Virus record (IMG/VR): IMGVR_UViG_3300035670_000438
Location: 1 to 43,577 of that record
Length of the DNA stretch: 43,577 nucleotides
Direction: 5' to 3' (one strand)
Source: a virus
The notes under the pieces were generated by a model. The model was given only the letters and a program-made list of their open reading frames with translations, ran no database searches and had not been told where the DNA came from. Numbering within the stretch: the stretch's first letter is position 1; every line of letters begins with the position of its first letter. The position numbers and the translations under genes were made by a program. This document shows, one piece after another, positions 1 through 43,577 of the stretch.

Positions 1-136
1 CGGCTCCCCAGGCAACCGGGGGGCTTATTGGTTCTACTGGCCCGCGGCGGGCCGAGAGGAGAGGGACAATGAGGACCAACAAAGAAATTTCGGAAGCGTT
101 CAAACTTGCGGCGCAGTATCTCGCAACAGCATCGGA
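1..136. repeat. Left copy of the terminal direct repeat (circular closure)
   Basis: These 136 bases match 43442-43577 with a single difference (A at 10, G at 43451). The repeat includes the start of the first small gene, so it is most simply the assembly overlap of a circular or circularly permuted genome and not a packaging repeat. The mismatch lies in the stem of a hairpin. Confidence 0.9.
39..53 (+). other. GC-rich inverted repeat just upstream of the first gene's ribosome site
   Basis: GGCCC-GCGGC-GGGCC is a perfect inverted repeat. It ends immediately before the purine-rich ribosome-binding segment GAGAGGAGAGGG (54-65) of the gene at 69. The same element sits at 43480-43494. It may set the access of ribosomes to this start or mark a processed 5' end. 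Confidence 0.4.
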
Positions 137-293
137 GATCATCGCAGGCGAGACATCAGGCCACACCGGCCCCCAGACCCCGAAGCAGGTCTGTGTCGAG
201 GCGCTCGTCGAGCGCGCTATCTTTGTCGTGCTGTCTGATGGTGACTCGGCGTTTGAGGTCCAGAACGCGATCGAGGAATTCAACCGTCAGTGA
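69..293 (+). CDS. Small early protein, 74 aa, unknown function
   Basis: The start ATG follows the strong purine-rich ribosome site GAGAGGAGAGGG at 54-65. The protein is mildly acidic and mostly helical in character, with no signal peptide, membrane segment or cysteine pair. I recognise no family. The gene spans the join of the circular genome: its first 68 bases are repeated at 43510-43577. It belongs to the rightward string of small genes that begins at 42.78 kb and lies 22 bases before the next small gene. Such genes in tailed phages are usually early host-takeover or regulatory functions, but nothing in this sequence shows which. Confidence 0.7.
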   Translation: MRTNKEISEAFKLAAQYLATASEIIAGETSGHTGPQTPKQVCVEALVERAIFVVLSDGDSAFEVQNAIEEFNRQ

Positions 294-315
294 TCGGTCC
301 GTAGGAGGGCGTCAA

Positions 316-441
316 ATGAATCTCATGTCAAACACCGACTACGGGCGCAATCGTTGGCCAGCCATGTTGTCCTTTTGTCGGCGGGCCTTCCTACTCAACC
401 AACTCGCCAAGGCCTACGACGCCAAGCGGGGGGCCAAATGA
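316..441 (+). CDS. Small early protein, 41 aa
   Basis: ATG at 316 is preceded by the good ribosome site TAGGAGGGCG. The stop TGA overlaps the next start (ATGA), a typical coupled arrangement in this gene string. The peptide is basic, contains several aromatic residues around positions 10-20 and ends RGAK. No family is recognised. The strong ribosome site and the coupled stop are the reasons to call it. Confidence 0.6.
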   Translation: MNLMSNTDYGRNRWPAMLSFCRRAFLLNQLAKAYDAKRGAK

Positions 442-578
442 CTCGCCTCACTCCATCATTCCTTGCCCTGTATGCGCCGCCGCGCAAGGGTCTGTTTGAT
501 GCCCTTCTCGCCTGGATCAAGGTGTGCCTCGATCGGTGCAACTACCACACCAACAAACGAGACGGAGGGTGTATCTGA
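438..578 (+). CDS. Small early protein, 46 aa
   Basis: ATG at 438 overlaps the previous stop by four bases, and the TGA at 576-578 overlaps the ATG of the next gene by one base. The middle (about residues 18-31, GLFDALLAWIKVCL) could form an amphipathic or membrane-touching helix. Three cysteines lie in the C-terminal half. I recognise no family. The call rests on coupling at both ends. Confidence 0.5.
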   Translation: MTRLTPSFLALYAPPRKGLFDALLAWIKVCLDRCNYHTNKRDGGCI

Positions 579-877
579 TGAAGTCCTACCATGACGCCTG
601 CGGTTGCTACGGGGACGGCACCAACGGTCACCAACACACGCGGGAACGCTGCGCTCAGGTGTTGGACTACTACGTCAACGAGAATTTCGTTTCTCGTGGG
701 GTGTGTCCTCCGGGCACCCCCGCGCAGGTCATCCAAGACCTGATGGGCGAAATGTCGGATGATGCCGGGGAGGAGTACGAGGCTTGCGCTTGGTTGAACG
801 AACATGCCCCGTTCACCGGTGCGGTCTGGGACTGGCAGGACGGCGACTTTGGCCTCTGGCCCAGCGAGGGGGAGTAG
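578..877 (+). CDS. Conserved-type phage protein, 99 aa, Cys/His-rich N-terminus
   Basis: ATG at 578 follows GGAGGGTGTATCTG and overlaps the previous stop by one base. The N-terminus has C-G-C-Y-G-D-G-T followed by two histidines and a further Cys (about residues 7-26), a pattern I associate with small phage proteins of unknown role. The remainder is acidic and ends in a Trp-rich segment (VWDWQDGDFGLW). It sits in the early small-gene string. A metal site at the N-terminus is possible but unproven. Confidence 0.65.
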   Translation: MKSYHDACGCYGDGTNGHQHTRERCAQVLDYYVNENFVSRGVCPPGTPAQVIQDLMGEMSDDAGEEYEACAWLNEHAPFTGAVWDWQDGDFGLWPSEGE

Positions 878-880
878 ACC

Positions 881-1207
881 GTGAAGAATCCCACCTATGA
901 CACTGTGCAAGAGTACAACGAAGCAATCGAGCGTTGCACCAAAGGCATTGACACGGTTTCGGTTGGAGCTTGCCCGGGCTGCAAAGGGTGCGGCCTGCCA
1001 GAGAATCCGGCCGAGGAAGAGCTTGACGCGGCAAACAGTGATTACTTTTCGTGGCGGTCTTGCGAATTGTGCGGTTCGCCGCTCGGCGGATCTCGGCACC
1101 CGTGCCACGGCTTCATCAACGGCGAATTGTGGCACGGCGAATGCTGTGCCGATTGCCTACTCTACTTCGCCAACGGAGATCTCCCCGAACACATGGAGGA
1201 CAAGTGA
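881..1207 (+). CDS. Zinc-ribbon-like small protein, 108 aa
   Basis: I chose the GTG start at 881, four bases after the preceding stop, with GAGGGGGAG as ribosome site. Cysteines fall in paired knuckles: CPGCKGC near residues 28-33, CELC near 63-66, a CH pair near 77 and CCADC near 90-94. This strongly suggests one or two structural zinc sites. No enzyme motif is present. It could bind nucleic acid or a host protein. The gene ends one base before the spacer to the next start at 1210. Confidence 0.65.
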   Translation: MKNPTYDTVQEYNEAIERCTKGIDTVSVGACPGCKGCGLPENPAEEELDAANSDYFSWRSCELCGSPLGGSRHPCHGFINGELWHGECCADCLLYFANGDLPEHMEDK

Positions 1208-1209
1208 TC

Positions 1210-1599
1210 ATGAGACGTGACCAATTCCTATCCCGTACGACCTTGACACCCTACCGCCCCGGGGAGCCGACCTTCATCCTCACGTTGTGGGACACCGATG
1301 GGGATATGCCCCCTTACCATCACAAGGCCCGCCTCGGGTACATGCTGGTAGAACGGGGCGTCGGTGTGATCTTCAAAGGTGAGAGTTTCGGCGCTTCGCC
1401 CCTGTACCCGATCGACAGTGAGGAAACGGTCCGTACCCTTCTCGGCTTCCTAAGCCTTCGTCCTGGCGATACCGACCCCGACTATTTCGACGGCTACACG
1501 CCAGACCAATTGGCGTTTGCTCAGAGGCATGGCGAGGCCTTGAGCCTCTACACTCTCGACGATGACCCACAACCGCTCGACGGATTCGAGATCCTCTAA
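1210..1599 (+). CDS. Conserved phage/plasmid-type protein, 129 aa, unknown function
   Basis: ATG at 1210 lies two bases after the previous stop. The ribosome signal is GGAGGACAAG, inside the end of the upstream gene. The middle has a string of the type FKGESFGASPLYPID followed by LLGFLSLRPGDTD, which I recognise from small accessory proteins in phages and plasmids without a known function. It appears soluble, acidic and free of cysteines. Its place in the early string suggests an accessory role. Confidence 0.7.
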   Translation: MRRDQFLSRTTLTPYRPGEPTFILTLWDTDGDMPPYHHKARLGYMLVERGVGVIFKGESFGASPLYPIDSEETVRTLLGFLSLRPGDTDPDYFDGYTPDQLAFAQRHGEALSLYTLDDDPQPLDGFEIL

Positions 1600-1621
1600 C
1601 CCTCAACTTTCTAACCCTCAA
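1595..1621 (+). repeat. Tandem 12-bp repeat TCTAACCCTCAA
   Basis: TCTAACCCTCAA occurs at 1595-1606 and again at 1610-1621, a 15-base period, spanning the stop codon of the upstream gene and the short gap before the next. It could be a replication slip or a protein-binding direct repeat. Confidence 0.6.
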
Positions 1622-1644
1622 TCGGACAAATTGGAGATCACACA

Positions 1645-1791
1645 ATGGCCAAGCGCACCTACAGGATCATGGGCAAATCCAGTTTCGGCACCGAGGAGAT
1701 TGATTCGGCCGACACTCGGCAAGAGGCTGAATACCTACTGGCGGAATACCGGTTGGCGTTTGGTCCGGGTTGGGTACTCTGGATCGATTAG
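1645..1791 (+). CDS. Small early protein, 48 aa
   Basis: ATG at 1645 is preceded by GGAGATCACACA, the same leader context used by several early genes here. The sequence reads as an ordinary soluble small protein: a beta-like N-terminus (KRTYRIMGKSSFG), an acidic helix (TRQEAEYLLAEYRLAF) and a tryptophan-containing end. There are no cysteines. No family is named with confidence. The gene lies in a gap that is otherwise unexplained, and its ribosome site and codon choice support it. Confidence 0.65.
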   Translation: MAKRTYRIMGKSSFGTEEIDSADTRQEAEYLLAEYRLAFGPGWVLWID

Positions 1792-1818
1792 TCAACACAC
1801 AACACAGGAGGCAACACA

Positions 1819-2079
1819 ATGCCACGCAACGTACGCAACTTTTGGTTGGAATTGGAAGTCGACGGCAAGAAGTCCAGGGTCGCCACAGGACCACGACGCT
1901 CCGATGGGACCTTTTCCTGTCGGGTCCTGATCCGCGAGAATGGCCGGGTTTCGGACCGTGCCGTCACGATCTATGGTGTGGTCAGGGACGGCGGATCACT
2001 GGAGATCCGCGCCGATTCGGACGAGCCGGAGCACAAGGCGAGCGGCGAGGCGATCGTCCTGCTTCGGGGCAAACGCTAA
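1819..2079 (+). CDS. Small beta-rich early protein, 86 aa
   Basis: The ATG follows ACAGGAGGCAACACA, the best ribosome site of this cluster. Alternating hydrophobic and charged residues (FWLELEVDGKK, FSCRVLIRENGRV, AVTIYGVV, GEAIVLLRGKR) suggest a small beta barrel or sandwich. There is one Cys and no membrane segment. Function is unknown. The fold impression is inferred from the pattern only. Confidence 0.7.
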   Translation: MPRNVRNFWLELEVDGKKSRVATGPRRSDGTFSCRVLIRENGRVSDRAVTIYGVVRDGGSLEIRADSDEPEHKASGEAIVLLRGKR

Positions 2080-2113
2080 CCCACCTACACCAAAACAAAC
2101 AGGAGATTGCACA

Positions 2114-2497
2114 ATGATCCCCGATTACGACAACCTGATCACGTACAAGCTCGAATGTTTGCCCGAGGATTTGCAGATCGAGGGCAATTGCTCAGCCGTC
2201 GATGAAGAAACCGATCGCGAGGTGGCGCAATGGATCCGCGATCAACTCGACGCTGGCAATGACTGGGCTTGGTGCCTGGCGAAAGTGACCGCCACGCTTG
2301 AGGTGGACGGCCACACCTTCGTTGGCGTCGACTACCTCGGGTGTTGTTCCTACAAGAACGAGGCGGATTTCCGCGAACCTGGGGGTTATTTCGACAGTAT
2401 GAAACAAGAGGCACGGGCACGGCTGATCGAACACCTCCGGGATGCAGTGGACGAAGGCAAGACCGCGCAAGAGATCCTCGATCGGATCGACCTGTAG
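2114..2497 (+). CDS. Conserved-type early protein, 127 aa, unknown function
   Basis: ATG at 2114 follows AGGAGATTGCACA. I recognise the general pattern (N-terminal LPEDLQIEGN, central WAWCLAKVTATLEVDG and FVGVDYLGCCSY, C-terminal helix) from phage and plasmid genes annotated as hypothetical. Five cysteines occur but not in clear zinc spacing. It closes the first small-gene cluster, since a promoter-like sequence follows its stop. Confidence 0.7.
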   Translation: MIPDYDNLITYKLECLPEDLQIEGNCSAVDEETDREVAQWIRDQLDAGNDWAWCLAKVTATLEVDGHTFVGVDYLGCCSYKNEADFREPGGYFDSMKQEARARLIEHLRDAVDEGKTAQEILDRIDL

Positions 2498-2503
2498 CAA
2501 CGG

Positions 2504-2533
2504 TTGACAGCCAGGCCGCGATAATGGTGTAAC
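2504..2533 (+). promoter_or_regulatory. Promoter-like sequence before the replication block
   Basis: A perfect -35 box TTGACA (2504-2509) is followed after 18 bases by TGTAAC (2528-2533), four of six matches to TATAAT. It fills the 68-base gap between the small-gene cluster and the gene at 2566, where a second early transcript would be expected to start. The -10 is weak, and GATAAT at 2520 is too close to be its partner. Confidence 0.45.
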
Positions 2534-2565
2534 CGGCTACCACACCACAAGCCCAAAGGTTAGCC

Positions 2566-3135
2566 ATGCCTCGCAAGATACGCCCGCCCCGACCCTGCAA
2601 AATCCCGACTACTGCGAAGAAGAATTCATTTGCCCGGACCGCCTATTTCCGTCTGACTTGTAGGCATTGCCGCAAGGTGACACTGATCCCGGTTTCGACC
2701 GTCAACGCTCCGCCGATGGGACGGTGGCACCAGCGCAAGGTCGAATTGCAATGGCCAGTTCAGATACAGATTGCCCGACCACCCCACGCCGATCCATCGG
2801 CCGGAGGGAAATGGACTAGGGGAATGCTGTATCGCCGATCATTGCCCCGCTGGTGTCCTGCCGCTCCTGATCGACGGCTCAACTATTGGTCGGCGCCGAG
2901 TCCCGACCCCGCGGTGTGGTTGCCCCTACTCTTGTCGGACCTGGCGGAGCGAAGCTCACGGTTGATTGCCGCACACCAGAACGACCAATGGAAGATCGTA
3001 GCGTGGCACAAGCCCAAGATCATCCGGCGCGGGTGCGTTCGCATCGAGGATGGCAAGGTCAAATGGATCGAAACGAGTAAAAACGTGGTCAAGGGTGTAT
3101 CCAAAGCCCCGATCCCATGGTGGGCCAAGAAATGA
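2566..3135 (+). CDS. Possible CDS of 189 aa with conflicting frames
   Basis: One frame is open from ATG 2566 to TGA 3133-3135, and its end overlaps the start of the ATPase gene (AATGA). The last third reads like a normal basic protein (positions 135-189, with IEDGKVKWIETSKN) and an early CRHC pair is present. The middle, about 2745-2880, has poor codon choice in this frame, while another frame (roughly 2700-2965) has better third-position GC and several cysteines. Either the gene is real with an odd middle, or one or more frameshifts split it. No ribosome site stands out before 2566. Function unknown. Confidence 0.45.
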   Translation: MPRKIRPPRPCKIPTTAKKNSFARTAYFRLTCRHCRKVTLIPVSTVNAPPMGRWHQRKVELQWPVQIQIARPPHADPSAGGKWTRGMLYRRSLPRWCPAAPDRRLNYWSAPSPDPAVWLPLLLSDLAERSSRLIAAHQNDQWKIVAWHKPKIIRRGCVRIEDGKVKWIETSKNVVKGVSKAPIPWWAKK

Positions 3136-4118
3136 GCAAAACACAAGATCAAGAGCTTTGGACACCTCCTTTACTTTGGGAATGGTGCAAAGGCGTCAAG
3201 GATCTCCCCCCGTGGGTGGTTGAGGACTGGATCCCAGAACGCGGGTTGGTCCTTCTCAGCGGACACGAAAAGCTCACCAAAAAGACCTTCACAGCTTTCA
3301 CCCTGGCGCTGGCGGTTGCGACCGGTCGGAAGATCGGCCCCATCAAACCTGCCAACGGGCCTCGACACGTCCTCTTTGTAGAGGAAGAGGGCACCGAGGC
3401 GGAAACCCGGTTTCGGTGGGAAGGGATCTGCTACACCTACAAGGTCAAGCTGGACAAGAAATTAGATGTACGTTTCGCGTTTCGCGAGGGTGTCGGCCTC
3501 GACGATTCGCGTTGGCGATCAGACCTGGTGTCCTACGTCGATCGGTTCAAGCCCGCGGTCATCTTCTTTGACAATTTGAGTTTCCTGCACTCGGGCAATG
3601 ACAATTCCAGCCAGGAAATGCGACCGGTAATCGAAACCCTCAAGTACGTTCGCGACGCGGGCACGGCTTGCGTGTTGCTGGCGCACCTCAACAAATCCGA
3701 TGGCGGTGACCCCAAGGCAAACCGCAACAAGCAAGTCATGGGAACCAGCCTGTTCGTGAAAAACGCGGACGTGCACTTGGCATTGCGGAACTACGGCTCC
3801 GAGAATGATCCGGTAGAGCTGCATCGACAATTCCGCGGGCAGGCGTCGAAGGAAGATCGCATCCATTGGTCGATCGAGGGCGAGGGTGTGATCATCCACC
3901 GGGCCGAAATGAGAATCGAGCCTGTGGTGAGTGACGAGGATCCCGCGTTTGCCGCCGGGTGCCTCGAAGCGTTGGACCGGGGCGAGGAGTACGGGTTGAG
4001 CGATCTTCAACGGCTGTGGAAGGTGCAACGCAAGGTGGCGTTGCGTGTGATCCACGCCCTGATCGAGCGTAGCCAAATGGTCCGGTGTGTGACTGGCCAT
4101 TATAAGGTGTCGTCGTGA
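3132..4118 (+). CDS. RepA-like (AAA_25 type) hexameric ATPase/helicase, 328 aa
   Basis: I chose ATG 3132, which overlaps the previous stop. The protein resembles the RSF1010 RepA / AAA_25 branch of RecA-fold replicative ATPases. There is a P-loop region at residues 44-52 (GHEKLTKKT), the segment VEEEGTEAETRFRWE that follows it, a Walker B strand AVIFFDNLS (D147), an adjacent acidic loop, and LLAHLNKS near 182-189 as the sensor histidine motif. The C-terminal 60 residues look like a winged-helix domain. The P-loop is degenerate: the usual glycine before the lysine is threonine. It probably drives or primes replication ahead of the polymerase encoded downstream. Confidence 0.8.
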   Translation: MSKTQDQELWTPPLLWEWCKGVKDLPPWVVEDWIPERGLVLLSGHEKLTKKTFTAFTLALAVATGRKIGPIKPANGPRHVLFVEEEGTEAETRFRWEGICYTYKVKLDKKLDVRFAFREGVGLDDSRWRSDLVSYVDRFKPAVIFFDNLSFLHSGNDNSSQEMRPVIETLKYVRDAGTACVLLAHLNKSDGGDPKANRNKQVMGTSLFVKNADVHLALRNYGSENDPVELHRQFRGQASKEDRIHWSIEGEGVIIHRAEMRIEPVVSDEDPAFAAGCLEALDRGEEYGLSDLQRLWKVQRKVALRVIHALIERSQMVRCVTGHYKVSS

Positions 4119-4366
4119 CCCACAAAGAACGGTACGACCGGAAGAGGAAGCACGATCCCCGGCGCAAAGCGAAAGAACGCGCCCGGCGTATCGTACGAAC
4201 CGCCAACCCTCCGAAGAAAGGGCGTTGCGTGGAATGTTGGCGGCGCTCACTGAAAACTGTTTGGCACCACCCGGACTACTCCCGGCCCGCCATTGTTGAG
4301 GAACTATGCTACAAGTGCCACCGGGCGAAACACCCGAGGCCCCTACCCCACGAAATTTCAACTTGA
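4115..4366 (+). CDS. Small HNH-like zinc protein, 83 aa
   Basis: The GTG start overlaps the ATPase stop by four bases (GTGA). The N-terminal 35 residues are very basic. Then follow C-V-E-C, the segment TVWHHPDYSRP and LCYKCHRAKH. This is the layout of small phage HNH-fold proteins: two zinc knuckles around a His-His core. An endonuclease or DNA-binding role is likely by family, although a clear central Asn of the HNH triad is not evident. It ends immediately before the palindromic operator candidate. Confidence 0.65.
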   Translation: MTHKERYDRKRKHDPRRKAKERARRIVRTANPPKKGRCVECWRRSLKTVWHHPDYSRPAIVEELCYKCHRAKHPRPLPHEIST

Positions 4367-4378
4367 CGAAATTTCGTC
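4351..4378 (+). promoter_or_regulatory. Operator candidate: palindrome GACGAAATTTCGTC plus half copy
   Basis: A perfect 14-bp palindrome lies at 4365-4378. CGAAATTTC also occurs at 4351-4359, so two sites start 17 bases apart. The core CGAAATTTCG recurs in the divergent control region at 42511-42520. The palindrome directly overlaps a -35-like TTGACG, the usual geometry for repression. Confidence 0.55.
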
Positions 4379-4391
4379 CGGTCTGTTAGAA
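4363..4391 (+). promoter_or_regulatory. Promoter-like sequence before the HIRAN gene
   Basis: TTGACG (4363-4368) is followed after exactly 17 bases by TTAGAA (4386-4391), in the 80-base gap before the HIRAN gene. The -35 is good and the -10 is poor. The spacer is largely occupied by the palindrome, so a bound repressor would block it. Confidence 0.35.
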
Positions 4392-4446
4392 AGGATCCGA
4401 TAGCTACGTACACGGGCAATCACGCCCAAAGCAGACGAGGCAAAAC

Positions 4447-4818
4447 ATGGTGAAGATCAACCGCAAGTCGGACCGTGAACCCATCCGAGTCGAAACCCAC
4501 CTGGCCGGGGCCACCTTCCCCAACCCCGACGGGACGAGCCGGCAGAAGGTGTTGCAGGCCATCGACCCGGCTAACCTGCCTTTGCCGGTCGAGTTGGTCC
4601 GCGAGCCGCTCAACCGGTACGACTCCAACGCCATCGCGGTCTACCTCAACCACTACCAAATCGGCTACCTCTCGGCCGAGCGTGCCCAGGTGTTCGCGTT
4701 CGAGATGGACAAGCCCAACCCCAAGGCGAAGATCCGCGCCGAGCTGTCCGCCGTGTCGTCGCCCAACCGCAAGGGCAACGTCGGTGCGACCCTCACCATC
4801 ATCGTGGAGGACTGCTAA
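4447..4818 (+). CDS. HIRAN-domain protein, 123 aa
   Basis: The ATG follows GACGAGGCAAAAC. Nearly the whole protein matches the HIRAN pattern: AGATFPNPDGTSRQ (about 20-33), LVREPLNRYDSNAIAVY (50-66) and QIGYLSAERA (71-80), where the RYDSNA and IGYL segments are the hallmark. HIRAN domains bind 3' ends of single-stranded DNA, and in eukaryotic HLTF/Rad5 they are fused to a SNF2 helicase. Here a SNF2-type helicase lies one gene downstream, so a partnership in fork handling is plausible. It is the first gene after the operator-like palindrome. Confidence 0.85.
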   Translation: MVKINRKSDREPIRVETHLAGATFPNPDGTSRQKVLQAIDPANLPLPVELVREPLNRYDSNAIAVYLNHYQIGYLSAERAQVFAFEMDKPNPKAKIRAELSAVSSPNRKGNVGATLTIIVEDC

Positions 4819-4819
4819 C

Positions 4820-5482
4820 ATGGCCAAGAAACCAATCACCAAGCCCACCACCCCGGAGAAGGTGGCCGAAACTGCACTGGCCGAGTCCTCATCCCTTCAG
4901 CGGACATCGGACAAGTTGGCGATCGTCACCCGGGGCGACTACCAGCGCAGCGCCCTGTTCCTCTCCGAGCTGAAAACGAAGCGTGATCAGATCGAGACGA
5001 AGCGCAAGGAGATCACCAAGCCCATCGACGAAGCGAAGAAGCGCATCATGGCCCTATTCAAACCCGTCGTCGATCAGCTCTCTCTGGCGATCACCACCGT
5101 TGACCGGAAGATGATCGACTACGTGTCCGCCGAAGAGGAGAAGGCCCGCAAGGAAGCCGAGGCACAGGCCAAGAAGCTCCTCAAAAAGACCGGCAACCGT
5201 GAGCTGGCCGAGGACGTGAAGGCCCTCGCCATCGAACAAGCGACCCCGCAAGCCTCCGGCGTTCAAGTGCTCTCGTACTGGCACGCCGAGGTGACAAACC
5301 TCGACGCCTTGGTGTCCGCTGTGTCGCAGTCCATCGTGCCGACCGAGTGCGTCCAACCCAACGAGGTGTACCTCAACAAGTTGGCGCGGCTGCACCAGGA
5401 CCCGGCCAAGGCGCCGCCGGGGGTCAAGTTCGTCGAGGTCCGCAAGACCGGTCGCGTCGGTGGCGGGGGCAACGTGCTGTGA
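4820..5482 (+). CDS. Coiled-coil phage recombination-module protein, 220 aa
   Basis: ATG 4820 lies one base after the HIRAN stop. Residues about 50-120 form a long charged helix (ITKPIDEAKKRIMALFKPVV, then a Glu/Lys/Ala-rich coiled coil). The C-terminus contains YWHAEVTNLDALV and an ending PGVKFVEVRKTGRV. This layout is familiar from proteins encoded beside phage recombination nucleases and annealing proteins, generally of unknown or Gam/Gp157-like function. It overlaps the helicase start by four bases, so the two are coupled. It probably binds or protects DNA ends, which is inference from position. Confidence 0.7.
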   Translation: MAKKPITKPTTPEKVAETALAESSSLQRTSDKLAIVTRGDYQRSALFLSELKTKRDQIETKRKEITKPIDEAKKRIMALFKPVVDQLSLAITTVDRKMIDYVSAEEEKARKEAEAQAKKLLKKTGNRELAEDVKALAIEQATPQASGVQVLSYWHAEVTNLDALVSAVSQSIVPTECVQPNEVYLNKLARLHQDPAKAPPGVKFVEVRKTGRVGGGGNVL

Positions 5483-7071
5483 GACTCTCGTTGCACAACA
5501 ACGAATGGTTTAAGGCCGACAGCTCCCCCTCGGGCGGGGAGCTGTTGGACCTTCACAACATGCCCGGCCCGTACTGGAACAGTCGACAGTGGATGATCCC
5601 CGTCGACCTCGGTTGGCGGTTCGGTTGTGCTGATACGACCGACACTGAAATGTACTTCGCCCTTCTCGACCAAGTGAACCCCAAACTGTTCCCCTGGCAG
5701 AAGGAGGCGGTCGTCCGTACTGTTCTCCGCAAGAACTTCCTCGCCGTGTTCGAGATGGGCCTCGGCAAGACCGTCTACGCCTGCGAGGTGATGCACCTCA
5801 CCAAAGCCGCGACCGCCGTGATCGTCTGTCCGTCCGCGGTCAAATACGTTTGGGAGTCACACCTCGACATTTGGTATCCCGGCCACCCCGAGGTCCAGGT
5901 GATCGAGAAGGGCAAGGATTCGTGGAACGCGCCTATCATCGTGGTGAGCTACGAGTTGGCCGTCAAACACTGGCAAGACGGTTGGTGCAAAGAAGGCGAG
6001 GTCAAACACCCGGCCGACGTGATCGTGTGGGACGAGGCGCACTACCTCAAAGAAGAGGACACCACCCGCTCGAAGATGGGGCGCGACGTGTGCCTTGCCC
6101 ACAAGCACCAGTACAAGATCATGCTCACCGGCACGCCCATCACCAACGAACCGAAAGACCTCTGGCACGTCAACCGGTGCTTGCGGGGTTTGACTTTCGG
6201 GGGCAAGTACGACTTCACCCATCGATACTGCCTCATCGACGTGAACGACTACGGGCACCCGGTCGTCCACGGGCTCGACGACGACTATGCCGAGGAGCTA
6301 CAGAAACGGGTGTCGACCTACTCTCTTCGAGCCACCAAGGACGACCCCGCGGTGGCCAAGCACCTCCCGCCTCTGACCATGCAACGGGTCGATGTGAAGA
6401 AACAGAAGGGCACGGATTGGCGTACCATGCTGGACAAGTGGTCCGGTGAGAGGAGAATGCACGATGCCGACCTCGAAGCGTACCTTCAAAAGACGAGCAG
6501 CGCGAAGGTCCAGCCTGCAATCGACCTCGCCCTCGAAGCCCTCGACGGAGGACACTCCCACATTGCCATCTTCACCTACTTCCACGACACCGCGCACACC
6601 ATCACCGAGCACCTCAGAGGCGTGGGAGAAGATGTGGTGGAGGTCACTGGAAACATTCCTCCAAAGGCTCGTAAGAAACTGCTCGATTCCGCCCGTGCAA
6701 AGAAACGATGCATTCTGGTTGCTACGATGCGTTCGGTTGGTGAAGGCATCGACCTCACCTTCTGCACCGGCTCCATCCTCGCCGAGCTGTCCTACGTTCC
6801 TGCGCACATCATCCAGCTTATCGGACGAGTGCATCGCCTCTCTTCTGGTAAGCACGCCCACGTCTGGATCCTCACGGTCAAAGGGACGCTCGACGAGGTA
6901 ATCGTCGAACGCCTCTTGGAGAAACAGAAGAACATCAACGCCATTTTCGCCGCCGGCACGACCGAGAAGGCATTGGTCAGTGCGCTCACGCCCGCGCCAG
7001 TCGATCATCAATCCATCGTGGACGAGTTGATGGTTGCAATCTCGAAGCGCAAGGAAGATCCCTACGTGTAA
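5479..7071 (+). CDS. SNF2-type superfamily 2 helicase, 530 aa
   Basis: The GTG at 5479 overlaps the previous stop (GTGA) and is preferred, because extending further upstream adds only out-of-frame residues. All SF2/SNF2 signatures are present: FPWQKEAV (71-78), motif I GLGKT (94-98), DEAH (185-188), motif III LTGTP (216-220), motif V GEGIDL (421-426) and motif VI QLIGRVHR (446-453). It is about the size of phage SMARCAL1-like translocases, which remodel forks or anneal strands. With HIRAN upstream and UvrD-type helicase downstream it forms the DNA-handling core. It is cytoplasmic, and all key residues are intact. Confidence 0.9.
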   Translation: MRLSLHNNEWFKADSSPSGGELLDLHNMPGPYWNSRQWMIPVDLGWRFGCADTTDTEMYFALLDQVNPKLFPWQKEAVVRTVLRKNFLAVFEMGLGKTVYACEVMHLTKAATAVIVCPSAVKYVWESHLDIWYPGHPEVQVIEKGKDSWNAPIIVVSYELAVKHWQDGWCKEGEVKHPADVIVWDEAHYLKEEDTTRSKMGRDVCLAHKHQYKIMLTGTPITNEPKDLWHVNRCLRGLTFGGKYDFTHRYCLIDVNDYGHPVVHGLDDDYAEELQKRVSTYSLRATKDDPAVAKHLPPLTMQRVDVKKQKGTDWRTMLDKWSGERRMHDADLEAYLQKTSSAKVQPAIDLALEALDGGHSHIAIFTYFHDTAHTITEHLRGVGEDVVEVTGNIPPKARKKLLDSARAKKRCILVATMRSVGEGIDLTFCTGSILAELSYVPAHIIQLIGRVHRLSSGKHAHVWILTVKGTLDEVIVERLLEKQKNINAIFAAGTTEKALVSALTPAPVDHQSIVDELMVAISKRKEDPYV

Positions 7072-7090
7072 CCAAACAGGAGAGAGCACA

Positions 7091-8590
7091 ATGAAACGTA
7101 AATGGAGCAAGCAGCAACAAGACATCTTCGGCTGGTTCGAGAAGGGGACCGGCAACCTCGTGGTCCGTGCCCGGGCCGGCACCGGCAAGACCACCACCAT
7201 CCTCGAAGGTGTGAACTATGCCCCCGAGGAGAACATCCTCCTCGCCGCTTTCAACAAGCGCATCGCCGACGAGTTGGCCCAGCGGTGCTCGAACGGTTCG
7301 GTGCACGTCAAGACACTGCACGCCCTCGGCTACGCTTTCATCCGTAGAGCGTGGTCGGACCTCGGCCCGTTGGAGGTCGATGCCAGGAGGACGCTCGGGC
7401 TTCTCTACGCCCACGCCAAAGCCGAGCACCTCCCCTACATCGGCAAGCTACCGGCCCGGTGGATGGCCAACCTCGCCACGCTGATGAAAGAGCTGCACCC
7501 CTTCGACGCCGACGACGACAACGTGATCGAACAGGTGGGACTCGACTTCGGCACGCTGCCCGACCTCTACAAGATCGGGTGGGGCCTCCACCGTGTGCTC
7601 CCGATCGTCAAATCAGTCGTGCGCCAGTCCCGCGAGTACACCGGCAAGGTCGACTACGCCGACATGTTGTTCCTCCCCCTCGTCTTGGAATTGGCCGAGC
7701 CCCTCTTCGACCTCGTGGTGGTCGACGAGGCTCAGGACATGAACCGAGCACAGCTCGACCTTGCGCTGATGAGCTGCACCGACGAGGGCCGGGTGTGTGT
7801 GGTCGGCGATGACAAGCAAGCGATCTACGGATTCCGTGGGGCCGACTCCGGTGCCATCGACCGGATGAAAGAGCAACTCCAAGCTGTCGAGATGCCGCTC
7901 ACCGAAACCTACCGTTGCCCGCAAGCTGTGGTCCGCGAGGCCAACAGGCTCGTGCCCGACCTCGTGTCGAACAAACACGAAGAGGGCTCGGTCACGGTGG
8001 CCAAGACTGAAAACGATCTCCTCGCCGTCGCGGCGAAAGGCGATTTCATCCTCTCCCGCCTGAACGCCCCACTGGCCCACACCTGTCTCGCCTTCCTCAC
8101 CCGCAACATTCCTGCCCGCATCGTCGGCCGGGACGTGGGCGAGACTCTCATCCAACTCATCGACAAACAGTCAGTCAACGAGGGTGAGGCCCGCATCGGC
8201 GATTTCCTCGTTGCCCTCAAGCAATACGAGGTGGTCATGGTCCGATCGTTGGACGAGGCCGACCGGCCCGAGGCCATCGACTCGCTCCTCGATTTGACGA
8301 GCACCCTCACCACGTTGGCTGGTGAAGGGTGCATGACAGTCGGCGATTTGAAAACCAGAATTCGGTCGTTATTCGTCGACACACCCCCCGAGGACATGGT
8401 AGTCCTGTCCACCGTCCACAAAGCCAAAGGACTGGAGGCCGACCGCGTGTTCATCCTCAAGCACACCCTCTACAACTTCAGCACGTCTGACGAAGAACAG
8501 AACATCGAGTACGTCGCCATCACCCGCGCCAAGAGGGACTTGGTGTGGGTCGGCGAGAACTACGGCAATGCCGTGCGAGGCCAGAAATGA
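7091..8590 (+). CDS. UvrD/Rep-type superfamily 1 helicase, 499 aa
   Basis: ATG 7091 follows AGGAGAGAGCACA. Motif I is AGTGKT (29-34), Ia AAFNKRIADEL, II VVDEAQD (about 210-216), III VGDDKQAIYGFRG (about 237-249), IV ETYRCP, V STVHKAKGLEADRV and VI EYVAITRAKRDLVW (about 470-485). All catalytic residues are intact. The protein is short compared with cellular UvrD, as the accessory subdomains are reduced, which is common for phage members. It should unwind DNA 3' to 5' for replication or recombination. It overlaps the methyltransferase start by four bases. Confidence 0.9.
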   Translation: MKRKWSKQQQDIFGWFEKGTGNLVVRARAGTGKTTTILEGVNYAPEENILLAAFNKRIADELAQRCSNGSVHVKTLHALGYAFIRRAWSDLGPLEVDARRTLGLLYAHAKAEHLPYIGKLPARWMANLATLMKELHPFDADDDNVIEQVGLDFGTLPDLYKIGWGLHRVLPIVKSVVRQSREYTGKVDYADMLFLPLVLELAEPLFDLVVVDEAQDMNRAQLDLALMSCTDEGRVCVVGDDKQAIYGFRGADSGAIDRMKEQLQAVEMPLTETYRCPQAVVREANRLVPDLVSNKHEEGSVTVAKTENDLLAVAAKGDFILSRLNAPLAHTCLAFLTRNIPARIVGRDVGETLIQLIDKQSVNEGEARIGDFLVALKQYEVVMVRSLDEADRPEAIDSLLDLTSTLTTLAGEGCMTVGDLKTRIRSLFVDTPPEDMVVLSTVHKAKGLEADRVFILKHTLYNFSTSDEEQNIEYVAITRAKRDLVWVGENYGNAVRGQK

Positions 8591-9096
8591 ACCGCATTCC
8601 TCATCACACGAGCAAGGCCCGGGGCACGTACTATTCGGAATGGGGCACGCCCACGGAGGTACTGCAACTCGTACGAGACACCTTCGGCAGAATCGACCTC
8701 GATCTGTGTTCATCCGCCAAGCACAACAAGGTTGTGGGCGCGAGAAACTTCTTCACGAAGCACGAGCCGTGCCCTTCCGCGGACAGCTTCCTCGAATTGG
8801 ACATGCTCCACTCAAACGTGTGGTGCAATCCTCCTGGTCCGTCGGGATTGGTCATCGACTTCTGGCGTCGCTGGTTGGCCTGTATGGCCGCCGGGGCCAA
8901 CGGCGCCTTCCTCATCTTCAACCTCGACCATTGGCGAATGTTGGTCCATCCTACAGATGAGTTCTTCATCTGGATCCCGCGCTACCGGCTCAAGTACATG
9001 GGCGCACCTTCTCAAGCCTCGTTCCCGTCCGGCGTCGTGTTCACACAACAACCGAAGATCCCGCACGGACACCTTCTTCGTTGGGGAAACCTGTGA
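8587..9096 (+). CDS. Phage DNA N6-adenine methyltransferase (Dam-like), 169 aa
   Basis: ATG 8587 overlaps the helicase stop (ATGA). The sequence has the order typical of the phage Dam_MTase family: EWGTP (18-22), IDLDLCSSAKHNK (36-48), the catalytic motif CNPPG (80-84, a variant of D/N-PP-Y/F/W) and SFPSGVVF near the C-terminus. The family transfers a methyl group from S-adenosylmethionine to adenine in DNA. Likely roles are protection from host restriction or marking its own DNA. It is coupled by GTGA overlap to the nuclease gene that follows. Confidence 0.85.
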   Translation: MNRIPHHTSKARGTYYSEWGTPTEVLQLVRDTFGRIDLDLCSSAKHNKVVGARNFFTKHEPCPSADSFLELDMLHSNVWCNPPGPSGLVIDFWRRWLACMAAGANGAFLIFNLDHWRMLVHPTDEFFIWIPRYRLKYMGAPSQASFPSGVVFTQQPKIPHGHLLRWGNL

Positions 9097-9905
9097 AACT
9101 CTCCAATCCCAAGCTGGCAACGCTCTCTCTCGATACCGGGTCGCCGGCCGGAATCGGCTTCTGGTCTGAGGTCTGCCCGAAACGGCAGACGATGAAGAAG
9201 CTCCACCCCGAGGTCGTGGACCTCGGCACTCCCAACATGCAAGCAGGAAGCGTCGGCCACGCCCTGATGGCACAACACTTCCTCGGCAAACAGGTGGACA
9301 CTGCAAAGGTCCGCTTCGAGCCAACGCCAGACCCCAAAGCCGAGGCGTCCGGCGTCAAGATGTTCCGTCAATGGCGTGCCCGCTACCCGTCGGTGTCCCA
9401 CTTCGGCTGTGTCGAGCACGTCGAGCTACTCGTTGATGTCGGCAAGGATTGTGAAGAGAGCTTTGGTGTCCCCTACACCTGCCGGGTGGACCTTGCAACC
9501 ACAGTCACCAAGTCAGTCGGGCGGGCGTTGAAGGACACCTACCACCTCGCCCGTCCTCTCTCCTCGGGTTTGTGGATCGTCGACCACAAGTTCCACAAGA
9601 GCGACTGGCAATTCGACCCGACCCCGTACCGTGAAGGGTTGCAGTCCGCAGGCTACCAACTCGCGTTTTGGTGGATGACCGGGCAGCTTCCCCAAGGAAT
9701 GATGTTCAACCACGTATTTCTCGACGGCGACGCCAAGCTGACAGTGTGCCCACCACCTTCCAAGGATCAGTCCGAGATGTTTGTCTCGTGGCTCATCGGC
9801 GCGAAGCGGCGGCGCGAGGCCACCCTCGGTTGGGCGAATGCCGCGGCTTGTTGGTATCCCAACCGGTGCATCTTCCGCACCCTATACCTTTGCACAGGAG
9901 CATAG
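9093..9905 (+). CDS. Cas4-like PD-(D/E)XK exonuclease, 270 aa
   Basis: GTG 9093 overlaps the methyltransferase stop. Nuclease residues are visible in order: H56 (GSVGHALMAQHF), D133 (CRVDLATT), D164-x-K166 (WIVDHKF) and Q189 (SAGYQLAFWW), which fits the RecB/Cas4 fold. An N-terminal Cys28 and three C-terminal Cys (253, 259, 267) match the one-plus-three arrangement that holds an iron-sulfur cluster in Cas4/AddB-type nucleases. Spacing between the last three is longer than in classical Cas4. It is followed by a Sak4-like recombinase, the usual exonuclease-annealase pairing. No CRISPR array is nearby. Confidence 0.8.
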   Translation: MKLSNPKLATLSLDTGSPAGIGFWSEVCPKRQTMKKLHPEVVDLGTPNMQAGSVGHALMAQHFLGKQVDTAKVRFEPTPDPKAEASGVKMFRQWRARYPSVSHFGCVEHVELLVDVGKDCEESFGVPYTCRVDLATTVTKSVGRALKDTYHLARPLSSGLWIVDHKFHKSDWQFDPTPYREGLQSAGYQLAFWWMTGQLPQGMMFNHVFLDGDAKLTVCPPPSKDQSEMFVSWLIGAKRRREATLGWANAAACWYPNRCIFRTLYLCTGA

Positions 9906-9908
9906 ACC

Positions 9909-10859
9909 ATGGCCAAGCAGGCAGCATCAAAGTCCAAGTTCGAGGAGGAGCACGGCTTCTCGTCCGACGCCTTGTTCGAGGACGGCCCCGAGAAACCGTT
10001 GGAGGAATCGCACTTCACCATCCACGCGCCGCAGGGTGTGGGAAAGACCTTCCTCGGGCTGTCGGCCGACCCATCCTACCCGGACGATCTGCACGCCAAG
10101 AAGAAGATCGTCTTGGAGAACATCATCCACATCGCGTTCGACAAGGGCGCCCTCGACGGCATCGGCCAGTACGGTCTGTCGGTGAAGCATCGCGTCGACG
10201 CCCGCAAACTGTTGCGTGCCCCACGCAAGAACCAGAAACAACCCCACGCCGAGGACGGTGCAATGCAGGCCCTCGACTGGATCACGGATGCGGTAGCCGA
10301 ACGCATCGACAAGTACAACATCAAAGCGGTCATCTTCGACACACTGACCAACGGCTCGACCGAGATCCTCAAGTACGCCGAGAACATGGACTTCCGTTCC
10401 GAGAAAACAGGCAAGGCCGACAAGTTCGCCATGTGGGCGTTCATCGGCCACGCCCTTTCAACACTGTGGGAGTGGGGCGCCAACCAACCGTGTCAGATGA
10501 TTTGGCTCTGCCACTCGAAGGCGGTCGGTGATGAGGGCCTCGTGGCCGGCACCCACATGAAACCGGGCTCGGACCAAGCCCGCCTCGAACAACTCAAGGC
10601 CCGCGCCAACAAAGGGCTCGGTGATTGGGAGATCGTCCCTGCGATGGACGGCAAGAAAGCGATCGAGGTGTTCACCTCGCACAGCTCCCTGATTGCTACG
10701 ATGACCGCCGACTACAACGAGGAAACGAAACGGTACGAACGGTTCGTTCTCCCCCGCGGTGGACGCGGCTTCCTCGGCAAGAACCGCTGGTTCGATTTGT
10801 TGGGGGAACGCGAGCCGGCCAACCTGCAAAAGATCTTCGCCAAGATTCGGAGGGGCTGA
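9909..10859 (+). CDS. Sak4-like RecA-fold ATPase, recombination, 316 aa
   Basis: ATG 9909 has the ribosome site AGGAG, three bases after the nuclease stop. Walker A is APQGVGKT (40-47) and Walker B is AVIFDTLT (D144). The segments MIWLCHSKAV and GSDQARLEQL follow. The pattern fits AAA_24/Sak4 single-strand annealing ATPases encoded in phage recombination cassettes. It is expected to load on single-stranded DNA made by the adjacent Cas4-like nuclease. Length is slightly longer than the usual 220-300 residues. Confidence 0.8.
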   Translation: MAKQAASKSKFEEEHGFSSDALFEDGPEKPLEESHFTIHAPQGVGKTFLGLSADPSYPDDLHAKKKIVLENIIHIAFDKGALDGIGQYGLSVKHRVDARKLLRAPRKNQKQPHAEDGAMQALDWITDAVAERIDKYNIKAVIFDTLTNGSTEILKYAENMDFRSEKTGKADKFAMWAFIGHALSTLWEWGANQPCQMIWLCHSKAVGDEGLVAGTHMKPGSDQARLEQLKARANKGLGDWEIVPAMDGKKAIEVFTSHSSLIATMTADYNEETKRYERFVLPRGGRGFLGKNRWFDLLGEREPANLQKIFAKIRRG

Positions 10860-10884
10860 TGTCCAACACAAGGGAAACGTAACC

Positions 10885-11127
10885 GTGAACCGGCAAGCTG
10901 TAGTGAAACACGCTTGTGGCCGGGTGTACTCGCACGCGGCGTGGTTGGCCTTGCCGTGGTCGGGGGACCAAATCGAGGGTTGTCCGTCCGGGACGAAACT
11001 CGAATTGCGATCCTGTATCTGTGGATCGACAATTGCCCGGCCCAAGAGGATCGGTGCGGACGAATTCATTTCCGACGAGGAATACGAGAGGTTGGAGGAA
11101 AGCTCCCCCACCTCCGTCAACCGGTAG
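10885..11127 (+). CDS. Small zinc-ribbon-like protein, 80 aa
   Basis: I chose GTG 10885 because AAGGGA lies nine bases upstream and the protein then begins with a recognisable pattern: ACGRVYS, WLALPWSG, LELRSCICGSTIA. I have seen this CGRxYt...LELRnCxCGST pattern in many phage and plasmid hypothetical proteins. A zinc site formed by the N-terminal Cys and the C-x-C pair is likely. The C-terminal 25 residues are acidic. It lies between the Sak4-like and DUF669/SSB-like genes. Function is unknown. Confidence 0.65.
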   Translation: MNRQAVVKHACGRVYSHAAWLALPWSGDQIEGCPSGTKLELRSCICGSTIARPKRIGADEFISDEEYERLEESSPTSVNR

Positions 11128-11151
11128 CAAAGCTACCAAGGAGTGTCTGTC

Positions 11152-11814
11152 ATGGGTCGTTACAGTGAAGAGGTCGTGAAGAAGGCGAGTGAGCGCCGGA
11201 ACCTGGCGGTCGGGTTCTACAAGTTCAAGTGTGTCCAGGCGATGCGCCAGCCGCCGAACGAGGAGTCGGGCAACATGCGGGGCATGTTCGTGTGGGCGCC
11301 GCTCAAGAAGGACGGCAGCGAGGGCCGCCCGACCGTGCGGGACTACATGACCTACCCCCTGCGGAACGAGAAGTTCCCCGGCCACCAGGAGCCGAACACC
11401 ACCGGCCTGACCGTCCCGGTCGTCCAAGCCGCGTTCCCGAAAGAGTGCCCGCTCTACCCGCGGACGGACAAGGACACCAAGAAGCTGATGTACAAGGGCA
11501 AGGTCATCAGCAAGGACGAGGAAGAGTCGGCGCGTGAGGAGGCCGGGCGGGCGGCGCTCGACAAGCTCGACGCGCTCGAACTCGACCCGACGCCGATGGT
11601 CGGCAAAGAGGTCTACGCCAAGATCACCTACGAGGACGGCAACGACTTCCCGAAGATGCGGAACTTCTGCGTCGAGTTGCCGGCGGGCACCACCCTCGTC
11701 CCCGAGGATCAGTGGATGGCGGCGGTCAAGACCGGCGGCAGCAAGAAGGACAGCTTGCCGGCCGCGAAGTCGTCCTCGGGCGGCGGCAAGAAGAAGTCCA
11801 AGTTCTCGCGCTAG
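11152..11814 (+). CDS. DUF669/SSB-like phage protein, 220 aa (tentative)
   Basis: ATG 11152 follows AAGGAGTGTCTGTC. The opening MGRYSEEVVKKASERRNLAVGFYKFK recalls DUF669-type phage proteins that accompany replication or recombination genes. The middle is beta-rich, and the C-terminus is a flexible Ser/Gly/Lys tail and not the acidic tail of classical SSB. Position between the recombinase and the polymerase supports single-stranded DNA binding. No motif proves it. It is coupled to the next gene through a strong ribosome site overlapping its stop (TAGGAGG). Confidence 0.5.
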   Translation: MGRYSEEVVKKASERRNLAVGFYKFKCVQAMRQPPNEESGNMRGMFVWAPLKKDGSEGRPTVRDYMTYPLRNEKFPGHQEPNTTGLTVPVVQAAFPKECPLYPRTDKDTKKLMYKGKVISKDEEESAREEAGRAALDKLDALELDPTPMVGKEVYAKITYEDGNDFPKMRNFCVELPAGTTLVPEDQWMAAVKTGGSKKDSLPAAKSSSGGGKKKSKFSR

Positions 11815-11823
11815 GAGGCGGCC

Positions 11824-11967
11824 ATGACCAAGAAGAAAGCCAAGAAGAAGCCGACCAACGCCCGCGGCCCGTACCACCGCTGGGTGCCGGGCAAGCGCGG
11901 CGGCATGGTCTGTTCCAAGTGCGACGCCACCTACGGTATGCACGCCAACCCCTGCAACCGAAAGTGA
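11824..11967 (+). CDS. Mini zinc-knuckle protein, 47 aa
   Basis: ATG 11824 is preceded by the strong site TAGGAGGCGGCC. The first dozen residues are mostly lysine (MTKKKAKKKPT), then come GPYHRW, C-S-K-C and a late Cys (C44). One small metal site is likely. The stop is seven bases before the polymerase start. Nucleic-acid binding is inferred from the basic N-terminus. Confidence 0.65.
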   Translation: MTKKKAKKKPTNARGPYHRWVPGKRGGMVCSKCDATYGMHANPCNRK

Positions 11968-11974
11968 GTGCACG

Positions 11975-14371
11975 GTGAAGATCGCTGGGGCAGACTGCAA
12001 ACGGTGTCCTCTGCGGAACCGAACACCAGTCCTGCCCCAGCCCTTCACCGGGCAGCCCAAGTTCATCTTCGCCGGGCAGTCCCCCGGCATCTCCGAAGAG
12101 ATCGAGCGACGCTACTTCTGTGGTTGGTCGGGCAACTACTTCGACCTCGTGTTGGAGAAGCTCGACATCCCCCGGCGGCAGCTCTACGTCTGCAATGTAC
12201 TCCTCTGCCGGGCTGACGACCTCGGGCCGGCTGAGAGGCGCCGAGCGATTGAATGTTGCTCGGGGCGCCTGTGGAACGAGGTCAAACGATTCAAGTGCAA
12301 AACAGTCCTCGCGGCCGGCATGGACGCGATGTGGGCTTTCATGGAGTATTCGGGCACCGAGTGGATTGGGCCTGTGTACGACGTAGAGGAGGGCCGGTAC
12401 AAAGGTTGGCACGTCCTCCCTACCCTCCACCCCGCGTTCGTCAGTCGGTTCCGTGGCTACGGACCGGTGTTCACCGCACACCTCGAACGAATTTGGAAGT
12501 ACGTGCACGGGGAACTGCCACCTTGGAAGTGGCCACCGATCGAAGTCGAGGAGAACGACCGTGCGAAGAAGCTACTCACCGCCATCCTTCATTCCCGCGA
12601 ACTGGTGGCGTTTGACGTGGAAAACATCCCAAAAGGACCCGAGAAGGGAAAGCTCCTCTGCCTTGGTGTTGGAGACACAAAGAGGGCAGTATCTTTGGAC
12701 TGGCCCATCCAACGACGCGATCTGCTCAACCTCATCCTCAAGATCCACGCTTCAAAGAAGGTCAGGAAGGTAGCTCAATTCGGCCAACACGATACCTGGA
12801 TCCTCGGCCTCCACGACATCGCAGTCGGCGGCTACGTCGAGGACACATTGCCGATGCACCAAACCCTCGCACCCGAGATGAGCCAGAAGAAGCTCGGGCA
12901 CGATCTCGGGTTCGTCGGCTGCATCCACTGGCACATGCCGCGGTACAAGACCGAGTTCGGCGGTGACGATGCGAACAAGTACGTCAACGCCGACCCTACC
13001 GAGCGCAAGTTCTACAACGCCCGCGACTGTGTAACTACCGCGTTGAACGCGAAGGCGATGTTGGCAGAGTTGGAAGAGGACCCGGTACAACTCTCCCTCT
13101 ACCGTGAGAGCTTCGCCCTCGGACAGATTGCTATCAAGATGAAACGGGTGGGGTTGCTGGCTGACGGTAGCCGGTACGCCCGCCACGACTACATCCTCCG
13201 ACGGCGACAGCGGCGGGCGGGCAAGCTACTCAGGAAGATTGCCCGGAAGATTGGATTCAAGGACTTCAACCCCGGGTCGGGCCGCCAGCTCCAGGAGTTG
13301 TTCTTCAAGAAGTTGAAGGTCGTGCCCACACGTTACTCGAAAAAGACGGGCGCCCCGTCGTTGAAAGAAGAGGCCCTCCTCGGCTTGCTGACACACCCAA
13401 AAGAAATCGTGGGCGTGTGCGCGAGGCTCACCCTTGCCTATCGTCGGTGGGTGAAATTGCGCGGCTTCCTCAAGAAACTGCCCCGGGGCGGCGGGCGCAT
13501 CCATCCGAGCATTCGCGTGAACGCTGCCCGCTCCGGTCGATGGATTGTCACCGAGCCACCGCTGACCACGCTACCGAAACCGGTCGTGGCAATGGTGAAG
13601 TCCGGCCCCAACAAAGGCAAGAAGCGGGTCGTCGCCCCAGGAATGCGGGACGTGTTCGTTGCCGCGGAAGGCTGGACGATTGTTGAGGCTGACTACAAAC
13701 AGCTCGAACAGTGGATCCTCTCTGTACTCGCCGATGACACCACAGCTTTGGGGTGGCGTGCGGCCGGGCTGGACATCCACCGTTTGACTGCCGCGGCCAT
13801 GCTCGGCCTCACACCGGAAGCAGTCACCAAGCCGCAGCGGGAGTTCTTCAAACGGTTCAGGTACGGACACAACTACCGAGGCAGCGACCGCCGATTGCAC
13901 GCTGTCCTAGTCCCCGACTTCCCCGACGTAACCTTGGAGCAAGTCCACCACTTCCGCGATCTGATCAGCCGACAGCATCCTCGCATAGTCCTGTTCCAAG
14001 ATCGACTGTTCGAGCAGGCAAAGGAAACGGACTGTGTGGTGGCTCCAATCTCCGGGCGCGTCAAGCGATTCTATGGCCAGGTGAAGATCACCGAGGTTTG
14101 CAACTACCCGATTCAGATGACAGCGGCGGATCTCATCAATCGTGCTATCCGTGAAGTCGACCGCGAGTTTGGAGACTGGTCGGTGCATCGCATCCTTCTT
14201 CAAATCCACGACGCCCTTCTCGTCGAGACACGCAAGCCAAAGCAGGCGATGAGGATACTCAAGAACGCAATGGAGCGTCCAGTCATCTTGAACAACAAGC
14301 CGGCCAGGTTCGAGGTGGACTTCAAGGTCGGGCCGAGTTGGGGCGAACTACAGGAGGTCGAGTTCAAATGA
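11975..14371 (+). CDS. DNA polymerase I with N-terminal uracil-DNA-glycosylase domain, 798 aa
   Basis: GTG 11975 is chosen because the protein then starts right before the first iron-sulfur-type cysteines. Residues 1-170 resemble family 4 uracil-DNA glycosylase: C8-x2-C11, GQSPG (34-38), a second Cys set near 94-108 and HP at 152-153. Residues about 205-365 carry the 3'-5' exonuclease motifs: D214-V-E216, D273 in QFGQHDTW, and Y347-x3-D351. The family A polymerase follows: motif A EADYKQLEQ (D573), motif B KPQREFFKRFRYGHNYRG (about 619-636) and motif C QIHDALLVE (743-751). No 5' nuclease domain is present. A glycosylase-like N-terminus is known for the SPO1 polymerase. The motif I residues of active glycosylases are altered, so it may bind and not cut uracil. 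Confidence 0.9.
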   Translation: MKIAGADCKRCPLRNRTPVLPQPFTGQPKFIFAGQSPGISEEIERRYFCGWSGNYFDLVLEKLDIPRRQLYVCNVLLCRADDLGPAERRRAIECCSGRLWNEVKRFKCKTVLAAGMDAMWAFMEYSGTEWIGPVYDVEEGRYKGWHVLPTLHPAFVSRFRGYGPVFTAHLERIWKYVHGELPPWKWPPIEVEENDRAKKLLTAILHSRELVAFDVENIPKGPEKGKLLCLGVGDTKRAVSLDWPIQRRDLLNLILKIHASKKVRKVAQFGQHDTWILGLHDIAVGGYVEDTLPMHQTLAPEMSQKKLGHDLGFVGCIHWHMPRYKTEFGGDDANKYVNADPTERKFYNARDCVTTALNAKAMLAELEEDPVQLSLYRESFALGQIAIKMKRVGLLADGSRYARHDYILRRRQRRAGKLLRKIARKIGFKDFNPGSGRQLQELFFKKLKVVPTRYSKKTGAPSLKEEALLGLLTHPKEIVGVCARLTLAYRRWVKLRGFLKKLPRGGGRIHPSIRVNAARSGRWIVTEPPLTTLPKPVVAMVKSGPNKGKKRVVAPGMRDVFVAAEGWTIVEADYKQLEQWILSVLADDTTALGWRAAGLDIHRLTAAAMLGLTPEAVTKPQREFFKRFRYGHNYRGSDRRLHAVLVPDFPDVTLEQVHHFRDLISRQHPRIVLFQDRLFEQAKETDCVVAPISGRVKRFYGQVKITEVCNYPIQMTAADLINRAIREVDREFGDWSVHRILLQIHDALLVETRKPKQAMRILKNAMERPVILNNKPARFEVDFKVGPSWGELQEVEFK

Positions 14372-14562
14372 TCAAGCACATCCTGTTGACGTTGTTGGTG
14401 CTCGGAGTGTTGGGTATTGGCACCGCGTTGATCAACGCTGCTTTCCACCGCGAGCCGGAGCCGGTGCTTTGCCCTTCGGCTGTGGAGCTGCTTCGGGCGC
14501 GGTGCCCGCTTCTGGCTGAGCCTGTTCCTGGAAAGCGAGTTTGCGTAGTAGCTCTGGATTGA
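14368..14562 (+). CDS. Small single-pass membrane protein, 64 aa
   Basis: ATG 14368 overlaps the polymerase stop (ATGA). Residues about 4-25 (ILLTLLVLGVLGIGTALINAAF) form one hydrophobic segment that could be a signal anchor. The remainder is short with three cysteines. The last 131 bases run antisense through the 3' end of the leftward gene at 14432-15070. It is the last gene of the rightward unit. Exported or inner-membrane location is likely. Function unknown. Confidence 0.6.
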   Translation: MIKHILLTLLVLGVLGIGTALINAAFHREPEPVLCPSAVELLRARCPLLAEPVPGKRVCVVALD

Positions 14563-15070
14563 TCCGCCCAGCCTGCATCGCCGTGTCGAGGTTGTTGGGA
14601 AACGACTTCGGGTCCATCCACCGCTGAAGCATCCCCCATTCCTTCGCGTTCAACTTGTCGAGGAACCAACCCGTGTCCCCAATTCCCGGAGGCGCCTCGG
14701 GAAGCTGCGCCTTCGCTTCAGGGCTGGCCCACAGAAGTGGGATGAAGTCCTGGGGCATCTGCCCGACGACCGGCATCCCACCGAGTGTCGCTTGCCCACT
14801 GAACAGTTTGTCGAGCAGGCTTTGAGCAATCGCCTCGTTTTGCAGTTGGATCGTTCCCCGAAGTTGCCGGGGAGATTTCACGCCCTCGAACGTGTCTTGC
14901 CGTTTCGCCCTCGCCTTCGGTTTGGCTTTCGCGGGTTGTTGGGGTTGTGGTTGGGCCTGTGGTTGCTGCACCTGCAACGGCGGGAGAGGCGGCAACACCT
15001 GTGCCTCGAGCGGTGTTGCTCCCTTGCCGAGAAGGGCTGCCATCATCTGAAGTTGATCAGAAGCGTTCAT
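14432..15070 (-). CDS. Pro/Gln/Ala-rich protein, probable virion or tail-associated, 212 aa
   Basis: The start at 15070 has a strong AGGAGG site. The N-terminal third is proline/glutamine-rich low complexity (about residues 25-55). The centre (about 60-185) is an ordinary helical domain with GWFLDKLNAKEWGMLQRWMDP. The C-terminus is again Pro/Ala/Lys-rich. No family is recognised. It is the last gene of the leftward late unit, after the fibre-like genes, so a virion role is plausible. Its 3' end overlaps the rightward membrane-protein gene by 131 bases. Confidence 0.7.
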   Translation of the reverse strand: MNASDQLQMMAALLGKGATPLEAQVLPPLPPLQVQQPQAQPQPQQPAKAKPKARAKRQDTFEGVKSPRQLRGTIQLQNEAIAQSLLDKLFSGQATLGGMPVVGQMPQDFIPLLWASPEAKAQLPEAPPGIGDTGWFLDKLNAKEWGMLQRWMDPKSFPNNLDTAMQAGRINPELLRKLAFQEQAQPEAGTAPEAAPQPKGKAPAPARGGKQR

Positions 15071-15143
15071 CGTAGCCTCCTAAAAGACCTCGTGCGGCCG
15101 TGAAGCCGCTGCCGATGAGCTGATTCCTGCCAAACTTCTTCAT
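15057..15143 (-). CDS. Possible micro-gene, 28 aa
   Basis: Reading leftward from ATG 15143, TAGGAG lies seven bases upstream, and the frame runs 28 codons to TGA at 15057, overlapping the start of the next gene. The peptide begins MKKFGRNQLIGSGFTAARG. It may be a translated coupler or a real short peptide. Evidence is limited to the ribosome site and its fit in an otherwise empty 82-base gap. Confidence 0.3.
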   Translation of the reverse strand: MKKFGRNQLIGSGFTAARGLLGGYDERF

Positions 15144-15152
15144 GAAGGGCTC

Positions 15153-15998
15153 CTACCAAAGTTCGTGACCGGAGAACACGTTGTACGCAGCCAAGGCGTT
15201 TCGCGCGGACCCGTGGTCGTGCAGCATATACACGCCGACGTTGTCCCCCTTGTTCAACAAGATGTCTGCGCTGAGCACCAATGAGGGCGTACTCACGGCA
15301 CTGCCGACGCGCGTGTGCGCCCGCCCGCGGTACTCCGCGCCGTTGACGTAAAACGCAATGACGTGCTGCTTGTCAGCGGCCAGAGCGTCGAGCAAGACCG
15401 TGGCGTCGAAGTGCCACAAACCACGGGCCGGTGCCGTGAACAGTGACGTGGCGCCGTTGGTGTACGTGCTGCCGTAGTCATGAATCTCCGTCTGAAACAG
15501 CACCTTCGTCCACGCACCGCTGTTGACTGATTGGTTGCCGCTCGGATACGCGCTGAAGCTCTTTTTGCACGGCACTACCTCCGCCAAGCCGACACTCAAC
15601 TGAAACGCCACGGCGGCTTTGGAGATGGTGATGTAGTAGCCGTTGGCAAGTGCGTCAGTCAGCTCCAGCTCATACAACAGCCACGTGGCGGCGGCGGACA
15701 ACGGAACACCGGCAATCATCGTGAACAGCGTGCCGAGTGCTTTGCCGTTCCGGATAGCGCGGGCGGTCACCGTGACATTGGAGCCGGCTGCGTTCGAGCT
15801 GGCTTTGAGCCACACACGCAATTTGTGCGGGCGGTTCTGCTCCGCCGGAACGATGGCAGACTGGACAGCCGCGGCGACAGCAGTGGCCTCCATTCGCAAG
15901 GACACGTAGCCATGCACAGCGTCCGTCGTCTGAATGGTGAAGTCCGTGCCAACAGTGCCGCCCGTAACCGTCCAGTCCGCGATGCTTTGGAGTGCCAT
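15153..15998 (-). CDS. Fibre/receptor-binding protein with C1q-like C-terminal head, 281 aa
   Basis: The ATG at 15998 overlaps the upstream stop (TAATG). Residues 1-135 look like a beta-sandwich carbohydrate-binding module (SLRMEATAVAAAVQ, HKLRVWLKASS). Residues about 140-281 fit a C1q/TNF-like trimeric head: KVLFQTEIHDYGSTY, LFTAPARGLWHFDATVLL, VIAFYVNG, DNVGVYMLHDHG, FSGHEL. Such heads cap phage fibres and bind host surface molecules. It is probably a trimeric tip on the tail. Confidence 0.7.
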   Translation of the reverse strand: MALQSIADWTVTGGTVGTDFTIQTTDAVHGYVSLRMEATAVAAAVQSAIVPAEQNRPHKLRVWLKASSNAAGSNVTVTARAIRNGKALGTLFTMIAGVPLSAAATWLLYELELTDALANGYYITISKAAVAFQLSVGLAEVVPCKKSFSAYPSGNQSVNSGAWTKVLFQTEIHDYGSTYTNGATSLFTAPARGLWHFDATVLLDALAADKQHVIAFYVNGAEYRGRAHTRVGSAVSTPSLVLSADILLNKGDNVGVYMLHDHGSARNALAAYNVFSGHELW

Positions 15999-16588
15999 TA
16001 CGTCTCCCGGTACGCCCCGAAGTTGCTGTTGAACTGCCGGTTGCTAACTTCGAGCCGCATGTGCTGCGGCGCCAGCTCGTTTGCCTTGACCTTGCGGTCG
16101 GTGACCGCGTTGTCCGCAAGTTGTGCCTCGGGCAGTTGGTTTGCAAGGCCGGAAGTCCCTGCTGCCAGGTTGACCTTGCCGGCAGACAACGCCGCGGCTA
16201 GTGGGCGCGCGTACGTACTACCGTCCGTGATGTTGTCCAGGCTGCGCGCCGTGATACTCGTCACGTTGTCGAGCACGCCGCTTCCGTTCAAGTGCGTAAG
16301 CACGCCGCTTCCGGCGCTCAGCTTGGTGCCAACGATGCCGGCCGAGGCGTCCACGGCGTTGTTGTCGATGGGCTGCAAGGCTGCCTTGGCCCACAGGCGC
16401 GTTTCAACGTCACTGGTATCCGTGGTCGTCGCGTGCGTGCCTGCGGCGTTCGACTGCAAGCGAGCCACCGTGACACCGGCTTTGGTCAGGTCAACCCGCC
16501 CAGTCGAGAGTCCTCCGGGGAACGACACGCTCGGCGTAGTCGAACTCGATCCGGCACTACGACGGACAACATCTCCTGGTCTGGCCAT
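15998..16588 (-). CDS. Fibre-like structural protein, 196 aa
   Basis: The start is four bases after the endolysin stop, and its end is coupled by TAATG to the C1q-like gene. The sequence is rich in Ala, Thr, Ser, Gly and Asn with repeated beta-type stretches (VARLQSNAAGTHATTTDTSDVETRLWAKAAL is the densest part, broken here by turns), as seen in fibre shafts. It may be the shaft partner of the C1q-headed protein. No enzyme motif is visible. Confidence 0.6.
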   Translation of the reverse strand: MARPGDVVRRSAGSSSTTPSVSFPGGLSTGRVDLTKAGVTVARLQSNAAGTHATTTDTSDVETRLWAKAALQPIDNNAVDASAGIVGTKLSAGSGVLTHLNGSGVLDNVTSITARSLDNITDGSTYARPLAAALSAGKVNLAAGTSGLANQLPEAQLADNAVTDRKVKANELAPQHMRLEVSNRQFNSNFGAYRET

Positions 16589-16592
16589 AGAG

Positions 16593-17135
16593 CTATTGTA
16601 GCAGGGCGGTCCTGATCAGAACATCCCGAGCACGTGTTACCCGGGCCATCCGATCTTCGAGCCCTACATACCCTCCGTTGATTGCCTTCGTGACTCCTGG
16701 CACGTCGAGACTGTCAGCCATCAAATTGCATCCATGGACTGTCCAGTACCACCCAGCTACACGGAAACCAATTTCGGGAACACACACGAGGTCGGGCTCG
16801 GCAATGAGATCAACGCCGATTGCGTCCCCGGCCCTGGCGTAGTTGGCCCGACCGGTGAGCTGGATAGGCCCGCGGCCTTTGAACCTCGGCCCGTCCCCGT
16901 GTACGGTGTTGCCCAAACTGGAACGGTTCTCGTACGCATCGCCGCTGGCCAATTCTTGCCACCAACGCAAATCACCAGACTCGTGTGCAAGCTGACCGAG
17001 GAACATCGCAGCCCGCGCCACGGTGTTGATTTGCATTGCCTCCATCACAGCCCCAAGCAGATCGGCGTACAGCCCGGTCTTGTCCTCGGGGCATTTCGGC
17101 ATACACTGTTGCAACTGGTTCGCGGACAGTTTCAC
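16593..17135 (-). CDS. Endolysin, GH19 chitinase-like muralytic enzyme, 180 aa
   Basis: The start is GTG at 17135, with only a weak ribosome site. The family pattern is clear: FLGQLAHESGDLRWW (45-59) with the catalytic glutamate at 52 and a second acidic residue near 61, then GDGPRFKGRGPIQLTGR (80-96) and WYWTVHGCN. GH19 phage enzymes cleave the glycan strand of peptidoglycan. There is no signal peptide, so release depends on the holin encoded upstream in the same unit. Length matches single-domain phage members. Confidence 0.9.
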   Translation of the reverse strand: MKLSANQLQQCMPKCPEDKTGLYADLLGAVMEAMQINTVARAAMFLGQLAHESGDLRWWQELASGDAYENRSSLGNTVHGDGPRFKGRGPIQLTGRANYARAGDAIGVDLIAEPDLVCVPEIGFRVAGWYWTVHGCNLMADSLDVPGVTKAINGGYVGLEDRMARVTRARDVLIRTALLQ

Positions 17136-17183
17136 GTTACCAATCCAATCGCAGGCCAGCCGTCGCCCGCCAATCCACCCGCT

Positions 17184-17312
17184 CTAGGGATGGTGAAAAT
17201 CCAACTTCACCGAGGGCAAACGCGGACAGCCAGGGCTTGAATCGATGATCGAGGCGAGCGCCAAGGCCAACAAGGCCAGGAGCAGCCACAGCCCCGATAG
17301 ACAAGAGTCCAT
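17184..17312 (-). CDS. Small membrane or lipoprotein-like lysis protein, 42 aa
   Basis: ATG 17312 gives 42 residues: a hydrophobic stretch LWLLLALLALALASII (7-22) and then DSSPGCPRLP. A Cys soon after the hydrophobic segment and the nearby proline resemble an outer-membrane spanin (Rz1-like), but the lipobox is not convincing. It sits between holin and endolysin, where spanin genes occur. No clear ribosome site is seen. Confidence 0.45.
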   Translation of the reverse strand: MDSCLSGLWLLLALLALALASIIDSSPGCPRLPSVKLDFHHP

Positions 17313-17378
17313 GACCAACCGCCAGGTCGGGTGTCTGACTGGCCGCTTCTGCGACCGCCGCCGCATAGCCCAGCTGCC

Positions 17379-17834
17379 CTACGGCTGCGGCGGCGACGGA
17401 GGGTTTGCCGACGCTCCCTCGACCAACGAGCTGCGAGCCTTCAAGTCCAACACCGCCGCTTCGATCTTGCTGCCGAGGAGCTTGTCGAGGGCCTCACCGC
17501 CGAGGCCGAGCACGCCGGCCAACTCGCCGATGCCCTTCATGCCGAGGTGGCTCTTGACCTCCTCCATGACCTTCGCCTTGATCTGCGCCGCTTCCTCGGC
17601 GGTGATCTTGCCGTCGGCGTTGGCCTCACGAATGGCGAGCACCAAGACCTGCTCGGCCGCTTTCACAGCGGTGAGGACGGCATCGTCCAAGCGCGTGAGC
17701 ACGCCCTTGAGGTACTCGTTCTTGACCTTCGCGTTGATGAGTTGGGTGAGTTTGGCGATGCCCAAGCCGATGAGCGCCATCAGCAACGGGGCGAGCCACT
17801 GAGCGATTTGCAGAGCCAGTTGTTCCTTGTTCAT
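17379..17834 (-). CDS. LLH-type phage holin, 151 aa
   Basis: ATG 17834 follows CAGGAGACAAAC, and extending upstream adds unlikely sequence. One N-terminal transmembrane helix (about residues 10-30, IAQWLAPLLMALIGLGIAKLT) is followed by a charged helix (KNEYLKGVLTRLDDAVLTAVKAAEQ) and a soluble C-terminal domain with DGKITAEEAAQIKAKV. This is the arrangement of the LLH holin family. It would form or trigger inner-membrane holes that let the GH19 enzyme reach the cell wall. Confidence 0.75.
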   Translation of the reverse strand: MNKEQLALQIAQWLAPLLMALIGLGIAKLTQLINAKVKNEYLKGVLTRLDDAVLTAVKAAEQVLVLAIREANADGKITAEEAAQIKAKVMEEVKSHLGMKGIGELAGVLGLGGEALDKLLGSKIEAAVLDLKARSSLVEGASANPPSPPQP

Positions 17835-17875
17835 GTTTGTCTCCTGTGTCCTTGGTAGTAGTTGAAAAGCGGCTG

Positions 17876-18193
17876 TCACTCAAGGCCGCATCTCTGCTTT
17901 GCCTTGTTACTCGGTGCGAGCATCAGGCACTTGATCGTCTTCACGTCACGCCCCACGTCTTCCACCCCTGACGAGAGCTTGCTCACGTCGTCGCGGATAG
18001 CCTTGTGCTCGGCTACGTTGACGACATCGATCTGCCGGAGTTCATCCTTGCTCGCCGCCTGCCAGGGGAGAACCAGCCCGAGCGCAGCGGCGATAGCGAT
18101 ACATGTCGCGATAATGCCTACAATCGCGCCGGCAGCGGTGAGTGTGCCCTTGCGCTCTGCGCGCACCTCGCCCGTGGGTCTGCGCTCAATCAT
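17876..18193 (-). CDS. Single-pass membrane protein in the lysis cassette, 105 aa
   Basis: ATG 18193 has AGGAG eight bases upstream and overlaps the preceding stop (ATGA). A basic N-terminus is followed by one long hydrophobic helix (about 17-43, LTAAGAIVGIIATCIAIAAALG), and then a periplasmic-type coiled coil with DELRQIDVVNVAEHKAIRDDV. The topology fits an inner-membrane spanin, a second holin or an antiholin. It lies directly before the LLH holin gene. I cannot separate these options from sequence. Confidence 0.65.
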   Translation of the reverse strand: MIERRPTGEVRAERKGTLTAAGAIVGIIATCIAIAAALGLVLPWQAASKDELRQIDVVNVAEHKAIRDDVSKLSSGVEDVGRDVKTIKCLMLAPSNKAKQRCGLE

Positions 18194-18336
18194 GCGCGCT
18201 CCTGTGCAGCCGTCGAGGGCTGCGCCCAACACCGCAGGCACAGCCAACCTCGTTGCGACTGGATAGCGATCCGCACAAGCTCCCGACCGCAGCACTGACA
18301 GCGGCGCACTGCGGGTTGCGTGGTTGGCTGGTTCAC
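18190..18336 (-). CDS. Mini zinc-finger protein, 48 aa
   Basis: The GTG at 18336 overlaps the upstream stop (GTGA), and the TGA at 18190 overlaps the following ATG, so the gene is coupled at both ends. It contains RCQCCGREL and WLCLRCW, two Cys knuckles about 17 residues apart, which suggests one zinc ribbon. An alternative in-frame start upstream would overlap the previous gene further. Role unknown. Confidence 0.55.
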   Translation of the reverse strand: MNQPTTQPAVRRCQCCGRELVRIAIQSQRGWLCLRCWAQPSTAAQERA

Positions 18337-18947
18337 GGGCACACCAACCCCGGCCTTTGCTCGGCCAGCCGCGCTTGCCAGGAGTCGTTGCGCGGAGGCA
18401 CGGGGACACACGGCGGGTCGTCACATCGGCACCGGGTCTTGCCCGGCTCGTCCTCGCAGCAGGCCCAGGCGTGGTGCCACTGTCGCCACTGGCTGCCGTC
18501 CGCGTGCTCGCTCGTGTCCCGGCTCACGCACCCAGCGATGCAGTATTCCGAGGTGTCGACCTCGACCCACTTGAGCGGCGTGATGACCTTGCTCGGGCGC
18601 TTCGCCTGGGCGCAGTTGATCACGCGGGCGGTGTCATCCCAGACCTGTACCCGCTTGGACACCTGCTCCGCGACGTTGGCCGGTAGCCAGTCGGTGAGCA
18701 CCAAGGGCTCGTCCCAAGCCTTGTGGCCCACGACCTCGACCCAGACACCAACGTCGCCCTCGACGCAGGGCACGTCCGCGGCATCGCGGGCGAGGCGTTG
18801 GGCATCGGCGCAGTCGAGCGAGAGGAGCACGCGAGCGCAGACGCGGTTGATGGTCGCGGGGCTGTCGGGCACGTAGCCGTTGACCACGTAGAGCCCGATG
18901 CCGACGAGGACGACCGAGGTGAGTATGGCGGTGTTTTTGGCGGTCAT
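18333..18947 (-). CDS. Membrane-anchored or secreted Cys-rich protein, 204 aa
   Basis: ATG 18947 overlaps the previous stop (ATGA). The N-terminus MTAKNTAILTSVVLVGIGLY is a signal anchor or uncleaved signal peptide. About thirteen cysteines follow, with a dense cluster near residues 140-180 (CIAGC, ACC, CRCDDPPC). Many disulfides imply a periplasmic or extracellular location, because the cytoplasm would not form them. I recognise no family. It is the last of three consecutive genes with N-terminal export signals. Confidence 0.65.
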   Translation of the reverse strand: MTAKNTAILTSVVLVGIGLYVVNGYVPDSPATINRVCARVLLSLDCADAQRLARDAADVPCVEGDVGVWVEVVGHKAWDEPLVLTDWLPANVAEQVSKRVQVWDDTARVINCAQAKRPSKVITPLKWVEVDTSEYCIAGCVSRDTSEHADGSQWRQWHHAWACCEDEPGKTRCRCDDPPCVPVPPRNDSWQARLAEQRPGLVCP

Positions 18948-20938
18948 TTGCTGACCTCGATGAGCTTGAGGCGGCCGTATGCCCGCCCAGTTCCACCATC
19001 CGCGCCAATGGTTGCTGGCGTCTGCACGGCGTCAGCTACGTCAGCGCCGGTCGCGTCGATCACCAACACGTCATCGCGCCATGCCTTGACGACGCCGTTG
19101 GCCCACCAGCGCACGTCGATCTCATAGGTGGTGCCCCGCGTCCACGTAAGCGCGGCGCTGGATTTGGTTGTTTGCACGCCGGTGCTAGATTTGCTGTACC
19201 AGTTGAGCACACCAGATGTTGCCAACCTACGGAGATGAAAACCAGCCGTCGCGTCCAATGCGTCAAGCAGATCACAATTCGATGTATATCCATCCTCCAC
19301 CTCCGGTGTGTAACTCAGCACCACCCTCCCCTCGCTCGTCGGCCACCCCGTCGTCGCCACCGAGAGGTTGTCGGCGTTGCAGGTAGCCGTCGTCGCAGCA
19401 GTCGGGCAAGCTCTCCCCGGATACGCAAGCCGCCAAGCCTCGCCAGCGCTGGCGATGATCGTTCCAGTGTCCGCTGCCGCGTCGCCGACGTAGAGGTCAG
19501 CCGTGGTCGCGCTCGGCACACCGCCGAGGGTGGTGGTGCAGACCAGCCGTGCAAACCCGGTCGGGTAGCTATTGCTGCCCGTGCACGCCGCGCCGCCAAT
19601 GCACTGGATACTGCCGCCGACGCTCGTGGCCGTCGCGAGGTTGTCGAGGCCGGTGTACGTGCAGGTCTTCGAGCCCGTGCCGTCCGTCACAATGTCGATG
19701 GTCGCGCCCGTGTTGGTGCCGGGCTTGACGTAGGCGTCGACGGTGTAGGCTCCGGTGTAGGTCGTCTCCGCGACGATGCGCACGCCCTCGTAGTCGGCGT
19801 CGCCGTCGTCAGCCCCGGCGCCGTCCGTGTCGTTGTCATCGGTGAGCGTGTCCGCCTCGGCGCCGCCGTTGTAGACCGCCGAGGGGCCGCTCGTGGTGTT
19901 GACCGTGACCACTGAGTCGCCGATGACGGTATGCGCGGACCAGTCCAGGCTGTTGAGCGAGTAATTCGTCACCGCCCCCCACACGCTGATCGCATCCCCG
20001 TTGGCCAGCACAGGCACTCCCGACCCGAAGCACTGGCGGTTGCCGGCCGCGTCCTCGCCGCAGCCGACGGTCGTGCGGGTGAAAGCCACATCCGAGGGGC
20101 CGGTGGAGGGGTGGAGGCCGAAGATGCGGGCGTTGAGCGCGTCGAATTCCGCCTCGGTCACCGGCGCGGTGCCGGTTCCTTTCCAGATGCCGAGCCAGTC
20201 GATGAGGCCGAGCATTTTGTTGGCGTGGGTGGTGTACTGACTGCCAACACTCACGACCTCGGCCACGTCAATGCTCGTCGTCGTGTTGGCTGTCGGTGTG
20301 GCGATCGCACCTTGCGCGTAGACCCCAACGTTGCCGTCGTAGTCGCGGAAGCCACAACACATATTTCGCGCGTTCTGCGACACTGAGGCGTTTTCGGAGA
20401 TTGACGTAGCCCCGCTATCGACAATAAAAACGCACTCGGCAGACGCCCACACGTAGAGAATCCACCCGTCAGAAGATGGAGTTGACCGCTTAGACGCCAA
20501 CACGGTGGCAGCGGTGGCCGGCGGTGGCCGGTGAAACACCACACAAACCGCAAAGTCCTGGTCCTCCGGGTCGCCCCACTCCGAGTCGGCGTCGATGTAG
20601 TCGTTCGTCCCGTCAAACTTCTTCGCTGTCCAGCAAGACCCGTTGGCGCACACAGGCGAGGTCACGTCCTCAATCGTGCCGGTCACGGTCCCGGCCCAGG
20701 ACTGCCCGCCGCTGCCGTCAGGGTCGGAGCCGTACCATTGCCAAGTCGGCTCCGTGATCCCCCCGCCCCAGGTGGTTGGGGTCCAGCCGGCGTTGGGCTT
20801 CAGGTAGAACACCGATACGTTGTCGCTGCTTGGGTAGCGGGTCTCTGTTCGGTTATCGAACCTACGATCGAAACGATCCGGGTAGCGTGCCCCCGGGGGT
20901 TGTACCGCCAACACCACAAGCAGTAGAAGCACGTTCAT
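18944..20938 (-). CDS. Large exported LamG/ConA-like protein, 664 aa
   Basis: I prefer ATG 20938, which opens MNVLLLLVVLAVQPPGARYPD, a short signal-peptide-like segment. Residues about 30-270 resemble a LamG/concanavalin-type domain (KKFDGTNDYIDA, GWILYVWA, GLIDWLGIWKGTG, EFDALNARIFGL). Two further beta-sandwich-like regions follow, the last with VVLSYTPEV and GTTYEIDVRWWANGVV. About 18 cysteines are spread through it. Such domains bind carbohydrate or serve in tail spikes. A cleavable signal is unusual for a virion protein made in the cytoplasm. Confidence 0.65.
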   Translation of the reverse strand: MNVLLLLVVLAVQPPGARYPDRFDRRFDNRTETRYPSSDNVSVFYLKPNAGWTPTTWGGGITEPTWQWYGSDPDGSGGQSWAGTVTGTIEDVTSPVCANGSCWTAKKFDGTNDYIDADSEWGDPEDQDFAVCVVFHRPPPATAATVLASKRSTPSSDGWILYVWASAECVFIVDSGATSISENASVSQNARNMCCGFRDYDGNVGVYAQGAIATPTANTTTSIDVAEVVSVGSQYTTHANKMLGLIDWLGIWKGTGTAPVTEAEFDALNARIFGLHPSTGPSDVAFTRTTVGCGEDAAGNRQCFGSGVPVLANGDAISVWGAVTNYSLNSLDWSAHTVIGDSVVTVNTTSGPSAVYNGGAEADTLTDDNDTDGAGADDGDADYEGVRIVAETTYTGAYTVDAYVKPGTNTGATIDIVTDGTGSKTCTYTGLDNLATATSVGGSIQCIGGAACTGSNSYPTGFARLVCTTTLGGVPSATTADLYVGDAAADTGTIIASAGEAWRLAYPGRACPTAATTATCNADNLSVATTGWPTSEGRVVLSYTPEVEDGYTSNCDLLDALDATAGFHLRRLATSGVLNWYSKSSTGVQTTKSSAALTWTRGTTYEIDVRWWANGVVKAWRDDVLVIDATGADVADAVQTPATIGADGGTGRAYGRLKLIEVSK

Positions 20939-20942
20939 GCCA

Positions 20943-21443
20943 CTACTCCGAAATGACGTACTTGACCGTGATCGTGTCAGTGGCACCGGGGGTGCCGGAA
21001 TGTGCGGCTACACAGGACAGGCTCAAAGCGCCGTTGATATACATGCGCCCGTCCCATTTGGTGTCGGCAGACAGTGAGCCGGCTGATTTGAAAATGCCGC
21101 TTGTCTTTGCAGTACACTCGCCCTCAGTCGAGGCCGAGTCGCAGACCGTCAATGTGTAAGCATTGTCGGTAGTGGTTGGCCCACCAGTACAGGTCAATGA
21201 GATGATCCCCGCGTTCGCCGTGTAGTCGAAATAGAACCAGAAAGTGATCTGACCGTATGCTTGTGATCTCGTGTCGATGGCGAACGTGCGGCTGCCTGCG
21301 GCAGCGTTCAGTGCTACAGCATCCAGGCCCGTAAATGGACCACGGAAGCCGAGGCTTTCGGACGATCCTGCCAAGACAGTGAACGCGAGCATGGCGCACA
21401 CCGCGACAACGGCCCCGACAACAACACTGTAGAGCTTCTTCAT
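20943..21443 (-). CDS. Exported beta-rich protein, 166 aa
   Basis: ATG 21443 has the site GGAGG and shares a base with the upstream stop (TAATG). The N-terminus MKKLYSVVVGAVVAVCAMLA continues to VLAG-SSES, a textbook signal peptide with possible cleavage after VLAG. The mature part is Ser/Thr/Gly-rich with four cysteines that could pair, and beta-type strands such as QITFWFYFDY and DTITVKYVISE. No family is recognised. Together with the next two genes it forms an exported cassette. Confidence 0.65.
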   Translation of the reverse strand: MKKLYSVVVGAVVAVCAMLAFTVLAGSSESLGFRGPFTGLDAVALNAAAGSRTFAIDTRSQAYGQITFWFYFDYTANAGIISLTCTGGPTTTDNAYTLTVCDSASTEGECTAKTSGIFKSAGSLSADTKWDGRMYINGALSLSCVAAHSGTPGATDTITVKYVISE

Positions 21444-21823
21444 TACCAAACCTCCAAGCGAACGAGCACGTCCGCAGTTGTTCTCAAGGGCAGGTACTTG
21501 GTCAAGTCCTCCCCGGAATCGGGTTCCTCGTATACCATGGCCGAGCCCCAAATGCGAACCACCCTCCAACCACGAACCGCGCGGCCGAGCCCGTGAACGA
21601 CGAGGTTCACGTCCGCGGCGAGAAGCTCGATAGCTTTCAGCCCACCGAGTTCGTCCCGTGCTTCGTTGCCTTCCAACACCTCGCTGGAAAGCTGTGGTCG
21701 ATGGTTGGCATCCACTGCTTGCGCGACCTTCTGTACCTCGGTCGCAAGGCGGGCGTAGTCATGCGCGGTCGGGGAAGGACCGACCTGAGGCCGAACGAAT
21801 GCTGGGATGCCCCTCTCAGCCAT
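21443..21823 (-). CDS. Late-unit protein, 126 aa, unknown
   Basis: The start at 21823 overlaps the 3' end of the internal virion protein gene by eight bases. The sequence is soluble, with a helix (ARLATEVQKVAQAVDANHR) and a beta-type C-terminus (GWRVVRIWGSAMVYEE, ADVLVRLEVW). Small proteins of this layout in short-tailed phages are often tail or fibre-joining components, but no motif shows it. Confidence 0.6.
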   Translation of the reverse strand: MAERGIPAFVRPQVGPSPTAHDYARLATEVQKVAQAVDANHRPQLSSEVLEGNEARDELGGLKAIELLAADVNLVVHGLGRAVRGWRVVRIWGSAMVYEEPDSGEDLTKYLPLRTTADVLVRLEVW

Positions 21824-24662
21824 ACTTCTCCGTCACCACCGCCGCCCTCTCGTGGACATTGGTGCCTTTCTTCGAGGCAAACCGTCCCATCTGATCCCGC
21901 TTCGGCAGACCAGCAACGGACGGGGGAGCCGTGAGCGCCTCCTCGTACTGTTTCAACATCTGTCCGACGAATTGCGGTTGCAGGCTCGGGTCAGTCGGCA
22001 TGTTGAGGAAACCGCCCAGTGCGACACGCAAGTCGTAAGGCATCTTCGGCCAGTCTTCGGGGCCGATGCTCATCATCACCGCCTGCCGCATCTGATCGTA
22101 GAGCGACGGGAAGCAAACGGTCAGGGTGTCGAGTTCTTCCTGTGTCACCATCCCGCCAAGAGCACGCTCCAACACGCCGACGGGATCGTTGACGGTATCG
22201 ACACGCCGAGTCCAGGCGGCCAATTCACCAGGGTCCGGCTCCCACGAGTCGTTCATCAACCCGGCCTTGGGCTTCGGTGCGGTGTCCAACAAGTAGCTCG
22301 TGATACGGTGCGCGAGAACTTGCGCCCCGATCATGAACTTGCTCGGTAGTTCGGGATGTCGTTCGGCACCCTTCCAGATGGCCTGTCCCACACGCTCGGG
22401 GTCAACGGAGAGAATGGCCAGCTCTCGCAACCGTGCCCGGTACAACCCCGCGGTGGAGCTTGGCTCCTCTACATCCTTGCGCGGGCGGCCTTCGGGTCGG
22501 GGAACGAAACGAGTGCCCAACACGGTCGAGGGGACCGCGATCTTCTCAATCGGCCGGAGCGAGAACCGCTCTTTGGTCAGTGAGCCCTTGATCGCCTTCG
22601 CTACGCGATTACCATTCAGAACCCGCCTGCGCTCGATTGCCCCAAGCAGCTTGATCATCTTCACCGGTTGGACAACGGCTTCGAGAACCTTCGTCCCCGC
22701 GTACATCGGCACCCAAGCCAAAGCCACGGGAGCGGAACCGAAAGCGACACCAACACCGAGCCCACCCCACCGCATCGTGTTGGTGGCCATTCGAGCGATG
22801 GATGGAATACCCGCAAGAGGAGAATGAGCACCGGCCAGTTTCTTCATCTGGTCGATGGCTTTGCCGCGGGTCACAGCCTCTTTGAACCAGACACCGAAAT
22901 CGTCAGCCGCACTCTCGGCAAGTTTCCGCGCTTTGATGATGTCCTGCCCCGGGTAATACTTCGAGGCGACCTCGGCCAAGTTCTTGTGCGAGTCGAACAG
23001 ACCCTTCAACTCGACCATCCGGTTGTTGGGGTTGGTGAATGCGTCGGGAGCTGCGGACTCCGTGAGCCCGAGGAACGACGATTCTCTCGCGTACCGTCGC
23101 GTACGACGCCCGCCGAAGGCGACGGTCTTTTCCGACACCTTGGGGACGAGCTTGCCGCGGTAGCCGAGGAACATCGTGGTGGCGTCGTTGATCTCCTTCT
23201 GGAACCGCGCTCCCTCACCGTACACGGCCGCATCTTCGAGATGGTCACGAAGAACGGTCAGGACGTCGGCCAGACCCTTGTGGTGCGCCGCGGCGCGGGC
23301 GTTGCCGTACGGCAGCTTCACCTTGCCGAGCCCGTCCCACAACACCCGTTTCAGCTTGTCACCGAAGATGAGGTAGTTCCCGCCCATGTCCTTCGGCCCG
23401 AGGGGGCCGGCAAACCTGTTCTCGGGATTCGTCAGACGGGACAGCTCCTCGCTGAGAGCTTTCAATTCCTTCTTCAAGGTGTTGGCGCCTTTGCCGCGCC
23501 CCAACTTGGTCAATTCCTTGGCCAACGCTTCCGCGTTCTGTGTGGCCTCGGTCATCAGATAGGCGAGGTTCTCCCCAGCCTTCACTGCATTCGCTTTCGG
23601 CACGATGCCGCGGATCGCTTCCACCTTCATCGGGCCGGTAATTGCATTCGCGACTGCCTCGTCAGCTTCGACGAATCGATTGTAGAGCCCCGCAGCCTGC
23701 CGGTCGAACGCGGCGAGTTCCTCTTTCGAGGCGGTCGCCAGTGCCGCCATCTTCTTGCCTTCGGCGCCCTCAAAGAACTTGAGCGCGTCCTCGGGCACGT
23801 CGGAGGTGGACTTCACCATCTTGGACCACTTGTCATAGGCCCAACTCTGCATCCTCTCGCCCGTGGCACGTTCCCACATCGACGCGATGCCGCCCTTCAA
23901 ACCTGCCACACCCAGACCCGGAAGAGACAGGCCCGCAGCGATCCCGCCGCCGAGTAGACCACCGAACCCGACGCTTCCGACGAAGTGTTCGGTGTAGTCA
24001 TTCGTGCGCCCGAGCGCGATGTCGGTCAGCGCAGCCTGGCCGCCGATGATACCGCCCTCGATCGTGTTCTGGACCACGCGCTCGGTTGTCTTGGCCAGGG
24101 CTTTGCGGGCGAGCTCCCCCGTTCCTTTTTTCACCAAGGCTTGCGAGATGGCCTCGCCGGCAGTCCTGCCGAGCTTGGCCCCCGCGCCCAAACCTTCCAA
24201 TGGGAGGAACGAGGCGAGCGCCTCGCCGCCGAGGGTGAGCTTCGGGAACTGCTCCCGGACGGTCTGTGTCCGCTGTCGTTCGTAGGCAAGCTCGGGCTCC
24301 CCACCCATTGCATACGCGATGTTCTCACGCAACGAGGAGGCAGCGCCGAGCGTAGCGACATCCGTGAATCCGAGAATGGGAGCGGTGAACGCTTCGAGGT
24401 TCCCCATCGACTCGGTAACAGCCTGTTCCTGGGCTCGTCGCGTTTTCAAACGGGCTGCTTCGAAATCGTAGACAGCCTGGCCTTGGCTGATGGCCTTCGC
24501 CGCTTTCTCGGCCGGGACCATGAAGTACCGGCCATCACGCGTGCGGACCGGAACCGTGTCACCCTTGGTGAAGCTGATCTCACCAGACAACAGGTGTCGG
24601 TTCACGTCCTCCTCGGGAACGTGGACGTACTTCCTGTCAGCGGTGCGCAGAAAGACAGGCAT
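21816..24662 (-). CDS. Large internal virion (ejection) protein, 948 aa
   Basis: The start ATG at 24662 lies three bases after the preceding stop. The protein is long, Ala/Leu/Lys-rich and mainly helical, with Gly-rich hydrophobic segments (about residues 195-265) that could enter a membrane during DNA ejection. The N-terminal 60 residues form a small beta-like domain (KYVHVPEEDVNRHLLSG). No lysozyme or transglycosylase motif is recognised. Position and size fit the DNA-ejection proteins of short-tailed phages, and it would travel inside the capsid. Confidence 0.6.
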   Translation of the reverse strand: MPVFLRTADRKYVHVPEEDVNRHLLSGEISFTKGDTVPVRTRDGRYFMVPAEKAAKAISQGQAVYDFEAARLKTRRAQEQAVTESMGNLEAFTAPILGFTDVATLGAASSLRENIAYAMGGEPELAYERQRTQTVREQFPKLTLGGEALASFLPLEGLGAGAKLGRTAGEAISQALVKKGTGELARKALAKTTERVVQNTIEGGIIGGQAALTDIALGRTNDYTEHFVGSVGFGGLLGGGIAAGLSLPGLGVAGLKGGIASMWERATGERMQSWAYDKWSKMVKSTSDVPEDALKFFEGAEGKKMAALATASKEELAAFDRQAAGLYNRFVEADEAVANAITGPMKVEAIRGIVPKANAVKAGENLAYLMTEATQNAEALAKELTKLGRGKGANTLKKELKALSEELSRLTNPENRFAGPLGPKDMGGNYLIFGDKLKRVLWDGLGKVKLPYGNARAAAHHKGLADVLTVLRDHLEDAAVYGEGARFQKEINDATTMFLGYRGKLVPKVSEKTVAFGGRRTRRYARESSFLGLTESAAPDAFTNPNNRMVELKGLFDSHKNLAEVASKYYPGQDIIKARKLAESAADDFGVWFKEAVTRGKAIDQMKKLAGAHSPLAGIPSIARMATNTMRWGGLGVGVAFGSAPVALAWVPMYAGTKVLEAVVQPVKMIKLLGAIERRRVLNGNRVAKAIKGSLTKERFSLRPIEKIAVPSTVLGTRFVPRPEGRPRKDVEEPSSTAGLYRARLRELAILSVDPERVGQAIWKGAERHPELPSKFMIGAQVLAHRITSYLLDTAPKPKAGLMNDSWEPDPGELAAWTRRVDTVNDPVGVLERALGGMVTQEELDTLTVCFPSLYDQMRQAVMMSIGPEDWPKMPYDLRVALGGFLNMPTDPSLQPQFVGQMLKQYEEALTAPPSVAGLPKRDQMGRFASKKGTNVHERAAVVTEKYG

Positions 24663-24665
24663 CGA

Positions 24666-26138
24666 TCACTTCACCTCTTGTCCGAAACCTTCACTGCTGA
24701 ATTGCTCTGTGGCCCCACCGACCGGATACCCGCCCCATTCCAAACCCTTCTCGATATCCGACGCCCGGCCGGTCAGTTCGCTGTAGAGCGCACGGATCTT
24801 CGAGAATGCTGTGGCGTCGGTGTCGCCGGCATTCGGGATGAGTGCGGTGATACGCTCGACCTGGGCCTCTGGCATCTGCACACCAGACAACAGGTTGGTG
24901 ACGAACAGACCCACGTTCCCGCGGTAGCGACGCCACTCGGCCGCTTTGCTCTCGATACCGAGTTCCGATGAGAACTGTGTGAACGGAGCGTAGAAGTCGG
25001 TAGCGAACTTCTCGTAGTTCGCTTTCAACTCCTCGGCGGTGCGGCGCATCGAAGCGGCCTTCGACACTTCTTTGACTGCCTCGATCGGCATACGTTCGGT
25101 GCCGGTGCCGGACATCGCGGACATGGCTAGTCGTTGGCTGCCCTCCAACGCCCCGCCGATGAGCCCTTGCGCCTGCATCAACACGGACGCCTTGTTGGTC
25201 ACGGCCCGCTCGACTGCCTCGGCTTGCTTTTGGTACAGCTCCCCGACCGCAATCTTCGCCTGTTGTTGGATGATCTCGTCGTCCGACAACGCCGCGTTGA
25301 TCTCCAACTGTTGCGCGATGACATCCATCGCAACCACGCGACGGGCTTCCATCAGATCGATGCCGCGTGTTCGCACGTCCTGTTGCCCTTGGAACGCGAA
25401 CCGGTCGACATCTATCAAGGCGCGAGACGATTCAATGTTCTGTTGCTGTTGTTGGATGTCCCGCTCGATCAGCGTGTTGAGGATGTCGATGCCCCGGCGA
25501 TTGGAGCCCGAGATGCCCGCGCCGATGTCGTGAAGGATCATGCCGATGGTGATCGCCACCTTCTGCCCGATTTCACGGCTGGCCCAAAAGCGGTTGGGGT
25601 CGACCTGTTTGCGTGCCGCCTCGCGCATACGCTCCGTCAACGCGGAGAACTCCGTCGCGGCTCGGCTGTTTGCCTCTTCCCGGGCTTGGATGATCTTCTG
25701 CTTCCAAGCCATGTCCTCTTCGAGCTTCTGTTGCTTCAACTGCGCCGCGTTGGTAGCCACCGTGGACTGGACGTTGGCAATCGCGGCCACGGCATCGGCC
25801 GCTTCCCCGGTGGCCATTCCCCGCTGCGCAACCGCCTTGGTCAACGCCCCGGACAGGCCCGCGGCCGTCTTGTCGACCGCGGCGATGAAATTGTCCAAGT
25901 CCCTGGTGCCGGATTGCGCGATTTGCAGTCGCGCCGATTGGCGGGCGTTCTCCACACCCGCATCGACACCCGAGACAGGCTTGGGCACCGCGGAGACGGG
26001 CTCGGGGGCCGCCATCGGAACGTCCGCTACGGGTAGGGCACTGGCCGGGGACGGGGATGGGGATGCACCGGGCGGGGTGCCAGCTTCCCAATCCGCCGCC
26101 CCCGGGACAGCGGCCAGCAATGACATCAGGGAGGACAT
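24666..26138 (-). CDS. Internal virion protein, helical, 490 aa
   Basis: ATG 26138 overlaps the previous stop (TAATG). A Pro/Ser/Ala-rich flexible N-terminus (about 15-55) leads into long amphipathic helices rich in Gln and Ala (RDIQQQQQNIESS, EEDMAWKQKIIQAREEAN). There is no signal or membrane helix. With the 192-aa and 948-aa neighbours it makes a three-gene ejection-protein set, a common layout in short-tailed phages. Assignment is by order and composition. Confidence 0.6.
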   Translation of the reverse strand: MSSLMSLLAAVPGAADWEAGTPPGASPSPSPASALPVADVPMAAPEPVSAVPKPVSGVDAGVENARQSARLQIAQSGTRDLDNFIAAVDKTAAGLSGALTKAVAQRGMATGEAADAVAAIANVQSTVATNAAQLKQQKLEEDMAWKQKIIQAREEANSRAATEFSALTERMREAARKQVDPNRFWASREIGQKVAITIGMILHDIGAGISGSNRRGIDILNTLIERDIQQQQQNIESSRALIDVDRFAFQGQQDVRTRGIDLMEARRVVAMDVIAQQLEINAALSDDEIIQQQAKIAVGELYQKQAEAVERAVTNKASVLMQAQGLIGGALEGSQRLAMSAMSGTGTERMPIEAVKEVSKAASMRRTAEELKANYEKFATDFYAPFTQFSSELGIESKAAEWRRYRGNVGLFVTNLLSGVQMPEAQVERITALIPNAGDTDATAFSKIRALYSELTGRASDIEKGLEWGGYPVGGATEQFSSEGFGQEVK

Positions 26139-26716
26139 TACGTACCGCCCCCTTGCACGAGCCCGCCACCCACGCCTTGCATGAGCCCGCCGACCGCCCC
26201 AGGGAGCAGGTTCGCCGCCATGTTCTCGTACCATGGGCTCTTGCCGGCCTTCGTCTGCTTGATCCCCGCCTGGCCCTGCATGATGAGCTGGTACGGAGTG
26301 AGCTGTCCCTCTTGGAACGTTTGGCTCATCTGGCCGCCCATCTGGCCGGTGAGCATCTGAAGCAACTGGATGGCCTGTTGTTGCTCCTGCGCCCGGAGCG
26401 CCGCGGCTTGCGCTGCACCCTGGCCTGCAATCTCAGCACCCGTCGAAGCGCCCACACGGGCAGCCATCACCGGGTTGATGCCGCGGGTCGAAGCGGCTTG
26501 TGCCATCGCTGCCTTCTGCGCTTGGTCGAGGCTCTGCCGGAACATCGACTCGGCCGCGGACGGCCCCGAGGTGCCGGCCGCCATCCCCGACAACTGGTTC
26601 ATCAACCCGAGCTGCGATTGCCAGTAGTCGGTGTTCTGGAGGGCGTTTTGGCCCCATCCCCCGAGCATGTCCTCGGCGCGGCGGTGGGTCTTGAACATGG
26701 AAGAAACGTCAGCCAT
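26138..26716 (-). CDS. Small internal virion protein, Gln/Gly/Ala-rich, 192 aa
   Basis: ATG 26716. The N-terminal half is helical and Met/Gln/Ala-rich (AAALRAQEQQQAIQLLQML). The C-terminus is glycine-rich and mildly hydrophobic (LLPGAVGGLMQGVGGGLVQGGG). These features resemble the smallest of the ejection proteins. Its stop overlaps the next start. No enzymatic motif. Confidence 0.6.
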   Translation of the reverse strand: MADVSSMFKTHRRAEDMLGGWGQNALQNTDYWQSQLGLMNQLSGMAAGTSGPSAAESMFRQSLDQAQKAAMAQAASTRGINPVMAARVGASTGAEIAGQGAAQAAALRAQEQQQAIQLLQMLTGQMGGQMSQTFQEGQLTPYQLIMQGQAGIKQTKAGKSPWYENMAANLLPGAVGGLMQGVGGGLVQGGGT

Positions 26717-26723
26717 GGCAACC

Positions 26724-29700
26724 TCAACTCGTGATCTTGGCCGCCGGCACCTTGACGATGCGGTCTGCCATCATACCAATTTCGAGAGTCATCCCCGACA
26801 CTGTGATGCCCTCATTCGTTCCTGAAAGGGATCCGTCGTAGACCTCGAAGCTCACGGCCTGACAACGCTGACGATCCAATGGTACTACAAGCTCGCCCGG
26901 CTCGGAAGTCCAAGGCGTGCCGATTGCCAAGGTGTGTGTCTCGGCCGCCGTGTCGCTGTAGTCGAAGTACACCTTCACAGTTATCGTCGCAGCCGACTTC
27001 TTGGTGCCAAGGAGCGCCATCTTGCGGACCCGGAACTCGCCGAGGTAGTTCTCCGGCCGGATCCAACCGGTACGAAACTTCATCACATCGGTCGACTTGA
27101 ATGTGTTGGTCAGTTCCTTGTAGACCTTGCCGTCACTACCGGCAATGTAGACCGCATTGTCGATCTCGACCATCCCGACCGCGGTGTAGCTGAGAGGGAA
27201 CGTGCTCCACCGTTTCAACAGATAGTCGAAAACGAAAACCTTGGAAGCGGTCAGGAACCAAGCCTGATACCGAACCGGCAAGTTCAAGATGTCGAGGCAG
27301 GTCAAACCGCTCACCGCAGTTTCAATCGGCAAGCCAATCGGTTCTACTTGAAGCTGTCGGTTGAGCATCATCGGACCACGATTGGTCCAGAACAAGAGCC
27401 CACTGTCGGACTTCACCGGCACCGCTTTCGTGTAGTCAGTGATACCCGGCACGTCGACCGCGATCTCTTGGAAGTCAGTGAAGTTGCCAAATCCAAGGTC
27501 ATTCGGCCCTGGCCCACCAAAGACAGCGATGCCTTTCTTGTGGAAGGCGAACACGTTGCCGTCCATCTCAGCAACGTAGAACGGTTCGCTGTCCGCGCCC
27601 GGTCGCACCTTCACGAACTCGTCACAGAATTGCGCGGCGGATTCGCCGTCGACCAATTCCTTGGTGAAGTGAACGTGCCCGTCATTGCAAGCAGCAAACA
27701 GACGGTTGCCGCGTTCGATCACGTTCCACGCTGCGGGGGGAGCGAAGTGCGGCAAGATCCCACCGGTCGTGTAGAGCAAAGGCTCGTCGCCTGTTGGCGG
27801 GTCGGTAATCACAACTTGAGGGTACGCTCCAGCCACTATGACAGTGCTACCGACCTCGTGCAGAACACTCCCGTTCAGTGCGGAGCAGTACACCACCAGG
27901 GTAATTTCGCCGTCGGGACGGAAACAAGACCACGGAATCGGACGGACCTCGTATCCGAGCCGTGCCACGCCTCCACCGGCCGCGACCGTGACCGTTGTAA
28001 CCAATGCCGGGGACGATTTGTAGAGCCGCCCGTTCGAGCTTCGCCACGCAAACAAGGATGTGATTTGGTACTGCCCGTCTGCAAACGTACCGCTCCCAGC
28101 AAGCTGCGTGATACTGGGCGTGTCAGGCCCCAAATGCAATCCCGCCTCGCCGTGTTGGCGCCCGTCAAACTCTTGCAAGTAACCGCCACAGACGAACAAC
28201 GCTGATCCGAATTCCACGCACCGCGGGCGGGCTGAAAAGTCGAACGTGATCTGGGCTACCACCGGCGTGCTGAAATCGTCCCCCACATCGCGCACTCCAC
28301 CAGCGGCGAACAATCCTGCCTGGTGCAGCATCAGTTTGTTGGCCTCGACCGACAGAAGATTCGCCCGAACAGGAACGTCGCTCTCGAAGTCGTAGGTCTG
28401 CGATTCCAGAAATCTTGCCAAAATGGAAAGTGAAGCGTTTGCAAACGACAAGCTGTTAGTGCACTTGAACGCCATGAGAAACGATGTTGGCGTCCACACA
28501 TCGGACGGTGTGTACGTGGAGCCTTTCGTGTACTGCCCAACAAACAGGATATTGCTTCCCCGGACCACGAACCGGGACGTGATCAACGGGCCTTGGAAAC
28601 TCGAACTCGTCGAGGTCGAAACAATGGTCCCCGCATTCGTAACGATGGCCATTGCGTTGCCGAATCGGACATTCGCAAACGTGCTCGCACTACTGTACGC
28701 GACCAACACACTGTTCGCGACACCGGGGATCTCCACAGCCGAAATTCCGTAGATACCGGACCCGGATGCCGCGGCGATTATCTCCTTCGCTGCGAACACC
28801 GTCCCGGACAGGTTGCCGTCGTAGGCAACACCCCACCCACGGTTCGTTGCGATCGTCTTTACCCAGAAACCGAACACTTCATTCGCCGCGGTGCAAGTCA
28901 CACAAGGCGTGTACGCGGCACCGGAATCCACATTGACATCAACCGATACAGCCCCCGCAGCCGTGATCTTGGCAATGTGGAACTCGTCGGATGCGTTGAT
29001 GTACCCGACGAACGCATACGCACCCGTGGTAGCTTTCACAGCATCGATCAACGCACGCTCTTGGCCTGCAACTTTCAAAGTGGCAAGGATCGTGGTCGTG
29101 CCGAGGTCACTCTCGGGCATCGTCACGTCGACATTGTACCCTTCGATCGTGCCCGCATTCCCGTACAACACCCAAATGTTGTCAGTCCCTACCTGGACGC
29201 AACGCACACCAGCAAACAGAGTTGCAATCGTAATGACCTTCTGCCGAACAAGGGTCATCGACGGGTAGTTGAAAATCGACACTACCAACTGCGCTTCGGT
29301 AGCTACCGCAGGGCTCTGTGCGAACGATGCGACGACCACGATGTCCTGCAAGAAACACGAATCAACGTGCGCCCCGGTGGAGGTACTGCTAGCGAATAGC
29401 GGCGGAACGAGAGCCTTCTCGCTTTTCACCCCCACTGGAACCTGCGGCCCGTGTTCCGTCCACAAAGTTCCAGTACCGGTGGCCAACAAGCGGGAACCGT
29501 CTAACAGCACCGGCTTGTTCCTGAACTTCGTGATGGAGTTCGCTGCCGCCAGTGCAGTAACGTCCGGCAGCGGTCCGTATCGATACGCCTGTGCCAGAAC
29601 GGCACTGATCACATCCGTCAAGTTCCATTGCGTGTGCAAGTCGGCACGCTTGTTCAACGCGCCCGGACGAGCCCACACCGCATTTTCGAGAGAAAGAAGT

Positions 29701-29786
29701 TTCCCGTCTAGGACGCTTTTGGGATCGGACTTCGCGTCCAATCCTTCGAGCATGACCTGGCGGGTCTGCCAGATGACACGAGACAT
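26724..29786 (-). CDS. Large beta-rich tail hub/nozzle protein, 1020 aa
   Basis: ATG 29786 overlaps the adaptor-gene stop (ATGA), and reading further upstream gives out-of-frame sequence. The protein starts MSRVIWQTRQVMLEGLDAKS and consists mostly of beta strands with blade-like repeats (GNRLFAACNDGHVHFTKE, GNVFAFHKKGIAVFGG, DNAVYIAGSDGKVYKEL). This is reminiscent of the propeller-containing nozzle or stabilisation proteins (T7 gp12, P22 gp10) that follow the adaptor in short-tailed phages. Its position directly after the adaptor supports this. Exact homology cannot be shown here. Confidence 0.65.
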   Translation of the reverse strand: MSRVIWQTRQVMLEGLDAKSDPKSVLDGKLLSLENAVWARPGALNKRADLHTQWNLTDVISAVLAQAYRYGPLPDVTALAAANSITKFRNKPVLLDGSRLLATGTGTLWTEHGPQVPVGVKSEKALVPPLFASSTSTGAHVDSCFLQDIVVVASFAQSPAVATEAQLVVSIFNYPSMTLVRQKVITIATLFAGVRCVQVGTDNIWVLYGNAGTIEGYNVDVTMPESDLGTTTILATLKVAGQERALIDAVKATTGAYAFVGYINASDEFHIAKITAAGAVSVDVNVDSGAAYTPCVTCTAANEVFGFWVKTIATNRGWGVAYDGNLSGTVFAAKEIIAAASGSGIYGISAVEIPGVANSVLVAYSSASTFANVRFGNAMAIVTNAGTIVSTSTSSSFQGPLITSRFVVRGSNILFVGQYTKGSTYTPSDVWTPTSFLMAFKCTNSLSFANASLSILARFLESQTYDFESDVPVRANLLSVEANKLMLHQAGLFAAGGVRDVGDDFSTPVVAQITFDFSARPRCVEFGSALFVCGGYLQEFDGRQHGEAGLHLGPDTPSITQLAGSGTFADGQYQITSLFAWRSSNGRLYKSSPALVTTVTVAAGGGVARLGYEVRPIPWSCFRPDGEITLVVYCSALNGSVLHEVGSTVIVAGAYPQVVITDPPTGDEPLLYTTGGILPHFAPPAAWNVIERGNRLFAACNDGHVHFTKELVDGESAAQFCDEFVKVRPGADSEPFYVAEMDGNVFAFHKKGIAVFGGPGPNDLGFGNFTDFQEIAVDVPGITDYTKAVPVKSDSGLLFWTNRGPMMLNRQLQVEPIGLPIETAVSGLTCLDILNLPVRYQAWFLTASKVFVFDYLLKRWSTFPLSYTAVGMVEIDNAVYIAGSDGKVYKELTNTFKSTDVMKFRTGWIRPENYLGEFRVRKMALLGTKKSAATITVKVYFDYSDTAAETHTLAIGTPWTSEPGELVVPLDRQRCQAVSFEVYDGSLSGTNEGITVSGMTLEIGMMADRIVKVPAAKITS

Positions 29787-30502
29787 CAGAGCACCCGGCG
29801 ACGGCGCACCATCTGGACGGAGCGCGGTCGGTTCATGTCCCTGTTCGACACCTCTTCGATGATCTCCTGCTTCTTGGCCATCTTGAGGTTGAAAAAGTGC
29901 GCCGCCAGCTCGGTGTCGCCCTGAGCACTCCACAGGCGTGAGGTCACGCCGTCGATGATGACCGACTCCCAACCCGGCGTGACGACATCGGGCATCGACG
30001 AGATTTGGCCCGTCCCAGGCGCACTTTCGACAAGGGTGGTCGGATTGGGGATGTACCACAAACGGACCGTCCCCACGGCGGTTGGTGTCGGCACGAACAT
30101 GATCGTACTGCCAACAAGAATGTACCCTGTAGGTACACCAACCATCAGCTCGTAGACGAGCAACGGGTCGGAATGTCTCCCTTCCCATTCAATCGGACCG
30201 AGAGGAGTGTACTCATTCGTTCCGGTGAGAAGGTCGACACCGCACAGTTTGCGGATCGCAGGAGAGGTCGACGGGAGGCTGTACTCTCGCGTCCCGCTGA
30301 CCAGCGTGATGTCAGTCGCCCCGCTGGTGTGGGTCGTGAACAACCGCTCGTTCTTCTTGACGAGCAGGTTGTACAGCTCGCTCCACTCGATTTGCATCAA
30401 CTTGAGGATCTGGGCATCCGTACGAAAGCCCGTCGAAGCACCTCCAGATGAGTCCGCCTGGCTACGAATCGTCGCGATGATGTTCGTAACTGACTCGCCC
30501 AT
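29786..30502 (-). CDS. Head-tail adaptor protein, 238 aa
   Basis: ATG 30502. An N-terminal helical part (MGESVTNIIATIRSQADSSGG, then AQILKLMQIEWSELYNLL) is followed by a beta region with REYSLPSTSPAIRKLCGVDLL and IMFVPTPTAVGTVRLWYIPNP. A C-terminal helix and a basic end (MVRRRRVL) complete it. This layout is typical of adaptor / tail-tubular-A-like proteins. It would form the dodecameric ring below the portal and join the nozzle protein encoded next. Confidence 0.75.
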   Translation of the reverse strand: MGESVTNIIATIRSQADSSGGASTGFRTDAQILKLMQIEWSELYNLLVKKNERLFTTHTSGATDITLVSGTREYSLPSTSPAIRKLCGVDLLTGTNEYTPLGPIEWEGRHSDPLLVYELMVGVPTGYILVGSTIMFVPTPTAVGTVRLWYIPNPTTLVESAPGTGQISSMPDVVTPGWESVIIDGVTSRLWSAQGDTELAAHFFNLKMAKKQEIIEEVSNRDMNRPRSVQMVRRRRVL

Positions 30503-30526
30503 CTGGAGGCCCTCCGAACTCTAGCG

Positions 30527-30733
30527 TTACTCCTCGCCGGATTGATTCTTCCCGGCGAGGGCAACGGCATCTGCCAGCAACGAGGACGCCTGATCCACGT
30601 CCTCGCCTTTCAACGCCTCCATGAGACTCTTGACCGCTTCCTTGTACGCGGTCCTCTCGGGAGGCTCCTCGCCCACACGTTTCGCGTTTGCGCGTTCGAG
30701 GATGGCTTTGGCTATGCTTTCAGTCGAGGGCAT
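30527..30733 (-). CDS. Small helical late protein, 68 aa
   Basis: The ATG at 30733 follows AAGGAGGCGTC, a strong ribosome site. The peptide is acidic and helical (SIAKAILERANAKRVGEE, VKSLMEALKGEDVDQASSLLADAVALAG). It lies between the capsid-associated gene and the adaptor, where small head-completion or chaperone genes occur. No family is recognised. Confidence 0.65.
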   Translation of the reverse strand: MPSTESIAKAILERANAKRVGEEPPERTAYKEAVKSLMEALKGEDVDQASSLLADAVALAGKNQSGEE

Positions 30734-30742
30734 GACGCCTCC

Positions 30743-31576
30743 TTACACCCGCTTGTAGATCGAGTAGAACACCTGGACATTCAGCTCACGATCACCGGCC
30801 GCGTTCTTCGGCGAGGCGGACGAGGTGAGCACGATGTCCTGATCGGCTTCGAGCGCCACATCGGTGGCGATCGGCTTCAGGGTGCTCATCTTGTTGTCGG
30901 CCCCGCCGTTGAAGAAGTTGGCCAGGGTCAAGCTGACCGAAGCGCCGCCGCCCGCCGTCTGGTACTTGGCGATGGTGTTCTGGTTCTGGTCGTAGTTGTC
31001 CGCCCCACCGTCGATCTGGAGGATCGCACCGTGGAAGATCAGGGTATCGGTGGCGACCAACTCCCCAGCCGTGACCATCGCGCTGTGGTCGAGCACGACA
31101 AGCGGGGTCGTGTTCGACGCGATGATCTCGGCCGCCGAGAAGTGGGCGATCTTCGACAAGAGCTGGCCCGGCGAGGTGCCGAGGCCGACCTTGAGCACGC
31201 CGTTCGCGGTGAGCACTTGCCAGCCGGCGCCCTCTTCGTAGGCGAGGGTTTCGGTCGGCTGGAGCGTGGCCTTGATCATGGTGCATTTGGTCGTACCGTC
31301 CAAGATCTGGATGGTGACGGTCGCCGCCGAGGTGTCCGGGTTGTAGACCTGGATGTTCTTGATGTCCCGGACGATGCCGCCGCCCCACTGTTGGGTCGGC
31401 GCCGGCACCATCTCGGTGTCGGTGGTGCCCGCGGTCACGCCCCGGGCCATCGTCGGGTGTTCGGCCTTGCCGTCCTTCGACCGGTTGACGTACTCGACGC
31501 TCCATTGGAGTTCATTCGCGGCCACCGCGCCCGCGAGATCGATCTGGAGCGACTGATTCTTGGTTGCGAGCAACAT
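30743..31576 (-). CDS. Structural protein following the capsid gene, 277 aa
   Basis: ATG 31576 has CAGGAGAACG upstream. The sequence is Thr/Ala/Gly-rich with regular beta strands (LQIDLAGAVAANELQWSVEYVN, IQVYNPDTSAATVTIQILDG, ELNVQVFYSIYKRV). It lies directly after the major capsid gene and behind a stem-loop. It could be a head decoration/cement protein or a virion surface protein. There is no direct motif. Confidence 0.55.
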   Translation of the reverse strand: MLLATKNQSLQIDLAGAVAANELQWSVEYVNRSKDGKAEHPTMARGVTAGTTDTEMVPAPTQQWGGGIVRDIKNIQVYNPDTSAATVTIQILDGTTKCTMIKATLQPTETLAYEEGAGWQVLTANGVLKVGLGTSPGQLLSKIAHFSAAEIIASNTTPLVVLDHSAMVTAGELVATDTLIFHGAILQIDGGADNYDQNQNTIAKYQTAGGGASVSLTLANFFNGGADNKMSTLKPIATDVALEADQDIVLTSSASPKNAAGDRELNVQVFYSIYKRV

Positions 31577-31613
31577 TGACGTTCTCCTGAAAAGGTTTCT
31601 TGAAAGGGTTTGA

Positions 31614-31651
31614 AGAGAGGGGGAGAGGATTGCCTACCTCTCCCCCACTCT
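31614..31651 (-). terminator. Strong stem-loop after the capsid gene
   Basis: GGGGGAGAGG (31619-31628) pairs perfectly with CCTCTCCCCC (31637-31646) across an eight-base loop. Four more pairs form outside one mismatch, reaching 31614 and 31651. It sits seven bases beyond the end of the capsid gene. No long U-run follows in the leftward direction, so it may reduce read-through or protect the abundant capsid mRNA. Confidence 0.6.
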
Positions 31652-31657
31652 CGTTTC

Positions 31658-32896
31658 TTACCAGATGCCGACGCCGTTGGCACCCGGCTCGTTGCATTCG
31701 AGCTGCGCGTAGTAGCCGACGCGCATCTCGTAGCTGTCGGCGCTGGCGTAGCGCAGCCACTCTTGGCTGTCACCCACGTCGAAGACGTGCGGGGCCATGC
31801 CGACCGAATCCAGGGTCCAAGTGCTGAGCGTCAACGCCCAGGTGTACGCCACCGGGCAGTTGCCGTCCGACACGACCATGACCGGCCCCTTGCTGGAGTG
31901 CAGCACGATGGCCGGGAAACCGATCTTCGCGTCGGGCGACTTCGCCACGTCGAAGATCACCTTGTCGCCCAGCTTGATCTGGAGCTGGAGCCACTTGGTC
32001 GGGTTGATGAAGAGGTGGCTGACGCGCCCGCCCTCGCGGTTGACGCGCTCGACGAGCGTGAGCAACGCCTCGTCGATCGGCAGACCGGTCAGGGTGACGC
32101 GGCACCCGCCCAACCGAACCACGTCCGCGGTCCGGTCGACCCCGAAGAACGAGGTCGCGCTCGGCGCGGTCGGCGGGATCCAGGCCCGAAGGCCGCTCAT
32201 CTTGGCGCTCATGTCACCGTCACGGACGATCTCGTCGCTGACGGCCACGAGGGCCTGGAACGCCGTTTCGGCGTCGGCCACACCGGTGGCGATGGTGATC
32301 ACGCCGGTGTCGCGGTCGATGGTCGCCACCTCGTACGGGTAGGTCGGGGTGCCGCGGTCAGCGGTGGCACTCGGGTCGTAGATACGGAACCGGGTGCCTT
32401 CCTCGAAGTTGACCGCATCCTCGACGTTGGCCAGCGTGAGGCTGGTGCCGGTGCCCGGGTCGACGCCCACGGTGCCGATGGCGCCGCGGCTGGTGCCGTA
32501 CTCGGCCGCCGCGAGCGAACGCGACACCGCGTAGATGGTCGAGTCGATGTTGACCTTCTTGAGAGACAGGAAGGCGTGCATGTTCTTCGACCCGGCGAGG
32601 ATGGCCTTGCGGCTCATCTCGACCACACCGTAGTCGTCGACGGTGGTGATCTGGAACTGCTTGGCACGCGCCCGACGGCGTTGGGCCAGAGCCGTGGCGA
32701 AGGTCGCCGACCCCCGGTTGTGGCTGTAGACGATCGGGACCGGCTTGTACTCGCCGCCGAAGTCGGAATCGGCGTCCTTCTTCAACAGCGCGTGCAGCGG
32801 GTTGTCCTTGTACCCCACGTCCTTGACAAGATCGGACGTGATGTACTCCTTGAGGAGTTCGGTCAGATTGGCGAGGGTGGTGGATTCAGCGGACAT
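31658..32896 (-). CDS. Major capsid protein, 412 aa
   Basis: ATG 32896 with GAGG nearby. The order portal, scaffold, this gene, then adaptor identifies it as the coat protein. The N-terminus is helical (MSAESTTLANLTELLKEYI). The body has HK97-fold features: long helix, beta-rich P-domain, and LFINPTKWLQLQIKLGDK, a stretch typical of viral coat proteins of this fold. The C-terminal region has YEMRVGYYAQLECNEPGANGVG. Length suits an HK97-type shell with separate scaffold. Codon use is the most biased in the window, which fits high expression. Confidence 0.8.
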   Translation of the reverse strand: MSAESTTLANLTELLKEYITSDLVKDVGYKDNPLHALLKKDADSDFGGEYKPVPIVYSHNRGSATFATALAQRRRARAKQFQITTVDDYGVVEMSRKAILAGSKNMHAFLSLKKVNIDSTIYAVSRSLAAAEYGTSRGAIGTVGVDPGTGTSLTLANVEDAVNFEEGTRFRIYDPSATADRGTPTYPYEVATIDRDTGVITIATGVADAETAFQALVAVSDEIVRDGDMSAKMSGLRAWIPPTAPSATSFFGVDRTADVVRLGGCRVTLTGLPIDEALLTLVERVNREGGRVSHLFINPTKWLQLQIKLGDKVIFDVAKSPDAKIGFPAIVLHSSKGPVMVVSDGNCPVAYTWALTLSTWTLDSVGMAPHVFDVGDSQEWLRYASADSYEMRVGYYAQLECNEPGANGVGIW

Positions 32897-32904
32897 CGTG
32901 AACC

Positions 32905-32922
32905 TCGTGGCCTACGCCACGA
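32905..32922 (-). promoter_or_regulatory. Stem-loop overlapping the capsid ribosome site
   Basis: TCGTGGC-CTAC-GCCACGA is a seven-pair perfect hairpin, read on the minus strand just upstream of the capsid start. The GAGG that serves as ribosome site begins in its 3' arm. It could tune or stabilise translation of the capsid gene relative to the scaffold gene, whose stop is four bases away. Confidence 0.4.
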
Positions 32923-32925
32923 AGC

Positions 32926-33840
32926 TCACTTGCCTTTCGGCTTGGCTCGTGGCGGGGCCGGTTTCGGCCCGAAACGCTTTTCGACGATCTTGTTCCAGCG
33001 TTCGTCGGCAGTCAGAGGAACGTGTTGCTCCTCCGGCGTTCCGGGACTGTTGTTGGAAACCGTGGTTGCCCCAGGAACAGGCTTGGGTGGGGGTGTCTCT
33101 CCGGGCACGTCGACAGGCTTGAATTTGCCCTTCAAGTACGAGGTGCCGTAGAGCTTGTCGGCATACTCCTCGCGGAGATACGACTCCACCATACCGAGGG
33201 ACTCGTCCATTGTCAACGGCTCGCCCACACCGCCAGCGTTGGCCCAATGCGTCTGTTGGACGCTCAGGGCGAGCGCGTGCGCGTTGAGCGTTTTCACCAA
33301 CTCGAACTTCTCCCCCGACTTCTCGACGTGTGCCCGCAGATCACCGATGTACTTGGTCTGCATCGCTTCGAGTTGCGTTTGGCGAGCCTTCTCACCAACC
33401 TCGGCCTCGCGCTCGGCCAACTTCTGATCACGCTCGACGATCATCGCTTCGAGCTTGGCAATCCGGTCCTCAACCGTCGTCGGTTTTTCCGGTTGGGCTC
33501 CCGACAACGGAATGCCAAGAGCACGCAACAGCTCTTGCGGATTGTCCTTGTGTTTCTCGAAGGTGTCCATCAACGGAGCGAGCTTGCCCTGTTGTTCCTT
33601 CAACGACGCTTCGAGCGCCTTGAGTTCGCTCGCCTGCTTCGTGAGCGCCTGCTCTTTCCTGACGAGCGCCGCCCACTGTTGCGAGTTGGTTTCCTTGGGC
33701 TCTCCGGTGGGTGCGGGGGCAGGAGGCGCACCGTTCCCTCCACCACTATTGCCGACGGGACTCCCCCCGGCTTTGCCGTCTGCCGCACCAGTGCCTTGAT
33801 CGGCGCTTCCAGCCTGTCCTTGAACACTCGTGTCACTCAT
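32926..33840 (-). CDS. Scaffolding protein, 304 aa
   Basis: I chose ATG 33840, preceded by GGAGGAAAGAAAG. A longer GTG start would add MEERK. The N-terminal 55 residues are Gly/Pro/Ser-rich and disordered. A long coiled coil follows (about 60-100 and 125-175, with ALTKQASELKALEASLKEQQ). The C-terminus is basic (KIVEKRFGPKPAPPRAKPKG), as in scaffolds that bind coat protein through a charged C-terminal hook. Location between portal and capsid genes is diagnostic. It should be absent from mature heads. Confidence 0.8.
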   Translation of the reverse strand: MSDTSVQGQAGSADQGTGAADGKAGGSPVGNSGGGNGAPPAPAPTGEPKETNSQQWAALVRKEQALTKQASELKALEASLKEQQGKLAPLMDTFEKHKDNPQELLRALGIPLSGAQPEKPTTVEDRIAKLEAMIVERDQKLAEREAEVGEKARQTQLEAMQTKYIGDLRAHVEKSGEKFELVKTLNAHALALSVQQTHWANAGGVGEPLTMDESLGMVESYLREEYADKLYGTSYLKGKFKPVDVPGETPPPKPVPGATTVSNNSPGTPEEQHVPLTADERWNKIVEKRFGPKPAPPRAKPKGK

Positions 33841-33979
33841 CTTTCTTTCCTCCACGTAGCTTCTGGAGAGTTATTACCAGCCGGGCACGACGCCCAGGCT
33901 TTCCCTTTTTCTTCGCTTCGCGTTCTGGATTCTTGACCTGCAAAGCGTTCCGTACAGCTTTTTTCAAATCTTCGTTCAC
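33833..33979 (-). CDS. Small basic protein between portal and scaffold, 48 aa
   Basis: GTG 33979 overlaps the portal stop (GTGA), and the TGA at 33833 runs eight bases into the scaffold gene. The product is strongly basic and helical: MNEDLKKAVRNALQVKNPER, then a Lys/Arg-rich middle, and ends LRGGKKDE. The gene fills an otherwise empty 135-base gap in a packed operon. Another frame is also open here but starts inside the portal gene and reads poorly. Possible head-assembly factor. Confidence 0.6.
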   Translation of the reverse strand: MNEDLKKAVRNALQVKNPEREAKKKGKPGRRARLVITLQKLRGGKKDE

Positions 33980-35868
33980 CTTGGAGCCCCAGCATTCGGA
34001 ATCGCAGCCGGGGCGCCACCCGCGCCCGGCGCTTTCATCGTGGGCGGTGCACCTTGCGCTGCTTGTGCAGCAATCATCTGTTGCATCATCGCCTGCTCTT
34101 GACGGGCAACGATAGCGTTGGCCTCTGCCGCGTACCGCCGGAGCATGTCGATTCGATCATCAGGATACTTGTCCATCTCGGCCTGGAGCACCGCCTCGGA
34201 CATCTTCTTCGCTGCCAGTTTCGGATTCACGTAGGGCGACGGCGGCCGGTACTTCCCTTCGTCGAGGATCTGTTCGATGAGCATTTCGATGTGCCGAACC
34301 GTCGAGGTGATCATGTTCGTCACCGATTCGAGGTCCGGGTAGTCGAGAAGCGCCATGCCCTCTTCCCGCGAGAGCATCTGGTTCTCGATCATCTCGCTGA
34401 CTGTAGCCAGACGCGCACTCGGCGTGAGGGGCAGGAAAGCGGTCGGGTACGGGCGAAGCATGAAAGCGTCCCGGTCCATGTCGACATCCTTCCAGTCGAT
34501 CGACTCGAAGAAATGCTGCGACACTGGAGCCCGAACCCTGTAGGTGCCGTGTTCGGCCGAAATCTCTTTCGCCAGATCGATGCAGATGTCCGCGACATCG
34601 ACCGCTGCCTGCTCGTAGGCTTGCGACTGGAGAATGTACCGTTCGCTTTGGACCTCTCCCAACTCGCGCAACGCCCGCGCCGAATCGACACCCACCGGGC
34701 GTTGTGCCGTGGCCATCAACACCGACATACCGGTCAAGTCGAAGGCGTGCCGGATGTGGTTCTCGATTTGCTGGATCACATCTTGTGAAACTGACGGCCA
34801 GACCAGAGCTTGCGGTGGTGTCTTGACGAATTGAACGATCGAGTACGGAACATCGTTGAAGTGTTCCTGTACGATTTGGGAGCCGGCCTCGATTCCAATT
34901 CGCGGTACATTCTTCGCAGTCGACTCTTGAACAGACAAGAGCAGCTCGTTGATTTCGTACTGCACTCCCACAACGTCGTCGACGAGACACTTCCCGTGGA
35001 ATCCACGGTTCTGTCCGGTCCATCGAAGAGGTACAATTCGGTGCTTGCAGTAGTTGAACTCCTCGTATCGGAGTAGTCCGTTTGAAAGCGCAATGACGTG
35101 TCGGCCGTCGTTGCTGTCGGGATTGGAACGTACATGCCACGCCTCACGAACGAGGATCACGTCGGCCACGGAGTCGATCGTATCGGACTTCACGTCCGAC
35201 GGAACGATTGCTTCGGAGATGAGCTTCTTCGCCTCTCTCGAATTGCCGAATTGGCTCATCACCTTCGACCGTGGGACGAGCCGTTGCCGGTACATGCTCC
35301 CCGGCTTCCCGTACATCCCGTCCCATTTGTCGATGGCAATCTCGTCGTCGAGGATCCGGTCGATGTGGATGTACTTGCCCTCGCGGTACGGGTAGAGGAA
35401 CGCGGTGTCGTGGACCATCGCGTCTTGGAGAGCTTGCTGTAGGGTCGGATGGAAACCGGTCAAGTAGAAGATGCCGTCGTTGTACTTCGACAACTGCTTG
35501 CCGCGTTTCTTCAGCTTGTAATCGCCGCCCTGTGAGAGCACCGACACCCGTGGCCTGGCCCGGCCGATGACTGCGCAACCGGACAGGACGATCGCCCGCA
35601 CGATGTTGTAGCAGAGTTCCCCGTCGACCGTGATCGACGGTGAAACGTAACCAGGCGCGTACAGACCGATTTGGGAAAGCCCACCGAAGAGCCGCCGGTT
35701 CCGCTCGTTGTACTTCAAGCGGACCTTCTTGTCCTCCGCGAACAGTTTGTCGCAGATGGTATTGACGACCTTCCAAGTATCCTCGGGCTTGAGCGTCCAC
35801 CAAGCCATCGACACCGGGCTACTGTCGGAGCCGATGCGAGTCTCGTTCGGATAGACTATCTTGGCCAT
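33976..35868 (-). CDS. Portal protein, 630 aa
   Basis: The start ATG at 35868 follows AGGGAGAATCTACA. The order next to large terminase and scaffold identifies it. Internal features fit podovirus-type portals: YNIVRAIVLSGCAVIGRARPRV near 87-108, RWTGQNRGFHGKCLVDDVVG about 279-298 followed by the helix QYEINELLLSVQE, and a Gln/Ala/Met-rich C-terminal barrel-like segment (QEQAMMQQMIAAQAAQ). It would form the dodecamer through which DNA is packaged and ejected. Confidence 0.85.
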   Translation of the reverse strand: MAKIVYPNETRIGSDSSPVSMAWWTLKPEDTWKVVNTICDKLFAEDKKVRLKYNERNRRLFGGLSQIGLYAPGYVSPSITVDGELCYNIVRAIVLSGCAVIGRARPRVSVLSQGGDYKLKKRGKQLSKYNDGIFYLTGFHPTLQQALQDAMVHDTAFLYPYREGKYIHIDRILDDEIAIDKWDGMYGKPGSMYRQRLVPRSKVMSQFGNSREAKKLISEAIVPSDVKSDTIDSVADVILVREAWHVRSNPDSNDGRHVIALSNGLLRYEEFNYCKHRIVPLRWTGQNRGFHGKCLVDDVVGVQYEINELLLSVQESTAKNVPRIGIEAGSQIVQEHFNDVPYSIVQFVKTPPQALVWPSVSQDVIQQIENHIRHAFDLTGMSVLMATAQRPVGVDSARALRELGEVQSERYILQSQAYEQAAVDVADICIDLAKEISAEHGTYRVRAPVSQHFFESIDWKDVDMDRDAFMLRPYPTAFLPLTPSARLATVSEMIENQMLSREEGMALLDYPDLESVTNMITSTVRHIEMLIEQILDEGKYRPPSPYVNPKLAAKKMSEAVLQAEMDKYPDDRIDMLRRYAAEANAIVARQEQAMMQQMIAAQAAQGAPPTMKAPGAGGAPAAIPNAGAPR

Positions 35869-36008
35869 TGTAGATTCTCCCTAAACCAAAACCGCCACCA
35901 GAAACCTACCCACCACGAGAGCTTCTGCTTCGGCGGCCGGTAGATGGGAAGGCGGCACAAACCGAAAAACGGTTTGTTATCGTCCGGCAACCATTCCGAA
36001 AGCCCCAT
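35856..36008 (-). CDS. Trp-rich small protein, 50 aa
   Basis: ATG 36008 is preceded by GTGAGGATGAGCG, and the TAG at 35856 lies 13 bases inside the portal gene. The peptide begins MGLSEWLPDDNKPFFGLCRL and contains eight tryptophans, including the cluster SWWVGFWWRFWF near 31-42. The tail could insert into a membrane interface. No family is recognised. The only other short frame from the upstream ATG ends after twelve codons. Good coupling supports it, but the composition is odd. Confidence 0.5.
   Translation of the reverse strand: MGLSEWLPDDNKPFFGLCRLPIYRPPKQKLSWWVGFWWRFWFRENLQWPR
35957..35977 (-). other. Perfect stem-loop inside the Trp-rich gene
   Basis: ACAAACCG, five A residues, CGGTTTGT form an eight-pair hairpin. 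On the transcript the loop is UUUUU. It could pause polymerase or protect the portal mRNA 5' region. Confidence 0.4.
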
Positions 36009-36017
36009 CGCTCATCC

Positions 36018-36275
36018 TCACTTCGCAGAATGGTACAGAACCCTGTCGTGATGATCCTCTTCCGGCTCCCCGGGGCGCTCCATCGCCTTGGGGATCATCG
36101 GGAACAAGGTAGCACGGATTGGGCCTGCCGAGAACTCCTGCACCCCGAGCCGCCGGGCAATGGTGAGCATCTCCTCAAACCATGCGGGGTACACCAACCG
36201 TTCGTCCACGAGCGCCGAGCGCGTTTTCTCAGTACGTCGCGGTTGTTTGTCGGTAGCCACGCTTTTCCGTGCCAT
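36018..36275 (-). CDS. Small late protein, 85 aa
   Basis: ATG 36275 has AAAGG upstream. The reading is that of a normal soluble protein (LVYPAWFEEMLTIARRLGVQEFSAGPIR), with a basic N-terminus and an acidic, His-containing end. It overlaps the tail of the large terminase frame by 181 bases, and codon choice favours this frame there. It lies between terminase and portal. Function unknown. Confidence 0.6.
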   Translation of the reverse strand: MARKSVATDKQPRRTEKTRSALVDERLVYPAWFEEMLTIARRLGVQEFSAGPIRATLFPMIPKAMERPGEPEEDHHDRVLYHSAK

Positions 36276-37678
36276 TGCCCTTTGCCTTTCCTTTTGGCGA
36301 GAATCATTCGTTTGATCTCGCGCTTCTTTTGCTCTGCCTCTTGTAGCTTCAGGTACTCAGGACTGTCAACTTCAACCGGCGGGATGGGCTCGACGGACAT
36401 ATAGTGCTGGCATTCGCGCCAAGCATAGAGCACCGCATCAGTCCGGTGGTTGCTGAACTTCGAGTCCTCTTTCTTGCGGTCCTCGTCCCACTGTAGGATT
36501 GCAGCCTCGTCCACCCAACCCGAGTCCTTGTACGCCTTGAATCGCCCGAGGAGTAGATCACTGTTGAACAGCTCGATGTAGGCCAGCTTCTCTTTCTTCT
36601 CTGCCGGCTCGATAGCCAACGAGAAGCGTCGTCGAATTTCCAATGCAATGGCTTTGCCGAGGCCCGCCGTGTCCATCACGATACGTGTGCAATGGTACTT
36701 CTGTTGGTAGTAACGGATCTTGGTGGCAATGTCGTCAATCGACATCTGACTCTTGGCGTAGTCCTCCAGCAAGTACGCGGTTCGGTCCGTTCTCGAATAG
36801 GAGAGCACCGCAAACGCCGTCGGGTCATCTGTACCGAGATCCACACCGAGGATACGGACCCATTCCGCACCAACTGGAGCGCCCTCGTACAAGTTCCGTT
36901 CGGGGGAATACTTGTAGACGAGCCCCGCCTCATCGACGATCCACTTGGCCAGCCATTCACGCTGGTAGGTCGGGTAGGTTTCCGGCCAACCCTTCTCGTC
37001 CCGCATGTCGCGGAGCCATCGAAGTGCAAGAGCCTGCCAATTCTTCTTCCCTGTCCACCGCGGGAACAGAGGATTGTCGAGCAACGTCCACTCGTGATTG
37101 GACCAGCCCGGCATCGCCCCCGTGGTGGCATTGTAGAAGAACCCCGCACAGGCGGCGCCCGGTGTACCGATGAGCGCCAGCGTCCCGTCGTAGTCGGCAA
37201 GAGCAGGTTCGATAACGTCCTCGATCATCGTTCCGAAGAACACACCGAACGAGGCGCACTCATCGACTACGACGAGACGATAGGCGTTGCCGCGAAGTTT
37301 GTCGATGTCGGAGCTGTCCGTCGCGCCCGTGAGCCAGATTTGGCTCCCGTTCGGGAAGGTCATCTCCAATTCGAGTTCGTTAGTCGTCGCACCGATCTTG
37401 TACTGCTTGTTGAACCGTTTGAGGATCGGCCAGAGGATACGCCGCGCAGCTTTGCGCGACAGGGCAACGTAGACGTTCAACGACTCGCTGTACTTCAACG
37501 ATTCGAGAATGAGGTACGCTGCCGCGGCACCGTGTGACTTGCCTGCCCGCCGGCCGCACTTCGCCGTTTTCCGTTTCGATGGATCGTCAATGAAACCGAT
37601 TTGCTTGTCGAACAGGCTAGCACGTAGCTGTTCGCTGATGAGCTTGAGACGGTTGCGGCGGAAGTATTCTCGCTTCAC
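36095..37678 (-). CDS. terL: Large terminase subunit, about 527 aa
   Basis: Start is uncertain: GTG 37678 is the first plausible start after the upstream stop, as earlier in-frame codons lie inside the preceding gene. ATPase motifs are present: Walker A GRRAGKS (42-48), Walker B RLVVVDE (D139, E140) and coupling motif ALIGTPG. The RNase-H-like nuclease shows three aspartates, D280 (ILGVDLG), D336 (RIVMDTAG) and D414 (NHRTDAV). It cuts concatemers and pumps DNA through the portal. After about residue 467 the frame runs over the next gene and reads unlike protein, so the functional enzyme is probably shorter or a frameshift lies there. Confidence 0.85.
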   Translation of the reverse strand: MKREYFRRNRLKLISEQLRASLFDKQIGFIDDPSKRKTAKCGRRAGKSHGAAAAYLILESLKYSESLNVYVALSRKAARRILWPILKRFNKQYKIGATTNELELEMTFPNGSQIWLTGATDSSDIDKLRGNAYRLVVVDECASFGVFFGTMIEDVIEPALADYDGTLALIGTPGAACAGFFYNATTGAMPGWSNHEWTLLDNPLFPRWTGKKNWQALALRWLRDMRDEKGWPETYPTYQREWLAKWIVDEAGLVYKYSPERNLYEGAPVGAEWVRILGVDLGTDDPTAFAVLSYSRTDRTAYLLEDYAKSQMSIDDIATKIRYYQQKYHCTRIVMDTAGLGKAIALEIRRRFSLAIEPAEKKEKLAYIELFNSDLLLGRFKAYKDSGWVDEAAILQWDEDRKKEDSKFSNHRTDAVLYAWRECQHYMSVEPIPPVEVDSPEYLKLQEAEQKKREIKRMILAKRKGKGQWHGKAWLPTNNRDVLRKRARRSWTNGWCTPHGLRRCSPLPGGSGCRSSRQAQSVLPCSR

Positions 37679-37706
37679 ATCCTCTTGTGAGAGGAGGTGC
37701 AGCCGG

Positions 37707-38150
37707 TTACTTGCGCTCGGCAGGCTTTCCGGGCTTTTTGGGGGTTTCGACTTCGACGACTTCCAGCGGTGGGACGAACTCCGCTTTCTTGGTTGGGATG
37801 ATGACCGGGGCATTGGCCGGTGTCTCACTCTTCACCGGTGCCGGTGCCTCTACGAGGGGCAACGATCCCTGTGCAGGATTCGCTCCTCTGATCCTCGCGT
37901 CCGAATCCTCGGCTGGTGTGGCGATGCAGCCCGTCCACGACACCCACCGGACCGTGGTTGGCGGGCTCGGGTCGCGGACACTCGGCACGGGGCGGATCGC
38001 CAGCCGGACGACTCCGTGTTCTGGGAACAGCGTGATGGAATCCGTTTCCATCCCACCGCTCAGACGTTCGCGGACCACGAACCGACTGCCCACGAGGTTG
38101 GCGATCGACACACCGGCCGGAAACAGGATCTCTTTCAACGGGAAGAACAT
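37707..38150 (-). CDS. Small beta-sandwich-like protein next to terminase, 147 aa
   Basis: ATG 38150 has GGAGG six bases upstream, which is decisive over the in-frame GTG at 38156. The N-terminal half is beta-rich (LKEILFPAGVSIANL, SRFVVRERLSGGMETDSITLF, EHGVVRLAIRPVP). The C-terminal 50 residues are Pro/Val/Glu/Lys-rich and probably disordered. No family is named. Its start is embedded in the 3' part of the GNAT frame. It ends 28 bases before the chosen terminase start. Confidence 0.6.
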   Translation of the reverse strand: MFFPLKEILFPAGVSIANLVGSRFVVRERLSGGMETDSITLFPEHGVVRLAIRPVPSVRDPSPPTTVRWVSWTGCIATPAEDSDARIRGANPAQGSLPLVEAPAPVKSETPANAPVIIPTKKAEFVPPLEVVEVETPKKPGKPAERK

Positions 38151-38529
38151 GGGCACCCTCCAATAGCCTCGTTTCCAAATTGAGGAAGTCGAAGCTGTAG
38201 GTTACGTGTGAACACGGGATCTTCGTACCGGGCGCGAACCCGGCCGCCTCCAACAAACGCGAGCAGATCCCCAACTTGCGGTACGGAGCTTTGACGTAGA
38301 CGTAATGCAGCAAGTTCTTGCCCTCGGAGCAAATCCATCCGACGATGGCATCGGTGCTCACCGCATCACAACAGACGATTGGCTGGTTCTCTTCGAGAAG
38401 CCGCAACACCACGGAACGGTGCTCGGCGTACTGGACCCGGCCGTGGTCCCGGTACGACCGCAGCCACGAATCGAGGATGAATGGCATGTCGCTCGGCTGC
38501 GACATCCTCAAAGCGTATTTCGGGTCCAT
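37825..38529 (-). CDS. GNAT-family acetyltransferase-like protein, ORF of 234 aa
   Basis: ATG 38529 overlaps the small terminase stop (ATGA). Residues 5-125 fit a GNAT fold: ALRMSQPSDMPFILDSW, the central strand LLHYVYVKAPYRKLGICSRLLEAA with RxxGxC at the acetyl-CoA loop (consensus RxxGxG/A), and SFDFLNLETR. Similar GNAT-like genes occur near phage packaging genes. From about residue 126 the frame overlaps the 147-aa gene (37825-38150) and becomes Arg/Pro-rich, like an out-of-frame shadow. The real protein may end near 38150 through a frameshift. Substrate unknown. Confidence 0.6.
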   Translation of the reverse strand: MDPKYALRMSQPSDMPFILDSWLRSYRDHGRVQYAEHRSVVLRLLEENQPIVCCDAVSTDAIVGWICSEGKNLLHYVYVKAPYRKLGICSRLLEAAGFAPGTKIPCSHVTYSFDFLNLETRLLEGAHVLPVERDPVSGRCVDRQPRGQSVRGPRTSERWDGNGFHHAVPRTRSRPAGDPPRAECPRPEPANHGPVGVVDGLHRHTSRGFGREDQRSESCTGIVAPRRGTGTGEE

Positions 38530-38834
38530 CACTCTGCTTTCTTTTTCTTCGCTTTGGGGAGTTTGGACTCCCCGGCCTGAATCAACTTGAACTCCTCTTC
38601 TAACTCCTCGTCGGACAACTTTCCAGCGGAATCGGCGGTCGTTTCCATCACCGGGGGCTTGCCCCAAGCGTAACCGAGCAGACCGAAGGCACAGTGCATT
38701 CTCACCGTGTCCGATTTCGATTTGTCCCGCAGCTCGGCAATCGTTTTGACACTGTTTTCGGTTTCCTCACGGGCCGCGGACACGAGGCGCTCTGCCTCTT
38801 CCATCGTCGCGCCGCGTTTCCGTTGCCGGGGCAT
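38529..38834 (-). CDS. Probable small terminase subunit, 101 aa
   Basis: ATG 38834. Basic N-terminus (MPRQRKRGATMEEAERLV), then helices with VKTIAELRDKSKSDTVRMHCAFGLLGYAWGKP, which resembles the helix-turn-helix-plus-LLxxGxGKP pattern of phage small-terminase-like proteins. The acidic/Lys C-terminus ends KAKKKKAE. It lies two genes before the large terminase, as expected. It would bind the packaging site and load the large subunit. Family assignment is by pattern only. Confidence 0.6.
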   Translation of the reverse strand: MPRQRKRGATMEEAERLVSAAREETENSVKTIAELRDKSKSDTVRMHCAFGLLGYAWGKPPVMETTADSAGKLSDEELEEEFKLIQAGESKLPKAKKKKAE

Positions 38835-38852
38835 GGTTACAAGGTAGTCGAT

Positions 38853-39122
38853 TCAGTGTTTGGGAGTCAACTTCGTAATGGCGTGGAGCGGGACGTTCGT
38901 TGCAATGACGGGACGCTTCTCCAGCTCCATCTGGAGCCTGGCAATCTGTTTCTGGCTGTCCAACCAGGCAGTTTCGAGTTCCCGCACACATTGCACGAGG
39001 CGAAGAACGTCATCTTTCGCCTTCGCGGCAAACGCGATTGTTGCCTCGTCGTCCTTGCCTGAGAGATTTGCCCGCCGTTCGGTTTCGTTCAGCTCTTTCA
39101 AAAACGCCTCACGCTTGTTCAT
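38853..39122 (-). CDS. Coiled-coil small protein, 89 aa
   Basis: ATG 39122 has GGAGTAGAGA upstream. Nearly the whole chain is helical and charged (FLKELNETERRANLSG, DDVLRLVQCVRELETAWLDSQ), which suggests a coiled-coil dimer. It precedes the small terminase gene by 18 bases. No DNA-binding motif is evident. Function unknown. Confidence 0.65.
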   Translation of the reverse strand: MNKREAFLKELNETERRANLSGKDDEATIAFAAKAKDDVLRLVQCVRELETAWLDSQKQIARLQMELEKRPVIATNVPLHAITKLTPKH

Positions 39123-39136
39123 TCTCTACTCCATAA

Positions 39137-39157
39137 ACGAACCGCCAATGGGTTCGT
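39137..39157 (-). terminator. Stem-loop in the gap between two late-unit genes
   Basis: ACGAACC and GGTTCGT form a perfect seven-pair stem with a seven-base loop, followed leftward by TTATGG. It lies in the 93-base gap between the DUF4406-like gene and the coiled-coil gene. It could attenuate transcription before the packaging genes or be a processing site. Confidence 0.4.
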
Positions 39158-39215
39158 GAGTTCAACAACCGCCTTCTGTCTTTCCTACAACACCGACAGT
39201 TTGTCGAGTGCCCGG

Positions 39216-39605
39216 CTAGCCTCTTCTTCTTCCATCTGGCCAGGATGGTGTCGAGGGATTTGTACTCCGTCCTTCGAGGAATTCGATGTACTCTTTCCCG
39301 AGGAACTCGAACACTGGAATCCCGATCTTGTCCGCTTCGACAATCTCGGCCCGAGTCCCGATCGACTTCTCCCAACCAGCCACGAGGACCACCGCGTCCG
39401 CCCTTCGCAACAATTCGAGCGTACCTCTCAACCAGAACTCCGCGGTGATCGTTCCGTTGAAGAACCTCGTGTTCGTGTGTGGGCACAGGGGCATCGCCCC
39501 TGTCAGAGCCACCGCAAAGGCTACGCTCTCGGCCCGTCGGACATTTTGTTCGACTTCCCATGTATTGACCCCACGGAACGGCCCAGCAATGTAGATAACC
39601 TTCAT
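39216..39605 (-). CDS. DUF4406 / nucleoside deoxyribosyltransferase-like protein, 129 aa
   Basis: ATG 39605 overlaps the previous stop (ATGA). The opening MKVIYIAGPFRGVNTWEVEQN is the substrate-binding signature of the family. The mid-chain ADAVVLVAGWEKSIGTRAEIVEA holds the GTxxE motif whose glutamate is the catalytic residue in deoxyribosyltransferases and nucleotide N-glycosidases. Such enzymes remove or exchange bases on (deoxy)nucleotides. Beside a UDG-polymerase fusion this hints at nucleotide control. The last 20 residues (RSTNPSTPSWPDG) look weakly conserved, and a frame change is possible. Confidence 0.75.
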   Translation of the reverse strand: MKVIYIAGPFRGVNTWEVEQNVRRAESVAFAVALTGAMPLCPHTNTRFFNGTITAEFWLRGTLELLRRADAVVLVAGWEKSIGTRAEIVEADKIGIPVFEFLGKEYIEFLEGRSTNPSTPSWPDGRRRG

Positions 39606-39856
39606 TTGGACGAAACCTTCCCGATGGCGGCGCGGGCCTTGCGCAACGCCGTGGCCGTCGTCCCCGAGCCCAGCTCATCGTAGTCGCACACCCACTCGTC
39701 CGCCGCCCGCACGAACGCCTCAAAGATGGCGATGCGCTCGGCCAGGCCATCAATCGAAACTTTTTTATCGGCGCATGAGCACGCCCGGCACGGTTCTATC
39801 ATCTCGTCAAGCTGCAAAAACGCGCAGCCCCTACAGTAGTCTCTTGGGATGCCCAT
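39602..39856 (-). CDS. Small zinc-site protein, 84 aa
   Basis: ATG 39856 overlaps the previous stop (ATGA), and reading upstream gives out-of-frame Arg-rich sequence. Four cysteines near the N-terminus (CRGC at about 8-11 and CRACSC at about 23-28) would bind one zinc. The rest is helical (LAERIAIFEAFVRAADEWVCDYDEL). Role unknown. Confidence 0.6.
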   Translation of the reverse strand: MGIPRDYCRGCAFLQLDEMIEPCRACSCADKKVSIDGLAERIAIFEAFVRAADEWVCDYDELGSGTTATALRKARAAIGKVSSK

Positions 39857-40158
39857 CACTCCACCTCTTCGCCGTCCGGGCCTCGGCAGTTGGCGATGGC
39901 GTCGAGCATCGACAGTAGTAGCCGCTTTGCCTCTTGGCATGTTTCGCAGTTTGGGTCGGGGCACGTTGACCAGTTTTTGTCTTTGTCGTTGGCTATCCAG
40001 TCGCGGTGCTTCTCCCCCGCCCGCTCCCGGCGTTCGAGGAGGGCGAGGCGCTTGTGCTGCTCGACCGGATCGACCGACACGCCGTTTACCCAATCAACCC
40101 AAACACGCTGGTCGGCAGTGAGTAGCAAGGGCTCTGACGAGTAGGGCGCCTTCCGCAT
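39856..40158 (-). CDS. Small protein with C-terminal Cys pair, 100 aa
   Basis: ATG 40158 has GGGAGG upstream and overlaps the preceding stop (TGATG). A beta-type start (MRKAPYSSEPLLLTADQRVW) is followed by a charged helix, then STCPDPNCETCQEAKRLLLSM, a C-x4-C-x2-C cluster. It overlaps the following gene by four bases. Function unknown. Confidence 0.6.
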   Translation of the reverse strand: MRKAPYSSEPLLLTADQRVWVDWVNGVSVDPVEQHKRLALLERRERAGEKHRDWIANDKDKNWSTCPDPNCETCQEAKRLLLSMLDAIANCRGPDGEEVE

Positions 40159-40901
40159 CACCCCACCTCCCCCGGCTTGTGGCCCAGCAACGATTCAAGC
40201 CGCAGCAGCACGCCGTACACAGGCAACACACCACTCGGGATAGCGCGCCACTCTGCGACCTGGGCGGTGATCGAGTCCAGAATAGCGCGAAGGCGCTCGA
40301 CCTCCTCGATCACCAGCTCCCCGAGTCCTCGATGGTCGCGCTTCCATCCGAGTTCGCGGCGGATGTCGTGCTCGATGGCGTGGAGCCGGGAGACTTCGGC
40401 GCGCTCAGTGAGCAGTCCCTCGACCTCGTCGGCCAGTTTTTTCAGTCCCGATCTCGCCTCGTCGCGTTCTTTCGTCAGCCTCTCGACCTCGGCGCGGAGG
40501 GCGCCTGCTTCGGACACCATCTCCACCCATCGACAACTCAGCCCGTCAGTGTCGGAGTGCGAGCACCCAAGGCCAATTGCCCCGCAGGCCGGGCATGGCG
40601 GCTGTTGCCAGGTGTCGATGTTGCGGACCATCTGTGCAAGCTCCTGCTCGACTTTCACGCGAGCCCTGGCTTCGTCGCCGATTGCGCCGATCGCCTTATC
40701 CCTCTCCGCCGCGGCCCTCTCGGCGCGGGCGCGGAGGGCGTCGATCATCTGTAGCCGCCAATCGCTAACGTCGTCAGCAGTACGCAACGCTGTCTCCGCC
40801 TTCTCCAGCCGCTCGCGCAGCTCCTCGGTGTAGTCGGCGCTGTGCTCGGGGCATGGCCGACCGTCCTCGCACGTCGGGCAGCCTCGGTGGTCGTGCCACA
40901 T
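40158..40901 (-). CDS. Coiled-coil protein with two zinc knuckles, 247 aa
   Basis: ATG 40901 with strong GGAGG. Near the N-terminus CPTCEDGRPCPEH (about 8-20) is a probable zinc site, and CPACGAIGLGC (about 105-115) a second. Two long coiled coils separate them (ELRERLEKAETALRT; ALRAEVERLTKERDEARSGL). It resembles Ead/Ea22-type or other accessory proteins rich in coiled coils, without a defined role. The longer upstream frame is Arg-rich shadow. Confidence 0.6.
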   Translation of the reverse strand: MWHDHRGCPTCEDGRPCPEHSADYTEELRERLEKAETALRTADDVSDWRLQMIDALRARAERAAAERDKAIGAIGDEARARVKVEQELAQMVRNIDTWQQPPCPACGAIGLGCSHSDTDGLSCRWVEMVSEAGALRAEVERLTKERDEARSGLKKLADEVEGLLTERAEVSRLHAIEHDIRRELGWKRDHRGLGELVIEEVERLRAILDSITAQVAEWRAIPSGVLPVYGVLLRLESLLGHKPGEVG

Positions 40902-41407
40902 CACTTTCCTCCTTTGCTCGGCAGCCTCGGCGGCCGTGGGTAGTGCCTGCGTACGATGTCGGCGCACTGAGCGAGCGTGTGGCCGCTGACCGGGGCGGCG
41001 CTGGCGGCGGCGGTGGTGGCGGCGTATGGGGCGTAGGCGGCGGCGACGGCGCTGGCGGCGGCGAAGGCGGCGTAGGCGGCGGCGAAGGCGGCGTAGGCGG
41101 CTCTCTTCGCGTCGTCCAGCGTCGCGCCCTCGTCGCGAGCCCACGACCGAGCCACGCGCAAAGCCTCGGCTGGCCCTGGACTTCGCCAGTACGCCCGGCC
41201 CAGCTCCGCGCAGTCACACGCCGCGAGTACGAGCTTGCGCCGCCTGTGCGAGCCGGGCTTGCCGGACAAGCGACCAGCAAGCCAAAGCATCCAGTCGCCA
41301 CGGTCGCACACGCGCCACGCCACAGCGAGGCTCGGTTGTGTGCGGCACCAGGCGACGGCCTCGGGGCACGCGCCGAGGGGCTTGAGTTTGTTGGACCAAT
41401 GTTTCAT
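40901..41407 (-). CDS. Ala/Tyr repeat accessory protein, 168 aa
   Basis: ATG 41407 follows GAGGAAGCC. It starts with WSNKLKPLGACPEAVAWCRTQ, then RGDWMLWLAGRLSG and RRKLVLAACDCAELG, a layout I know from hypothetical phage and bacterial proteins of this type. Residues about 107-145 are an alanine-rich tract with regularly spaced Tyr/Phe (AAYAAFAAAYAAFAAAS), coded by a 21-base repeat. The C-terminus has GHTLAQCADIVRRHYP. It probably forms a helical rod. Function unknown. Confidence 0.65.
   Translation of the reverse strand: MKHWSNKLKPLGACPEAVAWCRTQPSLAVAWRVCDRGDWMLWLAGRLSGKPGSHRRRKLVLAACDCAELGRAYWRSPGPAEALRVARSWARDEGATLDDAKRAAYAAFAAAYAAFAAASAVAAAYAPYAATTAAASAAPVSGHTLAQCADIVRRHYPRPPRLPSKGGK
41061..41102 (-). 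repeat. 21-bp tandem repeat coding Ala-Tyr-Ala-Phe helix
   Basis: A 21-base unit with GCGAAGGCGGCGTAGGCGGC at its core occurs twice in direct succession, with partial units upstream. Seven codons per unit give A-A-Y-A-A-F-A type heptads. Copy number could vary between isolates. Confidence 0.65.
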
Positions 41408-41433
41408 GGCTTCCTCGCGCCGCTGGGGCATTA

Positions 41434-41802
41434 CTATCCAAATCTCACCGGCTCACCGGCCGCGGCCGCACTACGCAGACCAGCGATGAACCTCTCGGTC
41501 GCCGGCCGCGCCTCGTCGTACATGGCCCGCCTTGGCATCTTCTCGTCGCAGATGCGTTGGAGGGCGTCCGCAATAGGGCCACACATCTCGGCCGGGATCT
41601 CGCCGTCGCAATCCGAGTGATTCATCAGCACATTGATCGGGACGCTTTGGTCTGCGTAGTCCCCGCGCATCCATGCTGCTTCGAGTGCTTCCGCGGTCGC
41701 GCCCTTTGGGTCGTTGGTAATGAAAAAGTGCAACCAACAGCGCCACCGCATGAATGCCGAGTAGGGCCCGCTCCAACAGTCATGTGACGTATCAAGTCCC
41801 AT
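41434..41802 (-). CDS. Conserved-type phage protein, 122 aa
   Basis: ATG 41802 has GAGGAGAAACA upstream. The opening MGLDTSHDCWSGPYSAFMRW is a pattern I recognise from phage proteins of unknown role. Later segments DYADQSVPINVLMNHSDCDGEIPAEMC, CDEKMP and AGLRSAAAAGEPVRFG complete it. Cys/His/Asp residues could bind a metal. It is near the start of the leftward unit. Confidence 0.65.
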   Translation of the reverse strand: MGLDTSHDCWSGPYSAFMRWRCWLHFFITNDPKGATAEALEAAWMRGDYADQSVPINVLMNHSDCDGEIPAEMCGPIADALQRICDEKMPRRAMYDEARPATERFIAGLRSAAAAGEPVRFG

Positions 41803-41875
41803 TGTTTCTCCTCGCGCCGCTGGGGCGCAATCTGTCCTCGAATTGGACATTCAGACAAATTGGCACGCACGGGAT

Positions 41876-42130
41876 CTAGCGCCGGCTGCGAGCGTAGCTG
41901 TGGCGGCGGACACGTTCCAAATGTTCACCGGGCTCCTCTTTACGGTAGCCGTACCCCGGCATGTCCGCTACAGCTTCGATGAGCGCACGGTACTCTTCGA
42001 GCAGCGCAGTTGGGTTTTGCCCAACCTTCACGTTCAGCGTGACCGCCACGCCTTCGCGTCTTTGCACAAACACGTATTGGGGTTCGACGGATTCTGGATC
42101 GAGGGCGGGATCTTTGAGGGCCTTGGACAT
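41876..42130 (-). CDS. First gene of the leftward unit, 84 aa
   Basis: ATG 42130 follows AAAAAGGAGAGGAAG, the strongest ribosome site near the control region. The protein starts with an acidic segment (ALKDPALDPESVEPQYVFV), then beta (GVAVTLNVKVGQNP), then a helix (ALLEEYRALIEAVADM) and a basic tail. The fold could be a small alpha-beta regulator, but no DNA-binding motif stands out. Being first in the operon, it is a candidate regulator. Confidence 0.6.
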   Translation of the reverse strand: MSKALKDPALDPESVEPQYVFVQRREGVAVTLNVKVGQNPTALLEEYRALIEAVADMPGYGYRKEEPGEHLERVRRHSYARSRR

Positions 42131-42150
42131 CTTCCTCTCCTTTTTGCTCT

Positions 42151-42170
42151 GGGAGGATCCATTTCCTCCC
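42151..42170 (-). other. Leader hairpin before the first leftward gene
   Basis: GGGAGGA-TCCATT-TCCTCCC has a seven-pair perfect stem and lies directly upstream of AAAAAGGAGAGG. In the leftward mRNA it would sit just 5' of the ribosome site, so it may stabilise or control translation of the first gene. Confidence 0.5.
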
Positions 42171-42203
42171 GGTTCTACGTGCTCCGTGGGGGCCTGCGGC
42201 CTA

Positions 42204-42246
42204 CACCCGAGGTGGGCGGCCTCCTAGGTCGGCCACCCATCGGGTG
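42204..42246. other. Large imperfect inverted repeat
   Basis: CACCCGAGGTGGGCGGCC and its near complement CGGCCACCCATCGGGTG face each other over a short loop. Either strand could form a long GC-rich stem. It might be a bidirectional transcript barrier or part of an origin. Confidence 0.45.
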
Positions 42247-42256
42247 TCGTGCGAAG

Positions 42257-42280
42257 CACCCCACGGGTGTAACATTTTTT
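42257..42280 (+). terminator. Hairpin followed by T-run
   Basis: CACCC-CAC-GGGTG followed by TAACATTTTTT has the shape of a rightward terminator, though the stem is only five pairs. No rightward gene precedes it, so it may stop stray antisense transcripts entering from the leftward unit. Confidence 0.35.
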
Positions 42281-42306
42281 GAATTTTTTGTAAAGAAAAA
42301 AGTGAA
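42270..42306. other. AT-rich island, possible promoter or origin element
   Basis: Thirty-seven bases are almost all A/T in a GC-rich genome, with two T6 runs and an A6 run. Reading leftward, TTTACA is followed after 17 bases by TACACC with an extended TG, a possible leftward promoter. Easy melting would also suit an origin. Confidence 0.45.
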
Positions 42307-42378
42307 TGGGGCTACAACCCTCCAAATCGTATGTTTCTCTTCATTTTAACAATGGACCTAAACGGGAGGTGTGAGCTG

Positions 42379-42492
42379 ATGGGCTATATGAACATCCACC
42401 CACCCCCCGGCCTCGAACATCCCCACGGCCGGCTCCGCGCCGAGGGTGTGCACCGCGACCACCGCCCGCCCGCACGTGCATCACGTATATAA
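42379..42492 (+). CDS. Possible short rightward gene, 37 aa
   Basis: ATG 42379 has the excellent site GGGAGGTG nine bases upstream. The frame gives 37 residues beginning MGYMNIHPPPGLEHPHGRLR, with high third-position GC, and ends inside the TATAAT box at 42488. The His/Pro/Arg content is unusual and no family is known. It may be a leader peptide. Confidence 0.35.
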   Translation: MGYMNIHPPPGLEHPHGRLRAEGVHRDHRPPARASRI

Positions 42493-42493
42493 T
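42488..42493 (+). promoter_or_regulatory. Consensus -10 box TATAAT
   Basis: A perfect TATAAT lies 18 bases before the palindrome CGAAATTTCG, but no TTGACA is found at the right distance upstream. On the opposite strand TTCGTG, 17 bases, TATATA could be a leftward promoter whose -35 overlaps the palindrome. Either start would be controlled by a protein bound there. Confidence 0.4.
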
Positions 42494-42510
42494 GAGCGCG
42501 CATTGCGTCA

Positions 42511-42520
42511 CGAAATTTCG
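42511..42520. promoter_or_regulatory. Second copy of the operator palindrome CGAAATTTCG
   Basis: The ten-base palindrome is identical to the core at 4368-4377. It sits next to promoter-like elements in the divergent region, as does the copy before the HIRAN gene. Occurrence at both non-coding regulatory gaps argues for a binding site. Confidence 0.5.
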
Positions 42521-42624
42521 ACCATCGCCTCGCAACAATCCGTCCGGTCCTCACCCACGCCAACGATAGCTGATCAACGGCCCGCTCCGTTTCGAGGTGG
42601 GCACGTAGTTGAGGCAACACACCG

Positions 42625-42717
42625 ATGAATCCCGCCCGTGCCTACTCCTCCTACAGTTGGATCCTCGACCGATGCGATGACGGTCGCTATACGCCGATCG
42701 AGGGTATCTTGGCTTAG
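42625..42717 (+). CDS. Possible short rightward gene, 30 aa
   Basis: ATG 42625 with TTGAGG upstream opens a 30-residue frame starting MNPARAYSSYSWILDRCDDG. Composition looks protein-like (Tyr, Trp, Asp, Ile) and unlike random GC-rich frames. It lies directly before the first well-supported rightward gene. No family known. Confidence 0.35.
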   Translation: MNPARAYSSYSWILDRCDDGRYTPIEGILA

Positions 42718-42779
42718 TGTCCAAAACACCCCAACCCGTGCTTTCGTAGCGCGACACCACACCAAAGGAGACAGCAACC

Positions 42780-43160
42780 ATGACCGACAGACCACCACCG
42801 AGTCAGACTGAAGCCGCTATTCGGCACGAACACCTGACGAACATCCTGGCCACGTACAGTGCACGAGTGTCCGAGGGAGCCGCCCGTGCCATGCTCGCCA
42901 ACTACACTCGTCTGGGCAACATCCAAAGCGCGGCAGGCTACTTCTACGGGGAGCGTGGGGTTCGCGGCTCTGTGCACGCCCGCGAAGGACATCGGACGGC
43001 TTGCCACTCGGCCTTGATCTCCTGCCGCACCATGATGAAGGAAGCCCTTGGCTACTCCAACCCCTTGTTGACAGAATCCGCTCAATCCGATCAAGCCTTG
43101 TCTGTACTCCGGGATCTCATTGAAGCCTACGACGCCCAACGGGCCGGGAGCGTCAAATGA
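42780..43160 (+). CDS. First well-supported rightward gene, 126 aa
   Basis: The ATG follows AAAGGAGACAGCAACC. The protein is soluble and helical, with AIRHEHLTNILATYSARVSEG near the N-terminus and QALSVLRDLIEAYDAQRAG at the end, and several His/Cys in the middle (HAREGHRTACHSALISC). No helix-turn-helix is obvious. As the first gene of the early unit it is a candidate regulator of the palindromic operator, but this is only positional. It overlaps the next start (ATGA). Confidence 0.65.
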   Translation: MTDRPPPSQTEAAIRHEHLTNILATYSARVSEGAARAMLANYTRLGNIQSAAGYFYGERGVRGSVHAREGHRTACHSALISCRTMMKEALGYSNPLLTESAQSDQALSVLRDLIEAYDAQRAGSVK

Positions 43161-43435
43161 ACAACACCGAACACACACCAGGGCCATGGTACATCACGCA
43201 AACCGGGGCAATCACAGGGGCCAGTTACGTGATCGTCAAGCGCCTGGTCAGTGCACGGCCCGATGCCGACCGTAGGCTGATTGCAGCCTCCCCGGATCTG
43301 CTCACGGCGTGCCGGCTCATTCTCTCCTTGCACGACAAGCCGTCGTGCCAAGTCCCGGGACACGTCGTCAACCTCGACCCACAGGCTGCCGCTCAGCTCC
43401 GTGCCGCCATCGCCAAGGCCCGAGGCAATCAGTAG
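43157..43435 (+). CDS. Conserved-type early protein, 92 aa
   Basis: ATG 43157 overlaps the previous stop by four bases. The opening MNNTEHTPGPWYITQTGAIT and the segment DADRRLIAASPDLLTACRLIL form a pattern common in small phage proteins (TPGPW...AR.IAAAPDLL), of unknown role. The C-terminus is a helix (AAAQLRAAIAKARG). A hairpin follows the stop. Confidence 0.7.
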   Translation: MNNTEHTPGPWYITQTGAITGASYVIVKRLVSARPDADRRLIAASPDLLTACRLILSLHDKPSCQVPGHVVNLDPQAAAQLRAAIAKARGNQ

Positions 43436-43443
43436 CCCCATCG

Positions 43444-43465
43444 GCTCCCCGGGCAACCGGGGGGC
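43444..43465 (+). terminator. GCAA-tetraloop hairpin between early genes
   Basis: A nine-pair stem (one G-U pair) closed by a GCAA tetraloop, core CCCCGG-GCAA-CCGGGG, lies just after the stop codon at 43435. It is followed by TTATT and not a real U-run, so it could be a weak terminator, an mRNA-end stabiliser or a processing site. The left-end copy (from position 3) has A in place of G in the stem, which breaks one pair. Confidence 0.45.
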
Positions 43466-43509
43466 TTATTGGTTCTACTGGCCCGCGGCGGGCCGAGAGG
43501 AGAGGGACA

Positions 43510-43577
43510 ATGAGGACCAACAAAGAAATTTCGGAAGCGTTCAAACTTGCGGCGCAGTATCTCGCAACAGCATCGGA
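43510..43577 (+). CDS. Repeated 5' end of the gene at 69 (cut by the contig end)
   Basis: Same start codon, ribosome site and coding bases as the gene at 69. This is not a second gene but the overlap of the circular sequence. Confidence 0.85.
   Translation, partial: MRTNKEISEAFKLAAQYLATAS

Follow-up and report, generated by a model that had tools for sequence, protein, structure and literature searches.

Proteins that join a uracil-DNA glycosylase (UDG) to a family A polymerase have been described before. DNA polymerase I of the Pseudomonas phage PaBG and Lupandier group of jumbo phages (gp205) carries, in this order, an N-terminal UDG, a 3'-5' exonuclease and a family A polymerase; the PaBG genome paper of 2020 reported eleven phages with this three-domain protein and likened the PaBG UDG to the Thermus thermophilus (Tth) enzyme UDGa, 1UI0 (PMC7412058). 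The family A polymerase of phage phiLo (PDB 9QHS, 2026; 1142 amino acids) has an N-terminus that matches the fused-UDG profile at 2.6e-28. This match begins after the CxxC segment, so the polymerase probably lacks the first two cysteines. A search of the open-access literature found no paper on the phiLo polymerase.

The roles of individual residues were mapped on Tth UDGa (PMC5387724). In that enzyme E47 and N80 select uracil and exclude thymine. The E41Q mutation lowers k2/Km approximately 900-fold and also abolishes detectable binding, the double mutant E41Q-G42D is just 5-fold below wild type, and N89A costs about 7-fold. H155S leaves Km intact and lowers k2 by more than three orders of magnitude.

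The polymerase described here is encoded by a 43,577-base virus record, the whole of which was analysed and is referred to as the window. An earlier reading of the sequence alone (the sequence-only reading) had assigned a UDG-like domain, an exonuclease and a family A polymerase to a single frame, and its coordinates and frame proved exact, with the domains in that order (Table 1). The full-length model is confident throughout (mean pLDDT 93.6, pTM 0.91). Pfam profiles match the UDG domain (PF03167, amino acids 27-176, 6.6e-16, 59 bits against a cut-off of 24.3) and the polymerase domain (1.2e-48, 166 bits against a cut-off of 34.3), which rules out chance.

Table 1. Features of the polymerase gene and of other genes in the window
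Feature	Position	Strand	Basis or remark
UDG-like / 3'-5' exonuclease / family A DNA polymerase, 798 aa	11975..14371	+	ORF, Pfam, full-length model; single unbroken frame, GTG start at 11975, stop ends at 14371
Family-4-type UDG domain, aa 1-181	11975..12517	+	PF03167, model, PDB fold matches
Cluster cysteines C8 and C11 (CKRC)	11996..12007	+	family 4 pattern
Motif A GQSPG, aa 34-38	12074..12088	+	Q35 = Tth E41, S36 = Tth G42
E41, thymine-excluding residue	12095..12097	+	= Tth E47
F48, uracil pocket	12116..12118	+	= Tth F54
N74, reads uracil N3/O4	12194..12196	+	= Tth N80; invariant among fused relatives listed
Cluster cysteine C78	12206..12208	+	aligns with Tth C84
C94 and C95, one being the fourth cluster ligand	12254..12259	+	alignment (Tth C100)
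Motif B His152-Pro153	12428..12433	+	= Tth H155-P156
3'-5' exonuclease domain, ~aa 185-365	12527..13069	+	D214, E216 (DxE), D273, Y347, D351 kept; the last three align with Klenow D424, Y497, D501
Family A polymerase domain (DNA_pol_A), aa 413-791	13211..14347	+	PF00476; D573, E578, R622, K626, Y630, Y634, H745, D746 align with Klenow D705, E710, R754, K758, F762, Y766, H881, D882
SNF2-type helicase	5347-7071		replication module
UvrD-type helicase	7034-8590		replication module
Dam-like methylase	8545-9096		replication module
Protein without Pfam or PHROG match	9081-9905	+	replication module, adjoins Sak4-like recombinase
Sak4-like recombinase	9909..10859	+	phrog_124, PF13479; replication-module neighbour
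Unassigned protein	11143-11814		replication module
Basic CxxC (zinc-ribbon-like) ORF, 47 aa, VCSKCDATYGMHANPCNRK	11824..11967	+	ends 7 bp upstream of polymerase start
DUF7768/DUF4406 protein	39216-39605	-	distant likeness to nucleoside 2-deoxyribosyltransferases

The structure comparison proposed in the sequence-only reading gave a family 4 UDG fold for the N-terminal region rather than an unrelated one. Modelled alone (pLDDT 95.1), the domain has its best PDB matches among the family 4 UDGs 1VK2, 1L9G and 1UI0 and UdgX (Z 20-21, rmsd 2.4-2.7, ~172 residues), with family 5, MUG and TDG ranking lower; Tth UDGa scores Z 20.6, and the N-terminus of the phiLo polymerase aligns over 159 residues with Z 14.7. 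The NCBIfam model TIGR00758 gives 48.2 bits, below its cut-off of 125.3. The family 4 cysteines that had been claimed are present at the sequence level (C-x2-C, C-x15/16-C), where C8-x2-C11, C78 and C94/C95 fit Tth C13, C16, C84 and C100. C95 suits the helix register of the family and C94 suits the x15 spacing of the Tth enzyme. We infer that the domain holds a [4Fe-4S] cluster.

The active site combines conserved and altered positions. The uracil-reading Asn and the motif B His of family 4 are both present (N74 and H152), as are the equivalents of Tth E47 and F54. Motif A of family 4, GE(A/G)PG, is not matched, and the absence of an acidic residue from GQSPG, as previously claimed, is real. 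A second active-site change had been missed: Tth N89, the catalytic-water Asn of motif 3, is also lost, the corresponding segment reading CRADDLGP. Tth UDGa, in contrast, is free-standing, has GEGPG and retains N89. Mycobacterium smegmatis UdgX shares the fold (Z ~20-21) but has GEQPG and a KRRIH loop (R-loop) in which His109 forms a covalent bond; the window protein has neither, and UdgX-like covalent trapping was rejected. The likeness to the SPO1 polymerase put forward in the sequence-only reading holds insofar as both are family A polymerases that begin with a UDG-like domain. It is otherwise loose, as SPO1 gp31 is far more degenerate, lacking the cluster cysteines and carrying QENPF as motif A and Ser in place of the uracil-reading Asn.

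The polymerase domain has the two catalytic Asp residues, the O-helix Arg and Lys and the motif C His-Asp of family A, in addition to the PF00476 match; the position of Klenow E883 is occupied by Ala747. The exonuclease profile PF01612 gives a match of only 0.0087, under its cut-off. However, the complete DnaQ-like proofreading set (DxE, D, YxxxD) is found, and D214 and E216 are invariant in two alignments of fused relatives (A1 and A5). Because the catalytic residues of both domains are kept, polymerase and proofreading exonuclease are predicted to be active.

The fusion had been considered rare, a view that our survey overturns: the UDG-exonuclease-family A polymerase architecture is known and common among phages. 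IMG/VR was scanned four times with degenerate-codon motifs, every scan demanding G[E/Q]xPG..E......F.G.[S/T/C]G, and this gave at least 224 usable loci, at least 205 of them distinct. The UDG is fused to PolA in one open reading frame in at least 141 of these distinct loci and is clearly standalone in at least 29. The remaining loci are cut by contig ends or have long tails. Most of these tails consist of UDG and exonuclease, in some cases with the polymerase in a following frame, or contain an intein. The fusion also occurs in annotated phages, namely vir526 (Methanomicrobiales), Microcystis Mel-JY34, Brevundimonas MaInes and StAshley, Lysinibacillus LysYB1, and Pseudomonas Almagne and PMBT14, as well as in Rctr197k and environmental genomes, and in the solved structure 9QHS. 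Among the matches listed, all 141 fused loci keep the uracil-reading Asn. Degenerate UDG-like domains are found on polymerases of SPO1-type, Serratia, Streptomyces and Microbacterium phages. A supposed oddity thus becomes a large family with graded active sites, from canonical E with N89, through Q without N89, to the destroyed pockets of the SPO1 type, and this series makes selection for excision, for binding or for the fold alone testable.

Several variants were observed in this survey. In two loci (L163:7762-12645, + strand, and L134:3613-5601, - strand) an intein with a LAGLIDADG endonuclease splits the UDG domain beside the third cluster cysteine; in L152 an intein lies between UDG and exonuclease, and in L037 and L048 inteins lie within the polymerase. 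In MW202477 (cto1L10; L008:3178-3687) a separate polymerase ORF is closely preceded by a degenerate UDG-like ORF, with motif A TDQPT and the cysteines kept; the fusion may here have been split or be decaying. Among the matches listed, one or more cluster cysteines are missing from 26 of the 49 fused UDG domains of the E-[AG] type, and all four from 13. These domains always keep the uracil-reading Asn and are possible cluster-free family-4-like domains.

The motif-conditioned IMG/VR scans found 42 distinct fused loci with glutamine at the position of Tth E41, of which 34 are Q-[STC] and 8 are Q-[AG]. GQSPG was considered as a specific mark of fused polymerases and rejected, since E-type domains are mostly fused too (at least 49 fused, at least 17 standalone). 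The catalytic His (Tth H155) is kept in all but one of the 42 loci, and 32 of the 34 Q-[STC] loci keep the pocket with both E41 and N89 changed. On polymerase trees the distribution of Q and E needs approximately 10-14 changes; at least five are forced by well-supported branches, so the Q type is not a single lineage. This variant of the fused polymerase is apparently undescribed.

Among the matches listed, N89 is kept in 33/49 E-[AG] and 9/50 E-[STC] domains, compared with 2/34 Q-[STC] and 1/8 Q-[AG]; N89 thus tends to be missing where residue 42 is polar, in the E type as well. Residue 42 corresponds to Asp64 of UNG, and a transfer of the water-handling job to this position would fit the counts, although this is only a lead. 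In independent-pair tests on the polymerase trees, neither the association of N89 loss with Q nor that with polar residue 42 was significant. Coupling of Q with polar residue 42 and N89 loss, while suggested by the raw counts, was therefore rejected.

A sample not conditioned on the motif was collected with nothing but the polymerase domain of a single Q clade (A7) as the query; the window lies outside this clade. The UDG domain is readable in 18 members of the clade. Q (GQ[S/C/N]PG) occurs in 17 of them, GMGPA in one and E in none, a count that leaves out far matches of other types (L237-L240, 21-23% identical). The four cysteines, Asn, His and the equivalents of Glu47 and Phe54 are invariant in all 18. 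The UDG and the polymerase are about equally conserved, with identities of 0.55 and 0.54, and a comparison of eight close members gives a median dN/dS of 0.17. We conclude that the A7 clade maintains a functional Q-type domain that shows no decay. The best relatives of the window protein share approximately 25-29% identity, and there are no close ones in viral_contigs or genome_contigs, so the result on selection applies to the A7 clade. Alignments of distant members, whether full-length or UDG-only, were too diverged to serve as search queries.

A chain that combines uracil recognition with copying prompts the question of how the phage responds when its replication fork encounters uracil. We tentatively favor, as the most likely reading of the residues, an attenuated or re-wired uracil glycosylase tethered to the fork. 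The protein would be a replicative, proofreading polymerase whose family-4-type UDG domain searches the DNA of the fork for uracil arising from deaminated cytosine or dUMP incorporation. We infer that uracil is bound, that some glycosylase activity remains, that the domain acts at the fork and that recombination deals with the abasic site. Uracil would be flipped into the intact pocket formed by N74, F48, E41 and H152 and excised with altered water handling (Q35 and S36 in place of Tth E41 and G42, and N89 lost), at a lower or re-wired rate. The resulting abasic site would halt copying.

The Tth mutant data point both ways on whether the window domain cuts. Since H155 serves k2 and not Km, retention of the His favors retained chemistry, and the rescue of E41Q to within 5-fold of the wild type by Asp at position 42 is counted in the same direction. 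The uracil-reading Asn kept throughout the listed fused loci and the conserved domain of the A7 clade also support this reading. Moreover, a pure binder would have no need of H155, yet almost all Q-type loci keep it, and for this reason we rank excision above both a sensor and a structural role. Against excision, the window has both of the changes that are costly in Tth UDGa, and position 42 is Ser rather than Asp. In addition, SPO1, Serratia and Pseudomonas phage lineages keep the domain with the pocket destroyed, which indicates that the fold can be retained for another reason.

Archaeal family B polymerases read ahead for uracil in the template. A family A counterpart, in which the domain binds template uracil and stalls the polymerase without cleaving it, corresponds to the recognition without cutting suggested in the sequence-only reading. 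We do not favor it, but it is a live alternative and the strongest of them. The pocket residues are kept while the water-handling E41 and N89 are both changed, a combination that recurs across the Q-[STC] loci, and one Q clade is under purifying selection. However, E41Q in the Tth enzyme loses detectable binding as well, Q with an acidic neighbor is active, and the His needed for cutting but not for binding persists in the window and in all but one of the Q-type loci. The archaeal enzymes belong to a different family with an unrelated pocket, and the parallel would apply only if the domain is such a sensor. It is doubtful that the Q-type polymerases, including that of the window, constitute a built-in uracil checkpoint that stalls without excision and has arisen repeatedly in phages as an analogue of archaeal read-ahead.

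A role in which uracil is irrelevant, the old UDG fold serving polymerase stability, processivity or contact with a partner, is also improbable. Polymerases of SPO1, Exiguobacterium phage and actinophages keep the domain without the uracil pocket, about half of the listed E-[AG] fused domains lack a cluster cysteine, and the confident full-length model would suit such a module. A purely structural role, however, would not hold the pocket residues and the cysteines, and the window keeps the equivalents of Asn, His, Glu47 and Phe54 and all four cysteines, the same set that is invariant in the A7 clade. It is very unlikely that the pocket recognizes some other base, for example hypoxanthine or a modified pyrimidine of phage or host DNA. 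In favor of this, the phiLo polymerase was solved with a modified template and the fusion-bearing phage MaInes has 7-deazaguanine genes. Against it, the window protein keeps the equivalents of Glu47 and Asn80, the residues by which Tth UDGa selects uracil over thymine, and the Dam-like methylase is the only base-modification gene recognized in the window.

Loss of the pocket may be related to thymidylate metabolism. In all eight cultured phages whose domain has lost the pocket Asn, namely SPO1, Exiguobacterium 132, LysYB1, Almagne, Serbin, Triscuit, Zuko and MScarn (L006, L007, L012, L212, L213, L214, L217 and L218), a thymidylate synthase or dUMP hydroxymethylase lies within a few kb of the polymerase, compared with one of six cultured phages with an intact pocket, a comparison in which several phages are related to each other. 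A dCMP deaminase is often also found beside the polymerases of the eight. Phages that rebuild thymine may thus give up the pocket yet keep the fold, which we regard as a lead only.

A canonical-motif UDG also heads a 1340-amino-acid Pol III alpha ORF (PHP, DNA_pol3_alpha, finger and HHH) in IMGVR_UViG_3300005323_000046 (L149:273-4292, + strand), a single case on a 65.7-kb viral contig. The link between UDG and replicase seems to have arisen more than once. If this case holds, UDGs have been joined to two unrelated families of replicative polymerase. This would speak for a role of the domain at the fork and suggest that selection favors the pairing whatever the polymerase.

The polymerase gene of the window sits in a phage replication module (Table 1). 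The searches of the 43,577 bases revealed neither a dUTPase nor a thymidylate synthase nor a second UDG, and thus no link to dUTP metabolism, which counts against the excision reading; near other fused genes there were few such matches, with queries that came from a handful of phages and had low sensitivity. The DUF7768/DUF4406 protein is the sole possible nucleotide-metabolism gene seen in the window. The protein that adjoins the Sak4-like recombinase contains the residues LWIVDHKFHKS ... SAGYQLAFW and looks like a Cas4/RecB-type PD-(D/E)XK nuclease. The CxxC protein encoded immediately upstream of the polymerase might be a small zinc-ribbon partner.
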